NCBI GenBank assembly: GCA_016934315.1
Contig: JAFGSY010000042.1
Coordinates: 1 to 62,501, forward strand
From: Candidatus Anaeroferrophillus wilburensis
GTDB lineage: Bacteria > Desulfobacterota > Anaeroferrophillalia > Anaeroferrophillales > Anaeroferrophillaceae
Length of the DNA stretch: 62,501 nucleotides
Direction: 5' to 3'
Made by a program: the position numbers and the translations under genes. Below, piece by piece: positions 1 through 62,501 of this stretch (within the stretch, counting starts at the first letter, position 1; each line of letters starts with the position of its first letter). A model generated the notes under the pieces. That model made no database searches. It was not told where the DNA came from and saw only the letters and a list, made by a program, of their open reading frames with translations.

Positions 1-48
1 CGTCACCCCGGAGAATGACCCCAGAGAGACGGGTTTGTCTTTTCTAAA

Positions 49-404
49 TGGTGGAGGTGGCGAGAATCGAACTCGCGTCCGAAAACCTTTACTCTGAAGC
101 ATCTACATGTTTAGCCAGATACTGGATTTAGCGGTCATCGTCTCCTCTGGTCGGGATACGAGGGCAGCGAGCTTCCCTGGAGTTTCGCCTACCTACCGGA
201 AACCTGTCGATAGACTATCCTGCTCAGGATGACACCCGAAATCCGGCGTAGCAGGAGTCTGCCGGTCGGGCGCTGGCTGCACTAGGCAGCCAGGGCGTAT
301 TCGTTATCTGCGTTTATTTTAGTTCCTGCCGGTTTAAGGAGGGCAGCAGGGACCTCCACATGCAACTTCAGGCTTAGCATTCCCGTCGAACCCGGATCAC
401 CCCC
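49..404 (-). ncRNA. ssrA: tmRNA (10Sa RNA)
   Basis: Transfer-messenger RNA that rescues stalled ribosomes together with SmpB, whose gene lies just upstream on the same strand. Read on the minus strand it begins GGGGGTGATCCGGGTTCGAC and ends in a tRNA-like half with GTTCGATTCTCGCC and a terminal CCA, both hallmarks of one-piece tmRNA. The tag reading frame gives ADNEYALAA followed by TAG if GCA is the resume codon; AAC one codon earlier is also possible and would add Asn. The YALAA end is the usual ClpXP-type degron. The length of 356 nt is normal. Ends were set by pairing of the acceptor stem and are good to within one or two bases. Confidence 0.96.
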
Positions 405-423
405 ATAGTTTATGAATGTTGTC

Positions 424-439
424 AGATATGTTCATATCT
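424..439. repeat. Short inverted repeat upstream of tmRNA
   Basis: AGATATG-TT-CATATCT is a perfect 7-bp inverted repeat about 20 bp upstream of the tmRNA 5' end. It could be an operator for tmRNA transcription or chance in an AT-rich stretch. No regulator is suggested by the sequence. Confidence 0.3.
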
Positions 440-449
440 AGCATGAAAT

Positions 450-480
450 GACCGGCAATGCAAGTTTTTTGCAGCCGGTC
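450..480 (-). terminator. Hairpin at the end of smpB
   Basis: GACCGGC and GCCGGTC flank an inner TGCAA/TTGCA pairing, giving a stem of about 12 bp with a 2-nt bulge that overlaps the smpB stop codon. There is no clear T-run after it on the minus strand, so it may be a processing or stability hairpin between smpB and tmRNA rather than an intrinsic terminator. Confidence 0.4.
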
Positions 481-928
481 AGCGGGCCTTGAACTCCCGT
501 TCCATATCCCTTTTGACCGCTTTCTGTTTGAGGTCATCACGCTTGTCATGAATCTTTTTGCCCTTGCCGAGGGCCAGTTCAATCTTGGCCTTGCCGTCCT
601 TGAAATAGGCTTTCAAGGGCACCAGGGTTAACCCCTTCTCGGTGACTTTGCCGATCAGCCGGCGGATCTCCCGCTTATGGAGCAGCAGTTTCCGGGGCCG
701 CAGAGGTTCATGGTTGGCAATGTTGCCATGGGTGTAGGGGCTGATGTGGAATTGGACCAGCCAGATTTCGCTGTCGGTGATCCGGGCATAGCTTTCGTTC
801 ATGCTCGCCTTGCCGTCGCGCAGGGACTTGACCTCGGTTCCCTGGAGGACGATGCCAGCCTCAAAGGTTTCCAGAATTTCAAAATTGAGGCGGGCCTTTT
901 TATTGCTGCAGATCAGTTTTATGCTCAT
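479..928 (-). CDS. smpB: SsrA-binding protein SmpB
   Basis: Binds the tRNA-like domain of tmRNA and delivers it to stalled ribosomes in trans-translation. The 149-residue product has the family length and pattern: an N-terminal oligonucleotide-binding barrel with the GTEVKSLRDGKASM segment around residues 30-45 and ISPYTHGN around 62-69, and a basic C-terminal tail (KGKKIHDKRDDLKQK onward) that enters the decoding channel. It lies 75 nt upstream of ssrA on the same strand, a common arrangement. The next gene upstream on this strand (RseC-like) ends only 9 nt before it, so co-transcription is likely. Confidence 0.97.
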   Translation of the reverse strand: MSIKLICSNKKARLNFEILETFEAGIVLQGTEVKSLRDGKASMNESYARITDSEIWLVQFHISPYTHGNIANHEPLRPRKLLLHKREIRRLIGKVTEKGLTLVPLKAYFKDGKAKIELALGKGKKIHDKRDDLKQKAVKRDMEREFKAR

Positions 929-937
929 GGGTGCTGC

Positions 938-1378
938 CTATGGTGTCCCGGCGATAATTTTTTTCATCACCGGCGGTTTCTGATGTTGTTCCCGATAGCG
1001 GTAATAAGCGTAGAGGGCCATGGTTGCGCCGGCCATGGTCACCACCCCGCAGGTGGTGGCCAGCACCTGCGGTTCCAGGGCGGGGAAAAAACCCGCCCCC
1101 AGCCGGCCGAGGATGCCGCCGGTCAACAGGGCAAGGAGGGGAACCAGGATAAACAGGATTTTCCTCAGCTGCCGGGAAGGCTGATCAAACTCCAGCATGA
1201 CCTTTTCCCCCGGCCTGGCATGCAGGGTATTTGCCACCCTGACAACCACCTCGCAGCCGCCGTTCAGGACGTTACATGATCCCTTGCCGCTGCAGTTGTC
1301 GCATGCCGATCCCCTGGCTTTTCTGACCAGAGCGGTATCGTTATCCAGGGCGGCAATCAGTCCTTCTTCGAGCATCAT
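938..1378 (-). CDS. RseC/MucC-like SoxR-reducing system protein
   Basis: A 146-residue inner-membrane protein of the RseC/MucC family. The N-terminal cytoplasmic part carries the family cysteine cluster (CDNCSGKGSC, then a further Cys about seven residues on) near residues 26-42. A hydrophobic hairpin of two membrane segments follows (about 73-92 and 104-124), with a basic tail. Family members modulate sigma-E (RseC) or take part in SoxR reduction together with Rnf-type electron transfer; which applies here cannot be told because no rse or rnf genes are adjacent. It is packed between ntrX and smpB. Two ATG codons open the frame and neither has a strong ribosome-binding site. Confidence 0.8.
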   Translation of the reverse strand: MMLEEGLIAALDNDTALVRKARGSACDNCSGKGSCNVLNGGCEVVVRVANTLHARPGEKVMLEFDQPSRQLRKILFILVPLLALLTGGILGRLGAGFFPALEPQVLATTCGVVTMAGATMALYAYYRYREQHQKPPVMKKIIAGTP

Positions 1379-1414
1379 CGTCGTCCGCCGGCTGCTGATC
1401 GTTGCAGGTTACGG

Positions 1415-2803
1415 TTATTCATCATGGGGCTTGATGGCCAGTGCCTTTATTTTACGGTGCAGGTTGCGGCGGGTGATGCCGATTTGGGTGGCGGTACGGG
1501 AGACATTGCCGTCAAATTCCTGCAGTTTCTTCTCCAGGTAGAATTTTTCAAACCGGTTGACCGCGACCTGCAGATGGTCCGCCAGGAACATGTGCAGCTG
1601 GGCATTATTGCCCAGGTCAGCATGGGGGCTGTCCGCTCCTCCCTGCCTGAGATAGGGGGGCAGATCGTCGGGGGAAATCTCGGTATGCATGGACATGATG
1701 GCCAGCCTCTCCATGAGGTTTTTCAGCTCGCGCACATTTCCCGGCCAGGGGTACTGCTGCAGTATGGGCATCACCGCCGGATGGAGATGCTTGTCGGGTT
1801 CTCCTTTTTCATAGGCGTAATAGTGCAGGAACTGTTCGGCCAGCAGGGGGATGTCGGCCCGACGTTCCCGTAAGGGGGGAACATGGACCGGAATGACGTT
1901 GAGCCGATAGTAGAGGTCCTCCCTGAAAGCCCCGCTGCTGATTTCCGCCTCCAGGTTCTTGTTGGTGGCGGCAATCACCCGGACATCAATGGCAATGGTT
2001 TTGCTGCTGCCCAGGCGGCTGAACGACTGTTCCTGTAGGACCCTAAGAATTTTGGCCTGGGTGGTGAGGCTCATATCGCCGATCTCGTCGAGAAAGATGG
2101 TGCCGCCGTTAGCCAATTCAAACTTACCTTTTTTACGTTCGGTTGCGCCGGTAAAGGAACCCTTCTCATGGCCCAGCAGTTCTGATTCGATCAGGGTTTC
2201 AGGGATGGCGGCGCAGTTGACATCGATGAACTGCTTGTCACGCCGGTGGCTGAGGCGGTGGATTGCCCGGGCCACCAGTTCCTTGCCGGTGCCGTTTTCG
2301 CCGGTAATCAGGACCCAGCCGTTGGTTGGTCCGATGACGACAATCTGTTCCTGGAGTGTCTGGATCACCGGACTGACCCCGATCAGTTTTGGTTCCTCCT
2401 GAAAGCGTTCTTTGAGCAGCAGGTTCTCCTGCTGCAGACGGGAGATGGTCAGGGCGTGCCTGGTGGTAATAACCAGTTTGTCCAGCGAGAAAGGCTTTTC
2501 AATGAAGTCAAAGGCGCCCAGTTTGGTTGCCTGGACTGCGGTTTCAATGGTTCCGTGACCGGAAATCATAATAACCGGCATCTCCGGATGGGTTGACTTC
2601 AACTGCTGCAGCGCCTGCATGCCGTCCAGCTCCGGCATCCAGATATCCAGGAAAACCAGATCCGGATTTTCCTGGGCTGCCAGCTGCAGGGCCTCCTGGC
2701 CGTTTTCAGCCCCGATGACTTCGTAGCCCTCGTCGGTAAAAACATCCATCAGGGATTGCCGGATATCGGGTTCGTCATCAACGATCATGATCGTGGTTTT
2801 CAT
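1415..2803 (-). CDS. ntrX: Sigma-54-dependent response regulator, NtrX-like
   Basis: Two-component transcription activator of the NtrX type, 462 residues. A receiver domain (1-120) has the acidic pair DD9-10, phospho-acceptor D53 in FLDIWMPELDG and K104 region EKPF. The AAA+ sigma-54-interaction domain (about 140-370) has Walker A GENGTGKE, the sigma-54 contact loop as GSFTGA (a Ser variant of GAFTGA) and Walker B IFLDEIGD. A Fis-type helix-turn-helix closes the protein (GNVSRTATQIGITRRNLHRK). Its ATG overlaps the stop of the upstream histidine kinase by 4 nt, so the two are translationally coupled partners. In related bacteria NtrYX responds to nitrogen, redox or envelope state; the target genes are not evident here. 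Confidence 0.92.
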   Translation of the reverse strand: MKTTIMIVDDEPDIRQSLMDVFTDEGYEVIGAENGQEALQLAAQENPDLVFLDIWMPELDGMQALQQLKSTHPEMPVIMISGHGTIETAVQATKLGAFDFIEKPFSLDKLVITTRHALTISRLQQENLLLKERFQEEPKLIGVSPVIQTLQEQIVVIGPTNGWVLITGENGTGKELVARAIHRLSHRRDKQFIDVNCAAIPETLIESELLGHEKGSFTGATERKKGKFELANGGTIFLDEIGDMSLTTQAKILRVLQEQSFSRLGSSKTIAIDVRVIAATNKNLEAEISSGAFREDLYYRLNVIPVHVPPLRERRADIPLLAEQFLHYYAYEKGEPDKHLHPAVMPILQQYPWPGNVRELKNLMERLAIMSMHTEISPDDLPPYLRQGGADSPHADLGNNAQLHMFLADHLQVAVNRFEKFYLEKKLQEFDGNVSRTATQIGITRRNLHRKIKALAIKPHDE

Positions 2804-5040
2804 GGTGTCCTGGTATTGAAGGGCAGTTCAATGATAAAGCAGGTTCCCCGGGGATGATTGTCCTTGACCCGGATGAACCCGCGGTGATCCTGGATGATTG
2901 ATTTGACGATTGCCAGCCCCAGGCCGGTACCGGTTTTCTTGGTGGAAAAATAGGGTTCAAAAAGCCGGCTCTTGTCCTTCTCGCTGATGCCGAGGCCGGT
3001 GTCGCAGATTTCAATAATAACGATCTGCAGGTTTTTGTCAAGTTTCGTGCGGATGGTAATCGTTCCAGTGCCCACATGTTTGATGGCCGCCAAGCCGTTA
3101 TCAAACAGATTGGTCAAAGCCCGTTTCAGCTGTTCCGGATCAAAAAGAAACGAGGTAAGACGTGCTTCCGGCAGGAAGATGAAATGACAATCCTGGTGGG
3201 CATCTTGATAGAGCATCAACGATTCTTTGATGACCGTGTGTAAATCCTGCATCGACGGCTTCGCCTGGGGCATGCGGGCAAAATTGGAAAATTCATTGAC
3301 CAGCTGCTTCATGACCTCCACCTGCTTGATAATGATCGAGGTGCAGTTGTGCAGTATCTGGTCGCCGGTTTCCACCAATGATCCATATTTACGTTGAATG
3401 CGCTGGGCCGACAGGGCAATGGGGGTCAGGGGATTTTTGATCTCGTGGGCTATGCGCCGGGCAACTTCGCGCCAGGCGATCGCTTTCTGGGCGTTGACCA
3501 TTTCAGTCAGGTCATGAAGGATGACCAGCATGCCGACATACTGCTGCTGTTCGTTGTCAAGGCGGGTAAACCGGATTGCCAGGTGGAGATTGTTCTCCGG
3601 TAAGGTCAGTTCGAGCTCCCGACTTTCCAGATGGTCATCCAGCTGTTCCTGGTTTTTCAGCAGCATCCTGATCCGGTTGATGATCTCACTGGTGAAAATA
3701 TCCCGGTAGTTCTTGTCGAGACAGTCTTCTGCCTGGAGCCCGAAAAAGCGGGCCGCGGTCTCATTGATGGTGATGACCTTGCCGCTGCGATCAAGGGAAA
3801 TAATGCCGGCATTGACATTTTTCAAAATAATTTCAATGTACTTGCGCCGCTGCTCCAGCTGGGCGTTGGTTTTCACCAGCTCAAGGTTGGCACGCTCCCC
3901 TTCAAGCTTGCTGGCTTTCAGCCGTTCAGTCATTTCGTTGAACGACTGGACCAGGATGCCGATTTCATCACTGGCGGCGATTTCGATGGAGAAATCCAGC
4001 TCGCCACCGGCTATCTTCCTGGTTGCCAAGGCCAGCTCCTGCAGTGGTTCGGTGATGTTTTTGGCAAGGTAAAAACCAAACCAGATGGAGATGAAAATGA
4101 TCAGCGCGGTAATCAGCAGAAATGAGAGAACGTAACTGTACTTTATGTACCGTTCCATGCTTTTGGTTTGCTGGTAGGTGCTGAATTTCTGCGAGACCGC
4201 GTCGAAATTATGGCTCATCCGGGGGGAGACGGCCCGGGTGGCGACCACCACTGCCAGGATCTCCTTCTCATTCCAGACCGAAAAAACCGGCGCCGTTCCC
4301 TGGATGAGCCCGCTGCCGTTGTCGAGGGGGACTACCCGCGACAGCGGCTTATACAAGGTATCATTGGCGCTGGTTGCCAGGTGCAGCAGGGCTGGTGAAA
4401 AACCGTCTGCACAGGTCGTCGCCCGGGGAAGGTGGTTTTTGCCAGCATACACGGCAATGGCGGTCAGGTTGTATTCCGTCCGTTTGCTGGCGATGTAGTC
4501 AAGCATGGGTTTCGGGTTTTCGCCGATAAACAGCCCCTTGCTGGTTATTTCGGCAGCGATGGCTTTTGCCAGTTGAAGGTTCTGTTCGCTCAACGTTTTA
4601 TAGTAATCCTGGGCGATCTCCAGCGACGAGTCAAGGGCGGTCTCAAACTGGGCTGAAAACCAGCTGTCGATACTGTAGCGGATGAATCCGGTGGCGGTGG
4701 CAAAGAGCAGGAGGGTGGGGAAAAGCGACAGGGAAACAAAGGCAACGGCCAGCTTTGACCGCAGGCGGAAACCGACAATTTTACGTTTTCGTTCCAGGAG
4801 CAGCTTCAGGGTGTTGCGGACGATCAGGAAAATAAGCAAAAGCAGGAGGATGAAGTTGATGTTGATCAGGGCAAAAACGATGATGTTGCTGGAAAGTGGC
4901 AGGTCCGCAGGCAGCGCCGGAAAATTTAGCTCGATATAAAAAAGAATAACCAGCGTCAGGATGAGGGCAAGCAGCAGGATTTTTTCCCGTTTTCGGCGGC
5001 GGGATTCACCCTGTTTCTTGAGCTGTAAATCAGATTTCAT
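2800..5040 (-). CDS. ntrY: NtrY-like membrane histidine kinase
   Basis: Sensor kinase partner of the adjacent NtrX-like regulator, 746 residues. Two N-terminal membrane segments (about 20-37 and 52-74) are followed by a third near 95-115, an extracytoplasmic sensor region, and a fourth segment near 303-325. Then come a HAMP linker (NITEPLQELALATRKIAGGE), a PAS domain (about 390-510), the HisKA box (VARRIAHEIKNPLTPIALSA, His phospho-acceptor) and a C-terminal HATPase (ICDTGLGIS, FEPYFSTKKTGTGLGLAIV). This layout matches NtrY. The gene ends in a 4-nt overlap with ntrX and starts 12 nt after the DUF4390 gene, so the three probably form one operon. Confidence 0.92.
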   Translation of the reverse strand: MKSDLQLKKQGESRRRKREKILLLALILTLVILFYIELNFPALPADLPLSSNIIVFALININFILLLLLIFLIVRNTLKLLLERKRKIVGFRLRSKLAVAFVSLSLFPTLLLFATATGFIRYSIDSWFSAQFETALDSSLEIAQDYYKTLSEQNLQLAKAIAAEITSKGLFIGENPKPMLDYIASKRTEYNLTAIAVYAGKNHLPRATTCADGFSPALLHLATSANDTLYKPLSRVVPLDNGSGLIQGTAPVFSVWNEKEILAVVVATRAVSPRMSHNFDAVSQKFSTYQQTKSMERYIKYSYVLSFLLITALIIFISIWFGFYLAKNITEPLQELALATRKIAGGELDFSIEIAASDEIGILVQSFNEMTERLKASKLEGERANLELVKTNAQLEQRRKYIEIILKNVNAGIISLDRSGKVITINETAARFFGLQAEDCLDKNYRDIFTSEIINRIRMLLKNQEQLDDHLESRELELTLPENNLHLAIRFTRLDNEQQQYVGMLVILHDLTEMVNAQKAIAWREVARRIAHEIKNPLTPIALSAQRIQRKYGSLVETGDQILHNCTSIIIKQVEVMKQLVNEFSNFARMPQAKPSMQDLHTVIKESLMLYQDAHQDCHFIFLPEARLTSFLFDPEQLKRALTNLFDNGLAAIKHVGTGTITIRTKLDKNLQIVIIEICDTGLGISEKDKSRLFEPYFSTKKTGTGLGLAIVKSIIQDHRGFIRVKDNHPRGTCFIIELPFNTRTP

Positions 5041-5052
5041 CCGCTAACCGAT

Positions 5053-5697
5053 CTATTGCTGTGCTGCAGGAAGAAACTGGTCCGGAATGTCGAGGACATA
5101 GGTTTGGGTTTTACGGTCCCAGGCGGAAAGGAAGAAAAAGAGGTATTCCAGGTGAAACGGCAACCGGGTTTTTCTGATCTCGGCCTGCACCTTTACCTCG
5201 TAGCGGGTCTTTGGTCTTGCATGTTGCAGTTCCAGGAGATTGATATCGGCAAAAGTTGAAACCGCGGCCAGGGCCTGGGGATAGGAGGTGGTTGTCAGCT
5301 CGGGCTGGCGGCCCTCATAGGCGACGACAAACACCTTTTTAAGGTTATCATAGGTGATGCTCTGGCTAATGGTGTTTTCAGCCATCAGCCGGTCAGAATT
5401 TACCAGAAAAAGGTAACTTTTCTTCTCGCTGGTGGTGGTGTTCAGGGTTATTTTCTGGGTAACGCCATTGAGAATAAGGCCTTTAAGCTTTTTATCGAAG
5501 GGGTTGCTTACCGACAGGGTAAGCCAGATCGCCTGCTGTCTTTTGCCGATGACAAAATCTTCCAGGTAAGGGGGGTTGTCGGCATTCAATGGTAGATTTG
5601 CAGTTTCTCTGGCATCCAACTTGCACGCTGAAAAGAGAGCCGTCATCATTGCGATGAGGATCAACGCACATTGGATGGTTGTTTTTCTCTGCCGCAT
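5053..5697 (-). CDS. DUF4390 domain putative lipoprotein
   Basis: A 214-residue exported protein of the DUF4390 family, often found immediately upstream of ntrY in Desulfobacterota and Proteobacteria. The N-terminal hydrophobic stretch ends in a possible lipobox (LFSAC, Cys25), so it may be a lipoprotein, although Phe at the -3 position is not ideal. The rest is predicted beta-rich without known catalytic residues. Its role is unknown; the conserved linkage suggests that it acts as an envelope accessory of NtrYX signalling (inference). It is first in the minus-strand operon and shares the 255-nt divergent intergenic region with dctP. Confidence 0.8.
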   Translation of the reverse strand: MRQRKTTIQCALILIAMMTALFSACKLDARETANLPLNADNPPYLEDFVIGKRQQAIWLTLSVSNPFDKKLKGLILNGVTQKITLNTTTSEKKSYLFLVNSDRLMAENTISQSITYDNLKKVFVVAYEGRQPELTTTSYPQALAAVSTFADINLLELQHARPKTRYEVKVQAEIRKTRLPFHLEYLFFFLSAWDRKTQTYVLDIPDQFLPAAQQ

Positions 5698-5869
5698 GGT
5701 GCCTTTCAGTCAGAACGTGGAAGATGGATTGTGAGCGGATCGTTTGTGACAGTGCCAGCCATCATAAATAAGTTGTGCTGAAAAAGCAACGAAATAGCGG
5801 CATTTCCTGCCATGCCGGCAGCGGCTGTTAGCCATTTCGTGACTGTTGGAAAAAATAGAACGCTTTTTC

Positions 5870-5898
5870 TTGATTTTGCTCTGTACTCATGGTAAAAC
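5870..5898 (+). promoter_or_regulatory. Candidate sigma-70 promoter of dctP
   Basis: TTGATT, a 17-bp spacer and TAAAAC, placed 54 bp upstream of the dctP start. The match is moderate (four of six at each box). It is the best pair seen by eye in the divergent region; a different sigma factor cannot be excluded. Confidence 0.35.
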
Positions 5899-5952
5899 CT
5901 GATTCTACTTTTTTGATCCATGTTGTAAACTGCAAACGCTAAGGAGGGATGT

Positions 5953-7017
5953 ATGGTACGGAGATGGTGTAAAATTGTTACGCTGGTGGCTCTGGCAGTA
6001 CTGATTATGATTCCGTCTGCCTGGGGAGCTAAGGCAAACCCATTGGCCAAATGGAAGTCTGACGTTGACATGTCGCAGGCGAAATATGTCATGAAGGTAT
6101 CCAATGTTTCCCACCCCGTTATCGAAGGGGTAGGGGTTGGTTACCGCATCCGTGACTCTTTGTGGCAGCGGTCCAACGGGCAGATCGCTCTGCAGTACTA
6201 TCCCCTCTGTCAGCTTGGCGGTGAGGTGGAAGTGCTGAACATGCTCCAGACCGGCACGGTCCAGGGGATGCTTTGTTCCTCGGTGGCGGTTACCAACCTG
6301 GCACCCCGGATGGGCATTGTCAATCTGCCGTTTTTGATCAACTCTTTTGATAAGCTGGAAAGTTTTGTCAACAATAAGGAACTCTTTGATCATTTTCTCG
6401 ATGGCATGTCTCATCAGGGGGTGATGGGGGTCGATATTACCGGTTATGGCAACTACGGCTGGGCGACGACAATTCCCGTACAGTCCATTGATGATGCCAA
6501 GAAAGTGAAATTCCGTATTGCTGAAGCCGCGGTCAATAAATCCCTGTACGAAGTATGGGGTTTCCATCCGGTCGTCATGCCTTGGCCTGATGTTCCCATC
6601 TCACTGAAGCAGGGGGTTATCACCGGTCTTGACCATACCCCGATGGTCTGTAATATTACCAAGAAATTTGAGATCTGCAAAAACTTCACCCAGATCAACT
6701 ATGCCCAGGGGCTGTTCATCCATCTGATCAATAAAGCCTGGTTTGATGCCCTGCCGGCTGATCTGCAGAAGACGGTGCTGGATGTTTTCCATGAAGAAAG
6801 TGCCAAAACCAGGGAGCTGACCCGGGCGCAGGAAGCGACCGAGATTGCTAAAGCGAAGGAAAGCGGCGTGAGCTTTTATCAGCTTTCCGATGATGAGCAT
6901 GAAAAGCTGCGGGTGCTTGGTGACAAGGTACATAAAGAATGGGCCAACCAGATTGGTATTGATTACCTGAAAAAAGTTCAGGATTTCGTCGGCTACAAGA
7001 GGATTCTGGATTATTAA
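5953..7017 (+). CDS. dctP: TRAP transporter substrate-binding protein (DctP family)
   Basis: Periplasmic solute receptor of a tripartite ATP-independent transporter, 354 residues. A signal peptide runs to about residue 26 (hydrophobic core VTLVALAVLIMIPSAWG). The mature part shows the DctP pattern: substrate-binding region with GYRIRDSLWQRSNGQIA, the KKVKFRIAEA segment that carries the carboxylate-binding Arg in the family, and a C-terminal long-helix region. A strong AAGGAGGGATGT ribosome site precedes ATG 5953. It is followed by a terminator and then dctQ and dctM. The substrate is probably a carboxylate, but the precise ligand cannot be read from the sequence. Confidence 0.92.
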   Translation: MVRRWCKIVTLVALAVLIMIPSAWGAKANPLAKWKSDVDMSQAKYVMKVSNVSHPVIEGVGVGYRIRDSLWQRSNGQIALQYYPLCQLGGEVEVLNMLQTGTVQGMLCSSVAVTNLAPRMGIVNLPFLINSFDKLESFVNNKELFDHFLDGMSHQGVMGVDITGYGNYGWATTIPVQSIDDAKKVKFRIAEAAVNKSLYEVWGFHPVVMPWPDVPISLKQGVITGLDHTPMVCNITKKFEICKNFTQINYAQGLFIHLINKAWFDALPADLQKTVLDVFHEESAKTRELTRAQEATEIAKAKESGVSFYQLSDDEHEKLRVLGDKVHKEWANQIGIDYLKKVQDFVGYKRILDY

Positions 7018-7023
7018 TAGGAG

Positions 7024-7059
7024 AAAAAGGGCCGGGGAGGAGACTTCCCGGCCCTTTTT
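7024..7059 (+). terminator. Intrinsic terminator between dctP and dctQ
   Basis: GGGCCGGG and CCCGGCCC form an 8-bp GC stem, extended by five A-T pairs, with a run of five T after it. It lies 7 nt after the dctP stop and 28 nt before dctQ, so it probably attenuates the operon and makes the binding protein more abundant than the membrane subunits. Confidence 0.85.
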
Positions 7060-7086
7060 GTGCGCATTTGTCAAGGGATTCCGGTT

Positions 7087-7578
7087 ATGATCCGTACATT
7101 GTACCGTGGTTTGGATGGATTGCTTACCTTCATCGAAGAGTGGACCCTGTTCGTGGCTGTTATGGCAGGGTTGATCTCCCTCTTTGTTAATGTGGTGTTG
7201 CGTTATACGATCCATTATTCTCTGGCCTGGTCGGAGGAGTTGATCAGGGAGATTATTATTGTTACGACCTTCATCGGCTGCAGCGCGGCGATCAGAACGC
7301 GGGCGATGATCAGAATTGATGCCCTGCCTCAGATGGTTCCCGCGTTGAAAAAGCCGTTGAACTACTTCAGCCATTTTTGTGTCCTGGTCTACTGTGTTAT
7401 TATTACCCGGCTTGGCTGGCAAATGGCTCTGCTGCAGCTGCACACCCACCAGAAGACCATCATCCTTCATATTCCCCTGGTGGTTCTCTATAGTGTGCTG
7501 CCGTTGATGGGTGTGATGATGTTTATCCGCACCCTGCAGGTGATGTGGGAGGAGCTTCCCGGCCGGCAGAAATCATAA
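7087..7578 (+). CDS. dctQ: TRAP transporter small membrane subunit (DctQ family)
   Basis: Small permease subunit with four membrane segments (about 20-40, 50-68, 88-108, 130-150), 163 residues from ATG 7087. That start is preferred over the in-frame GTG at 7060 because 7060 lies in the T-run of the terminator, and 7087 has an AAGGGA ribosome site. The WSEELIREIIIVTTFIG stretch matches the DctQ signature (trp-ser-glu-glu, then a hydrophobic helix). It works with DctM to move the substrate delivered by DctP, driven by a sodium or proton gradient. Confidence 0.9.
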   Translation: MIRTLYRGLDGLLTFIEEWTLFVAVMAGLISLFVNVVLRYTIHYSLAWSEELIREIIIVTTFIGCSAAIRTRAMIRIDALPQMVPALKKPLNYFSHFCVLVYCVIITRLGWQMALLQLHTHQKTIILHIPLVVLYSVLPLMGVMMFIRTLQVMWEELPGRQKS

Positions 7579-7662
7579 ACTGTTTTTATCTCGTTATTTT
7601 TCATGCTGCCAGGTTCAGTATTTTTAATTGTAATGTCTTAGCAATCAGGTGTTACGTACCTT

Positions 7663-8955
7663 ATGGAATCAAGTTATCTCATTATAGTCCTCTGCATGTT
7701 GGGTTTTCTGGCATCGACGGTGCCGGTTTTCATGGCGCTCTTTTTTACCGCAGTCGTCGGCTTTTATTTTTTAACGGATATGCCGGTATTGATGCTGGCC
7801 CAGACGCTGTTCCGCAGTATGGATAATTTTGCCCTGGTGGTGGTCCTGTTTTTTATTCTCTGCGGCAACATTATGACATCGGGTTCCATCGTGCAGAAAC
7901 TGGTCAAGGTGGCCCAGGCGGTGGTGGGATTCTTCCCAGGTGGCCTGGCTATGGCCGGTGTACTGGCCTGCGGTATGTTCGGTGCCATTTCCGGATCGAC
8001 CGTGGCGACCGTGGTGGCCATTGGCGGGTTCATGATTCCGGCCTTGATGGAGAATCAGTATGATGAAGAGTTCAGTGTCGGGATTATGACCACTTCCCCG
8101 ATTCTCGGGATCATCATTCCCCCCAGCATCTCGATGATTCTCTATTCCATGGTCAGCAACGATTCGCTGGCCGCCCTTTTTATGACCGGTTTTGTCCCCG
8201 GAGCCCTGATTATCGTTGCCTTTTCCATCTATTCCTATTTTTACTGTAAAAACAGAAATTTCAAGCGCATGCCACCGCCAAATGTGAAGGAGCTGGTGGC
8301 GGTGCTGAAAGAGGGATTCTGGTCCCTGATGCTGCCGGTACTGATCTTCGGTGGTATCTTTTCCGGGGTTTTTACCGCCAATGAGGCGGCGGTGATTGCC
8401 TGTGTCTACGCCTTTATTGTCGAACTGCTGATCCATCGGGACATGAAGCTGAAAGATGTCAAAGGTGTGGTGGTTTCTTCAGCGGTAACCTCGGCAACCC
8501 TGCTGATTATTGTCGCCGGTGCTTCAACCTTCGGTCGTTACCTGACCCTGGAACAGATTCCGGCCCTGATAACCGATGCGGTGGTATCACACATCCATTC
8601 CGCTTGGGTTTTTCTGCTGGTGGTCAACATCATGCTGTTGATTGTCGGGATGTTTATGGACATCATCTCGGCCACCCTGATTCTGGCGCCCATTCTGCTG
8701 CCGATTCTGCCGGAATTCCATATCAGCTCCCTGCATTTCGGGCTGTTGATGACGGTCAACCTGGGAATCGGTTACTGTACGCCGCCATTGGGAGTCAGTC
8801 TGTATATTACCGGCGCCCTGGTGAACCGCGGGCTAATCTATGTCACCCGGTCGGTGCTGCCATTCCTGGCCATTCAAATAGCGGTTCTGTTGGTCCTGAC
8901 CTATTGGCCTGATCTGGTGCTGTTTTTGCCGAAACTCTTTTATAATGTTGGCTGA
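7663..8955 (+). CDS. dctM: TRAP transporter large permease (DctM family)
   Basis: Large 430-residue, about 12-helix subunit that forms the transport pathway. Family signatures include GGLAMAGVLACGMFGAISGSTVATV near residue 85-110 and the PPSISMILYS segment near 145-155, and the C-terminal half has NLGIGYCTPPLG. It starts 84 nt after dctQ; the intervening stretch has no obvious function, and the ribosome site is weak (GGTGTTACGTACC). With dctP and dctQ it completes a single TRAP system. The frame is intact and of normal length. Confidence 0.94.
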   Translation: MESSYLIIVLCMLGFLASTVPVFMALFFTAVVGFYFLTDMPVLMLAQTLFRSMDNFALVVVLFFILCGNIMTSGSIVQKLVKVAQAVVGFFPGGLAMAGVLACGMFGAISGSTVATVVAIGGFMIPALMENQYDEEFSVGIMTTSPILGIIIPPSISMILYSMVSNDSLAALFMTGFVPGALIIVAFSIYSYFYCKNRNFKRMPPPNVKELVAVLKEGFWSLMLPVLIFGGIFSGVFTANEAAVIACVYAFIVELLIHRDMKLKDVKGVVVSSAVTSATLLIIVAGASTFGRYLTLEQIPALITDAVVSHIHSAWVFLLVVNIMLLIVGMFMDIISATLILAPILLPILPEFHISSLHFGLLMTVNLGIGYCTPPLGVSLYITGALVNRGLIYVTRSVLPFLAIQIAVLLVLTYWPDLVLFLPKLFYNVG

Positions 8956-9011
8956 CGGTATGAAAGACGGATGGAAATCGATGTTTTGGCAACGGGAGAA
9001 GGGGTAGTGAT

Positions 9012-9443
9012 ATGACTTTGCGGATTTTAGTGCCGGTTGACGACACGCTGGCCTCGTTCCGGACCCAGCAGTACCTGATCAGGATGAAAGAGAGCCTGCG
9101 GCCGACGGTAACCTTGTTGACGGTTATTTCGATGTCCAACCTGGCCTATCGGTGTATTCCCGATTTCCAGCAGGAGATGATCCGGGATAATGCCTTGAAA
9201 ATGGGCAAGCTGACTCTTGAGCGGCATGCGGAAGAATATGCCGCTGCGGGGATCCTTTTTGATACCATTCTCGAAAAGGGTGATGACCCGGGGGCGGTCA
9301 TCTGTGCGGTAGCCCGCCGTCAGGGGGTTGAGATGATCTGCCTGTCGCCCAGCAACAGCAGTGAAATGAGCGATCTGGTTTTCGGATCAGTGGCCAATTA
9401 TGTTACTCATCATGCCCCCTGCCCGGTGCTGCTGGTCCGTTAA
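9012..9443 (+). CDS. Universal stress protein (UspA family)
   Basis: A 143-residue cytosolic protein with the UspA alpha/beta fold. The N-terminal strand reads LRILVPVDDTLASF. The nucleotide-binding motif G-2x-G-9x-G(S/T) is only partly kept: the C-terminal part reads VFGSVANYVTHHAPCPVLLVR, which contains the final GSVA element. It follows dctM by 56 nt on the same strand. A universal stress gene at the end of a TRAP operon is a frequent arrangement (as with TeaD in Halomonas, which modulates TRAP transport), so a regulatory role on the transporter is plausible but inferred. A good ribosome site (AAGGGG) precedes ATG 9012. Confidence 0.88.
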   Translation: MTLRILVPVDDTLASFRTQQYLIRMKESLRPTVTLLTVISMSNLAYRCIPDFQQEMIRDNALKMGKLTLERHAEEYAAAGILFDTILEKGDDPGAVICAVARRQGVEMICLSPSNSSEMSDLVFGSVANYVTHHAPCPVLLVR

Positions 9444-9635
9444 CGGCGTTTTTCAACCGGCAAGTTTACCGTTGCTGAACAGATAAGACCAGCTGCAGGC
9501 CGTCCGCAGACACTGGTTTCCTGCCAATTAGACGAGATGATCTCCTGACAACCGGCACCCCTCCCTAAAAAAACCGGATGGCACCGTAACCGTGCTCGAT
9601 TCGAGGCAAGCTTGCGCTCTAGCTGCGCGTCATGG
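9444..9635. other. Intergenic region between convergent genes
   Basis: This 192-nt gap lies between the converging universal stress gene and aroF. It holds short palindromes (for example GCAAGCTTGC) and a run of seven A near 9567 that reads as T on the minus strand. No convincing gene or strong terminator was seen. Confidence 0.3.
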
Positions 9636-10664
9636 TCAGCTCATGGTTTTTCCCATTGCCAGACAGAGGCTGCGCAGTTGATCCATCAATTGGCCGAATC
9701 CGTCAATGTCGAGCTGCTGGATGGAGTCGCAAAGGGCGGTTTCCGGTCGATAATGGACTTCGATCAGAATGCCGTCGGCACCGGCGGCCAGGGCAGCTCT
9801 GGCCAGGGCCGGGATCAGTGACCGCTTGCCAGCCGCATGGGAAGGGTCGACAATAACAGGCAGGTGGGTCTTTTCCTTGAGTACGGGTACGGCGCTGATG
9901 TCCAATGTACTTCTGGTTGACGATTCAAAGGTTCTGATGCCCCGTTCACAGAGGATGACCTGGGGGTTGCCCTCGGCCAGGATATACTCAGCTGACATCA
10001 ACAGCTCTTTGATGGTGGTGGACATCCCCCGCTTAAGCAGGACAGGTTTGTTGGTTTGCCCCACCAGCCGGAGAAGAGAGAAATTCTGAATATTGCGCGC
10101 CCCGATCTGAATGATATCGGTATAGTCGGCAACCAGTTGCAGGTCTTTTTCCCGCAGCACTTCGGTAATGATCGGCATCCCTGAAACCTGTTTTGCCTCC
10201 TGCAAGAGAAGCAGGCCTTCCTTTTCCATCCCCTGGAAATCATAGGGAGAGGTGCGGGGTTTGAATGCTCCTCCCCGGAGAATCCGGGCACCGTGTTTTT
10301 GTATGCCGGTGGCGGTCTCGATCATCTGCTGGCGGGATTCAACCGCACACGGACCAGCCATGACGGTAAAGTAGCCCTCGCCAACGGTGACGTCGCCGAC
10401 TTTGATCATGGTGTTGCCAACCGCAGTTTCCCGACTGGCCAGCTTGTACGGTTCCATGATGGGGATGGCTTTTTCCACCTGGGGGTGGTTGGCCAGTTCA
10501 TTAACCGCGTTGGCTGGCCGGGAAGCCCCATTTTTGCCGATAATGCCGATAATGGTCTTATATTTTCCCTGGCTGATATGGGGTTTAAACCCCAACTCTT
10601 CAATCCTTTGGGCAATCTGCTTGATGGTTTCTTCGCTCGTTCGGGGTTTCAGGACCAGAATCAT
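9636..10664 (-). CDS. aroF: 3-deoxy-7-phosphoheptulonate (DAHP) synthase
   Basis: Condenses phosphoenolpyruvate and erythrose 4-phosphate in the first step of the shikimate pathway. The 342-residue product has an N-terminal ferredoxin-like (ACT-like) regulatory domain (about 1-75) followed by the KDO8P-synthase-type TIM barrel, with FTVMAGPCAVES near residue 102, KPRTSPYDFQG, the QIGARNIQN segment and VDPSHAAGKR. This is the AroA-beta/Thermotoga-type DAHP synthase. The frame stays open upstream to 10742, but ATG 10664 is chosen because it has a GAGGAG ribosome site and because the upstream part codes through a terminator hairpin. Expression is probably controlled by the leader-peptide attenuator immediately upstream. 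Confidence 0.94.
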   Translation of the reverse strand: MILVLKPRTSEETIKQIAQRIEELGFKPHISQGKYKTIIGIIGKNGASRPANAVNELANHPQVEKAIPIMEPYKLASRETAVGNTMIKVGDVTVGEGYFTVMAGPCAVESRQQMIETATGIQKHGARILRGGAFKPRTSPYDFQGMEKEGLLLLQEAKQVSGMPIITEVLREKDLQLVADYTDIIQIGARNIQNFSLLRLVGQTNKPVLLKRGMSTTIKELLMSAEYILAEGNPQVILCERGIRTFESSTRSTLDISAVPVLKEKTHLPVIVDPSHAAGKRSLIPALARAALAAGADGILIEVHYRPETALCDSIQQLDIDGFGQLMDQLRSLCLAMGKTMS

Positions 10665-10700
10665 GATGTTCTCCTCAGGGTGACCGCTATGCCGCTCAAT

Positions 10701-10733
10701 AAAAAAGGCCGGGAACATGATGTCCACGGCCTT
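10701..10733 (-). terminator. Attenuator terminator in the aroF leader
   Basis: On the minus strand AAGGCCG and CGGCCTT form a 7-bp stem with a 15-nt loop, followed by six T. It sits 37 nt upstream of the aroF start and 60 nt after the leader-peptide stop, so transcription ending here would leave aroF unexpressed. Confidence 0.8.
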
Positions 10734-10766
10734 ACTGCGCATTAAGCAGGCAGTGAACGGGTATTG

Positions 10767-10818
10767 CTCCCATCCACTACCTTTTGGTATTCACTATACC
10801 TTCAGGTTTGGATGGGAG
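10767..10818 (-). promoter_or_regulatory. Leader RNA pairing region of the aroF attenuator
   Basis: CTCCCATCC, inside the leader-peptide frame just after its aromatic codons, pairs perfectly over 9 bp with GGATGGGAG downstream of the leader stop. A 5-bp hairpin (GGTAT/ATACC) carrying the stop codon lies inside. A competing pairing joins AGGTAGTG (10775-10782) to CACTGCCT (10748-10755), and CACTGCCT can also pair with the 5' half of the terminator (10725-10732, seven of eight). Confidence 0.7.
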
Positions 10819-10865
10819 TCTTTGAAAAAATAATAACGCCAGGCTGTGCTGTTGTGGTTGATCAT
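10794..10865 (-). CDS. aroF leader peptide rich in aromatic residues
   Basis: A 23-residue open frame on the leader strand starts at ATG 10865 and stops at TAG 10794. It has an AGGA ribosome site 6 nt upstream. Its middle reads W-R-Y-Y-F-F: one Trp, two Tyr and two Phe codons within six positions, i.e. all three end products of the pathway whose first enzyme lies downstream. The codons are followed at once by an arm of a 9-bp stem and, further on, by a terminator. This is the organisation of a ribosome-mediated attenuator, in which stalling at the aromatic codons alters leader folding. It is unlikely to have any function as a peptide. Confidence 0.82.
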   Translation of the reverse strand: MINHNSTAWRYYFFKDSHPNLKV

Positions 10866-10972
10866 TGTATCCTGCAAATAACTGCTATGTTGCTTCAGGT
10901 TTTGCTTCCAACTTCAGTGAGCTTTGGCCCTATCATAGGGGAAGATGAAAATCAAGCAGTTTTTTATGGTAT

Positions 10973-11061
10973 GTGCCGGCGGCAGTTCCTACGCCTGAGT
11001 AACTCGCCTGGTGCCGTTTTCCCTTTGGAAAGCGGTTGACGGTAGGCGTTTTCGGTGGTAC
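10973..11061 (+). promoter_or_regulatory. Structured 5' leader upstream of moaA
   Basis: GTGCCGGCG near the start pairs with CGGTGGTAC at the end (eight of nine, two wobbles). CCTAC pairs with GTAGG inside it. Internal hairpins are GAG-TAA-CTC and CCG-T-TTTCC/GGAAA-G-CGG. The nested fold 200 nt upstream of a molybdopterin gene suggests a cis-regulatory RNA; a molybdenum-cofactor riboswitch is the obvious candidate family, but I cannot match its consensus by eye. Confidence 0.4.
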
Positions 11062-11150
11062 ATGACCCTCATTGAGCTCTGGAACTTCATTGCTGTTGGC
11101 GGCCATGGTTCAGAGGGTGCCGGGGCGGCCGTTGGCGCTTTCGAGTTGTG

Positions 11151-11170
11151 AAAATCCCCGGATTTTTTTT
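11151..11170 (+). terminator. Small hairpin with T-run in the moaA leader
   Basis: AAAATC and GATTTT form a 6-bp stem with a 4-nt loop, and the 3' arm runs on into a total of eight T. It is a weak intrinsic-terminator candidate 100 nt upstream of moaA, and would fit as the expression platform of the fold just upstream. Confidence 0.35.
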
Positions 11171-11210
11171 AATGCTACCAGTGAAACCTGTAGTGTGGGA
11201 CCGCAGCCGG

Positions 11211-11224
11211 CGTGAAATTTCACG
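11211..11224. promoter_or_regulatory. Perfect 14-bp palindrome upstream of moaA
   Basis: CGTGAAATTTCACG is fully self-complementary and lies 45 bp upstream of the moaA start. It could be a dimeric repressor or activator site. No regulator is identified. Confidence 0.4.
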
Positions 11225-11269
11225 ACCCGTTGCAGCTGCCCGCGTTGTGGGATCGAAACTCTACGACCA

Positions 11270-12262
11270 ATGAATCAGCTTTATGACGGTGCCCAACGCA
11301 GCATCAGCTATCTGCGGATTTCAGTTACAGATCGTTGTAATCTCAGGTGTCGCTACTGTACTCCTGAAGAACAGTTTCCTCTTCTTGGTCACGGTGATAT
11401 TCTCACCTATGAGGAAATCATTCTGATTATCAAGGCGCTGGTGCCCGTTGGCATAGATAAAATACGATTGACCGGCGGGGAGCCGCTGGTTCGCAGGGGC
11501 TTGCCCCGGCTGATCGCCTGCATCAACGATATTGAGGGAATCCGTGATGTCAGCCTGACGACGAACGGTGTCCTACTGGCCGAGATGGCTGGTGATCTAC
11601 GGTCTGCCGGTCTTGGCCGGGTCAATGTCAGTCTGGATACCTTGAAAGCGGAAAAATTTCTTTACATTACCAGGCGTGATGATTTTCTCCGGGTCATGGC
11701 TGGTATTGATGCGGCCCTGGCTGCCGGGTTTGCGCCGGTTAAGCTTAACGTTGTTGCCATGCGGGGCTTTAATGATGATGAAATCCTCGATTTTGTTGCG
11801 CTGTCGATCGACCGTCCGGTGCAGGTCAGATTTATCGAATACATGCCCATTGGTTCATCTACCCGCTGGCAGCCTGATGCAGTTATTTCCGCCGCTGAGA
11901 TTCGCATGAGGATTGAAGCCGAGTATGGTCGTTTGATGCCGGTACCGGCTGATCATGTTTCGGGCCCGGCCAGGCTTTTCACCCTTTCCGGCGGCCGGGG
12001 GATGGTTGGTTTTGTCAGCTCCCTGTCGGATCATTTCTGCGACCGCTGCAACCGGGTCAGGATTACTGCCGATGGGCGGCTGCGTCCATGTCTGCTTGCC
12101 GATCTTGAATATAATCTGAAAAAAGTGGTGCGCAACGGTGCTGATGCCGGGGCAATCCGTTCCCTTTTTGCCGAAGCGGTTGCCAATAAAACGCAGGGGC
12201 ATGGACTGTCGTGCAATTCCATGAAGAAATGTACCCGCCTGATGAGCACCATCGGCGGTTGA
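11270..12262 (+). CDS. moaA: GTP 3',8-cyclase MoaA
   Basis: Radical-SAM enzyme that, with MoaC, converts GTP to cyclic pyranopterin monophosphate, the first stage of molybdenum cofactor synthesis. The 330-residue product has the SAM-cluster motif C23-x3-C27-x2-C30 (RCNLRCRYC), GGEPL in the SAM-binding region, and the second 4Fe-4S cluster ligands in [20 protein letters not shown]. It ends with the family's flexible glycine tail (IGG), needed for activity. It is followed 11 nt later by moaC, so the two form an operon. The upstream leader may be an RNA regulatory element. Confidence 0.95.
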
Positions 12263-12273
12263 GGGGGGAACTC

Positions 12274-13068
12274 ATGGGTGGTGTGTTGACGCATCTGGAT
12301 GAGCATGGCAACGCCCGCATGGTTGATGTCGGCAGCAAAGGGGAGACGTCCCGTTTGGCTCGCGCATGGGGGGCTGTCAGGATGACTGCCGAAACCATCG
12401 ATCAGTTGGTGGCGGGTGAGAATGTCAAAGGGGATGTGCTGGCGGCTGCCAGAATAGCCGGAATCATGGCGGCGAAGCAGACGGGAAATCTGATACCCCT
12501 CTGCCATCCTTTGCCCATAACCCATGTGGCGGTCGAACTGCTGCCTGAGAAATCCAGGCGGGAAGTTGTCATCATTGCCGAGGCCCGGGTAACCGGGAAA
12601 ACCGGGGTTGAAATGGAAGCGTTGACAGCTGTCTCCCTTGCGGCGTTGACGATTTACGATATGTGCAAGGCGGTTGACAAAAATATGGTTATTGGTCCCA
12701 TTGCTTTATTGGAAAAGCGGGGTGGACGCAGCGGCCATTACATCAATCCTGATTATGCCGTTGCCGTTGCCGCCCCCTTAACTGTCGTTGCTGGAGAAAT
12801 CTTGCGCCTGCATTCCCGGGCGCCGGAGGGAGGCTACCTGTTGGAACCAATGAATGGTGCCGGGCGGGTGGCTTTTGACCGGTTGCCGTCCGGACTGGTG
12901 GTAACCGATGGCAGACCTGCTGCGGTTTTTAAAGCTGATCGCATGTTCCTGCTTGGTGACGCTGTTCTTCAGTCCCTTGCTCCAGAAAAAAGTTCCCCGG
13001 GTGAATATCTTCTTTCAGTGGTGCATGGCGGCCGGGTTGATGCCGGGGAGATATTTGCCGTTCTTTAG
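12274..13068 (+). CDS. moaC: Cyclic pyranopterin monophosphate synthase MoaC with C-terminal extension
   Basis: Residues 1 to about 155 are a full Moa[11 protein letters not shown] near the start, the [10 protein letters not shown] motif, the [27 protein letters not shown] signature in parts, and GGRSGHY at the usual end. MoaC acts after MoaA to form cyclic pyranopterin monophosphate. About 105 further residues follow without a break ([14 protein letters not shown], then [14 protein letters not shown] and [13 protein letters not shown]). I do not recognise this part; it is not MogA- or MoaB-like. Start at ATG 12274 was chosen for its GAGGGGGG ribosome site; the frame is open from 12211 inside moaA. 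Confidence 0.9.
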
Positions 13069-13178
13069 CCGGTTCCTGGCAGTTTCAGGCCGCGATCATT
13101 GGCTGGCGTGAGTCTGATTTCGGCGGCCGGTTGTTGGCCATGGCGTCATGCCAGAGAGTGAAACGCATACCTTATACT

Positions 13179-14147
13179 ATGCAACAACCCTTGCTTACCG
13201 TAGACAACCTCAACGTAACGTTTAAGACCGCTCAGGGCACGGTTACGGCGGTTGATGGCGTCAGTTTTACCGTTGGCCAGGGAGCCAATCTGGGAATTGT
13301 CGGTGAATCCGGCTGCGGCAAAAGTGTCACCGCTCTGTCTTTGATGGGCCTGGTGCCTTCGCCGCCCGGCACGGTAAAGGCAAACGCCCTGACCTTTGCC
13401 GGCCGTGATTTGCTGCGGCTGACGCCGGCAGAATACCGCCGGCTTCGTGGCCGGGAAATGGGAATGGTTTTTCAGGAACCCATGACTTCCCTTAATCCGG
13501 TTTTCACGATCGGCAATCAAATTATGGAGGCAGTACGGACCCATTTTACGGTTTCCCGGAGACAGGCCAGGGAGTTGGCGGTTGCCATGCTGGACCGGGT
13601 GGGAATGCCGGAACCGGCAAAACTCCTTGCTGATTATCCCCACCAACTGAGCGGCGGCATGCGTCAGCGAGTCATGATTGCCATGGCTTTGATTTGTAAA
13701 CCTAAACTGCTGTTGGCAGATGAACCAACCACGGCTCTTGATGTTACTATTCAAGCTCAGGTGCTGGATTTGATGCAGGAACTGCGGCGGGAGATGGGGA
13801 TGTCAATGATCATGATTACCCACGATTTGGGGGTGGTTGCCGAAGTTGCCGAGCAGGTTGCCATTATGTACGCTGGCATGATTGTCGAGAAAGGGACGGC
13901 TGAAGCGTTGTTTCAGCAGCCGCTGCACCCCTATACCAAAGGTCTGCTGAACTCCATCCCCAGACTTGACCAGCCGGGGAAACGGCTGACCGCAATTCCC
14001 GGGATGGTTCCGGATATGCTTCATATTCCCCGGGGTTGCCGGTTTGCCAATCGCTGCCGGCAGGCCATGGCTGTCTGTCGGGATCAGGTTCCCGGTGTTG
14101 TTGTTCCTGAGCCTGGGCATCAGGTCTGCTGCTGGCTCTACAGCTGA
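13179..14147 (+). CDS. Peptide/nickel-type ABC transporter ATP-binding protein (OppD/DppD-like)
   Basis: ATPase subunit of an oligopeptide-type ABC importer, 322 residues from ATG 13179. Walker A is GESGCGKS, the signature is LSGGMRQR, Walker B is LLLADEPTTALD, and the C-terminal oligopeptide-transporter extension has the CRFANRCRQAMAVC cysteine motif that often binds a 4Fe-4S cluster. No permease, binding protein or second ATPase gene lies next to it, so it is an orphan subunit, or its partners are elsewhere. The start is uncertain: the frame is open from 13131 and none of the candidate starts has a good ribosome site. Confidence 0.85.
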   Translation: MQQPLLTVDNLNVTFKTAQGTVTAVDGVSFTVGQGANLGIVGESGCGKSVTALSLMGLVPSPPGTVKANALTFAGRDLLRLTPAEYRRLRGREMGMVFQEPMTSLNPVFTIGNQIMEAVRTHFTVSRRQARELAVAMLDRVGMPEPAKLLADYPHQLSGGMRQRVMIAMALICKPKLLLADEPTTALDVTIQAQVLDLMQELRREMGMSMIMITHDLGVVAEVAEQVAIMYAGMIVEKGTAEALFQQPLHPYTKGLLNSIPRLDQPGKRLTAIPGMVPDMLHIPRGCRFANRCRQAMAVCRDQVPGVVVPEPGHQVCCWLYS

Positions 14148-14294
14148 CGAGACTTTGGCAAAGGCTGCCGGCTTTTCAGCTGATTGTTCCCGGCGGCGGG
14201 GCTGGTGATCTTTTTTCTTTCCATGAAACTACCGGCAATGGCAACTGTTCGCTGCGAGGATGACAGGCACACAAAGGAGAAAGGTGGGATTTGG

Positions 14295-14741
14295 ATGAGT
14301 AAAAGATTCGGTGAAACATTTGAAGAGCTTTATTCCATGAAAGAGCAGATGGACAAGCTTTTCCGGACCTCACTCGGACGGGTGGGAACAAAAGAGCATG
14401 CGCCGCAGGGCCAGTGGTGTCCGCCGGTTGACATGTATGACAACGGCGTTGACTATATCCTAGAAGTTGAGTTGCCGGGAATCAAACAGGAAGATCTCGA
14501 TGTTTCCATCATGCCTGATTATATCAGGATAAAAGGCCGGAAAACATTTCTGCAGACCATTGACCAGGAAAAGATCCATCGCTTGGAACGGCCGTCAGGC
14601 GTCTTTGACCGGCGGTTGTCCTTTCCGGTTAAAGTAGACCCGGAGAAGGCGGTGGCTACCTTGGAAAATGGGGTTCTGTCAATACGGATACCGAAGATTG
14701 AAGCGCCGTCAAAGATAGCCATTCAAATTCAGAAAGCATGA
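14295..14741 (+). CDS. Small heat-shock protein (Hsp20/alpha-crystallin)
   Basis: ATP-independent holdase chaperone of 148 residues. The alpha-crystallin domain spans about residues 38-135 (PPVDMYDNGVDYILEVELPG, and the closing ENGVLSIRIPK motif, family A-x-x-x-x-G-V-L). A short C-terminal tail includes an I-x-I-like element (IAIQI). Start ATG 14295 is preceded by AAAGGAGAAAGG at a slightly long spacing. Its stop overlaps the start of ispE by 4 nt, so the chaperone and the isoprenoid gene are translationally coupled, an unusual pairing. Confidence 0.9.
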   Translation: MSKRFGETFEELYSMKEQMDKLFRTSLGRVGTKEHAPQGQWCPPVDMYDNGVDYILEVELPGIKQEDLDVSIMPDYIRIKGRKTFLQTIDQEKIHRLERPSGVFDRRLSFPVKVDPEKAVATLENGVLSIRIPKIEAPSKIAIQIQKA

Positions 14742-15640
14742 TGGCGACCCAACGCTCTTTTGTTGTTCCCTGTCCGGCAAAAGTTAATCTGGTCCTTTCG
14801 GTTGTTGGCCGACGGTCAAGTGACGGCTATCACCTGCTGGATATGGCCATGGAACCCATCAGCCTTTATGATCTTCTCCACCTTACCGTTTCCCCTTCAT
14901 CGAGCCCAACGGTCGAGCTACAATGTCCTGCTCTGCCGGCGGTTGCATCGGCAGACAACCTGGTGGTGAAAACGGCCCACCGTATTCTCACTCTGGCGGC
15001 AGAGCGGGGGGTCCCAACAGCCTATAAATTTCATTTTTATCTTGATAAAAGAATTCCCCACGGTGCAGGTCTTGGTGGTGGCAGTAGTAATGCGGCTGCT
15101 GTTATCGGGTTGCTTGCTGAGGTGCTTTCGTTGCCTCTGGAAACAGCTGAGCTGAGCCAACTTGCTGCCGGTATTGGTGCTGATGTTCCTTTTTTTATGA
15201 CCCCAACCTTATGTCGGGTTAAGGGGATCGGAGACCGGGTACTTCCGGCTGGAAAAAGCCGGCGACGCTGGTATGTTCTGGTCAAACCACCGGTTTTAAT
15301 TGACACTTTTTGGGCCTACAAAAAGTTAAATTATAAGTTGACAAAAAAAAATTTTAATATTAACATGCGGCAATTTTTTCGACCGGCAAAATTGGTGAAA
15401 AAGTATAATCTCTTCAATGACTTTGAGGAAATTGTCTTTTCTGAGTTTCCCTTGTTGGCGGAGATTAAAGAGTGGCTTTTGGGCCGTTTGGCGGTAGCCG
15501 GGGCACTGATGAGTGGCAGCGGGTCGGCCGTGTATGCAGTGTTTTTTGATTACCGGTCAGCAGTAGCGGCTTACCGTCAAGCCTGTGAGCAGTGGGAGGG
15601 TTCGGACTGTCGCATCTTCCTTGCGCATACTGTATTTTGA
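14738..15640 (+). CDS. ispE: 4-diphosphocytidyl-2-C-methyl-D-erythritol kinase IspE
   Basis: GHMP kinase that phosphorylates CDP-methylerythritol in the MEP isoprenoid pathway. The 300-residue product starts with the PCPAKVNLVLSVVGRRSDGYH-type substrate motif in slightly varied form, has the ATP-binding glycine-rich loop PHGAGLGGGSSNAAAV near residues 107-122, and the C-terminal GALMSGSGSAVYAVF motif. It overlaps the hsp20 stop by ATGA. It is followed by a terminator and tRNA-Gln-prs-rplY-pth; the ispE-prs-rplY-pth order is a conserved bacterial arrangement, which supports the assignment. Confidence 0.95.
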   Translation: MMATQRSFVVPCPAKVNLVLSVVGRRSSDGYHLLDMAMEPISLYDLLHLTVSPSSSPTVELQCPALPAVASADNLVVKTAHRILTLAAERGVPTAYKFHFYLDKRIPHGAGLGGGSSNAAAVIGLLAEVLSLPLETAELSQLAAGIGADVPFFMTPTLCRVKGIGDRVLPAGKSRRRWYVLVKPPVLIDTFWAYKKLNYKLTKKNFNINMRQFFRPAKLVKKYNLFNDFEEIVFSEFPLLAEIKEWLLGRLAVAGALMSGSGSAVYAVFFDYRSAVAAYRQACEQWEGSDCRIFLAHTVF

Positions 15641-15698
15641 ATACTTTCTTTGTTGTGGATGCCGGTTAGTGACCGTAGTTTTGGCAGTGTCTCCATCA

Positions 15699-15729
15699 GC
15701 GGGCACGCGCATGCATGGCCCGTTTTTTC
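15699..15729 (+). terminator. Intrinsic terminator after ispE
   Basis: CGGGC and GCCCG form a 5-bp stem around a 13-nt GC-rich loop, followed by six T. It lies about 60 nt after the ispE stop and before the tRNA gene. Confidence 0.65.
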
Positions 15730-15810
15730 ATGTGCCGGACTGCGCTTTTTTCTTGCTGGGGGCTTGGGGATTTCTGCTGTAACGGTCTGAATTTCCGGCA
15801 CCGTCATTGT

Positions 15811-15885
15811 TGGGGTGTCGTCAAGCGGTAAGACACAGGTCTTTGGAACCTGCATTCGGAGGTTCGAATCCTCCCACCCCAGCCA
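15811..15885 (+). tRNA. tRNA-Gln (UUG)
   Basis: A full cloverleaf is visible: acceptor TGGGGTG/CACCCCA with discriminator G and encoded CCA, D-arm with AAGCGGTAAGAC, anticodon stem CAGGT/ACCTG around loop CTTTGGA (anticodon TTG), and T-arm GGAGG TTCGAAT CCTCC. It lies between the ispE terminator and prs on the same strand, as in many Proteobacteria. Confidence 0.97.
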
Positions 15886-16001
15886 TCTTCCTCTTCGGCT
15901 TGCGGTATTGGAACGCAGCGGTGTTTTGATGAAATTTCGGCTGTTGGCGACGGATTTTGTCCCGGGGCCGGTGAAGCTGTGCTATAAGGTAACTGGTGTT
16001 C

Positions 16002-16943
16002 ATGGATCGATTAAAAGTTATTGCCGGGAATTCAAACCCCTCATTGGCTGAAGCTATCTGCCAGCATCTGCAGGTTCCGTTAAGCAAGGCGATTGTCAAA
16101 CGGTTTAGTGACGGCGAAATCATGGTGGAAATCCATGAAAGCGTGCGTGGCATGCGGGTTTTTGTTGTCCAGTCAACCTGCGACCCGGTTAACAGCAATA
16201 TCATGGAGTTGCTGATTCTCATTGACGCGCTGAAACGTGCGTCAGCATCGGAGATCAATGCGGTTATTCCCTATTACGGTTATGCCCGCCAGGACCGCAA
16301 GGTAGCCCCCAGGGCACCGATAACAGCCAAGCTGATGGCGGATCTGCTGACGGCGGCCGGTGCAAACCGGGTGATTGCCATGGATCTTCATGCCGGCCAG
16401 ATCCAGGGATTTTTTAATATTCCCGTTGACCATCTGTATGCCCTGCCGGCGATGATCTCCTATGTGGAAAATCATATCCAAGACGATATGGTTGTTGTTT
16501 CTCCCGATGCCGGGGGGGTTGAGCGGGCCCGGGCGTATGCGAAGAAATTGGGTGCCAGCCTGGCCATCATCGATAAGCGGCGAAGCGCTCCCAATGTGCT
16601 GGAAGAGGAGATGAACATCATCGGTGACATCGAAGGTAAAGTTGCGGTGATTATTGATGATATGATTGATACTGCCGGTACCCTGACGAAGGCCGCCAAT
16701 GTGTTGATGGAAGAGGGTGCTGCCGGCGTCTATGGCTTTGCTTCCCACGGTGTCCTTTCCGGGCCGGCTATCGAAAGAATAGCAACCTCCCGTCTGGCGA
16801 AAGTGGTGATTACCGACAGCATACCCCTCAAGGATAATGCCAAACAGTGTGATAAGATCGTTGTTCTGTCGGTGGCGGGGTTGCTTGCGGATGCCATTAA
16901 GCGAATATATATAGAAGATTCCGTCAGTTGTCTTTTTGTGTAA
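16002..16943 (+). CDS. prs: Ribose-phosphate pyrophosphokinase
   Basis: Makes phosphoribosyl pyrophosphate from ribose 5-phosphate and ATP for nucleotide, histidine and tryptophan synthesis. The 313-residue protein has the class I pattern: FSDGEIMVEI, YYGYARQDRK, the metal-binding DLHAGQIQGFF with catalytic His, the VVSPDAGGVERARAYAKKLG segment, and the PRPP loop VIIDDMIDTAGTL. ATG 16002 is given; a GTG two codons earlier at 15996 has better spacing to AAGG and may be the true start. It is followed by rplY and pth. Confidence 0.96.
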   Translation: MDRLKVIAGNSNPSLAEAICQHLQVPLSKAIVKRFSDGEIMVEIHESVRGMRVFVVQSTCDPVNSNIMELLILIDALKRASASEINAVIPYYGYARQDRKVAPRAPITAKLMADLLTAAGANRVIAMDLHAGQIQGFFNIPVDHLYALPAMISYVENHIQDDMVVVSPDAGGVERARAYAKKLGASLAIIDKRRSAPNVLEEEMNIIGDIEGKVAVIIDDMIDTAGTLTKAANVLMEEGAAGVYGFASHGVLSGPAIERIATSRLAKVVITDSIPLKDNAKQCDKIVVLSVAGLLADAIKRIYIEDSVSCLFV

Positions 16944-17029
16944 ATAGTTCTGTCTGGTGACCATTATACCATGCCGGATGGTATGGAAATGATGGTCGGC
17001 GGTTCAACCTAATGGAGGAATAGATTCGT

Positions 17030-17656
17030 ATGGCTATTGCAGAGTTGGCAGTGCAGGCCAGAAGCGCACTAGGTAAAAATGAAATGAAACAAATCCGCAG
17101 GGATGGGTTTATTCCTGCTGTTTTGTATGGTTCAGACCACGAGAATACCACCTTGGCCGTTGCTGAGCGGGAACTGGCCCGCCTGTTCAAGGAACATGGT
17201 TACAGTACTCTGGTTTCTCTGGGTGGGGCTGGTTCCGAAGGCGATGAAAAACTGGCAATTATCAAGGATGTTCAGTACCATCCGGTATCCGGTCGGGTTA
17301 TTCATCTCGATTTCTATGGTATCCGCATCGGGGTGCCGATTGATGTTGAGGTGCCACTGGTATTTGAAGGAAAGGCCATCGGGATTTCCAAGGGTGGCGT
17401 ACTGCAGCCGGCCAGGAGAACCCTGGTGATAAAATGTCTACCCCGTGAGATCCCTGAGCATATTACTATTGATGTCGCCAATCTTGATGTTGGTGATGCT
17501 ATCCATGTCCATGATCTGGATATTGAGGGAATAGAGTTTGTCGCGCCGGTAAACTTCACTATTGTTACCGTGCAGGGGACGAAAGCCGAAGAAACAGAAG
17601 CCGCCGAAGAGGAAATTGAGGCAGAGGTGGAAGAATCTCAGGCTGTCGAAGAGTAG
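17030..17656 (+). CDS. rplY: 50S ribosomal protein L25 (Ctc family)
   Basis: Binds 5S rRNA in the large subunit. At 208 residues it is the long Ctc form: an N-terminal L25 beta-barrel (1-95, with GFIPAVLYG and HLDFYGI-like segments), a C-terminal TL5-type beta domain (96-185, KCLPREIPEHITIDV), and an acidic tail rich in Glu and Ala (from about 188). The TGGAGG ribosome site before ATG 17030 is good. It lies between prs and pth, the classical order in many bacteria. Confidence 0.95.
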   Translation: MAIAELAVQARSALGKNEMKQIRRDGFIPAVLYGSDHENTTLAVAERELARLFKEHGYSTLVSLGGAGSEGDEKLAIIKDVQYHPVSGRVIHLDFYGIRIGVPIDVEVPLVFEGKAIGISKGGVLQPARRTLVIKCLPREIPEHITIDVANLDVGDAIHVHDLDIEGIEFVAPVNFTIVTVQGTKAEETEAAEEEIEAEVEESQAVEE

Positions 17657-17680
17657 CCTCGTGCGGGTTTTGCAGGATAG

Positions 17681-18271
17681 ATGACTGATTTCCTGGTCAT
17701 CGGTTTGGGCAATCCCGGCGGGGAATATGCCGCCACCCGGCATAATCTTGGTTTTCAGGTTCTCAATCGGCTGGCGCAGGAGCTGTCCGTCTCTTTTCGG
17801 TATTCTCCATCTCTGGAGGCGGAATACTGTCGAGGCCTTCTGGGAAAACAGCAGGTAGCGCTGGCAAAGCCGCAAACCTACATGAATCTGAGTGGCCGTT
17901 CCGTTGTCTCGCTGGTGACGTTCTTTGAGATTGCAGATCCTGCCCGGGTCATTGTCGTCCATGATGATCTGGATATTCCCCTCGGCCAGGTAAAGATTAA
18001 AAAAAGGGGGGGGGGCGGCGGCCATAATGGAGTTGCCTCGGTTATGGAGTTCCTGCAGACAGCTGATTTCCTGCGCCTGCGGCTGGGGATCGGGCTTTCA
18101 ATACGGCCGCCTGATGTGGTGGATTATGTGCTGTCACCCTTTACCGTTCAGGAAGCCGAGGTGGTCGAGGAAATGGTTGGCAAGGCAGTGGAGGCCCTTG
18201 GGGTATTGGTCAATCAAGGTGCATCCAAGGCCATGAATTTGTTTCATCGCCGTTCTAACGAGGTTGATTAA
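17681..18271 (+). CDS. pth: Peptidyl-tRNA hydrolase
   Basis: Releases peptides from peptidyl-tRNA that drops off ribosomes. The 196-residue product has the key residues: Asn in GLGNPG, the catalytic His in ATRHNLGF near residue 22, PQTYMNLSG, the catalytic Asp in VVHDDLDI, and GGGGGHNG. The frame crosses an A7-G10 homopolymer at 17999-18015 just before the GGHNG motif, a slippage-prone tract in an essential gene. The frame is intact as given, and the residues on both sides match the family. Confidence 0.95.
   Translation: MTDFLVIGLGNPGGEYAATRHNLGFQVLNRLAQELSVSFRYSPSLEAEYCRGLLGKQQVALAKPQTYMNLSGRSVVSLVTFFEIADPARVIVVHDDLDIPLGQVKIKKRGGGGGHNGVASVMEFLQTADFLRLRLGIGLSIRPPDVVDYVLSPFTVQEAEVVEEMVGKAVEALGVLVNQGASKAMNLFHRRSNEVD
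17999..18015 (+). repeat. A7-G10 homopolymer tract inside pth
   Basis: Seven A are followed directly by ten G within the coding sequence. They encode K-K-R-G-G just before G-G-G-H-N-G. Change of a single base here would truncate the enzyme. Confidence 0.9.
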
Positions 18272-18317
18272 GGTATCGTTATTTTAATATGTTAACACTA
18301 TTGTAAGGAGGGAGAGA

Positions 18318-20312
18318 ATGGAGAATTTAACGATTTATGCACCGATTCTGGGGATTATCGGTCTCCTGTTTGCCGGTGTGCTGTACGCGTATGTTGTCAA
18401 GCAGCCTGTGGGGAATGACACGATGCGTGACCTTTCGGATGCGATTCACGAAGGGGCAATGGCGTTTCTTAAACGCGAGTATAAAATTCTGGCCGTCTTT
18501 GTTATTGCCGTGTTTGTCTTGTTGTATGCTTTTCTCAGCCGTTATACGGCTTATGCGTTCCTTGGCGGCGCCATCTGCTCGGTGCTGGCCGGCTATTTTG
18601 GCATGGTTGCCGCAACCCGCGCCAATGTCAGGACGTCATCCGCCGCTAATCTGTCCGGTCAGGCCAAAGCCCTGAGTGTTGCCTTCAGCGGTGGCGCTGT
18701 CATGGGGATGAGCGTTGCTGCCCTTGGTCTGCTGGGTGTTGGCATTCTCTTCTACTTCTTTGGCGGTACGCCGGAAACGTCCCAGTATATCAACGGCTTT
18801 GCCATGGGTGCCAGCTCCATTGCCCTGTTCGCCAGGGTTGGTGGCGGTATCTACACCAAGGCAGCTGATGTCGGTGCCGACCTGGTTGGCAAGGTGGAAG
18901 CGGGTATTCCTGAGGATGACCCCCGCAACCCGGCCACCATCGCTGATAACGTTGGTGACAACGTTGGTGATATTGCCGGTATGGGTGCTGATATTTTTGA
19001 GTCCTATGTCGGTTCGGTCATCGCCACCATTGCCATTGCCGCCACCGCATCCGGGGCAATTTTCAGCACCATGCGCTACCAGTTCATGTGCTTCCCCCTG
19101 CTGGTGGTCATGATCGGCATTGTTAGTTCCATGCTTGGCGTCCTGTCCATGAAGGTGCTGGAAAAATACAACCCGGCCGACGCCCTGCGTTACTGCACCT
19201 TTATAGGTGCCGGCGCCATGCTGATTGGTACCTATTATATGTCTCAAGCACTGGGCCTGCCCATTGGCGCCTTCTGGGCGGTACTGTTCGGTTGTGCCTG
19301 CGGGATCCTGATCGGGCTGGTCACCGAATACTATACTGCAGCTGGCCCGATTATCAAAATCGCCGAAGCCAGCCAGACCGGTCCGGCGACCAACATCATT
19401 ACCGGCCTGGCAGTTGGGATGGAAAGTTGTGCCATTCCCGTGCTGCTCATCTGTGCGGCGATTTTCGGTAGCTACAAGTTGATCGGCCTCTACGGCATCG
19501 GTATTGCTGCGGTCGGCATGCTGGCCACGGTTGGTGTTACCATGTCAGTTGATGCCTATGGTCCCATTGCCGACAATGCCGGCGGGATTTCGGAAATGTC
19601 CGGTCTGGGCGAGGAGACCCGCAAGATTACCGACAGCCTCGATGCGCTGGGCAACACCACGGCGGCCATTGGTAAAGGGTTTGCCATTGGCTCCGCTGCC
19701 CTTACCGCTCTGGCGCTGTTTTCTGCCTACAGCTCTGCGGTTGGCCTCGAAGTTATCAACCTGACCAATCCCATGGTGGTTATTGGTCTTTTTATCGGCG
19801 GCATCGTGCCGTTCCTCGTTGGCGCCTTGACTATGTCTTCGGTGGGTAAAGCTGCTTTTGCCATGGTTGAGGAAGTCCGCCGGCAGTTTCGCGATATCCC
19901 GGGGATCATGGAAGGTACGGCCCGGCCTGAATATGAAAAGTGTGTTGATATCAGCACCGCTGCTTCGTTGAAAGAGATGATTCTGCCCGGCATGCTCGCC
20001 GTTGTGGTGCCGATTGCGGTTGGTTTCGGCCTTGGTGCAGAGGCTCTTGGAGGTACGTTGGCCGGGGCAACTCTGGCCGGGGTATTCATGGCTCTGTTTA
20101 TGGCTAATGCCGGTGGTGCTTGGGACAATGCCAAAAAGTACATTGAGCAGGGACATCTGGGCGGCAAAGGATCAGATGCCCATAAAGCCGCGGTTACCGG
20201 CGATACGGTTGGTGACCCCTTCAAAGATACCTCCGGTCCGGCAATGAACATTTTGATCAAATTGATGTCCATTGTTTCACTGGTTATCGCACCGTTGCTG
20301 ATGATTGGCTAA
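18318..20312 (+). CDS. hppA: Membrane-bound ion-pumping pyrophosphatase, K+-dependent type
   Basis: Couples hydrolysis of pyrophosphate to export of H+ or Na+. The 664-residue, roughly 16-helix protein has the substrate-binding motifs [11 protein letters not shown] and [21 protein letters not shown], and the C-terminal [21 protein letters not shown]. The residue that separates the two classes falls in [13 protein letters not shown]: Ala rather than Lys, which marks the potassium-dependent group. That group includes both proton and sodium pumps, and the ion cannot be decided by eye. The protein saves energy from the PPi released by acyl-CoA ligases such as those encoded further right. An AAGGAGGG ribosome site and a strong terminator frame the gene. 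Confidence 0.96.
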
Positions 20313-20334
20313 TCATGGCTGCAGGATGAAGATC

Positions 20335-20371
20335 AACGGGGCCGGCTGGCAAAAGCCGGCCCCGTTTTTTT
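20335..20371 (+). terminator. Intrinsic terminator after hppA
   Basis: AACGGGGCCGGCT and AGCCGGCCCCGTT form a perfect 13-bp stem with a 6-nt loop, followed by a run of T. It lies 22 nt after the hppA stop. Confidence 0.93.
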
Positions 20372-20497
20372 CAGCCTTGACAGAGGCTGGACAGGTGCGT
20401 TACATACTTCGGCAGAGGTTTAAAGGGACTTCCCTTGTGAGGGGTATTTACTGATTATTGCAAGCAATTTTTATTTTTAGTCTTATAGGAATAAACG

Positions 20498-21253
20498 ATG
20501 TCAGGTCATAATAAATGGAGTTCCATCAAACACCGTAAAGGTGCGGTCGATGCCAAGCGGGGGAAGATATTTACCAAGCTGATTAAAGAGATCACCGTTG
20601 CCGCCCGTCAGGGTGGTGGGGATATCGACGCCAACCCGCGGCTGCGGTCTGCGGTCGCAGCCGCCAAAGCGGTCAATATGCCGAAAGAAAATATTGACCG
20701 TTCCATCAAACGGGGGACCGGTGAGATGGAAGGGGTCAACTATGAGGAGTTGACCTATGAAGGCTACGGCCCCGGCGGGGTAGCGGTGATGGTTGAAATC
20801 CTCACTGATAACCGGAACCGGACAGCCGCCGAAATCCGGCATATCTTTAATAAAAGCAACGGCAATCTGGGGGAAAACGGCTGTGTTTCCTGGATTTTTG
20901 ATAAAAAGGGCCTGATCGTTTTTGAGAAGAAGGACGTTGAGGAAGAGGCTCTTTTTGACCTGGCCCTTGAAACCGGCGCTGATGATGTCGATGAGATCGA
21001 GGAGGATGGCACCTTTGAAGTGTTGACTGATCCGGAAAACTATGAACCGGTTAAACAGGCCTTTGATGACCGTGGCTGGAGCTATGTGTCGGCAGAGGTG
21101 ACTAGAATTCCCCAGAACACCGTCAAACTTGAGGGCAAGGAAGCAGAGCAGATGCTGCGGCTGATGGAAAAATTGGAGGATTCTGATGATGTTCAGAATG
21201 TGTATGCCAATTTTGATATTGATAACGAGACGCTGGAACAATTCCAAGGCTGA
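20498..21253 (+). CDS. yebC: YebC/PmpR-family protein
   Basis: A 251-residue protein of the YebC/TACO1 family. It begins [25 protein letters not shown], of which the first residues are the diagnostic signature, and contains [11 protein letters not shown] and the acidic [18 protein letters not shown] segment. Family members act as DNA-binding regulators or, as shown for some, as translation factors that relieve ribosome stalling at proline runs. It is immediately upstream of ruvCAB, the usual neighbourhood. An AGGAAT ribosome site precedes the ATG. Confidence 0.95.
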
Positions 21254-21330
21254 ATTCTGCCGGTTGCCATGGGTCTGAATCCAGGTGGCAGTCGGGGGGC
21301 GATTTTTTGAAAGCAGGTCGAGATGGTCTC

Positions 21331-21831
21331 ATGCTGGTCTTAGGTATAGATCCCGGCAGTTCCTCAACCGGATTTGGTCTGGTGGCTAATGCCGGCATCG
21401 ATCTGCAGCTTGTCCACCACTCTCAGCTATCACTCCCTTCATCCCTGACGCTTTCTCAGAAACTGGCCCGCTTGTATGCTGCCACCCTGGAGCTTATTAA
21501 TCAGCATCAGCCGGATCTCATGGCGGTTGAAGGGATTTTTTTCGGTCGTAATATTAAGAGTATGATTATCCTGGGCCAGGCTCGCGGGGCAGCAATGGTG
21601 GCTGCCGCCAATTGCAGCCTGGAAATTTTTGAATATCCCCCGGCGGTGGTTAAGCAGACGGTGGTTGGTTATGGTAAGGCTGATAAAAGCCAGGTGCTGC
21701 AAATGGTTTCGGTAATTCTCAATAACCGTTCCATCAGGGGAGAGCATGCTGCGGATGCCCTGGCGGTTGCCATTTGTCACCACCAACATCACCGAGCTGC
21801 CTGCCGGGCAGCAGCGGTAAAGCATTTATGA
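21331..21831 (+). CDS. ruvC: Holliday junction endonuclease RuvC
   Basis: Resolves Holliday junctions in recombinational repair. The 166-residue protein has the catalytic acidic set in GIDPGSSSTGFG (Asp), AVEGIFFGRNIKS (Glu) and HAADALAVAICHH (Asp). ATG 21331 is chosen because the family begins right before the LGIDPG strand; the frame is open to a TTG at 21307. Its stop overlaps the ruvA start by 4 nt. Confidence 0.95.
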   Translation: MLVLGIDPGSSSTGFGLVANAGIDLQLVHHSQLSLPSSLTLSQKLARLYAATLELINQHQPDLMAVEGIFFGRNIKSMIILGQARGAAMVAAANCSLEIFEYPPAVVKQTVVGYGKADKSQVLQMVSVILNNRSIRGEHAADALAVAICHHQHHRAACRAAAVKHL

Positions 21832-22436
21832 TTGCCAGGCTTGCGGGAACGTTGATAGTCAAGGAGCCTGATCAGATTATTGTTGATGTGGCCGGGGTGG
21901 GCTATCAGCTTTTTATCCCAGCCGGTACCTACCGGCGGCTGCCGCCGTTGGAGCAGCAGCTGGTACTCTGGGTGACGACCAGGATCAGGGATGACCAGTT
22001 CATTCTCTATGGGTTTGCTGCCGCCGAAGAACAGCAGATGTTTTTGCGGCTCCTTTCGGTTGCCGGTGTTGGGCCAAAGCTGGCGTTAAACATTATTTCG
22101 CGGATTGAACCTGGCCAGCTGGAACAGATGCTCATCAATCAGGATGTCGCCCTGCTGACAAAAATCCCCGGATTGGGGAAAAAACTATCCCAGCGGCTGG
22201 CGCTGGAGTTGGGTGAAGAACTGAAGAAACATCGTTCGGGCACCTGGGGCCAGTTGCCGTCTCCATCAAGCAGCGGTGGTGAAACCGTTCGCCATGAACT
22301 GCTCAGGGCGATGGAGTCGCTGGGTTTTAAACCAACAGACTGTCTGGGAATGGTTGATGCGGCGCTTGCCAAGCATCCTGAGGGAACGTTGGAAGAACTG
22401 CTGAAACAGGTGCTTAAAGGAATACACCGTGGATGA
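21828..22436 (+). CDS. ruvA: Holliday junction branch-migration protein RuvA
   Basis: Junction-binding tetramer that loads the RuvB motors. The 202-residue product starts [15 protein letters not shown], has the OB-fold N domain, two helix-hairpin-helix elements ([15 protein letters not shown] and [15 protein letters not shown]) and a C-terminal RuvB-contact domain. The start at ATG 21828 overlaps the ruvC stop (ATGA), and its end overlaps the ruvB start by 8 nt. Confidence 0.96.
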
Positions 22437-23433
22437 CAGGTTGGTTGATCAGCATCCGGTTACCGATGATTTGCCCGACGAGCTGTCCCTGCGACCGGCC
22501 CGGCTGGCGGAGTATGTCGGCCAGACGAAGATTATCGATAACCTCAAAGTATATATTGCCGCGGCCAGGGAACGGCGTGAACCCTTGGATCATGTGCTTT
22601 TTTCCGGCCCTCCCGGTTTGGGAAAAACTACGTTGTCGAACATTGTTGCCCATGAAATGGGTGTCCAGGTCAGATCAACGTCCGGACCGGCAATTGAACG
22701 TCCCGGTGATCTGGCGGCGATTCTTACCAACCTGCACGAGATGGATATCCTTTTTATCGATGAAATTCATCGTTTGAATCGCTCCGTCGAGGAAATTCTC
22801 TATCCGGCCCTGGAAGATTTTAAACTTGATATTATCATTGGTCAGGGGCCTGCTGCCCGTTCCATTCGCCTCGATCTGCCTCCCTTCACCCTGGTGGGGG
22901 CTACCACCAGGGCTGGTTTGCTCAGCTCCCCCCTGCGGGGTCGTTTCGGCATTACCTTTCGGCTTAATTTCTATAAGCATGAAGAACTTGCCCGCATTAT
23001 CCGCCGGTCAGCCGGGATATTGAACGTCTCTCTTGACAATGATGGTGAGGCTGAAATAGCCTGTCGGTCACGAGGTACGCCAAGAATTGCCAATCGACTG
23101 CTGAAACGGGTCAGGGATTTTGCCCAGATCCATGGAGCGCCTTTGATCTCCGGCGACGTTGCCCGCCACGCCCTGGAAAAGATGGAGATCGACACCTATG
23201 GTCTCGATCCCCTTGACCGCCAGTATCTCCAGGCTCTCATTCACAAATTTGCCGGCGGGCCAGTGGGTATCGAAACCCTGGCTGCCGTTCTGCATGAAGA
23301 GGGCGATACCCTGGAAGATATATGTGAGCCCTATCTGCTGCAGCTTGGTTTCTTGGCCAGGACTCCTCGTGGACGGGTTGCTACTCCCCGGGCCTGTGAA
23401 TACTTCGCCTCACTTTCGGCCATTGCCGGCTAA
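22429..23433 (+). CDS. ruvB: Holliday junction branch-migration helicase RuvB
   Basis: AAA+ motor of the RuvAB branch-migration complex, 334 residues. It shows the [12 protein letters not shown] start region, Walker [10 protein letters not shown], Walker B LFIDEIHR, sensor [19 protein letters not shown], and the C-terminal winged helix ([16 protein letters not shown]). It starts at GTG 22429 inside the end of ruvA. It completes the ruvCAB operon headed by yebC. Confidence 0.97.
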
Positions 23434-23479
23434 AAACTCCACTTTTCATTCCTTTTGCCTGTTGCTGCACCAATTTCCC

Positions 23480-23508
23480 TTGACAAGGATAAAAAAATGT
23501 TCTATTCG
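23480..23508 (+). promoter_or_regulatory. Candidate promoter of the fadD operon
   Basis: A perfect TTGACA and a TATTCG box are separated by 17 bp. The FadR-like operator at 23516-23533 begins just after the -10 box, a position where a bound repressor would block initiation. Confidence 0.6.
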
Positions 23509-23515
23509 CTGCAAA

Positions 23516-23533
23516 TGAGTGATCATTCATTCC
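23516..23533. promoter_or_regulatory. FadR-like (TetR-family) operator upstream of the acyl-CoA ligase
   Basis: TGAGTGATCATTCATTCC fits the consensus TGAATGA-NNNN-TCATTCA known for the Bacillus-type TetR regulator FadR, with the same 4-bp spacer and 14 of 18 positions (counting degenerate ones). A second site of the same design lies at 25991-26008. The likely ligand of both is the TetR-family protein encoded at 25336-25941. Confidence 0.6.
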
Positions 23534-23549
23534 GGTGAAAGGAAGGCAT

Positions 23550-25346
23550 ATGAATCTCGTCCAGATGTTTTTTGATCGGGTCAACCGATACGGTGATGAC
23601 CGGGCAATGATGGTGAAGAAAGCGGGGCAGTATAGCACCATTTCCTGGAATGAGTGGGCCCGGCGGGTTAATCAGGTCGCTGCCGGACTGTTGGCTGTTG
23701 GCATAAAATCGGGTGATCGGATAGGCATCCTGTCGGAAAACCGGCCGGAGTGGGCATTTGCCGATCTGGGGATTCTTTCCTGCGGGGCTCTTGATGTCCC
23801 GGTCTATCCCACCAACCGGCCGACTCAGTTGGCCTATTTGATGAACAATTCAGAGGCCGTGCTTCTCTTTGTCTCTTCTGCAGAACAGCTGCAGAAGGCC
23901 CTTGAGGCAAAGCCCTCCTGCCCGGCGCTGAGCACTATTGTGGTTTTTGATGATATTGACCAGGCCTTGTTGGCCAGTGATGGGGTGGTTAGCCTGGCCG
24001 CCTTCGAGGCTGAAGGGATTGCCTGGCTGCAGGATAATCCCGGCCGGTTGGAAGAGGCACGCAGTCGTATAGATGAGAATGATCTGGCAACGATCATGTA
24101 TACTTCAGGAACCACCGGCGATCCTAAAGGTGTCATGCTGACCCACCGGAATTTTTACAGCAATTGTGTCGGCGCGGCGGCCATGGTTGAAGTGAACCAT
24201 GATGATATTGCCCTGTCGCATCTGCCGCTTAGCCATGTGCTGGAGCGAATGGCAGGCTATTACCTGATGATCTATGCCGGGGCAACCATCGCCTATGCTG
24301 AAGCCATTGATACCGTGCCCTTGAATATGGCTGAAGTGGCACCGACGATCATGATCAGTGTTCCCCGGCTGTTTGAAAAGATCTATGGTAAAATCTACGA
24401 TGCTGCCTTGCACAGCTCAGGACTGAAAAAACGCCTGATGTTCTGGGCTTTTGGGGTTGCCACCCAGGTTGCCGCCTGCCATGATGAGCACCGGCAGCCG
24501 GGAGCAATGCTGGCCTTGCAATACAAGCTGGCCACAAAGTTGATTTTCAGTAAGATGGGGGAAAAACTTGGTGGCAGGATCAGATTTTTTGTCTCCGGTG
24601 GTGCCCCTCTGCCAAGGAAAATTGCCGAGTTTTTCTATGCTGTTGGCTATTATATCCTCGAAGGCTATGGTTTGACGGAAACGTCGCCGGTGTTGACGGT
24701 GAATACCCCGGAAGCATTAAAATTTGGGACGGTTGGCAGGGTCATTCCTGAAGTTCAGGTGAAGATTGCTGATGATGGTGAAATCCTGGCCAAGGGCCCT
24801 AATATCACCCAGGGATACTATAAGAATCCCGAGGCCACCAAGGAGGTGTTTGTTGATGGCTGGTTCTGCACCGGCGATGTCGGCGAGCTGGATGATGAGG
24901 GCTTTCTGCGGATTACCGATCGCAAAAAGGATCTCATTGTTACTGCCGGCGGCAAAAATATTGCTCCGCAGCACTTGGAAAACCTGCTGAAAATGGACAA
25001 ATACATCAGTGATGTGATGCTCCATGGTGATCAGCGCAAGTTTATCTCCGCTCTGGTGGTTCCCAACTACGAGAAGCTGGAGGAATATGCTCTGAAACAC
25101 GATATTCTCTATACCGATGTCCGTGGTTTGCTGGAAGATCCTGAAATCCTGCGGATGATTGAGCGGCGTATTGCCAAAGTCCACCAAGAAAATGATATTC
25201 CCGGTTATGAGCAGGTTAAGAAGTTTATTGTGTTGGGCAGCGATTTTTCCATGGATATGGAAGAAGTTACCCCGACACTGAAACTGCGCCGCAAAGTGGT
25301 GACTTCTAAATTTCAGCAGCAGCTTGATGCCCTGTATGAAGACTAG
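23550..25346 (+). CDS. Long-chain-fatty-acid-CoA ligase (FadD-like)
   Basis: Activates fatty acids to acyl-CoA with ATP, releasing AMP and PPi. The 598-residue protein belongs to the AMP-binding superfamily: P-loop-like YTSGTTGDPKGVMLTHRN near residue 180, EGYGLTETSPV, FCTGDVGELDDEGF and the hinge ITDRKKDLIVTAGGKNI. The C-terminal part is of the long (FAA1/FadD15-like) type. ATG 23550 is preceded by AAAGGAAGG, better than the upstream in-frame GTG at 23535. The regulator gene at 25336 overlaps its end, and an operator precedes it, placing it in the fatty-acid regulon. Confidence 0.93.
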   Translation: MNLVQMFFDRVNRYGDDRAMMVKKAGQYSTISWNEWARRVNQVAAGLLAVGIKSGDRIGILSENRPEWAFADLGILSCGALDVPVYPTNRPTQLAYLMNNSEAVLLFVSSAEQLQKALEAKPSCPALSTIVVFDDIDQALLASDGVVSLAAFEAEGIAWLQDNPGRLEEARSRIDENDLATIMYTSGTTGDPKGVMLTHRNFYSNCVGAAAMVEVNHDDIALSHLPLSHVLERMAGYYLMIYAGATIAYAEAIDTVPLNMAEVAPTIMISVPRLFEKIYGKIYDAALHSSGLKKRLMFWAFGVATQVAACHDEHRQPGAMLALQYKLATKLIFSKMGEKLGGRIRFFVSGGAPLPRKIAEFFYAVGYYILEGYGLTETSPVLTVNTPEALKFGTVGRVIPEVQVKIADDGEILAKGPNITQGYYKNPEATKEVFVDGWFCTGDVGELDDEGFLRITDRKKDLIVTAGGKNIAPQHLENLLKMDKYISDVMLHGDQRKFISALVVPNYEKLEEYALKHDILYTDVRGLLEDPEILRMIERRIAKVHQENDIPGYEQVKKFIVLGSDFSMDMEEVTPTLKLRRKVVTSKFQQQLDALYED

Positions 25347-25941
25347 TGTCCCAACAGAACCGCGCAAGCGGGAAAAATTTATGGCTATCATTGAGGCAGC
25401 TATGGAAGCCTTCGCGGAGTTTGGCTACCATGACTGCCAGGTGGCAAAAATAGCCCGCAAAGCAGGGATTGCCGATGGTACCATTTATCTCTATTTTGCC
25501 AATAAAGAGGAGATCCTCATCTCCGTTTTCCGGGAAAAAATGACTGAAGTTCTGAGTGAAATGTCCGTGCTGGTGGAGCAGCAGGATTCGGCCATGGACA
25601 AGATAGCCGCACTGGTACGTTTCCATCTGTCGTATTTTGAAGATAATCCTGTACTGGCAAATTTTTTCCAGGTGCAGCTGCGCCAGTCCAGTTTTACCAT
25701 TCGGGCTGGAATTACCGAGCCTTTGCGGCAGTATTATCGCTTTATTGAAACCCTTTTACGCGCTGGCATTGAGGAAGGCTGCATCAGGCCGCAGGTTGAC
25801 GTGAAAGTTGCGCGTGAAGTTGTCTTTGGCAGTTTAGATGAGATTGTCAGCTGCTGGGTATTCAGTTCAAGAAAATATTCTTTGGCTGCCAAAGCCGATG
25901 ATCTTCTGGCAATTATCAGGTTCGGCCTTGTCAATCAATAA
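25336..25941 (+). CDS. TetR-family regulator, FadR-like
   Basis: A 201-residue transcription repressor. The N-terminal helix-turn-helix covers about residues 10-57 (FGYHDCQVAKIARKAGIADGTIYLYFANKEE). The C-terminal part has the FadR-type ligand-binding fold (TetR_C with the GSLDEIVSCWVFSS segment, where Bacillus FadR has a similar LDE-x-V-x-x-W element). It probably senses long-chain acyl-CoA and represses the surrounding beta-oxidation genes (inference from position and from the two matching operators). ATG 25336 overlaps the end of the ligase gene; two in-frame starts lie up to 12 nt upstream. Confidence 0.88.
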   Translation: MKTSVPTEPRKREKFMAIIEAAMEAFAEFGYHDCQVAKIARKAGIADGTIYLYFANKEEILISVFREKMTEVLSEMSVLVEQQDSAMDKIAALVRFHLSYFEDNPVLANFFQVQLRQSSFTIRAGITEPLRQYYRFIETLLRAGIEEGCIRPQVDVKVAREVVFGSLDEIVSCWVFSSRKYSLAAKADDLLAIIRFGLVNQ

Positions 25942-25957
25942 GCGATGGTTGTTTGTT

Positions 25958-25980
25958 GGTGTCTTCGCACACCTTTTTTT
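25958..25980 (+). terminator. Intrinsic terminator after the FadR-like gene
   Basis: GGTGT and ACACC form a short 5-bp stem with loop CTTCGC, followed by seven T. It lies 16 nt after the stop and separates the ligase-regulator pair from the next transcription unit. Confidence 0.7.
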
Positions 25981-25990
25981 GTCCTAAGAA

Positions 25991-26008
25991 TGAATGAGCA
26001 CTCACCCA
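25991..26008. promoter_or_regulatory. FadR-like operator upstream of the acyl-CoA dehydrogenase
   Basis: TGAATGAGCACTCACCCA matches the Bacillus FadR consensus at 13 of 18 positions, including an exact left half-site. It sits 47 bp upstream of the dehydrogenase start, directly after the previous terminator, where a promoter must lie. Confidence 0.55.
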
Positions 26009-26054
26009 TAACAGCGAAGAGCCATCTTTTATCATGAAATGAGGGAGGAAGACG

Positions 26055-27920
26055 ATGGGTAACGGGCTGGTGAATACCAGGGATCAGAAATTTGTTCTCT
26101 ATGAGCAGATCGGCATTGAGAGCCTGTTTGTTGCTGGGAGGTACGAGGATTACACGGTTGAAGATGTCAATTTGCTTTTGGGCGAAGCGGAAAAGATGGC
26201 AGTCAATGAGATTCAGCCCACCTATAGTCTCGGCGATCAGCAGGGATGTACGTTCACTGATGGCCAAGTGAGCGCGCCGCCCTGTTTTCATGAACCCTAT
26301 AAGAAATTTTGCGAGGCCGGTTGGAACTGCGCCACCCGGGATCCGGATGTGGGCGGCCAAGGGATGCCGTTGACGGTTTTTTCAGCCTGTGCCGAGCTGT
26401 TCAATTCGGCAAATTTTGCCTTTGTCATGTATCCTGGTCTGACCTGGGGGGCAGCCGGACTGATTGAAAAGTACGGTACCGAGGAGCAGATGCGGAAATA
26501 TATGGACAAAATGTATTCGGGCCAATGGGGTGGAACCATGTGCCTAACGGAAGCCGGTGCCGGCAGTGATGTCGGGGCTTTGAAAACCAGGGCCCGCCGC
26601 CTTGCCGATGGTACCTACCAGATAACCGGCAGCAAGTGCTTTATCTCCAGTGGTGACCATGATCTGACGGAAAATATCGTCCATGCAGTGCTGGCCCGGG
26701 TGGAAGGCGATCCCCCGGGAACGGACGGTATTTCCCTCTTTATTGTGCCGAAGGTAAAAGTTAATGACGATGGTTCCCTCGGGGCTGCCAATGATGTTAT
26801 CACCGGCAACATTGAACATAAGTTGGGTATCAAGGGGTCGGCCACCTGTACCCTGAATTTTGGTGAAAATGAGTCGTGCATCGGCGAGCTGCTCGGGGAG
26901 CAGCGGACCGGCATGCGGATCATGTTCAATATGATGAATGAGGCCCGGCTGGAGGTTGGCATGCAGGGGCTGGGACATGCCACCGCGGCCTATGAGCAGT
27001 CCCTGCAGTATGCCCGTGACCGCATCCAGGGGCGGCCCATCTGGGATTTTGCCAATCCGGCAGCCCAGGGGGTGGCCATTATTGAACATCCGGATGTCAG
27101 ACGGATGCTTTTGTGGATGAAGGCCTATGTGGAGGGTATACGGGCGATGAACTATTATGTTGCCTACTGTCTTGACCGGGCTGAAATTGCGGCAACCATT
27201 GAGCAGCAGGAATACTGGCAGGGGTTTGCCGAACTGCTGACCCCGGTATGCAAGGCCTTTTCTTCCGACAAGGCCATGGAGATCTGTTCCCTGGCCATTG
27301 ATGTCTATGGCGGCTATGGCTATTGCAGTGAATATCCGGTGGAGCAGTATCTGCGCGATGCGAAGATCGCCTGTCTGTACGAGGGGACCAACGGCATCCA
27401 GGCCCTTGATCTGGTGGGTCGTAAATTGGCCCAGAATAAAGGTAAGAATATCCGTAACCTGCTGCAGGAAATTGGTAAAACGGCTGCCCAGGTGCAGCAG
27501 GTTGATGCATTGAGTACCTACGGCGGTCTGCTGGGCAAAGCCCTGCAGGCGGTGGGCGGCCTGACGGAAAGTTTTGCCGGTTGGGCCGAGGGTGCCGGGC
27601 TGATTGTTCCCATCCTCAATGCCCGGCCCTATCTCAATATTCTCGGTGATCTGGTAGTTGGCTGGCAGCTGCTGCAGGGTGCCGCGATTGCTGCCGGTAA
27701 ACTGGAGGCGATTTACCGTGGGCAGGATGTTGCCGGCAATAAGGCCGGCCAGCGGGCTTTGGCCCGCACTGACAGTGAGGTTGCCTTTTACCAGGGAAAA
27801 ATGGCTGCAGCCCGGTATTTTGCCGTCCATATCCTGCATTCAATCAAAAGCCGGTGCCAGAGCATTGCGATGCAGGAAAAAGTTGCGGTGGAGATGCTGG
27901 ACAGTTCATTTGGCGGCTGA
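26055..27920 (+). CDS. Acyl-CoA dehydrogenase, long FadE-type with C-terminal domain
   Basis: FAD enzyme that introduces the alpha-beta double bond in acyl-CoA. At 621 residues it is the long form with an extra C-terminal helical domain (about 480-621). FAD and substrate motifs are visible: MCLTEAGAGSDVGALKT and GSKCFISSGDHD. The catalytic Glu is in CLYEGTNGIQALDL. A GAGGGAGGAAG ribosome site precedes ATG 26055. It is first in the run dehydrogenase, HCDH-ECH fusion, thiolase and second dehydrogenase, and is preceded by a FadR-like operator. Electron-transfer flavoprotein genes are not in the window. Confidence 0.93.
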   Translation: MGNGLVNTRDQKFVLYEQIGIESLFVAGRYEDYTVEDVNLLLGEAEKMAVNEIQPTYSLGDQQGCTFTDGQVSAPPCFHEPYKKFCEAGWNCATRDPDVGGQGMPLTVFSACAELFNSANFAFVMYPGLTWGAAGLIEKYGTEEQMRKYMDKMYSGQWGGTMCLTEAGAGSDVGALKTRARRLADGTYQITGSKCFISSGDHDLTENIVHAVLARVEGDPPGTDGISLFIVPKVKVNDDGSLGAANDVITGNIEHKLGIKGSATCTLNFGENESCIGELLGEQRTGMRIMFNMMNEARLEVGMQGLGHATAAYEQSLQYARDRIQGRPIWDFANPAAQGVAIIEHPDVRRMLLWMKAYVEGIRAMNYYVAYCLDRAEIAATIEQQEYWQGFAELLTPVCKAFSSDKAMEICSLAIDVYGGYGYCSEYPVEQYLRDAKIACLYEGTNGIQALDLVGRKLAQNKGKNIRNLLQEIGKTAAQVQQVDALSTYGGLLGKALQAVGGLTESFAGWAEGAGLIVPILNARPYLNILGDLVVGWQLLQGAAIAAGKLEAIYRGQDVAGNKAGQRALARTDSEVAFYQGKMAAARYFAVHILHSIKSRCQSIAMQEKVAVEMLDSSFGG

Positions 27921-27954
27921 ACAAAACGATACAGACAAAGAAGGGGGGAAGCGT

Positions 27955-30372
27955 ATGTCATATGAAGTGAAAAAAGCTGCCGTTCTGGGAGCCGGGGTCA
28001 TGGGGGCTGCCATTGCCGCCCACCTTGCCAATGCGGGGATCGAGTGCCTGCTGCTGGACATTATCCCGTTTGAGTTGAGCGAAGCTGACCAGCAGAAAGG
28101 GCTGACCAGAGAAGATTCCACCTGGCGCAACAGTTTTGCCGCCAAAGGGCTGGCTTCGGCAGTCAAAGCAAAGCCGGCCAGTTTCTACAGCAAAAAGAAT
28201 GCCGCCTTGGTCACCATCGGTAATTTTGAGGATGATCTGGATGCATTGGCGGAGGTTGACTGGGTCATTGAGGTGGTGATTGAAAATCTACAGATCAAGC
28301 AGGAACTGCTGGCCAAAGTGGCGGCTCTGGTAGGTCCGACATGTGTCATTTCCACTAATACCTCGGGGTTGCCCATCAAGGATATTGCCGCCAATCTGCC
28401 GGCAACCATCAAAGAGCGCTTTTTGGGCATCCACTTTTTCAATCCGCCTCGTTACATGAAGTTGGTGGAGATCATCCCCGGCGAGTCGACCCGGCCCGAG
28501 ATCGTCGAGGCGATGACTATCGTGTGTGAGGAGCGGCTGGGCAAAGGGGTGGTGATCTGCAAGGATGTGCCCAATTTCATTGCCAACCGGATCGGCGTCT
28601 TTGATATTGCCAACGCCATCCGGATTATGACTGAGCGCAATTTGTCGGTGCCGGAACTGGATGCCATCATTGGCAAGGGGGTCGGCCGACCCGGATCATC
28701 TATCTGCGGCACCATGGATCTGGTGGGCATCGATACCGGTTTCCATGTCATGAATAATCTTCATGAGGCAGTCAAGGATGATGAGATGCGGGACTTTTTC
28801 ATCCCCCAGGATTTCATGATCAAGATGATGGAAAATAAATGGCTGGGAAACAAGACCCGCCAGGGGTTTTATAAAAAGACCAAGGATGAGCAGGGCAAGC
28901 GGGTCAAATTGGCGCTTGACTACCGGACCATGGAGTATGTGCCTTCCAGTCGGCCGAAATATTCCTCCCTGGAGGCGGCCAGGAAGGCGCCCGGCGGTTT
29001 TGGCGCCAAGCTGCGGCTGTTGTTTGCCGGTTCAGATGTGGCTGCCGAAGTAGTTCGGGAGTACCTGTGCCGCAACTTCATCTACGCTGCCAACCGGATT
29101 CCGGAAATCTGCGATACGGTGGCGGCGATTGATAACACAATGAAGTGGGGCTATAATCACAAAATGGGTCCTTTTGAGTTGTGGGATCTGCTCGGGGTAG
29201 AAGAGGTGGTCAAAGTAATGAAGGGCCTGAAGCTGAAAGTCCCGAAGAAAATCAGTGACATGCTCAAGCGTGGCCACACCACCTTTTATCGTCAGCAGGA
29301 GGATGGTCGTTACTGCTATGATTTTGCCACCCAGGAGTACATCAGGCTGACAGATAATCCCAAAATTATTCTGCTGCCAGCCCTTAAGGAGCGTCAACGG
29401 GTGGTGGCCAGCAATCCCGGTGCCAGTTTGATCGACCTTGGTGACGGGGTGGCCTGTCTGGAGTTTCATACCAAGATGAATGCCATTGATGGCGATGTGG
29501 GGGAGATGATCTACCAGAGTTGTGACATCGTCGAACGGGACTTCCTAGGATTGGTAGTGGCCAACCACGGGCAGAATTTTTCCGTCGGCGCCAATCTCTT
29601 CCAGGTGTTTGTTACCATTCAGAAAGGTGACTGGGATATCCTTGACAAGATGATCCATGATTTTCAGTATGCCAACATGCGGATGAAATTTGCCCGCAAG
29701 CCGGTGGTTGTTGCGCCAGCGGGCATGGCACTGGGGGGTGGTTGTGAAATTTCCATGCATGGTGCCCGCTGTCAGCCCTGTGGGGAAACCTACATGGGCT
29801 TGGTGGAAGTGGGGGTCGGGGTGATTCCCGCCGGCGGCGGCACCAAGGAGATGATGGTCCGCTGCACCGAGGGGATTCCCGATGGTACGGTGGCCAACGG
29901 CCTCAATTTGCAGACGTTGTACCAGAAGGCTTTTGAAAACATCGGTATGGCCAAGGTGGCCACCAGCGCGGTGGAGGCCATGGAATTGGGCTTTATCCGC
30001 AAAACAGATACCATCAGCATGAATCGTGATCTGCAGATCAACGATGCCAAAAATGTGGTTCTCGGCCTGTCCAAATTTTACCAGCCCCCGAAACCGGCGC
30101 TGGTTCCGGTGATGGGCGATAATTTCCGCGGCATGGTGGCGGCCATCCTCCATAACATGCGGGCCGGCAACTATATTTCCGACTATGATCAGCAGGTGGC
30201 CGGCAAACTCGCCCGGGTGCTTTCAGGCGGTGATTGCGCTGAGGGGACCTATGTTTCCGAAGCAGAGATCCTTGATCTGGAGCGGGAGGCTTTCCTGAGC
30301 CTGTGCGGCGAAGCAAAAACCCAGGACCGCATGATGTATATGCTGAAAAACGGCAAGCCGTTGCGCAACTAA
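27955..30372 (+). CDS. 3-hydroxyacyl-CoA dehydrogenase / enoyl-CoA hydratase fusion
   Basis: Bifunctional beta-oxidation enzyme of 805 residues, with the dehydrogenase first and hydratase last, the reverse of Escherichia coli FadB and like Bacillus FadN. The NAD-binding start is AAVLGAGVMGAAIAAHLANAG in part. Catalytic segments are FLGIHFFNPPRYMKLVE and the C-terminal HCDH repeats to about residue 430. The crotonase-like domain (about 490-700) has the oxyanion-hole GGGCEISMHGAR and GLVEVGVGVIPAGGGT with the catalytic Glu. Start ATG 27955 has AAGGGGGG upstream; the long open frame before it lies inside the preceding gene. Confidence 0.94.
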   Translation: MSYEVKKAAVLGAGVMGAAIAAHLANAGIECLLLDIIPFELSEADQQKGLTREDSTWRNSFAAKGLASAVKAKPASFYSKKNAALVTIGNFEDDLDALAEVDWVIEVVIENLQIKQELLAKVAALVGPTCVISTNTSGLPIKDIAANLPATIKERFLGIHFFNPPRYMKLVEIIPGESTRPEIVEAMTIVCEERLGKGVVICKDVPNFIANRIGVFDIANAIRIMTERNLSVPELDAIIGKGVGRPGSSICGTMDLVGIDTGFHVMNNLHEAVKDDEMRDFFIPQDFMIKMMENKWLGNKTRQGFYKKTKDEQGKRVKLALDYRTMEYVPSSRPKYSSLEAARKAPGGFGAKLRLLFAGSDVAAEVVREYLCRNFIYAANRIPEICDTVAAIDNTMKWGYNHKMGPFELWDLLGVEEVVKVMKGLKLKVPKKISDMLKRGHTTFYRQQEDGRYCYDFATQEYIRLTDNPKIILLPALKERQRVVASNPGASLIDLGDGVACLEFHTKMNAIDGDVGEMIYQSCDIVERDFLGLVVANHGQNFSVGANLFQVFVTIQKGDWDILDKMIHDFQYANMRMKFARKPVVVAPAGMALGGGCEISMHGARCQPCGETYMGLVEVGVGVIPAGGGTKEMMVRCTEGIPDGTVANGLNLQTLYQKAFENIGMAKVATSAVEAMELGFIRKTDTISMNRDLQINDAKNVVLGLSKFYQPPKPALVPVMGDNFRGMVAAILHNMRAGNYISDYDQQVAGKLARVLSGGDCAEGTYVSEAEILDLEREAFLSLCGEAKTQDRMMYMLKNGKPLRN

Positions 30373-30438
30373 ACCATAGGAAGCGGCGTCAGGTGCGATG
30401 TGCCGTTGCTGCGTTCAATTTGACGAGGGAGGATTATA

Positions 30439-31626
30439 ATGGGTGAAGCTGTTATTGTTGCCGCGGTGAGAAGTCCCGGCGGTCGGTATAAAAAAGGGGG
30501 CCTGGCCCAGACCAGGAGTGATGAAATTGCCATCCAGGTGGTAAAGGGGCTGTTGGCACGGGTGCCGGAGCTGCAACCGGCGGAGGTTGACGACCTGATC
30601 TGCGGTTGTGCCTTCCCGGAAGCGGAACAGGGGATGAACCTGGGGCGGGTTGTCAGCCTGGGAGCCGGATTGCCGGTGGAAACCTGTGGTATGACGGTGA
30701 ACCGCTTCTGCTCTTCGGGGCTGCAGGCCATTGCCGATGCGACGGCCAAAATCCAGGCCGGCTGGTCGGAGGTGATCATTGCCGGCGGGGCCGAAACCAT
30801 GAGCCATATCCCCATGGGCGGCAGCATCTTTCGTCCCCATCCCGACTGGGGAACCCTGCCGAACACCTACGTGTCCATGGGAATTACCGCGGAAAATGTT
30901 GCTGAGCAGTTTCAGATTTCTCGGGAGGACCAGGATCGGATGGGGATGGAAAGCAACCGTCGGGCTTATGAGGCCATTCAAACCGGCAAATTTGCCGATG
31001 AACTGGTGCCCATAAGCGCCTGGAAGTATACCGCTGACAGCCATGGCCGTCGGGTTCGTGAGGAGGTGGTTTTTGCCATGGATGACGGTGTCCGTTGGCC
31101 GACCACCATGGAGAAGATGGCATCGCTGAAGTCGCCTTTCAAGGACGGCGGCTCAGTCACTGCTGCCAATTCCTCCCAGATGACCGATGGGGCTGCTTTT
31201 CTGCTGCTCATGAGTGCCGACAAGGCCAAGGCCCTGGGCCTCAAGCCGCTGGCGCGGTTGACCAACTATGCCGTTGCCGGAGTTGATCCCGATATCATGG
31301 GGGTGGGGCCGGCGTATGCCATTCCCAAGGTGCTGCAGCAGGCCGGTCTCAAGACTAAGGATATTGATCTGTTTGAGATCAATGAGGCCTTTGCTTCCCA
31401 ATGTCTCTATTCGTTGCGCCAGGCCGGCCTGGAAAAGCGCTATTGGGCTGGTGATATCAATCCCAATGGCGGTGCTATTGCCCTTGGCCATCCCTTGGGG
31501 TGCACCGGTGCCAAACTATCGACCCAGCTTTTCTACGAGATGAAACGGCGGCAGGTGAAACGGGGTATCGTTTCCATGTGTATCGGCGGCGGTATGGGTG
31601 CCGCCGGCATTTTTGAACTGCTCTAG
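30439..31626 (+). CDS. Acetyl-CoA C-acyltransferase (thiolase, FadA-like)
   Basis: Thiolytic last step of beta-oxidation, yielding acetyl-CoA. The 395-residue enzyme has all three thiolase signatures: nucleophile C91 in [12 protein letters not shown], His in [18 protein letters not shown], and the C-terminal Cys in [21 protein letters not shown] ribosome site precedes the ATG. It lies 66 nt after the HCDH-ECH gene. Together with its neighbours it completes the beta-oxidation spiral. Confidence 0.95.
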
Positions 31627-31681
31627 CAGGCGGCCATAGTGAACATCCATTGTAACTATAGACTGAGTTAATGGCAGGACT

Positions 31682-33472
31682 ATGAATAATTGCAAACAAA
31701 TCCCCGGGGGCGGGTTTCTCATTACTGAAACCTCCCCGGAACACACGTTCATCCCGGAAGATTTCAGCGAGGAACAACGGCTGATTGCCAAAACCACTGA
31801 GGATTTTGTTCGTGGTGAGATTCTGCCACGCATTGATGAGATAGAGGTTCAGCAGGAGGGGGTGGCGGAAGACCTTATGCGGCAGGCCGGGGAGCTGGGT
31901 TTGCTGATGGCTGATATTCCGGAAGCCTATCAGGGGCTGGGGCTTGATAAAGCCAGTTCGGCACTGATTACGGAAAAGATGGGCATGGCCGGTTCTTTTT
32001 CCGTTACGCATGCCGCCCATGTGGGAATTTCCACCCTTCCCTTTGTTTTTTATGGCACCGAGGAGCAGAAACGAAAATACCTTCCGGGTTTGGGTCGGGG
32101 TGATATTGGTTCATATTGCCTTACGGAACCGGGTTCCGGTTCCGATGCCCTGGCGGCTAAAACCACAGCCTCCCTCAGCAATGATGGGACCTGCTACCTG
32201 CTGAATGGTAGCAAACAGTTTATTACCAACGCACGGTGGGCAAAGACCTTTGTGGTCTTTGCCAAGATTAATGGTCAGGATTTCAGTGCTTTTATTGTTG
32301 AAAGGGGGATGCCCGGGGTCAGTATCGGCCTTGAGGAGAAAAAACTGGGAATTAAAGGTTCTTCAACTGCCAGCCTGATTCTGGAAAATGTCGAAGTTCC
32401 GGCGGCAAACCTGCTCGGTGAGGTTGGCAAAGGGCATCTGATCGCTTTCAATATCCTTAATATTGGCCGCTACAAGCTGGGGGCTGGATGTCTGGGGGCG
32501 GCAAAGCTGGCGCTTGAGGATGCGGTCAGATATGCCGGCGAGCGGTATCAGTTTAAAAAATCTTTAAACCAATTCGGTTTGATCCGTAAAAAAATTGCCC
32601 AGATGGCAACCGAAATTTTTGTTGCCGAGAGTGCCACCTACCGTTTGGTGGGGATGATTGATGATATTCTTGCCGGGAATGCTGATGACCATCCCTCGGC
32701 GGAGCAGGTTCTTGAGGGAATCGAGGAATATGCCATTGAATGTTCCATTGTCAAAATTCTGGCCAGTGAGATGCTTGATTTTGTCGTCGATGAAGGACTC
32801 CAGATTCATGGTGGCTATGGCTATTGTCAGGAATATCCTGCCGAACGGCTTTACCGTGATTCCCGGATCAACCGGATTTTTGAAGGCACCAATGAGATCA
32901 ACCGCATATTGATTCCCGGCATGCTGGTTCGTCGGGGTCTTAAAGGCCAGCTGCCGCTAATGAAAAAACTGGCAGATCTGCAGGAAGAGGTGAAAAGTGG
33001 CCGGGCTGGGCAGTGCGGGGATCCAGCAGAGGGATTCCTGGAGGTTGAAACCAGGATGGTCAGGAATGCCAAGAAGGCAACATTAATGGTTGCTGGTCTG
33101 GTGATCAAGAAACATCTGCAGGATATCAATGAACAGCAGGAACTGCTGGGCCTGATCGCTGAAATGATTATCGAAGTCTTTGCCCTGGAAAGTGCCTTGC
33201 TGCGGGTTGGTAAATTGATGGTGACCATGGACGACAGTCGGGAAGATGACTTTGCCCTTCTGGCTACCAGAAACTATCTCTATGCTGCGTTTTCCCGGCT
33301 GGCTGCCCATGGCGAAGAGCTCCTGGCTGCGGTGCTTGAGGGTGAACAACTGGTTGAGATGCTGAGGGTGTTGAAGCGCTATCTCGATTATCTGCCGCAG
33401 AATACCGTGATTATGCGTGATAAACTTGCTGCTGCGGTGATAGAACACAAAGGGTATCCCCGCACATATTGA
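31682..33472 (+). CDS. Acyl-CoA dehydrogenase (very-long-chain-like)
   Basis: Second acyl-CoA dehydrogenase of the cluster, 596 residues. Core motifs are YCLTEPGSGSDALAAKT and GSKQFITNARWA. Catalytic Glu lies in IFEGTNEINRILIPGML, and a C-terminal domain of about 180 residues resembles that of mitochondrial VLCAD/ACAD9. It probably differs from the first dehydrogenase in chain-length preference (inference). It starts 55 nt after the thiolase gene and ends the operon; a perfect 18-bp hairpin follows between it and the convergent cytochrome gene. Confidence 0.93.
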   Translation: MNNCKQIPGGGFLITETSPEHTFIPEDFSEEQRLIAKTTEDFVRGEILPRIDEIEVQQEGVAEDLMRQAGELGLLMADIPEAYQGLGLDKASSALITEKMGMAGSFSVTHAAHVGISTLPFVFYGTEEQKRKYLPGLGRGDIGSYCLTEPGSGSDALAAKTTASLSNDGTCYLLNGSKQFITNARWAKTFVVFAKINGQDFSAFIVERGMPGVSIGLEEKKLGIKGSSTASLILENVEVPAANLLGEVGKGHLIAFNILNIGRYKLGAGCLGAAKLALEDAVRYAGERYQFKKSLNQFGLIRKKIAQMATEIFVAESATYRLVGMIDDILAGNADDHPSAEQVLEGIEEYAIECSIVKILASEMLDFVVDEGLQIHGGYGYCQEYPAERLYRDSRINRIFEGTNEINRILIPGMLVRRGLKGQLPLMKKLADLQEEVKSGRAGQCGDPAEGFLEVETRMVRNAKKATLMVAGLVIKKHLQDINEQQELLGLIAEMIIEVFALESALLRVGKLMVTMDDSREDDFALLATRNYLYAAFSRLAAHGEELLAAVLEGEQLVEMLRVLKRYLDYLPQNTVIMRDKLAAAVIEHKGYPRTY

Positions 33473-33503
33473 TGAACATGGTCAAGGATTTACTTTCTCC
33501 TTT

Positions 33504-33543
33504 ACCGACGACGGCCTATGGATTCCCATAGGCCGTCGTCGGT
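33504..33543. terminator. Perfect 18-bp hairpin between convergent genes
   Basis: ACCGACGACGGCCTATGG and its exact complement enclose a 4-nt loop (ATTC). It lies 31 nt after the dehydrogenase stop and 24 nt before the cytochrome stop. No T-run follows on either strand, so it may act as a bidirectional stop or mRNA-end stabiliser rather than a classical intrinsic terminator. Confidence 0.6.
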
Positions 33544-33567
33544 TGTATAGTTGTTGTTCACCCTTTT

Positions 33568-36500
33568 CTAATTGGCAGGAATGACCACTGTTGTCTGAAT
33601 GGTTTCCACCAGAGCTCCTGCCAGGTAGATGCGAACCGAGGTCTGATAGGTATAGTTGCCGGCCAGCAGATATTTGTCACGGAGTCGGTAGTTGTGAGTG
33701 TGACTGTAGTTGCTGTCACTGCTGTAGACCTGTTCCCGCAATCCGTCACCATAGTAAAAGTAGAGGCTGTCATGGGTCGGCATATTGCTCAATGAAAGAA
33801 TTACTGACGGGCTTCCCGGTGTCACAGTTGCCGTAATGCCGGTCTCAGCGCCGGGAGGAACAACGCTGACTTTTTGACTGTTCTGAACCACCTTGCCTTC
33901 TTCGTCCACAACGGTCAGCATCACCGTCCAGAGTCCGGTTTTGCCAAAGGTTTTTTCAACGGTTTGTCCTGCAAGCTGTTCGCTGGCGTCATTCACCGTC
34001 CAGCCATAACTGAAGGGGCCGCCGACACCGGCATCAGCGGCGATCATGGTGACCGTCGAGCCGACCACGACGTCAATGATTGTTCCGTCAGCCGTTTTGC
34101 CATCAATGGAAAGGATGTCGGCAATCGGATCCACGCCTATCCCTTGGGAAGCAGCGGTAATGGTGTTCAGATACGTGACTTTTGCGGGGTCGTAACCAAG
34201 GAACTCGCTGCGGGTTGGTGTTCTGGTCTGGTTCCCCGAGCTGAAGTCTATTAGTGCCGCTGTTCCCTGGCGGTCCCACCATAAGGCATCAGCGCGCACA
34301 TCACCCGCATCATTCCAGGTTATGGTTATGGGTTCCTCGCTGCCATCACTTGTTTGGCGGCCGCTCCCCAGCAGATCATAAGCGCCGTTGAAAATGCCGT
34401 TGCTGCCGTTATGGCAATCGGTGCAGCCATACTGCACGATGATGCCTTCTGGATCACGCACCGGGGTGCCCAGAGCGTACACGTCGCCGCCGGATATGCC
34501 CCGGGGAGTGGTGGGCATGACATTGTGGGTGAGCAGAAAAGGCTGTGATTTAAGGCTTAGCCGGGGAAGATAGCCGCTGTCGACAGCGGTCATTTTTGTC
34601 TGGAAGGCATCGATCTCTGCCGCCTGGGTAAACATGACGCTGCCCGCCTGGGTGGTCATTGCCCATTCCTGAAGCTCATCGAAATTGACCATGCCATCCA
34701 GACCGCTGCTGATGGGATCGTTGTAATCGTTTACCTCCTGGTAGAGAAACTGATCCTTTATTGTTCTGAGAAAGAAAGGATCCCCGGTAACCGTGGAGCC
34801 ATTATTGTCGCTGCCGTTGCTGAAACCGTCGCCATTGGCATCAGTAGTGCCGATATTGTCCCAGTAGATGGCGGTCAGGTAGTTGAACGGGTAGATCTTG
34901 CGCCGCCACTCAGGATTGGGAACGCCGGCAATAACTTTATTGCGGGTGTTTTCCCTCCAGGTATAGGCTAACGCAATCTCTTCCCCGGCCGGCGGCAGGT
35001 CAGGAGGATTGCCCGTCAGGTTGTAAAACCGGCCGCCGGTGCTGTAATCGACGGAACGGGCGGCAGTATAGCGTTTCTGTACATGACAGGCGGTGCAGGA
35101 GATGATGTCCAGGTGATTGCCGAGAAACTCCTCTTCTGTGCCCGAGGCGTCGACAATCCGCCGGGCAGTGGGTACAATGGGCGCCAACAGGCCGGCTATA
35201 TGGTGTTTCCCCTGCATTTCCGGCGGGCCATAGTGCTCTATATCAGCGATATGATCACCATCCAGATCACCGTAATAGAGATGGCAGTCTTCACAGGTCT
35301 TTACCGTCTCATCGTGTTCGGCAGGAAACTTCAGGGGGTCGAGTCCCTTGCCGGGGCTGTGCTGATTCACCGCAGTGAACTTGCCGGTTTCCGAGTGACA
35401 GCCGCCGCACTGCAGCACCTTGTGCACTTCGTCGCCATGCCAGCTGTCACCCCGTTTCAGGTAGTCGTTGCGGTAGACCGCGGCGTGCTGGTTTGCTGAA
35501 ATTAGCGGGTCCGGGTTCTGGGGATCACTGCTGGCAACGGCGGTTGCCGCCAGGAAACCGTCCTGCCAGGCGTCGCCATTCAGGACTTCATTTTCAAATT
35601 CCAGGCTTTCGGGCATATGGCAGGCCAGGCAGTTAGCCGAATCCGGTATTCTTTTGATATTGCGGGAAAAATTGCTGTTGAGGTACAGTTTGTTCTCCGG
35701 ATCCCGGGAGACATAATAGCTTTGATAATCAAAAACATCAGGGGTTTCCGGGTCGGGAGTAGCCACCCCGGTGCCAACGGTGGCGGCATTTTTAAACGTG
35801 CCGTCGGTAATCTGCGCATTGCGGGCCAGATGTTTGTAGCCAGCCAGGTGGCACATGAGACAGTCAACATCCAGTATCCCTGACTCTTCATGCCATTGTG
35901 CCTGGACGACCATGCCTTCCTTTACCTGAAAATCCCAGGCATTCAACGGTACCAAATCATGATTGCCATTGGTGGCATCGGTGGCCAGCGCAGCAGCCCG
36001 CGCACTGTTGTCGTGTTCATAATGGGGTTCGGGTACCGTATAACCGTAAGGGTTGAGGTCGCCGATACCGCCGCCCACATGACAGATGCTGCACTGCTGG
36101 ACAAATTCAAAGGCGCTTAAATCAACTTTGGCGAGGAATTCGTTTTCATCGGTAAAAACAGTGTTCATGTCTGCCAGCTGGCGCTGATAGGTTGGACACC
36201 AGTTGCCGAACATCCCCGGTCCGGAAATCCAGGGGCGGCTGGGATCCCACGTGCCCCGGGGGATGGGATCGCCCTGGGCATCCAGCAGTTCCAGCATCCG
36301 CAGACCAGAATGGAAGTTGCCCCAATGGTTGTCAGCCACCTGGCGGTGGCAGGCGCCGCAGGTTTCACTGGGCCTGAACGGCGGCAGGTTGTCATAGACG
36401 CCGTCGGCCGGATCGTCGGACGAGGTCATAGTGACCGGTAGGCCATCTTGTCGGGTCATCAGGAATATCTGGTTGTGGGCAGTGGAATGGTCGACATCAC

Positions 36501-43466: not shown

Positions 43467-44258
43467 ATGAAAGTCAGATCAGTTGTAGCCATATTCTTTG
43501 TCGTGTTTTGTTTATGCGGCATAACGCAGGTATCCCATGGTATGCCGATTTTGCCTGGCGGTACTTCAGATTATTGGACTTGGACTGCTTCTGACAGTGA
43601 AGGAAGAAGTGCTAGTGCGGATTTTTATTTTGCTGATGGTAAGTTCAATATTTTACTCGAGAATACTGCTGGCGCAACCACAGTGCCCAATACCGTTTTG
43701 GCGGGGCTGTTTTTCGACCTGGTTGATGGTTTTTCCATTTCTAACCCGCATGTTGAAGTGGCGGTTGGTTCAACTCTCCAAGGCCTTGTGACCGGAGGAG
43801 CAGGGTATAATATGGATGGTGAATTTGGCTATCTTGCCGGTATCGACGGCATCAATGGTGGCCTCGGGGATTATGGTATTGCGGCAACGGGTTTTGACCC
43901 TGAAGACGGCGCCCCTGTCGACTGGGATGGGTTTGGTGCCGATACTATCATTAATACAGATTATTCCTTTCCTTCTCCCAGTGCATCATCACCCAATGGT
44001 GCCGAGGCAGGCCTGGTGGGTGGTAATATAGACAATTTAGTTACCGCATCCATAGCCTCTTATGTCCAAAGTGCCGTTCTGATTCAATTTGACTTCGAAT
44101 GGCCCGGGGAAATTCCTGATTCAGTAGTCAGCCAGGTCAATTTTTTGTATGGTACGGATTATGCCGGAACTCCGGTGCCCGAACCGAAAACCATGCTGCT
44201 TTTGGGGGTGGGCCTGCTGTCAATGGTGGCGGTGAGAAAGAAAACGGTGAAAAAATAG
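43467..44258 (+). CDS. PEP-CTERM sorting-signal exported protein
   Basis: A 263-residue exported protein. The signal peptide ends near residue 25 (VVFCLCGITQVSHG). The mature part is Gly/Asp/Ala-rich without Cys and without a recognised enzyme domain. The end is a classical PEP-CTERM tripartite signal: VPEPKTMLLLGVGLLSMVAV, then basic residues RKKTVKK. Such proteins are processed by exosortase and linked to exopolysaccharide or biofilm matrix. No exosortase or polysaccharide gene is in the window. The ribosome site AAGGAG is strong, and a sigma-54 promoter precedes it. Base composition is lower in G+C than that of its neighbours, which may indicate transfer. Confidence 0.9.
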   Translation: MKVRSVVAIFFVVFCLCGITQVSHGMPILPGGTSDYWTWTASDSEGRSASADFYFADGKFNILLENTAGATTVPNTVLAGLFFDLVDGFSISNPHVEVAVGSTLQGLVTGGAGYNMDGEFGYLAGIDGINGGLGDYGIAATGFDPEDGAPVDWDGFGADTIINTDYSFPSPSASSPNGAEAGLVGGNIDNLVTASIASYVQSAVLIQFDFEWPGEIPDSVVSQVNFLYGTDYAGTPVPEPKTMLLLGVGLLSMVAVRKKTVKK

Positions 44259-44283
44259 TTTAAGTATTGAAGTATATTCCAGT

Positions 44284-44318
44284 AAAAAGGCAGGCTCTTG
44301 TGGGAGCCTGCCTTTTTT
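44284..44318. terminator. Bidirectional terminator between PEP-CTERM gene and queH
   Basis: AAAAGGCAGGCTC and GAGCCTGCCTTTT form a perfect 13-bp stem with a 6-nt loop. A T-run follows on the plus strand (six T) and on the minus strand (five T), so it can serve both convergent genes. Confidence 0.92.
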
Positions 44319-44868
44319 ATGCGTTTTCGGTCAGCCACTTCCTGCCCAGATAGCGCTCACCCTCGCTGTAGATGCAGCCGCAGTACTGCTGGCGGTACAT
44401 CTGCCGCTCCTTCGATTCCTCGATGCCGGCTTTCCAGCCGGCTCTGAAGTCTTCGTAGTAAAAGGCCATCCCTGCCGCTTTCCCCGCCGCCTCACCCATT
44501 TCCCGGATCAGTTCATGCTGTTGAAATTTGCTGTAGAGCAGGGTGGAGGTGAAGGCGTCGAATTTGCCCCGTTTGGCAATCTTGGCGCTGACCTCCAGCC
44601 GGTCATGGTAGCAGAAGGTGCAGCGTTGAGTTTCCCGATAGACCGTGTTTCTGAGGAAGTACGGCAGCCGGTAGCGGTCGTCGACAATCAGTGGCAGATC
44701 GACCTCGGTGGCATAGGTTTGCAGGGTTTGCAGGCGCTGCTGCCATTCGGTGTAGGGGTGGATGTGGTTGCTGAAGCAGCCGTGGACCTCATGCCCTCCA
44801 GCCCGCAGCTGAACCAGAGGGTAGATAACACAGGGTCCGCAGCAGCAATGGAGAAGAATTTTCATCAT
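44317..44868 (-). CDS. queH: Epoxyqueuosine reductase QueH
   Basis: Catalyses the last step of queuosine tRNA modification (epoxyqueuosine to queuosine), replacing QueG in many bacteria. The 183-residue protein has the QueH (DUF208) metal-cluster and cysteine motifs: CCCGPC at residues 8-13, RCTFCYHDRL near 108 and QYCGCIYSEGERY near the end. The frame is open to 45081, but that part runs through a repeat element; ATG 44868 with AAGGAT upstream gives the family start MMKILLHCCC. It lies downstream of repeat copy 2 and the LysE-type gene on the same strand. Confidence 0.93.
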   Translation of the reverse strand: MMKILLHCCCGPCVIYPLVQLRAGGHEVHGCFSNHIHPYTEWQQRLQTLQTYATEVDLPLIVDDRYRLPYFLRNTVYRETQRCTFCYHDRLEVSAKIAKRGKFDAFTSTLLYSKFQQHELIREMGEAAGKAAGMAFYYEDFRAGWKAGIEESKERQMYRQQYCGCIYSEGERYLGRKWLTENA

Positions 44869-45193
44869 CGATATCCTTGTTGACAATGGTTGTCCGGTGC
44901 CGCGCATTTCCGTGGCGGTATCCGGGCAGCAGTTCACGCTCATTCTCGCCGGCCGTCCTGGCCGGCTCCGAGGCGTCCGCCGCGAATCACCATCCGGGTG
45001 ATTCGTCCGGCGGCCAAAACCGCTTTGAACTACCGCCCGGATACCGCCTTCCGTTGTGTCATGTGGTCTGTGCTGGAACAATAACAGTTTTTGTTAAAGG
45101 TACGCAACCCCGTTGCTGCTCCAGGGTATTTGAGCCCTGAGAGCTGTATGACAAGAGATCATCCTGCGGTCGGCGGCAACAGATAATTGTAGT
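44869..45193. other. Intergenic region with repeat copy 2
   Basis: A 325-nt gap between the LysE-type gene and queH. The structured repeat occupies 44914-45048. The remaining 145 nt to the LysE-type stop shows no gene and no clear terminator. Confidence 0.6.
44914..45048 (-). repeat. Structured repeat element, copy 2
   Basis: An 89-nt core (44937-45025), nearly identical to copy 1, lies between 23-nt inverted arms (44914-44936 and 45026-45048) that pair at 21 of 23 positions. The two mismatches, A-C and C-A, become U-G and G-U on the minus strand. The arm sequence (GGCGGTATCCGGGC at its outer end) shares nothing with copy 1 (ACGCTGTTCGGGG). Relative to the core, the copies differ by one inserted A, one C/T and a CTT/TCC change in a bulge. 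It ends 46 nt upstream of queH, in the sense orientation. Confidence 0.85.
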
Positions 45194-45838
45194 TCACAGG
45201 GCTCTTTGGCCGATCATTTCCAGCAATCGCAGTCCGTCCCGGGCAAAGAGTAAGGCAAAAAAGAGCAGGATGGCGCCCAGACCGTAGTTGATGAGACGAA
45301 AGGCGCCGGCTGATATCTGTGTCCGTGAGTGGTGGGCCAGCGCCGCGACGGCAATCTTGCAGCCGACGATGCCGCCGTAAAAAAGCAGGAGAAAGAAGCC
45401 GGCGTTGCCATAACCTGTTTTTGAGGCCTGGAGCAGGGTCGGGCCGCCCACCGTCAGCCAGAAAAGATAGGGGTGGGGGTTGAGGAGATTGCCGATAATG
45501 CCCTTCTGCAATGAGCGGCTGCGGTTTGCCGGGGTGATGATTTTTTCCAGGGGGCTGGCGGTAAAACATTCGTAAGCCAGGTAGCAGATAAATGCCGCTC
45601 CGGCCAGGGAGATGATTCCCAGTATGGGTGTGGTCCGGGAAAAGCGGGACAGCAGGAACAGGGTTCCCAGGATAATCGGCAGATCGGTGATCAGGGGCGC
45701 CAGGGAAACCAAAAGGCCGGCCCGGAAGCCATGGTTCAGGGTTTCGCTGATCACCAGGGCCAGCAGTGGGCCGGGGGAGATGCCGGCCGTGATGCCGAAT
45801 ACCAGGCCGGCGCTGACGAATGGCCAACTGTGTATCAA
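45194..45838 (-). CDS. LysE/RhtB-family exporter
   Basis: A 214-residue inner-membrane amino-acid or metabolite exporter of the LysE superfamily, with about six membrane helices. The N-terminal signature FGITAGISPGPLLALVISET (Pro-Gly-Pro motif) and the NLLNPHPYLFW motif near residue 120 are clear. The start is set at a TTG (45838) because GGGGAGGAG lies 7 nt upstream and the product then has the family length. The longer frame from 45964 adds 42 residues that are low in hydrophobicity and unlike the family. The transported compound is unknown. Confidence 0.85.
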   Translation of the reverse strand: MIHSWPFVSAGLVFGITAGISPGPLLALVISETLNHGFRAGLLVSLAPLITDLPIILGTLFLLSRFSRTTPILGIISLAGAAFICYLAYECFTASPLEKIITPANRSRSLQKGIIGNLLNPHPYLFWLTVGGPTLLQASKTGYGNAGFFLLLFYGGIVGCKIAVAALAHHSRTQISAGAFRLINYGLGAILLFFALLFARDGLRLLEMIGQRAL

Positions 45839-46086
45839 CGGTTCAGCTCCTCCCCAACTTCCTTGGCGGCAACGTGCATGGTGCCGATGTTCTGTTGCTC
45901 CTCCCCAGCCTTCGGTCGGAGTATCCTTCTGTTCTCCTATACTGTGCTTTGTCATTCGGGTCAAGAGACGGTGGGAAAAAAGGCTGTAAAGCTGGTCAGC
46001 TGCCTAGTAAATCTTGACTTTTACCGTGGTTTCTTTGTAGTCTGCGTGGTTGCTGATAATCGTTTTTTATCCCTGAACAGAAAGGC

Positions 46087-47184
46087 ATGACTATGGGCCG
46101 TATGCTGGTCTTTGATAGAGTTCGGATGGTGATGTTCGTGTGTGGTGCAGTTTTCCTGCTCTATGCAGGCAGTCTGGCAGCGGCGGAAAAACAGCCGCCC
46201 GGACGGCCGCCGGCCAAGGTGGTGGTTGCCCCGGTGCGGGAGCAGCAGATAGCCCGGACGATGGTCATTACCGGCACCGTGGAGGCTGATCTGGACAGTC
46301 TGGTGGCCAGCGAGCTTGATGGGGTGGTTGCCGAGCTGCTGGTTACCGAAGGTCAACGGGTCAAGAAGGGTGATTGCCTGTGTCGGCTCAACGGCGATCT
46401 GCTTGAGCGGCAGCTGCAGGTGGAGACGAGGGAGATTGAGCATCTTACCGTCCTCCATGAGAAAGCAAAAACCGACTTTTCCAGGATTGAGCAGCTCTTT
46501 GAGCAGGAGGCTGCCGCCCGCCAGTTGTTTGATGACCGGTTCTACGAGGTGCGGCGTACCGAAGCCCTGATTGCCGTTGGCCGGGCAAGGGTCCGGCATT
46601 TGACTGCTGAGTTGGCAAAGAAGGCGATTTATGCCCCTTTTGCCGGCCTGGTGGTGGAAAAGCTGGTGGAAGTGGGTGAATGGGTGGGCGCCGGGCAGGC
46701 AATCTGCCGTCTCATTGATGACCGGCAGCTGGTGGTCACCATCCCGGTGCCGGCCGCTTCAGTTGCCTATGTGCGGGAACAATCTTCGTTTCTGGTCTAC
46801 CTGCGGGAAGGTGGCAAGCCGCTGGCCGGGACAACAAACCGCCTGGTGCCGGTAGCCGACCGGCAGGCCCGCAGCCTTCCTTTCCTGATCAATCTGCCGG
46901 CCGGGGATGGGGTTTTTGCCGGCATGGAGGCGATGGTGGAAATTCCGGCGGCGCCGCCGGCCCGCTGGCTGACCGTTCCCCGGGATGCCCTGGTGACCGG
47001 CGGTGAACAGATGCGGGTGTTTGTCATTGCTGATGCCATGGCTCAGCCGATACCTGTCCAAGTGGAGGGGTATGCCGGCGAGGATGCCCTGGTTGTTGCT
47101 GACGGGCTGCAGCCCGGCATGGTGGTTGCCGTCCGGGGCAACGAGCGGCTGCGGCCAAGCCAGCCGGTGGAGATTATCCAGTGA
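46087..47184 (+). CDS. RND efflux periplasmic adaptor (membrane fusion protein)
   Basis: A 365-residue HlyD/AcrA-type adaptor that links an inner-membrane RND pump to an outer-membrane channel. It has an N-terminal membrane or signal segment (about 15-33), a lipoyl-like half near 45-100 (VVITGTVEADLDSL, VTEGQRVKKGDCLCRLNG), a coiled-coil hairpin (about 105-170), the second lipoyl half (YAPFAGLVVEKLVEVGEWVGAG) and a beta-barrel. Its stop overlaps the start of the RND pump gene by 4 nt. No outer-membrane factor gene is nearby. ATG 46087 has AAAGG close upstream; ATG 46093 is an alternative. Confidence 0.92.
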   Translation: MTMGRMLVFDRVRMVMFVCGAVFLLYAGSLAAAEKQPPGRPPAKVVVAPVREQQIARTMVITGTVEADLDSLVASELDGVVAELLVTEGQRVKKGDCLCRLNGDLLERQLQVETREIEHLTVLHEKAKTDFSRIEQLFEQEAAARQLFDDRFYEVRRTEALIAVGRARVRHLTAELAKKAIYAPFAGLVVEKLVEVGEWVGAGQAICRLIDDRQLVVTIPVPAASVAYVREQSSFLVYLREGGKPLAGTTNRLVPVADRQARSLPFLINLPAGDGVFAGMEAMVEIPAAPPARWLTVPRDALVTGGEQMRVFVIADAMAQPIPVQVEGYAGEDALVVADGLQPGMVVAVRGNERLRPSQPVEIIQ

Positions 47185-50100
47185 ACTTCATCGAATGGGT
47201 TATCCGCAAACCAGTGACCGTGGTGGTGGGGGTCATCTTTATTGTTCTCTTCGGCTGGCTCAGCGCCAGCCGGCTGCCGATACAGCTGGCACCCGATGTG
47301 GCGCTGCCAGAGATCACCGTCACCACCATCTGGCCGGGGGCCAGCCCCTATGAGATCGAGCGGGAAATTATCGAGGAGCAGGAGGAGGTGCTCAAGGGGC
47401 TCAAGGGATTGGTGAAGATGGAGAGCGAAAGCACCTCCGATCTGGGCCGCATCATTCTCACCTTCGATATCGATTCCGACCTCAAGGATATTCTCCTGCG
47501 GACCTCCAACAAGCTCAATGAAGTGCCCAGCTATCCGGAAAACGTTGAAAAGCCGGTGATTACCGCTTCCGGGGCCAACGCCTCGCCGGTGATCTGGACA
47601 ATCTTCAAAACCAGGCCCGGCAACTCCCGGGACATCAATACCTACCTGACCTATTTCGACGATTCCATCCGTCAGCACCTGGAAAGGGTTGACGGCGTTG
47701 CCGAACTCTATGTGGTGGGGGGGACCGAGGATGAGATGCAGGTCATGGTCGATCCCCAGCGGCTGGTGATCCATGGGCTGACCATGGGGAAGATGGTCGA
47801 ACGGCTGGTGGCCGAGAACACCAATCTCTCCGCCGGTGACGTCAGCACCCGCAAACGCAAATATCTGGTTCGAACGGTGGGTGAATACAAGAGCCCCAAG
47901 GATATTGGCGAGGTGGTGATTACTGAGGATCGCGACCGGCTGGTGCGGGTTGCCGATGTGGCGGACGTCGCCTACGGCCACAAGAAGGTTTCGGCGGCCA
48001 TCAGACACGATGGCCAGTCGGCGATTGCCGTGGGGATCAAGAAAGAGGTGGGGGCCAACGTTCTGACCCTGACCAGGCTGGCCAAGGTGGAGGTGGAACG
48101 CCTCAATCGGGAGATTCTTGAACCCCAGGGCCTCTATCTCGACTGGGTCTATGACCAGACCCCCTACATCAACAGCGCCATCGGTCTGGTGAAGCAGAAC
48201 ATGATGGTCGGCGGATTGCTGGCCATTGTGGTCCTCTTTCTTTTCCTGCGCAGTTTTGCTTCGACCCTGATCATTGCCCTGGCGATTCCGGTGAGCGTCG
48301 TGGGGACCTTTATTTTTCTCGTCGTCGGCCACCGGAACCTGAACGTCATCAGTTTGGCCGGGATGGCTTTTGCCGTGGGGATGGTGGTTGACAACGCCAT
48401 CGTGGTGCTGGAAAATATCGACCGGCACCGAAAAATGGGAAAACCGCCCTTTGCCGCTGCCCTTGAGGGGACCACCGAGGTGTGGGGGGCCGTGCTGGCA
48501 TCAACGGTGACCACCCTGGCGGTGTTTCTGCCGGTGGTCTTTATTCGCGAGGAAGCGGGCCAGCTTTTCAAGGATCTGGCTATTGCCATCTGCGGCTCGG
48601 TGGCCTTGAGCCTCTTGGTATCGGTGACCGTGATCCCCATGCTGGCCAATCAGCTTTTTTCCCACCGACATCGGTCTCTTGATAGTACCGGTGATCTGTT
48701 TTCCCGTTTTGGCGCCCTGTTCAGCGGCCTGATAACCGTCCTGGTGGGCTGGATCAACCGGAACTGGGTTTCCCGCATCGTGGTGGTGGTGATGATTGTT
48801 GCCGCCAGCCTCGGGGTTTCCCGGCTGCTGCTGCCAAAGATGGAGTACCTGCCACAAGGCAACCGCAACCTGATTTTAAGCATTCTGGTGCCGCCCCCTG
48901 GCTATTCCGATGCCGAGCGGCAGGCGATTGGTGAATATATTGGTGAGCAGCTGCGTCCCTACCAGGAGGCGGCCATTGATGGTGCTGACCGGATTGATAC
49001 CTATTTTTATGTCGGCCGGGGGCAGATGCTCTTCCTCGGGGCCAAGGCTGAGCATCCTGAAAAGGTCAAGACGATTATCCCAGTGCTGCAGAAAATAATC
49101 AGCGGTGTTCCCGGAATGTTCGGGGTGACGGTTCAGCGGGGACTGTTTGAAAGCGGTCTTGGCAAGGGGAGGACCATTGAGGTGGATCTCCGCGGCGGCG
49201 ACCTGCAGCAGCTGGTGACCATCGGGGGAACCATGTTCGGCATGATCAGTCAGGCCATCCCCGGTGCCCAGATACGGCCGGTTCCCTCCCTGGAACTGAC
49301 CAATCCGGAAGTGCTGGTCATTCCAGACCGGCGCCGCTGCGCCGCCCTGGGAATCGATGCCCGGGAACTGGCAATCACCGTTGATGTGCTGCTGGATGGC
49401 CGCAAAATTGATGACTTCAAGCCCGAGGGCCGCAACCAGATCGATTTGACTCTGATGAGCAAGACCGGGATGATCCAGGCGCCGGAGCAGGTTGCCGGGG
49501 TGTCGGTGCTGACTCCCGGAGGCCGCCAGGTGCCCATCAGTTCCCTGGCCAGCATCCGTGAGACCGCCGGGCCCACCCAGATCAACCATCTGGAGCGCAA
49601 GCGGGCGGTGACCCTTCAGGTTACGCCGCCGGAGGCGGTGCCGCTGGAAAAAGCCATGGATATTATCGCTGATACCATTATTCCCCAAGTCAAAAAGATG
49701 GGACTGATCACCGGCGATGAGGAGGTTTCCCTTTCCGGCACCGCCGACAAGCTGACCCAGACCCGCAAAGCACTGCAGGGTAATTTTCTTCTGGCGCTGG
49801 CCATCACCTATCTGTTGATGGCTGCCTTGTTTGAAAATTTCTTCTATCCCCTGATCATCATGGTCAGTGTGCCCATGGCAGCGGCCGGCGGCTTTATCGG
49901 TTTGGCCCTGGTGAATCGTTTCTTGGTTTCCCAGCCCATGGATGTCTTGACCATGCTCGGTTTTATCATTCTGGTGGGGGTGGTGGTCAATAATGCCATT
50001 CTCATTGTTCACCAGGCCCTTAATTTTGTCCGCACCGGCGAGCTGGGTCCCGATGAGGCGATTGTCGAATCGGTGCGCACCCGCATCCGGCCCATCTTCA

Positions 50101-50276
50101 TGAGTACCCTCACCAGTCTTCTGGGGATGCTGCCCTTGGTTTTGTTTCCCGGGGCTGGGTCGGAATTGTATCGGGGGCTGGGCAGCGTCGTCCTGGGCGG
50201 CCTGGCGCTGTCAACAGTCTTTACCCTGCTGCTCATTCCTGCCCTGCTGGGATTTTTCCTGCGGCCGGCAAAATAA
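47181..50276 (+). CDS. RND-family efflux transporter (inner-membrane pump)
   Basis: A 1031-residue proton-driven pump of the AcrB/HAE family with two repeats of six helices and two large periplasmic loops. Landmarks are the first helix followed by RLPIQLAPDVALPEITVTT, the TM4 proton-relay region GMVVDNAIVVLEN (a single Asp, as in the VDNAIV clade rather than the VDDAIV of AcrB), and the second-half GVVVNNAILIVHQ. The partner adaptor gene lies immediately upstream with coupled translation. The substrate is not predictable. Frame and length are intact. Confidence 0.94.
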   Translation: MNFIEWVIRKPVTVVVGVIFIVLFGWLSASRLPIQLAPDVALPEITVTTIWPGASPYEIEREIIEEQEEVLKGLKGLVKMESESTSDLGRIILTFDIDSDLKDILLRTSNKLNEVPSYPENVEKPVITASGANASPVIWTIFKTRPGNSRDINTYLTYFDDSIRQHLERVDGVAELYVVGGTEDEMQVMVDPQRLVIHGLTMGKMVERLVAENTNLSAGDVSTRKRKYLVRTVGEYKSPKDIGEVVITEDRDRLVRVADVADVAYGHKKVSAAIRHDGQSAIAVGIKKEVGANVLTLTRLAKVEVERLNREILEPQGLYLDWVYDQTPYINSAIGLVKQNMMVGGLLAIVVLFLFLRSFASTLIIALAIPVSVVGTFIFLVVGHRNLNVISLAGMAFAVGMVVDNAIVVLENIDRHRKMGKPPFAAALEGTTEVWGAVLASTVTTLAVFLPVVFIREEAGQLFKDLAIAICGSVALSLLVSVTVIPMLANQLFSHRHRSLDSTGDLFSRFGALFSGLITVLVGWINRNWVSRIVVVVMIVAASLGVSRLLLPKMEYLPQGNRNLILSILVPPPGYSDAERQAIGEYIGEQLRPYQEAAIDGADRIDTYFYVGRGQMLFLGAKAEHPEKVKTIIPVLQKIISGVPGMFGVTVQRGLFESGLGKGRTIEVDLRGGDLQQLVTIGGTMFGMISQAIPGAQIRPVPSLELTNPEVLVIPDRRRCAALGIDARELAITVDVLLDGRKIDDFKPEGRNQIDLTLMSKTGMIQAPEQVAGVSVLTPGGRQVPISSLASIRETAGPTQINHLERKRAVTLQVTPPEAVPLEKAMDIIADTIIPQVKKMGLITGDEEVSLSGTADKLTQTRKALQGNFLLALAITYLLMAALFENFFYPLIIMVSVPMAAAGGFIGLALVNRFLVSQPMDVLTMLGFIILVGVVVNNAILIVHQALNFVRTGELGPDEAIVESVRTRIRPIFMSTLTSLLGMLPLVLFPGAGSELYRGLGSVVLGGLALSTVFTLLLIPALLGFFLRPAK

Positions 50277-50384
50277 GTTCGTTGCCGGTGTTTTTGGACA
50301 CCATCAGTTTTGTTGTAAGATCTGCTGTTAGGAATGTTATGGTGACATGAAGTGACTTGAACATCTGCTGTTGAGGAGGGAACG

Positions 50385-50900
50385 ATGATCATGGAAAAAA
50401 GCGGCCTGGTGGCCATGGGCGGCAGCCCGGTTACCCTGTTGGGCCCCGCACTGAAAGAGGGGGATTCGGCTCCGGAGTTTAAAGTGGTTGATGCCGATTT
50501 TAAAACCATCTCTTTGCATGATTTCAAAGGCAGGATAAAACTCATCAGCGTTGTTCCATCCCTTGATACCCCGATATGTGAATTGCAGACCCAGCGTTTT
50601 AACCAAGAGGCTGAACAGCTGCCGGCAGATGTCTCTGTACTCACCATTAGTATGGACCTTCCCTTTGCCCAAAGCCGGTTTTGCGGCGCGAGAAATATCA
50701 ACCGGGTTCAGGTCTTTTCCGATTATAAATATCGCTCTTTCGGTTATGCCTACGGGGTCATGATCAAAGAGATGATGCTGCTGGCCCGGGCTATTTTTCT
50801 GGTTGATAAACAGGATGTGATCCGTTACCAGGAAATCTGCCATGAGGTGAAGGAACACCCCCGGTATTATCAGGTATTGAAGGCGCTGAGATCGCTCTAA
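50385..50900 (+). CDS. tpx: Thiol peroxidase Tpx
   Basis: Peroxiredoxin of the Tpx subfamily that reduces hydroperoxides with thioredoxin. The 171-residue protein has the active-site stretch VVPSLDTPICELQTQRFN with the peroxidatic Cys near residue 63, and the resolving Cys in SMDLPFAQSRFCGA near 98. The N-terminal hairpin typical of Tpx (VTLLGPALKEGDSAPEF) is present. A GAGGAGGGAACG ribosome site precedes the start; the first and third codons are both ATG. An oxidative-stress defence role in an anaerobe is consistent with the family. Confidence 0.95.
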   Translation: MIMEKSGLVAMGGSPVTLLGPALKEGDSAPEFKVVDADFKTISLHDFKGRIKLISVVPSLDTPICELQTQRFNQEAEQLPADVSVLTISMDLPFAQSRFCGARNINRVQVFSDYKYRSFGYAYGVMIKEMMLLARAIFLVDKQDVIRYQEICHEVKEHPRYYQVLKALRSL

Positions 50901-50988
50901 ACCACCTTGATGTCAGCCTGCACGTGTTCAGTTTTAAGCTATGAATCGTTAAACATCAGCTCCCGGATACAGGTGAAAGGGGAAGTGG

Positions 50989-52035
50989 ATGGCCATCGTT
51001 CGCAAAGCAGCAGCAGTGCTTTTTTATTGTTGGCTGGTTTTGTTGTTGCCGGGGTTAAGCAGTGCAGCTCAGCGGGTTTATATTGTCTACAGCTATCATC
51101 CCGACTATTTCTGGCAGCAGGGAGAAGAACAGGGGATTGCCGAAGCGCTTGCCGGGATGGATATTATCTATGGTAGTTTCTGCCTTGATACCAAACGTCA
51201 CCAGAGCGAGGCGTGGCTCGATCGGAAGGTCGCTGAATGCCTTGCCGATATCGCCTCTTTTCGGCCGGATATCATTGTTACCTGTGATGATAATGCCATT
51301 AAAACTATCGCCGCCCATTTTCACCATCAGGATATCCCGGTCGTTTTTCTGGGAATCAACACTGAGCCGGAGGAGTATGGCCTGGTGGCATCAGGCAACC
51401 GCCAGGCGCCGGGGGGCAATGTAACCGGTGTCCTTGAACGGCATTATTATGAGCATACCACGGCTCTGCTGCAAACTATTCTGTTGGCCAATGATTTCAA
51501 GACTACGACGCTGAATATCATTACGGATGATTCCTATACCTCCACTAAATTGATAGATTTTCTCAAGAAAGCTCCTTGGGAGACTCCCTGGGAAAAGGTT
51601 TTTCATCCCCAGATAGGGACGTTTTCCGGTTATCGGGAGCTTATTGATGAGATTAATCACCCGGATCAGGTGGTGTTCATCTATAATCTTGAGTCAATCA
51701 AGGCCAAAGGGCATCATGTGTCCAACCATAAGCTGCTCAGCTGGACCCGGGACCATCTGCAAATTCCTGCGGTGGCCTTTCATCCCCCCTATCTGGAGAT
51801 GGGTGCCGCACTGTGCGGTGTGGTAGTGACCGGCAGAACTCAAGGGTACTACGCCGGACTCAAAGCGCAGCAGATTCTTCAGGGAACGCCCGCCGGCAGG
51901 ATTCCCATCGACCGTCCACCCAAGGGGACCGTAGTGCTGAATATCTCGACAGCCAAGCGTTTGGGGATTAAAATCCCCCTGACTGTTCTTCTGGGAGCTG
52001 ATATTGTCTATGATCGTCAACTTGGCAAGGACTAG
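50989..52035 (+). CDS. ABC-type periplasmic substrate-binding protein
   Basis: A 348-residue exported binding protein of the DUF534/TrpX-like group. The signal peptide ends near residue 26 (LVLLLPGLSSAA). The mature part starts RVYIVYSYHPDYFW and has two Rossmann-like lobes (RPDIIVTCDDNAIKTIAAHF and DIPVVFLGIN). No permease or ATPase gene is near; instead a hybrid histidine kinase gene begins 35 nt downstream. In Desulfobacterota such proteins commonly pair with sensor kinases, so it probably acts as the ligand sensor for the kinase rather than in transport (inference). Confidence 0.82.
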   Translation: MAIVRKAAAVLFYCWLVLLLPGLSSAAQRVYIVYSYHPDYFWQQGEEQGIAEALAGMDIIYGSFCLDTKRHQSEAWLDRKVAECLADIASFRPDIIVTCDDNAIKTIAAHFHHQDIPVVFLGINTEPEEYGLVASGNRQAPGGNVTGVLERHYYEHTTALLQTILLANDFKTTTLNIITDDSYTSTKLIDFLKKAPWETPWEKVFHPQIGTFSGYRELIDEINHPDQVVFIYNLESIKAKGHHVSNHKLLSWTRDHLQIPAVAFHPPYLEMGAALCGVVVTGRTQGYYAGLKAQQILQGTPAGRIPIDRPPKGTVVLNISTAKRLGIKIPLTVLLGADIVYDRQLGKD

Positions 52036-52070
52036 CTGGTGGTAGCGCCAAAAGGGTTTCTGGTGAATAG

Positions 52071-54686
52071 GTGAGACACAAGTATTATCTCCAGTTTTTT
52101 ATATTCATTTCCATCTGTCTCGGTTTGTTTCTGTTTGGCGGAGCCAGCTTCTATCGTGGCGTGATGGGAACTATTCGGACCAATCTGCACCAAGAACAAT
52201 TTCTGGTTGCCGAACGGATCAAGGATACGATCGAAACCTATCTTGAGCGGATCGGCACCAGCATTGATTCAGTTCTGGCTATTGAGAATGTCGGCCAAAC
52301 GGATGTTATTGATGTTTTGAATGCCCGCTTTCAGCTGCTGCAGGCCATCTATCCGGAAATCAGCAATGTTGCTTTTGCCAATACCGAAGAAGAAATTTTT
52401 TTCAGTGGCAAGGACGGCCGCTTGCTGCCCGTGGGAATTCCGATGGAGGATGTCTATGAATGGCAGCATCTGAAACAGAAATTCTGGTGGCAGGTTGGTG
52501 AAAGCCAGGCGGCGGCAACGGTGACCGAACTGTTTCAGTTTATCCCATCTGTTGACCATGCGGTCAAGATGCCGGTGGTCCTTTTTTCCAAGAATGTGGT
52601 TGTCAACGGGTTCTATGCCGGTACTATTCTCATTCCTTTTCACTTCGATTATATTATTGCCAATTTCCTCGAGTCCCTGCCGGCTGCCAATGAACGCCTG
52701 GTGGCTTTGATAAGCGACCGGGGGCTGGTGCTCTATTCCACCATTGGGAATATCCAGTACAGTAAAACCCTGCCGGCTTTTTCGGGATACCAGGCTGCAG
52801 ACCAGCAGCGTTTTTCGTTGATTGACCAGGAACAGCATGACTATGTTTCCCGGTCGTTATTGCAGCAGAAGCCGTTTTACTGTCGGTATTGCCTAGCCGG
52901 GGAACAAGGGGATGGTTCCGCTTTGACCTTCGAGTCCTATTTTGCACCGGTTACCATTGGCGGAACTCTCTGGACCCTGATGGTCGGTACGCCGCTTCCC
53001 GGCCCTTATGCTGCCGGGAAGGCTATTTTCATTCCACTTTTCTTCGGCTCTCTGTCGCTGATTGTCCTTATTGGTTTGGTGACCTTCTGGTTGTTTCGCC
53101 AGACACATCGATACTGGGGGGATATTACTGTCTTCAAAGCAGCCATCGAAAACAGTGGCGATGGGCTCTATATTGCCGATCTTGAAGGAAAATATCGCTA
53201 TGTCAACCAAGCCTATTGCCAGATGACTGGTTATGATGTCGCCGAATTGCTGGGCTGCCTGGTTGATGACCTGCAGCCGGATATGGAAACCGATGGTAGT
53301 CAGAATGCCGCAAAAAAAGCTGTTGCAGACGGTGAGCTCTGGTCAGGAACCGTGCGGAAAAGGTCCCGTGACCAACGGATAGTTGAGGTCTTGCAAAGTA
53401 TTTCACCGGTTATTCAGAATGGTGCGATTGTCGGCTATGCCTGTAGTCAGCGTGATATTAGTGACGAAATGCGGCTGAAGCGTCAGCTGGAACGTTATTC
53501 CGAGCGACTTGAAGATGAGGTTGAAATCAAAACACGCGCATTGGCGCAGTCGCAGAAAATGGAAACCGTCGGCTTGCTGGCTTCCGGTTTTGCCCATGAT
53601 TTCAATAACCTGCTGGCCGGCATCTTCGGCAATATCCAGCTGCTCGAGCTTGAAACCGTAAACGGCACTGAGAAATGCCAGAAGTACGTGGCAAAGCTGA
53701 AGAATATTTCTTTACGGGCTTCCGAGCTGGTCCGCCAGATTCTTGATTTTTCCCGGCAAAGCAAAACGAGTTCTGTCAACACCAAGCTTTCCGTCATTAT
53801 TCAGGAAACGGTTGAACTTGCCTCCCATTCTCTGCCGAAGAATATTAGCCTTTCTTTTCGGGATGCTTCCGAGGACTCGGTTGTCAAGGTGGATAAAGCA
53901 CAGATCATGCAGGTGTTGATGAATATCCTCATCAACGCCCGGGATGCTATCGGTTTGCGGGATGATGGCCGGATAACCATCACCACCAGTACCTGTTATA
54001 TGGATTCCTTTGACCGCCGGCGCCTGAACCTGGCCCGTGATGGCTGGTATGTGGAAACCAGGGTTGCCGATAACGGACCGGGTATCCCGGCACCGATCAT
54101 TGATCGGATTTTTGATCCATTTTTTACCACCAAGGAGTGGTCTGACCGGAAGGGAACCGGCATTGGCCTTTCCATTGCCTATACTGTTGTCCATAACTAT
54201 GACGGTACTATCCAGGCAAGCAGCCGCAAGGGGGAGGAGGGGACGACCTTTTCCATTTTGTTGCCCTGTGTGGCTGGTGATGCTCATGATCTTGCCGATG
54301 AAACGGTGACTGCTGAAGTTCTGCGGCTGGATGGCAAAACGGTGCTGGTGATTGATGATGAGGTTGATATCCGTGAAACAGTCCGCGGGCTGCTGGAACA
54401 CCATGGCGCCTCAGTTGTCACGGCTGAAGATGGCCGCCAGGGGCTGGAGTTTCTGGATGGACACCGTCCCGATGTTATTCTGCTGGATCTGGTTATGCCG
54501 ACTATGAGTGGTGAAAGATTTTTAGAGGAGATGAGTTCTGGATCCCATGATATCCCAGTGGTGGTGATGACCGGGTTGGCCAAGGATGGCTATCAACTGG
54601 TGCATGGCTACCCGCTGGTCAAAAATGTGCTGAAAAAGCCTTTTCGTTTTAATGATCTGGTTAGTGCCTTGTCCTTTATGGCCTGA
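52071..54686 (+). CDS. Hybrid sensor histidine kinase with PAS and receiver domains
   Basis: An 871-residue membrane sensor. Order: TM1 (about 8-27), extracytoplasmic sensor of the dCache type (about 30-320), TM2 (about 323-346), PAS domain (about 355-470, [20 protein letters not shown]), HisKA with phospho-acceptor His in [19 protein letters not shown], HATPase ([27 protein letters not shown]) and a C-terminal receiver with Asp in [15 protein letters not shown]. The translation start is GTG 52071, with a weak ribosome site. No output regulator lies alongside; signal transfer probably goes to a distant phosphotransfer partner. Confidence 0.9.
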
Positions 54687-54705
54687 AGTGAAAGGAGCGG
54701 ATGGT

Positions 54706-55110
54706 ATGACCGTTTCAGTGAATACTTGCTGTACCGACCAGCCTTTTGACCTGCAGATAAGCTATCAGCAGTTTTTGGCCCGTGAGCCTGAGACTACCGG
54801 CACCGTGGTCTTTCATCATGGAAAGGTGAAATATCCCGGCAAGCAGGTACCCCGTTTCCGGGATGTTCTCCTGGCGCCGGTGGTTGCCGATCCTGCTGCC
54901 GCTTTAGAGCTCATTGGCAGGCAGGCAGCCGAAACTTTTGACCTGCATCAAGTGCTTATTGTCCACCGTCAGGGTGTCGTGCAGGCCGGTGATGATGTGC
55001 TACTGGTTATTGTTTCAGCGGCGACCAGGAAGCCGGCTTTTGACGCTTGTGCCTGGATTGTTGATCAAATCAAGCAGGAAATGATTATTACACTAAGGGA
55101 ACGGACATGA
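54706..55110 (+). CDS. MoaE-like protein (molybdopterin synthase large-subunit family)
   Basis: A 134-residue relative of MoaE, which inserts sulfur into cyclic pyranopterin monophosphate. It keeps the HHGKV region (family H-x-G-x-V-R), LIVHRQGVVQAGDDVLLVIVSA and AFDACAWIVDQIK. The normal end PIWKKE is replaced by IITLRERT, so one of the two catalytic Lys appears absent (Arg instead). It may be a diverged MoaE or a paralogue with another role. No moaD is adjacent; moaA-moaC lie 42 kb away. AAAGGAG precedes ATG 54706. The next gene starts 4 nt inside its end. Confidence 0.75.
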   Translation: MTVSVNTCCTDQPFDLQISYQQFLAREPETTGTVVFHHGKVKYPGKQVPRFRDVLLAPVVADPAAALELIGRQAAETFDLHQVLIVHRQGVVQAGDDVLLVIVSAATRKPAFDACAWIVDQIKQEMIITLRERT

Positions 55111-56093
55111 TGAATTCTGCCGGCAAGCCGTTCCAGCCGCCAAGCTGGGCAACCAATCCCCACCTGCAAACCATAGCAGCCAATCGCAAAATACGACTTT
55201 TGGGGACTAATGAGATGGCTGCCACAGCCTTGGAATGGGTGGTTGATGCTGGCAATGATGTGCGATTGCAGGGCTGGTACTCCCGTCGACCGGGAGGCGG
55301 CAAGGGGTTGGTTATCCTGCTCCATGGCTGGGAAGGGAGTGCCGGTTCAACCTATGTCATGGCCACCGGCAGGTTTTTGTACCGGCAGGGGTACGATATC
55401 TTTCGCCTCAATCTCCGTGATCATGGTTCCAGTCACCATCTTAATCCCGGTTTGTTTAATGGTACTCTTGGGGAGGAGGTATTCCAGGGAGTCTCTCAGG
55501 CTGCTTCCCTGGCAGCAGGTTGTTCCTGCTTCCTGGTCGGTTTCTCCCTGGGCGGCAATTTCGCCCTCCGGGTCGGTTTGCACCGGGAGTGCCGAAGCAT
55601 ACACAATCTTTGCCGGATCATCTGCATCAGTCCCTGCCTCGACCCCCTGAAAACCACCCGGGCTATCGACCGGTCATCCCTGTATCGCTGGTACTTCCTG
55701 AAAAAATGGCGCCGATCTCTGGGTATCAAGCAGAATATTTTCCCCGAACTATATGATTTTCACACCGTGTTGGGCAGCCGTACCTGTCTGGAAATGACCG
55801 AACGGGTCATTGCTGACTATTCCCCATTTCCCAGCTATGGGGAGTATTTTGAGCAGTATACCCTTACCGGCGGTGTTCTTGAGGATTTGCAGGTGCCGAC
55901 GACGGTCATTACCGCCGCTGATGATCCGGTGGTTCCCGTTGATGACTTTTATGATCTCCCCGAGATTGACAAGCTGGAACTGCTTGTCCAACCGCATGGC
56001 GGCCATTGCGGCTTTCTTGATCAGCTTCCTTTCGGCTGCTGGTATGAAGGCGTCATTGCTGAACTGCTGGCAGGCAATGGATGCGTGAGATAG
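55107..56093 (+). CDS. Alpha/beta hydrolase, YheT/EMB8-like
   Basis: A 328-residue esterase-type hydrolase. It begins with FQPPSWATNPHLQTI, a signature of the YheT group (W-x-x-x-x-H-x-Q-T). It has the oxyanion HGWEGSAGS, nucleophile Ser in LVGFSLGGNFALR, Asp in TAADDPVVP and His in PHGGHCGF. Physiological substrates of the family are poorly known (carboxylesters, lipids). It overlaps the MoaE-like gene by 4 nt and the next exonuclease gene by 13 nt, so it is part of one operon. Confidence 0.9.
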   Translation: MMNSAGKPFQPPSWATNPHLQTIAANRKIRLLGTNEMAATALEWVVDAGNDVRLQGWYSRRPGGGKGLVILLHGWEGSAGSTYVMATGRFLYRQGYDIFRLNLRDHGSSHHLNPGLFNGTLGEEVFQGVSQAASLAAGCSCFLVGFSLGGNFALRVGLHRECRSIHNLCRIICISPCLDPLKTTRAIDRSSLYRWYFLKKWRRSLGIKQNIFPELYDFHTVLGSRTCLEMTERVIADYSPFPSYGEYFEQYTLTGGVLEDLQVPTTVITAADDPVVPVDDFYDLPEIDKLELLVQPHGGHCGFLDQLPFGCWYEGVIAELLAGNGCVR

Positions 56094-56602
56094 TTCTTGA
56101 TACGGAAACCACGGGCATCTCCGCCCGCCAGGGGCATCGGATTATCGAGATTGCCTGCCTTGAACTGGAAAACGGTCAGCCAAACGGGAAGGTTTTTCAC
56201 CAGCGTCTCAATCCGGGCCGTCCCATCGACTGGCAGGCCTCAAGGATTCACGGTATCAGAGATGACCATGTCCGCTCCTGCCCAGCTTTTTCAGAGATAG
56301 CGCCTAAACTGTTTGACTTTATCGCCGACAGTCCCCTGGTTATCCATAATGCGCCCTTTGATCTGGCATTTTTGCGCCAGGAAATACTGCTTGCCGGGCG
56401 GGGTGAATTTCAGCCCCGGGCAGTGGTTGACACGCTCCAGATGGCCCGCCGCCTTTTTCCCGGCCGGAAAAACAGCCTTGAGGCCTTATGCCATCGTTTT
56501 GCCATTGATGTCTCAGGACGGCAACTGCATGGCGCGCTGATCGATTGCCGTCTGCTGGCCCGGGTTTACCACTGTTTGCTGGCCTTTTCCTCCCCTTCTT
56601 GA
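56081..56602 (+). CDS. DnaQ-type 3'-5' exonuclease (Pol III epsilon-like)
   Basis: A 173-residue DEDDh exonuclease. Exo I is VLDTETTGIS, Exo II is HNAPFDLAFL, and Exo III is HGALIDCRLLA with the catalytic His. The length matches the catalytic part of E. coli epsilon without its clamp- and polymerase-binding tail. It is either the proofreading subunit in short form or a related repair exonuclease. It starts inside the end of the hydrolase gene. Confidence 0.9.
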   Translation: MREIVLDTETTGISARQGHRIIEIACLELENGQPNGKVFHQRLNPGRPIDWQASRIHGIRDDHVRSCPAFSEIAPKLFDFIADSPLVIHNAPFDLAFLRQEILLAGRGEFQPRAVVDTLQMARRLFPGRKNSLEALCHRFAIDVSGRQLHGALIDCRLLARVYHCLLAFSSPS

Positions 56603-56681
56603 CAGGGAAGCTGCAGCTTGCTACATTTCTAATAGGCTTTGGCAATCCCGATATGAACATTGAACGGCTTCCTTGGTGCGC

Positions 56682-57470
56682 ATGTCCCTGGTTGTTTTTA
56701 CCGATCTTGATGGAACCCTGCTGGATGCAGCGACCTACTCTTGGGAGGCTGCCCGTTCAGCCTTGGAGCAGTGTCATACACGCGGGGCTTTGGTCATTGC
56801 CGTAACCAGCAAGACCATGGCTGAAACCAGGGTTGCCAGTGAAGCAATCGGTCTTGATGAACGCTTTATCTTTGAAAATGGTGGTGGCATATACGTAGGG
56901 GGGGAGCAGTATCTGGCGCTGGGCATGCCCTATGAAGACGTACGCCGGGGGTTTGCCTTTCTGGCCCGGCAGTTTCCTCTCCAGGGTATGGGGGATATGA
57001 GTGTTGTTCAAGTGGCCGACCTTACGGGGCTCACCATTGAGGAGGCTGCCATGGCCAGGCAGCGGCTGTTCACCGAACCGTTTCTTTATCATGGTGATGA
57101 TCTTGGCGTCTTGATGGCTGCCGCTGCCGGGTTGGGGTTTCAGGTCGTCAGAGGTGGCCGTTTCTATCATCTGATGGCGGCAGAACAATCGAAAGGTGCA
57201 GCCATCCAACGACTGGTGCAGAACCTGGAAAAAGAATCGGGGGTATCCTTGGTAACAGCAGCTTTAGGGGACAGTCCCAACGACTTTCCCATGCTTGCCG
57301 TGGTGGACCATCCATTTCTGGTGCGGCATAAGGATGGTCAGGCTACCGAATGCCCATTGGATACGGTGATAATTACTGGAGCTGCTGGTCCAGCCGGCTG
57401 GTCGGAAGCGGTTTCAGGGCTGTTGGCGGCGTGGGATAGGCGTTCATTGAGGAGGGGAGTCCATGTCTGA
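56682..57470 (+). CDS. HAD phosphatase, mannosyl-3-phosphoglycerate phosphatase-like
   Basis: A 262-residue HAD-IIB hydrolase. Motif I is FTDLDGTLLD near the start, motif II is VTSKT, motif III Lys is in AEQSKGAAI and motif IV is GDSPNDFPML. The MPGP subgroup fits best by sequence character (ENGGGIYVGG and the cap domain). It removes the phosphate from mannosyl- or glucosyl-3-phosphoglycerate to give the compatible solute. The adjacent glycosyltransferase, which overlaps it by 8 nt, is the natural partner. ATG 56682 is used rather than GTG 56673; the ribosome site is weak. Confidence 0.8.
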   Translation: MSLVVFTDLDGTLLDAATYSWEAARSALEQCHTRGALVIAVTSKTMAETRVASEAIGLDERFIFENGGGIYVGGEQYLALGMPYEDVRRGFAFLARQFPLQGMGDMSVVQVADLTGLTIEEAAMARQRLFTEPFLYHGDDLGVLMAAAAGLGFQVVRGGRFYHLMAAEQSKGAAIQRLVQNLEKESGVSLVTAALGDSPNDFPMLAVVDHPFLVRHKDGQATECPLDTVIITGAAGPAGWSEAVSGLLAAWDRRSLRRGVHV

Positions 57471-58677
57471 TTTCATTCAGAATCGCAAGATTACCAATCT
57501 GCAGATGCTTAACAAGCGGACCTTGATGGATATTGAGAGCGAAATTGAGATTTATGCCTATGACCGCAAGGTGACTCTGTTGCTGCCGTCCCTCTATTCC
57601 GAGTTTCTCGGTGAAGCAATGCCGAAGATTATCAAGCAGTTGGAGACAATCCCCTATCTCCACCGGATTGTCCTTTCCCTTGACCGGGCCAGCGAGGAGG
57701 AGTTTGTTTCGGTGAAAAAGGCCTTTGTCGATTTCCCTTGTGACGTGAAAATTATCTGGCAGGACAGCCCGCAGATCAGGGCATTGTATGCCTACCTCGA
57801 AGATCATGACTTTTATGTCGGCTGCCAGGGGAAAGGGCGGGGCGTATGGTTTTCCATCGGTTACATCCTGGCTAAGAAGGATACCAAAGTGATTGCCCTG
57901 CACGATTGTGATATCGTCAATTATGATCGGATGCTGCTGGCCAGGCTGGTCTATCCTCTGGTTAATCCCTCGCTTTCTTATGAGTTCAGCAAAGGATATT
58001 ATTCCCGGGTCAGTGGCTGTCAGTTGTACGGTCGGGTTACCCGCCTGTATATTACCCCGCTGCTGCAGGCCTTGAAAAAGATCTTTGGCCCTTTAAACTT
58101 TTTTGAATTTCTCGAGAGTTTTCGCTATATCCTCAGTGGTGAATTTGCCATTCGTTCCGATATGGCGGCCAAGGTCCGGATAACTCCCGACTGGGGGTTG
58201 GAAATTGCCACCCTTGGAGAAGTCTACAGCCTGGCAACTCCGGCCAGGGTCTGTCAGGTGGAGTTGATGAGTAATTATGAACATAAGCACCAGGAGATCA
58301 AAAAGGATGATGATCCCTATAGCGGCCTGAGCCGTATGGTCATTGATATCACCCGGTCGCTTTTCCGCCTGCTGTCCCAGGACGGTATCGTTTTTACCCC
58401 GGCGGTTATCCGCTCCCTGCGGGTGACTTATATTAATTTTGCCCGGATGAATATTGAAAAGTATGATGCCCTGGCCAAGCTCAATGGCCTGCGTTTCGAC
58501 CGCCATGGTGAAATTACTGCGGTGGAACAGTTCTCCGCCGCCCTGATCATGGCATCGGAAAAATTCATGGATGACCCTATTGGTACTCCTCTGCTGCCTG
58601 GCTGGCACCGGGTGATTTCCGGTGAAGCTGATTTTGGCAGCCGGATGATCGAGGTTATCGATGCGGAAAATGGATAA
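57463..58677 (+). CDS. Glycosyltransferase, glucosyl-3-phosphoglycerate synthase-like
   Basis: A 404-residue GT-A-type glycosyltransferase. The nucleotide-sugar region has IALHDCDIVNYD, giving the D-x-D metal site, and the LSGEFAIRSDMA and DWGLEIATLGEVY segments recall GpgS/MpgS enzymes (GT81-like). With the phosphatase encoded just before and overlapping, it should make glucosyl- or mannosyl-glycerate from nucleotide sugar and 3-phosphoglycerate. Which sugar is used cannot be told. Such solutes are made under salt or nitrogen stress. GAGGGGAG precedes the ATG. Confidence 0.72.
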   Translation: MSDFIQNRKITNLQMLNKRTLMDIESEIEIYAYDRKVTLLLPSLYSEFLGEAMPKIIKQLETIPYLHRIVLSLDRASEEEFVSVKKAFVDFPCDVKIIWQDSPQIRALYAYLEDHDFYVGCQGKGRGVWFSIGYILAKKDTKVIALHDCDIVNYDRMLLARLVYPLVNPSLSYEFSKGYYSRVSGCQLYGRVTRLYITPLLQALKKIFGPLNFFEFLESFRYILSGEFAIRSDMAAKVRITPDWGLEIATLGEVYSLATPARVCQVELMSNYEHKHQEIKKDDDPYSGLSRMVIDITRSLFRLLSQDGIVFTPAVIRSLRVTYINFARMNIEKYDALAKLNGLRFDRHGEITAVEQFSAALIMASEKFMDDPIGTPLLPGWHRVISGEADFGSRMIEVIDAENG

Positions 58678-58849
58678 CCTGCCATTGAGCGATTGCTGGT
58701 TTGCAACCTGACTCATGACAGCTTACTGCCGGCTAAAGTGCTCAATATGAAATAGATGAAACAGGGTGCTTTTTTGAGAGGTCGGGGATAGAAACTTCTC
58801 CTCCGGCCTTTCTTGGTTTGAACTTTTGTAAATCCAGGGGGAGGTGGCA

Positions 58850-59326
58850 ATGCAGGTTTTGATCCTTTATTATTCCCAGGGGGGCAATACCAGACAGTTG
58901 GCGGAAAAGATTGCCGAGGGGGTGCAATCGACCGGGGTAGAGGCAGTGATCAAATCAACCGCAGAAGTAACCAAGGATGATTTTTTGCAGTCAGCCGGGA
59001 TCATTGCCGGATCGCCGGTGTATTTTGGTGTTATGGCTGCCGATTTGAAGCGCGTATTTGATGAATTTGTCAGTGTCCGGAAAAAAATGGAAAATAAGGT
59101 CGGGGCGGCCTTTGCCACCAGTGGTCATCCCACCGGCGGCAAGGAGACCACCATCATGTCGATTCTCCAGTGCATGTTTATCTATGGGATGATCATTGTC
59201 GGTGATCCCATGAGCGCTTCCGGTCATTACGGGGTGGCCTCGGTGGGCAGTCCCGATGAAACCGCAGCCCGGGACGGTTTTGAGCTGGGCCGCCGGGTTG
59301 CCATGTTGTGTGAGAAAGTACAATAA
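58850..59326 (+). CDS. Flavodoxin/WrbA-family flavoprotein
   Basis: A 158-residue FMN-binding protein. The phosphate-binding loop YYSQGGNTRQLAEKIAEG lies at residues 7-24. PVYFGVMAADLKRVFDEF and AFATSGHPTGGKETT resemble NAD(P)H:quinone oxidoreductases of the WrbA type. It may reduce quinones or shuttle electrons at low potential. ATG 58850 with GGGGGAGG just upstream is preferred to the in-frame GTG 58844. It is followed by a ferredoxin-domain DUF362 gene. Confidence 0.88.
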   Translation: MQVLILYYSQGGNTRQLAEKIAEGVQSTGVEAVIKSTAEVTKDDFLQSAGIIAGSPVYFGVMAADLKRVFDEFVSVRKKMENKVGAAFATSGHPTGGKETTIMSILQCMFIYGMIIVGDPMSASGHYGVASVGSPDETAARDGFELGRRVAMLCEKVQ

Positions 59327-59362
59327 TCATGATCTTGTTCTGTCGGGGAGGGGTGCCATACC

Positions 59363-60466
59363 TTGAACCCTGAAACAGCAGCAGTTGTTTTTGCTACCTG
59401 CCGGGAGTATGATTCCCGTAAGTTGCGGCGTACTCTGGAGGAGATGATTGCTGTGCTGGGAGTCGACGGATTTATTCAACCGGGGGAACGGGTGTTGCTC
59501 AAACCGAATCTCATTGCCCCGCGGCCGGCGGCTGATGCTGTTTGTACCCATCCTGAAGTGGTGCGGGCCGTGGCCATGATCATTCGTGACTGTGGTGCTA
59601 CTCCTTTTATCGGCGACAGCCCTGGATACGCCTCGCTGGATCGCTGTCTGGAAAAAAGCGGCATCCGTGAGGTTGTCGCTGCGTTGGATATTGGGGTGGT
59701 TTCTTTTGAACGGCAGGTGGAATGCCGGCGGCCGGAAAATCATATTCTCAAGCGCTTCAATCTGGCGGCTCCGGTGCTGGAGTTTGATCGGGTCATCAAT
59801 CTGCCGAAGCTCAAAACCCATGGTATGATGGGACTGACGCTGGCAGTGAAAAATCTTTTCGGCTGCATTCCCGGCCTTTCCAAGGCCCATTGGCATATGC
59901 GTGCCGGCCACCAGCGGCAGCTTTTTGCCCGGATTCTCCTGGATTTATACCAGACTATCAAGCCTGATCTGCATATTCTTGACGGCATTGTTGCCATGGA
60001 GGGGGAGGGACCCACTGGCGGGGTGCCGGTTTCCCTCGGGCTTCTTGGTGCTGCGGTGGACGGTGTCGCCCTGGATTATGCAACCGAACAGCTGCTGGAT
60101 TACCCCCAACTGACGCCGATCAGCCAGCAAGCTATCGATGATAACCTGCTTATTCCTGAGCGGATAGAAGTTGCCGGGGATTTCCCTGAACACCGCCGGC
60201 CACTGAAAACCGCCCGCGGATCCCGGGATGCGGCGTTTCCCTTGCACCGCCTGGTCCGGCGTCTGGTGGTTAAAAATCCGGTGATTTCATCTTCCCGCTG
60301 TCATCGGTGCCTGGTGTGTGTCAAACACTGCCCGGCCCAGGCGATGAAATTCGTTGACCGTTCAGTGCGCATCAATTATAACACCTGCATTCGCTGCTAC
60401 TGCTGCCATGAACTGTGCCCCTACCATGCTGTCCGGGTCAGATGGGGCCTGGCGTGGGCACTGTGA
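59363..60466 (+). CDS. DUF362 protein with C-terminal 4Fe-4S ferredoxin domain
   Basis: A 367-residue protein. Residues 1 to about 295 are DUF362 (LLKPNLIAPRPAADAVCTHP, GDSPGYAS, INLPKLKTHGMMGLTLAVKN). The last 70 residues carry two ferredoxin clusters: CHRCLVCVKHCPAQAM and CIRCYCCHELCPYHAV. DUF362 proteins are iron-sulfur redox proteins of uncertain reaction, common in anaerobes. TTG 59363 is the probable start, with GGGGAGGGG upstream. It sits between a flavoprotein and an FmdB-type protein, suggesting a redox cluster. Confidence 0.9.
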   Translation: MNPETAAVVFATCREYDSRKLRRTLEEMIAVLGVDGFIQPGERVLLKPNLIAPRPAADAVCTHPEVVRAVAMIIRDCGATPFIGDSPGYASLDRCLEKSGIREVVAALDIGVVSFERQVECRRPENHILKRFNLAAPVLEFDRVINLPKLKTHGMMGLTLAVKNLFGCIPGLSKAHWHMRAGHQRQLFARILLDLYQTIKPDLHILDGIVAMEGEGPTGGVPVSLGLLGAAVDGVALDYATEQLLDYPQLTPISQQAIDDNLLIPERIEVAGDFPEHRRPLKTARGSRDAAFPLHRLVRRLVVKNPVISSSRCHRCLVCVKHCPAQAMKFVDRSVRINYNTCIRCYCCHELCPYHAVRVRWGLAWAL

Positions 60467-60484
60467 AAACATAAGGGGATTACT

Positions 60485-60736
60485 ATGCCAACCTACGAAT
60501 ATCGCTGCCGCAACTGTGGTTTTACCTTTGAAGTTTCCCAGAAGATGTCGGATGTCAAGCTGACTACTTGTGAACGCTGCGAGGGAGAACTGGAGCGCCT
60601 GATCAGCGGCGGTACCGGGTTTATTGCCGGCGGCGGCACCCGTGGAACTGCCGAACGGCCGGCCTGTGGCATGGAAAGGCCTTGCTGCGGCCGGGATCAG
60701 GTCTGCGGCGAAAGGGCATGCCATCATGAATCCTGA
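60485..60736 (+). CDS. FmdB-family zinc-ribbon protein
   Basis: An 83-residue small protein. It starts MPTYEYRCRNCGFTFEVSQ, the FmdB family signature, with two CxxC knuckles (CRNC and CERC) for zinc. The tail is Gly- and Cys-rich (CGMERPCCGRDQVCGERACHH), with more metal ligands than usual. FmdB was first proposed as a regulator of formamidase or tungsten formylmethanofuran dehydrogenase genes; its true function is unsettled. It starts 18 nt after the DUF362 gene. Confidence 0.92.
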   Translation: MPTYEYRCRNCGFTFEVSQKMSDVKLTTCERCEGELERLISGGTGFIAGGGTRGTAERPACGMERPCCGRDQVCGERACHHES

Positions 60737-60832
60737 AATCATTTTGCTGTCTTATGTTCGGAAAATCATCTCATCCAGAAAATGGATGTCAAAAGTAAAG
60801 AGTTGCCGCAGAAATTTCTGGAAGGAAAGAAA

Positions 60833-61744
60833 ATGGATGTAAACAGACTGCATTGCATTGACCTTGACCAGCCGAAGCTGGAAGGTTTTACAAAATTTCT
60901 TAGTGCCTGGGTCTATCAGGGAGATGATTTTACCTTTCTTGTTGATCCCGGCCCCCTTTCCTCCATCCCGTTTCTGGTGGGGGAACTCAGGCGACTGGGG
61001 ATCGAAACCCTTGATTATATTCTCCTGACCCACATCCACATCGATCATGCCGGCGGGACGGGAAGATTGCTTGACCATTATCCAGCCGCCCGGGTTATCT
61101 GCCATCCCGACGGCATCAGTCATATGGTTGAGCCGGCCAGACTCTGGGAGGGTTCGCTCAAGGTTCTCGGTTATATGGCGGAAGCTTATGGCGAGATTGT
61201 TCCGGTGCCGGCCGCCAGCATCAGTTTTGCCGCTGAAATCGGCAGCACTGGCATCAAGGCCGTCCTGACTCCGGGGCATGCCCAGCACCATCTCTGTTTT
61301 TTCTATGATGATCTGCTGTTTGGCGGTGAGGTGGTGGGGGTGCGCAGTGAAGTTCCCCAAGGCATCTATATGCGGCCGGCAACACCGCCGCGGTTTATGC
61401 TTGATGTCGCCCTCGAATCCATCGACCGGGTCATGGCGCTGCAGCCACGCTACCTGGTCATGGCTCATTACGGCCTGGTGGAGCCGGCGATGGAGTATCT
61501 GGCCATCGGCCGCCAACAGCTGCTGCTCTGGGTGGAAGGGGTGGAGGAAACTGCCCGGCAGGGAACTGCGGGAATGGAGGATCGTCTTTTTGACTGGCTG
61601 GTGGCACATGACGACGTCTACCGGAATATCAGGCAGCTGCCGCCGGAGATTTTTGCCCGGGAGCGCTATTTCCTGAAAAATACCATGACCGGCATGCTCG
61701 GCTACCTGAAAAGCCAACGCCCGGCATCGGCAGCTGCCGTCTAA
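60833..61744 (+). CDS. Metallo-beta-lactamase-fold hydrolase
   Basis: A 303-residue hydrolase with the MBL fold. The metal site THIHIDHAGGTG (H-x-H-x-D-H) lies near residue 80, with further ligands in TPGHAQHHLCF and the last His in VMAHYG. The second part is a helical extension (about 225-303). Start ATG 60833 has GGAAAGGAAAG upstream; the longer frame from 60782 is less likely. Substrate unknown; hydroxyacylglutathione-hydrolase-like or lactonase activity is possible. Confidence 0.88.
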   Translation: MDVNRLHCIDLDQPKLEGFTKFLSAWVYQGDDFTFLVDPGPLSSIPFLVGELRRLGIETLDYILLTHIHIDHAGGTGRLLDHYPAARVICHPDGISHMVEPARLWEGSLKVLGYMAEAYGEIVPVPAASISFAAEIGSTGIKAVLTPGHAQHHLCFFYDDLLFGGEVVGVRSEVPQGIYMRPATPPRFMLDVALESIDRVMALQPRYLVMAHYGLVEPAMEYLAIGRQQLLLWVEGVEETARQGTAGMEDRLFDWLVAHDDVYRNIRQLPPEIFARERYFLKNTMTGMLGYLKSQRPASAAAV

Positions 61745-61750
61745 GGGGTA

Positions 61751-61881
61751 CTTTGAAAAAGTGCCTTTTTGCCCAATTACGGCGTTAGGCGCAAATGTTA
61801 ATCCTCAAAATACTCTCTGTATCCCTGCGGTTACAATCTTTGCCTGCCTTGTTCTTAGGCAAAAATGCTCATTTTTCAAGA
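61751..61881. repeat. 131-nt imperfect inverted-repeat element between convergent genes
   Basis: CTTTGAAAAAGTGCCTTTTTGCC at the left end (61751-61773, 23 nt, here split as CTTTGAAAAAG and TGCCTTTTTGCC) is an imperfect inverted copy of 61858-61881, matching at about 19 of 24 positions. They enclose 84 nt with GGCGTTAGGCGC and TTTGCCTGCC. The element fills almost the whole 141-nt gap between two converging genes. It resembles a miniature palindromic element or a bidirectional terminator. Confidence 0.65.
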
Positions 61882-61885
61882 CACT

Positions 61886-62501
61886 TTAAGCCAGGGTTGC
61901 CTGCAGCAGCTGGGCGGCTCGCTCGAGAGTTTCCTGGGTTTTACAGAAACAGAAGCGCACCAGCTGGTTTTTATGGCAGCCGGGGGGATAGAAACTGCTG
62001 CCGGGAACGGTGGCTACCCCTGCTTCCCGCACCAGCCGGTGGGCAAAGGCCACATCATCATCGTTGCTCAGCCGGCTGAAATCCGCCATGATATAATAGG
62101 CTCCGGCGGGAACCGTACAACAGAAACCGCATCCATTCAGTACTTCCAGTAGAAAATCCCGTTTTTGCCGGTAAAAGGCTGCCAACTCCCGGTAGTAGTC
62201 ATCACTGCAGCGCATCATCTCCGCTGCCCCTTCCTGCAATGGTGCCGGTGCGCCCACGGTGAGAAAATCATGAACTTTGCGGATGCTGGTGGTGATCGCC
62301 TCATTGGCAATGCAGTAGCCGATCCGCCAGCCGGTGACGCTGAAGGTTTTTGAGATGCCGTTGATGGTAATGGTCCGGTCGGCCATGCCTTCCAGCTGCG
62401 CCAGCGGATAGTGGCTGGCATCATCATAGAGAATATGTTCGTAAATTTCGTCGGTAATCGCCAGCACGTCCCATTGCTGACAGAGACTGGCAATGACTTG
62501 C
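61886..62501 (-). CDS. Class I/II aminotransferase, C-terminal part (cut by window edge)
   Basis: The last roughly 205 residues of a PLP-dependent aminotransferase; the N-terminal half lies beyond the right edge. The PLP-binding Lys is in NGISKTFSVTGWRIGY, preceded by AITDEIYEHILYD with the conserved Asp and Tyr. The substrate-carboxylate Arg is in NQLVRFCFCK. It belongs to the aspartate/aromatic aminotransferase group (fold type I, I-gamma-like). The substrate cannot be fixed from this part. It converges with the MBL-fold gene. Confidence 0.9.
   Translation of the reverse strand, partial: QVIASLCQQWDVLAITDEIYEHILYDDASHYPLAQLEGMADRTITINGISKTFSVTGWRIGYCIANEAITTSIRKVHDFLTVGAPAPLQEGAAEMMRCSDDYYRELAAFYRQKRDFLLEVLNGCGFCCTVPAGAYYIMADFSRLSNDDDVAFAHRLVREAGVATVPGSSFYPPGCHKNQLVRFCFCKTQETLERAAQLLQATLA

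Follow-up and report, generated by a model that had tools for sequence, protein, structure and literature searches.

A leader with Trp, Tyr and Phe codons that probably controls the DAHP synthase gene aroF by transcription attenuation in Candidatus Anaeroferrophillus wilburensis

The DAHP synthase gene aroF in the window, by which we mean the whole 62,501-nt stretch analysed from contig JAFGSY010000042.1 of Candidatus Anaeroferrophillus wilburensis, is very probably preceded by a real and conserved attenuator that reads all three aromatic amino acids. We interpret it as a ribosome-mediated transcription attenuator acting on the first committed enzyme of aromatic synthesis, in which one leader carries control codons for all three end products, and assign to this reading a probability of about 0.88. 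The leader probably turns the enzyme on when Trp, Tyr or Phe is scarce, and the window attenuator is one case of a broad pattern across DAHP synthase and ADTH synthase genes. All of its components lie on the minus strand and are listed below in order of transcription, from the candidate promoter and the AGGA through the leader ORF, the complementary arms and the terminator to aroF.

10932–10956, minus strand: CTTGAT...TATGAT block, candidate promoter with non-canonical spacing, conserved in four family loci
10870–10873, minus strand: AGGA, 4 nt ahead of the leader ATG, candidate ribosome site (sequence reading)
10794–10865, minus strand: leader ORF, ATG...TAG, 23 codons, MINHNSTAWRYYFFKDSHPNLKV and stop, with aligned counterparts at all four family loci
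10824–10841, minus strand: control codons TGG CGT TAT TAT TTT TTC (W R Y Y F F); each of the four family loci has codons for all three aromatic residues
10810–10818, minus strand: arm A, CTCCCATCC, within the end of the leader ORF, partner of arm B; CCCATCC invariant in 4/4 loci
10769–10777, minus strand: arm B, GTGGATGGG, partner of A or C; invariant in 4/4 loci
10749–10761, minus strand: arm C, CCCGTTCACTGCC, partner of B, or of D in the antiterminator; C:D pairs 97.5% standard in the four loci
10722–10731, minus strand: arm D, GGCCGTGGAC, 5′ half of the terminator (alignment and pairing table)
10707–10716, minus strand: arm E, GTTCCCGGCC, 3′ half of the terminator (alignment and pairing table)
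10701–10706, minus strand: six-T tract of the terminator
10671–10676, minus strand: GAGGAG, ribosome site of aroF (sequence reading)
9636–10664, minus strand: aroF, the regulated gene, coding for DAHP synthase (3-deoxy-7-phosphoheptulonate synthase); NCBIfam PRK08673 at 482 bits and TIGR01361 at 399 bits, both above their cut-offs; product starting with MILVLKPRT

The ORF, its codons and the arms can be read directly from the DNA, and a sequence-only reading of this locus had described a 23-codon frame with its own ribosome site upstream of aroF, codons for Trp, Tyr and Phe packed into six positions, a 9-nt stem arm five bases after the Phe codons, and a six-T terminator before aroF. It agreed with the sequence in every detail that could be checked: the ORF runs from 10865 to 10794 with AGGA 4 nt before its ATG, W-R-Y-Y-F-F occupies 10841–10824, CTCCCATCC (10818–10810) starts 5 bases past the last Phe codon and can pair in all nine positions with GGATGGGAG, and the terminator extends over 10733–10701 (AAGGCCG-U-GGACA...UGUUC-C-CGGCCUU, followed by six T). 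This terminator, the stem of which has a 1×1 mismatch, was absent from the output of a simple consensus scan. The locus combines a short ORF and its ribosome site, a cluster of end-product codons, and an intrinsic terminator between leader and aroF. The region 10665–10880 folds 4.2 sd below its own shuffles, and when the 400 nt before aroF were dinucleotide-shuffled 100 times, 1% of the shuffles reached an equal aromatic-codon count in nine codons; the presence of the leader at all four orthologous loci is a stronger argument than these chance statistics. An aroF start at 10742 was rejected, since the family profile begins at residue 27, which is the ATG at 10664.

The AroF profile at its strict threshold matched in three of the six family genomes, the window's own included, and a fourth family aroF, truncated at a contig end, came from a gene-order search; two other family genomes, G001 and G004 (81% and 78% complete), contain no orthologue of the leader-bearing aroF and are uninformative either way. 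The window aroF is 76–77% identical to its three family orthologues. The sequence-only reading had made itself dependent on conserved aromatic leaders at aroF orthologues, and they are indeed present at all four loci, each with W, Y and F: MINHNSTAWRYYFFKDSHPNLKV, MENKHTVFWRYYFYYFSDAHPYLKV, MKNMFKIFWHYYYFGNPHPYPKV and MKAALRFYWYFFMYADPIRT. The leader ORFs are orthologous in 4/4 cases, and a clear ribosome site is not obvious at every locus. The RNA arms are more conserved than the leader peptide, as seen directly in the alignment, with CCCATCC, GTGGATGGG and most of the terminator core invariant across the four loci; the hairpin separating A from B is in the same position throughout and differs in sequence in the fourth locus. 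Covariation between arms C and D amounts to one two-sided change, which is equalled by 248 of 500 shuffles, and this evidence is thin because the five-arm form is known from four sequences only. In the promoter-like block, the four loci share CTTG, TTT and TGATAG without variation and at identical spacing. A 12-base gap separates its TTGATT-like and TRTGAT hexamers, too short for an ordinary sigma-70 promoter, and the conserved block at 10932–10956 may represent either another promoter type or an operator.

The switch was computed by folding the RNA downstream of the ribosome edge, placed 13 nt past the first base of the A-site codon, with RNA polymerase positioned immediately beyond arm D. 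At all four family loci, a ribosome on the first or middle aromatic codon gave a probability of 0.97–1.00 for A:B pairing and of 0.87–0.90 for C:D pairing, whereas with the ribosome at the stop codon B:C was at 1.00 and C:D at 0.00 in every one of them; the window values are 1.00 for A:B with the ribosome stalled at either of these codons, and 0.89 for C:D when stalled versus 0.00 at the stop. An antiterminator that excludes the terminator and depends on ribosome position is thus found, by computation, at 4/4 family loci. Folding without a ribosome gave C:D probabilities of 0.62–0.89, so that an untranslated leader is predicted to be ON. In the full transcript at equilibrium the D:E terminator prevails in every ribosome state (0.89–0.90), and antitermination must therefore be kinetic. 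Once the ribosome has moved on to the final aromatic codon, which in the window is TTC for Phe, arm A is already blocked and the OFF fold is favoured, so that this codon may not sense; the model points to Trp, both Tyr and the first Phe codon as the likely sensors in the window, the role of the first Phe codon being deduced from its position.

We infer that the leader is translated, that ribosomes stall on it, that folding follows a kinetic order and that Trp, Tyr and Phe each have an effect. In the proposed mechanism, arms A to E would pair with their neighbours in turn. If charged Trp-, Tyr- and Phe-tRNAs were available, the ribosome would reach the stop codon and cover arm A, B:C would form, and D would be left free for E, terminating transcription before aroF. 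A stall at a Trp, Tyr or early Phe codon would hold the ribosome short of arm A and allow A:B to form; C would then be free to pair with D as it emerges, the terminator would not form, and aroF would be transcribed.

Up to 450 nt upstream of 282 genes were scanned for ORFs of 10–50 codons, which were ranked by their best count of F, Y and W in nine codons; 11 of 101 DAHP synthase rows, 26 of 96 ADTH synthase rows and the short L163 were left out. Of the 90 DAHP synthase regions in the phylum, 51 had at least five aromatic codons in nine, compared with 5 on the antisense strand and a mean of 4.0 in shuffles; for ADTH synthase the count was 50 of 69 regions (antisense 4, shuffles 3.6). At this threshold all of W, Y and F were represented in 39/90 DAHP synthase regions (antisense 2; shuffles 1.7) and 32/69 ADTH synthase regions (0; 1.6). 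The other 39 of the 90 DAHP synthase regions fell below the threshold, and many DAHP synthases are without such a leader. It should be kept in mind that these counts do not constitute significance tests, because independence does not hold among related genomes. An initial scan over 400 nt, covering 98 loci, had given 40 sense and 5 antisense positives; the leader of L005 was missed at 400 nt and found at 450 nt. The aromatic codons are confined to one frame, which holds 7.11 per nine codons, compared with 1.76 and 1.91 for the remaining two (n = 106). An intrinsic terminator (dG ≤ −9) follows the leader at 48 of the 51 positive DAHP synthase loci of the phylum and at 49 of the 50 ADTH synthase loci, with 19 families represented among these terminator-bearing loci for DAHP synthase and 19 for ADTH synthase. 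W, Y and F are all held by 42 of the 48 DAHP synthase leaders with a terminator, and 18 of the 49 ADTH synthase leaders have no Trp in their best nine codons.

At most positive loci the terminator starts within about 5–25 nt of the ribosome edge when the ribosome is at the stop codon, so that the first arm of the antiterminator is covered directly, without the family's extra arms. For DAHP synthase in the phylum, antiterminator probability averaged 0.75 stalled and 0.22 at the stop over 48 loci, against 0.48 and 0.34 in shuffles; the corresponding means were 0.76 and 0.24 for ADTH synthase (49 loci) and 0.74 and 0.39 for the named loci of other groups (9 loci). Stalling raised it by more than 0.2 at 42/48 DAHP synthase loci (the four family loci included), 37/49 ADTH synthase loci and 7/9 named loci, with loci having no room left at the stop codon counted as no gain, and a loss of more than 0.2 occurred at none of the loci in the three sets (48, 9 and 49). 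Shuffled downstream sequences gained more than 0.2 in 29–43% of cases, in part since less RNA remains available for pairing when the ribosome is at the stop codon, and the fold test therefore supports the switch logic without being proof at single loci. The leader also tends to follow the sole pathway-entry enzyme, as ADTH synthase has a leader with terminator at 49 of 59 loci in genomes without a DAHP synthase match and at 0 of 10 in genomes with one (Fisher p 5e-7, uncorrected for relatedness), and the same genome split gives 45/76 versus 3/14 for DAHP synthase.

The sequence-only reading had argued that codons for three aromatic amino acids suit an enzyme common to all three pathways, and the leaders of trpE, which are Trp-rich rather than pan-aromatic, lend support to this argument. 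The trpE gene of the same genome (G000:C21, L348) has a Trp-type leader, MKSATWRKFWWCTVLFSGMDIHC, followed by a terminator, so that codon content, Trp at trpE and W, Y and F at aroF, follows the pathway; in the family member G002, trpE is likewise preceded by a leader, MTAKEQKNWWWCTMFQPGIVVHC, and a terminator. Inspection of the upstream regions revealed no recognisable leader before pheA or the second DAHP synthase of the genome, and the latter (50% identical) was accordingly rejected as a leader carrier. Among the best 30 loci for each of TrpE and PheA, reduced to 29 for TrpE by leaving out L215 at a contig edge, at least five aromatic codons in nine occurred in 1/29 TrpE regions (antisense 2, shuffles 1.2) and 2/30 PheA regions (2; 1.2), and with all of W, Y and F in 0/29 and 1/30; a general leader signal at PheA was rejected on this count. 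At least three W in six codons were found in 12/29 TrpE regions and in none of their antisense counterparts. ORFs with at least three Trp in six codons also occur in 5 of the 30 PheA regions (L218–L247); pheA lies near trpE in some genomes (e.g. G139:C5), and these ORFs may therefore be trp-operon leaders.

An RNA model, R1, was built from the four family loci, and in the class only these four score strongly. In 395 genomes of the phylum, which the deltaproteobacterial relatives among the matches suggest to be Desulfobacterota-like, it gave weak matches before aromatic genes, the best at 2.8e-9 and the next at 1.3e-7. Eight of these weak loci were read, and they precede trpE, pheA, ADTH synthase (four loci), an aminotransferase and an MBL-fold gene, with leaders carrying Trp at trpE, Phe/Tyr at pheA, and F/Y or F/Y/W at ADTH synthase; at one locus, the ADTH synthase was identified from a 198-residue piece scoring above the PRK07226 cut-off and below that of TIGR01949. 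Transfer of the family's RNA element to other families was rejected, as there are only weak matches beyond the four loci, and, given the different genes they precede, the eight loci look like analogous attenuators with a common terminator type, not copies. At L131 (G271:C65, gene on the minus strand), the leader MTANQSRAYLYYYYYYTKRRGLLMD, with a Tyr run and a terminator, stands before an MBL-fold hydrolase of unknown role, a gene that is perhaps Tyr-controlled and outside the known pathway. At L129 (G204:C38, 1501–1616, plus strand), MAKKSYFSFDNFFIYYFFGFISVRGPD and a terminator precede a PLP-dependent aminotransferase, with PRK06836 as its closest match, which may be that genome's aromatic aminotransferase.

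Outside the phylum, the set of named loci lost 17 of its 80 members (16 without an N-terminal match and one short). At least five aromatic codons in nine were found at 16 of the 63 (antisense 1; shuffles 2.0), or at 14 of 57 (antisense 1; shuffles 1.6) once T-box loci, including the positives L025 and L032, are excluded, 12 of the 57 having W, Y and F (antisense 0; shuffles 0.7). A terminator follows the leader at 9 of the 16 positives. They include L011 (Bryobacterales F-183, MRNFGAAYYFRFWYGYFTR), L016, L010, L006, L031 and L022 from Acidobacteriota, L061 and L026 from Planctomycetota, and L041, L042 and L053 from Peregrinibacteria/Peribacteria, the last three with a GCCTC/GAGGC terminator and overlapping antiterminator that were recognised by eye and missed by the dG scan. 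The DAHP synthase gene of Ca. Rhabdochlamydia (L059) has an ORF that includes PWAVSYYFYFGAKAPN, with W, Y and F and no U-tract terminator found in its upstream region, which may reflect either chance or translational control instead; L065 (KSB1; F and Y only, no terminator) is probably a chance occurrence. T-boxes lie ahead of DAHP synthase at 6 of the 20 named loci scanned, belonging to Firmicutes, Clostridia or related groups. Cobalamin riboswitches (RF00174) were seen in two of the fetched DAHP synthase regions, L292 on the plus strand and L267 on the minus strand.

The alternative that survives best, though we consider it unlikely, is that the attenuator works but responds to one amino acid, either Trp, which comes first in the run, or Tyr, the other aromatic codons being passengers. 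There is precedent in the aroR leader of aroF in Corynebacterium glutamicum, which has Phe-Tyr-Phe codons and is described as responding to Phe and not to Tyr (PMC11802643, PMC4046766), so that codon content is no guarantee of sensing; in addition, the last Phe codon is predicted to be silent, and over a third of the ADTH synthase leaders (18/49) lack Trp in their best nine codons. Passenger codons do not, however, easily account for the joint presence of W, Y and F at 4/4 family loci and in 42/48 DAHP synthase leaders with a terminator, when trpE leaders of the phylum are rich in W only. Much less probable is action by the peptide itself, in trans or as a nascent-chain sensor of a free aromatic amino acid: TnaC is such a sensor of Trp, and leader peptides able to act in trans have been described (peTrpL), but here the peptide varies freely outside the aromatic run, the order and number of aromatic residues differ between loci, and the arms are more conserved than the peptide. 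We attach hardly any weight to the idea that the run is a by-product of U-rich DNA in an untranslated ORF, for although TTT (291) and TAT (269) are the commonest of the 831 codons, a third are TGG (108), TAC (95) and TTC (68), and a chance U-rich ORF is rejected by antisense and dinucleotide-shuffle controls about 10 times lower and by the confinement of aromatic density to a single frame. Direct binding of a metabolite or tRNA by a riboswitch or T-box, known from the six T-box loci above, is equally improbable and was rejected at the window locus, where no Rfam family reached gathering score; the Rfam scan of the whole window gave only tmRNA and a tRNA, with no amino-acid leader family at gathering score and no match to the T-box (RF00230), and 20 further positive loci gave no amino-acid leader or T-box, their matches being two cobalamin riboswitches and a tRNA.

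The attenuator reading with three kinds of control codons is of interest because three amino acids depend on the first step of the shikimate pathway, and the control of this step must therefore integrate three signals. In E. coli, first-step control is described as relying on isoenzymes and the repressors TyrR and TrpR (PMC11802643). At the window aroF, a single RNA leader appears to integrate three tRNA pools. Such leaders track function and not protein, being found before DAHP synthase or the sequence-unrelated ADTH synthase, and could help annotators to recognise first-step aromatic genes in uncultured phyla, as well as providing a ready three-input sensor for engineering. The odds seem to us evenly balanced that pan-aromatic attenuation is widespread at the pathway entry, as a joint readout of Trp, Tyr and Phe charging that became attached independently to DAHP and ADTH synthases in at least four phyla including Peregrinibacteria, and that is ON by default when untranslated.

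From branched-chain genes, leaders are known in which codons for several amino acids are combined. In the textbook trp leader, arm 1 is masked by the stalled ribosome, and without translation the leader would not be ON, whereas the ribosome in the window would stop short of arm A, and the untranslated leader is predicted to be ON. The aroA′ gene of Desulfovibrio vulgaris we take to encode ADTH synthase. Its predicted attenuator (Merino database, Table 7 of PMC1173090) concerns the same alternative first-step enzyme, and its description gives no leader peptide or control codons, in contrast to the F/Y or F/Y/W codons of the ADTH synthase leaders in the phylum. The trp and pheA leaders of E. coli resemble the window leader in that ribosome position on the control codons picks antiterminator or terminator, but each is described as serving one amino acid (PMC11802643), as opposed to control codons for three in the window; a Tyr attenuator has been hypothesised for E. 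coli aroF (PMC2659441). Like the window leader, aroR of C. glutamicum is an aromatic-codon peptide before a DAHP synthase gene that acts by transcription attenuation, yet it is actinobacterial and its description has Phe-Tyr-Phe with no mention of Trp, while the window has W, Y and F and a conserved five-arm relay. The uORFC-13-1 motif of Acholeplasma aroF, reported from Acholeplasma and environmental sequences only, is likewise a uORF before aroF followed by a terminator, with predicted attenuation, and differs in that its account describes at least one encoded Phe and reports no Trp or Tyr (PMC8632094). The ilvL leader has codons for several amino acids (PMC8079986), and the ilvBNC attenuator of C. 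glutamicum, which serves several amino acids, is described with terminator, antiterminator and anti-antiterminator hairpins (PMC11857589); it belongs to the branched-chain pathway, and the window adds a further arm (A:B) and three kinds of aromatic codons. In the literature full texts covered, a scope outside which most subscription papers fall, no published leader with Trp, Tyr and Phe codons together was found. What we claim as new are the pan-aromatic control codons, multi-amino-acid leaders being already known from branched-chain genes.
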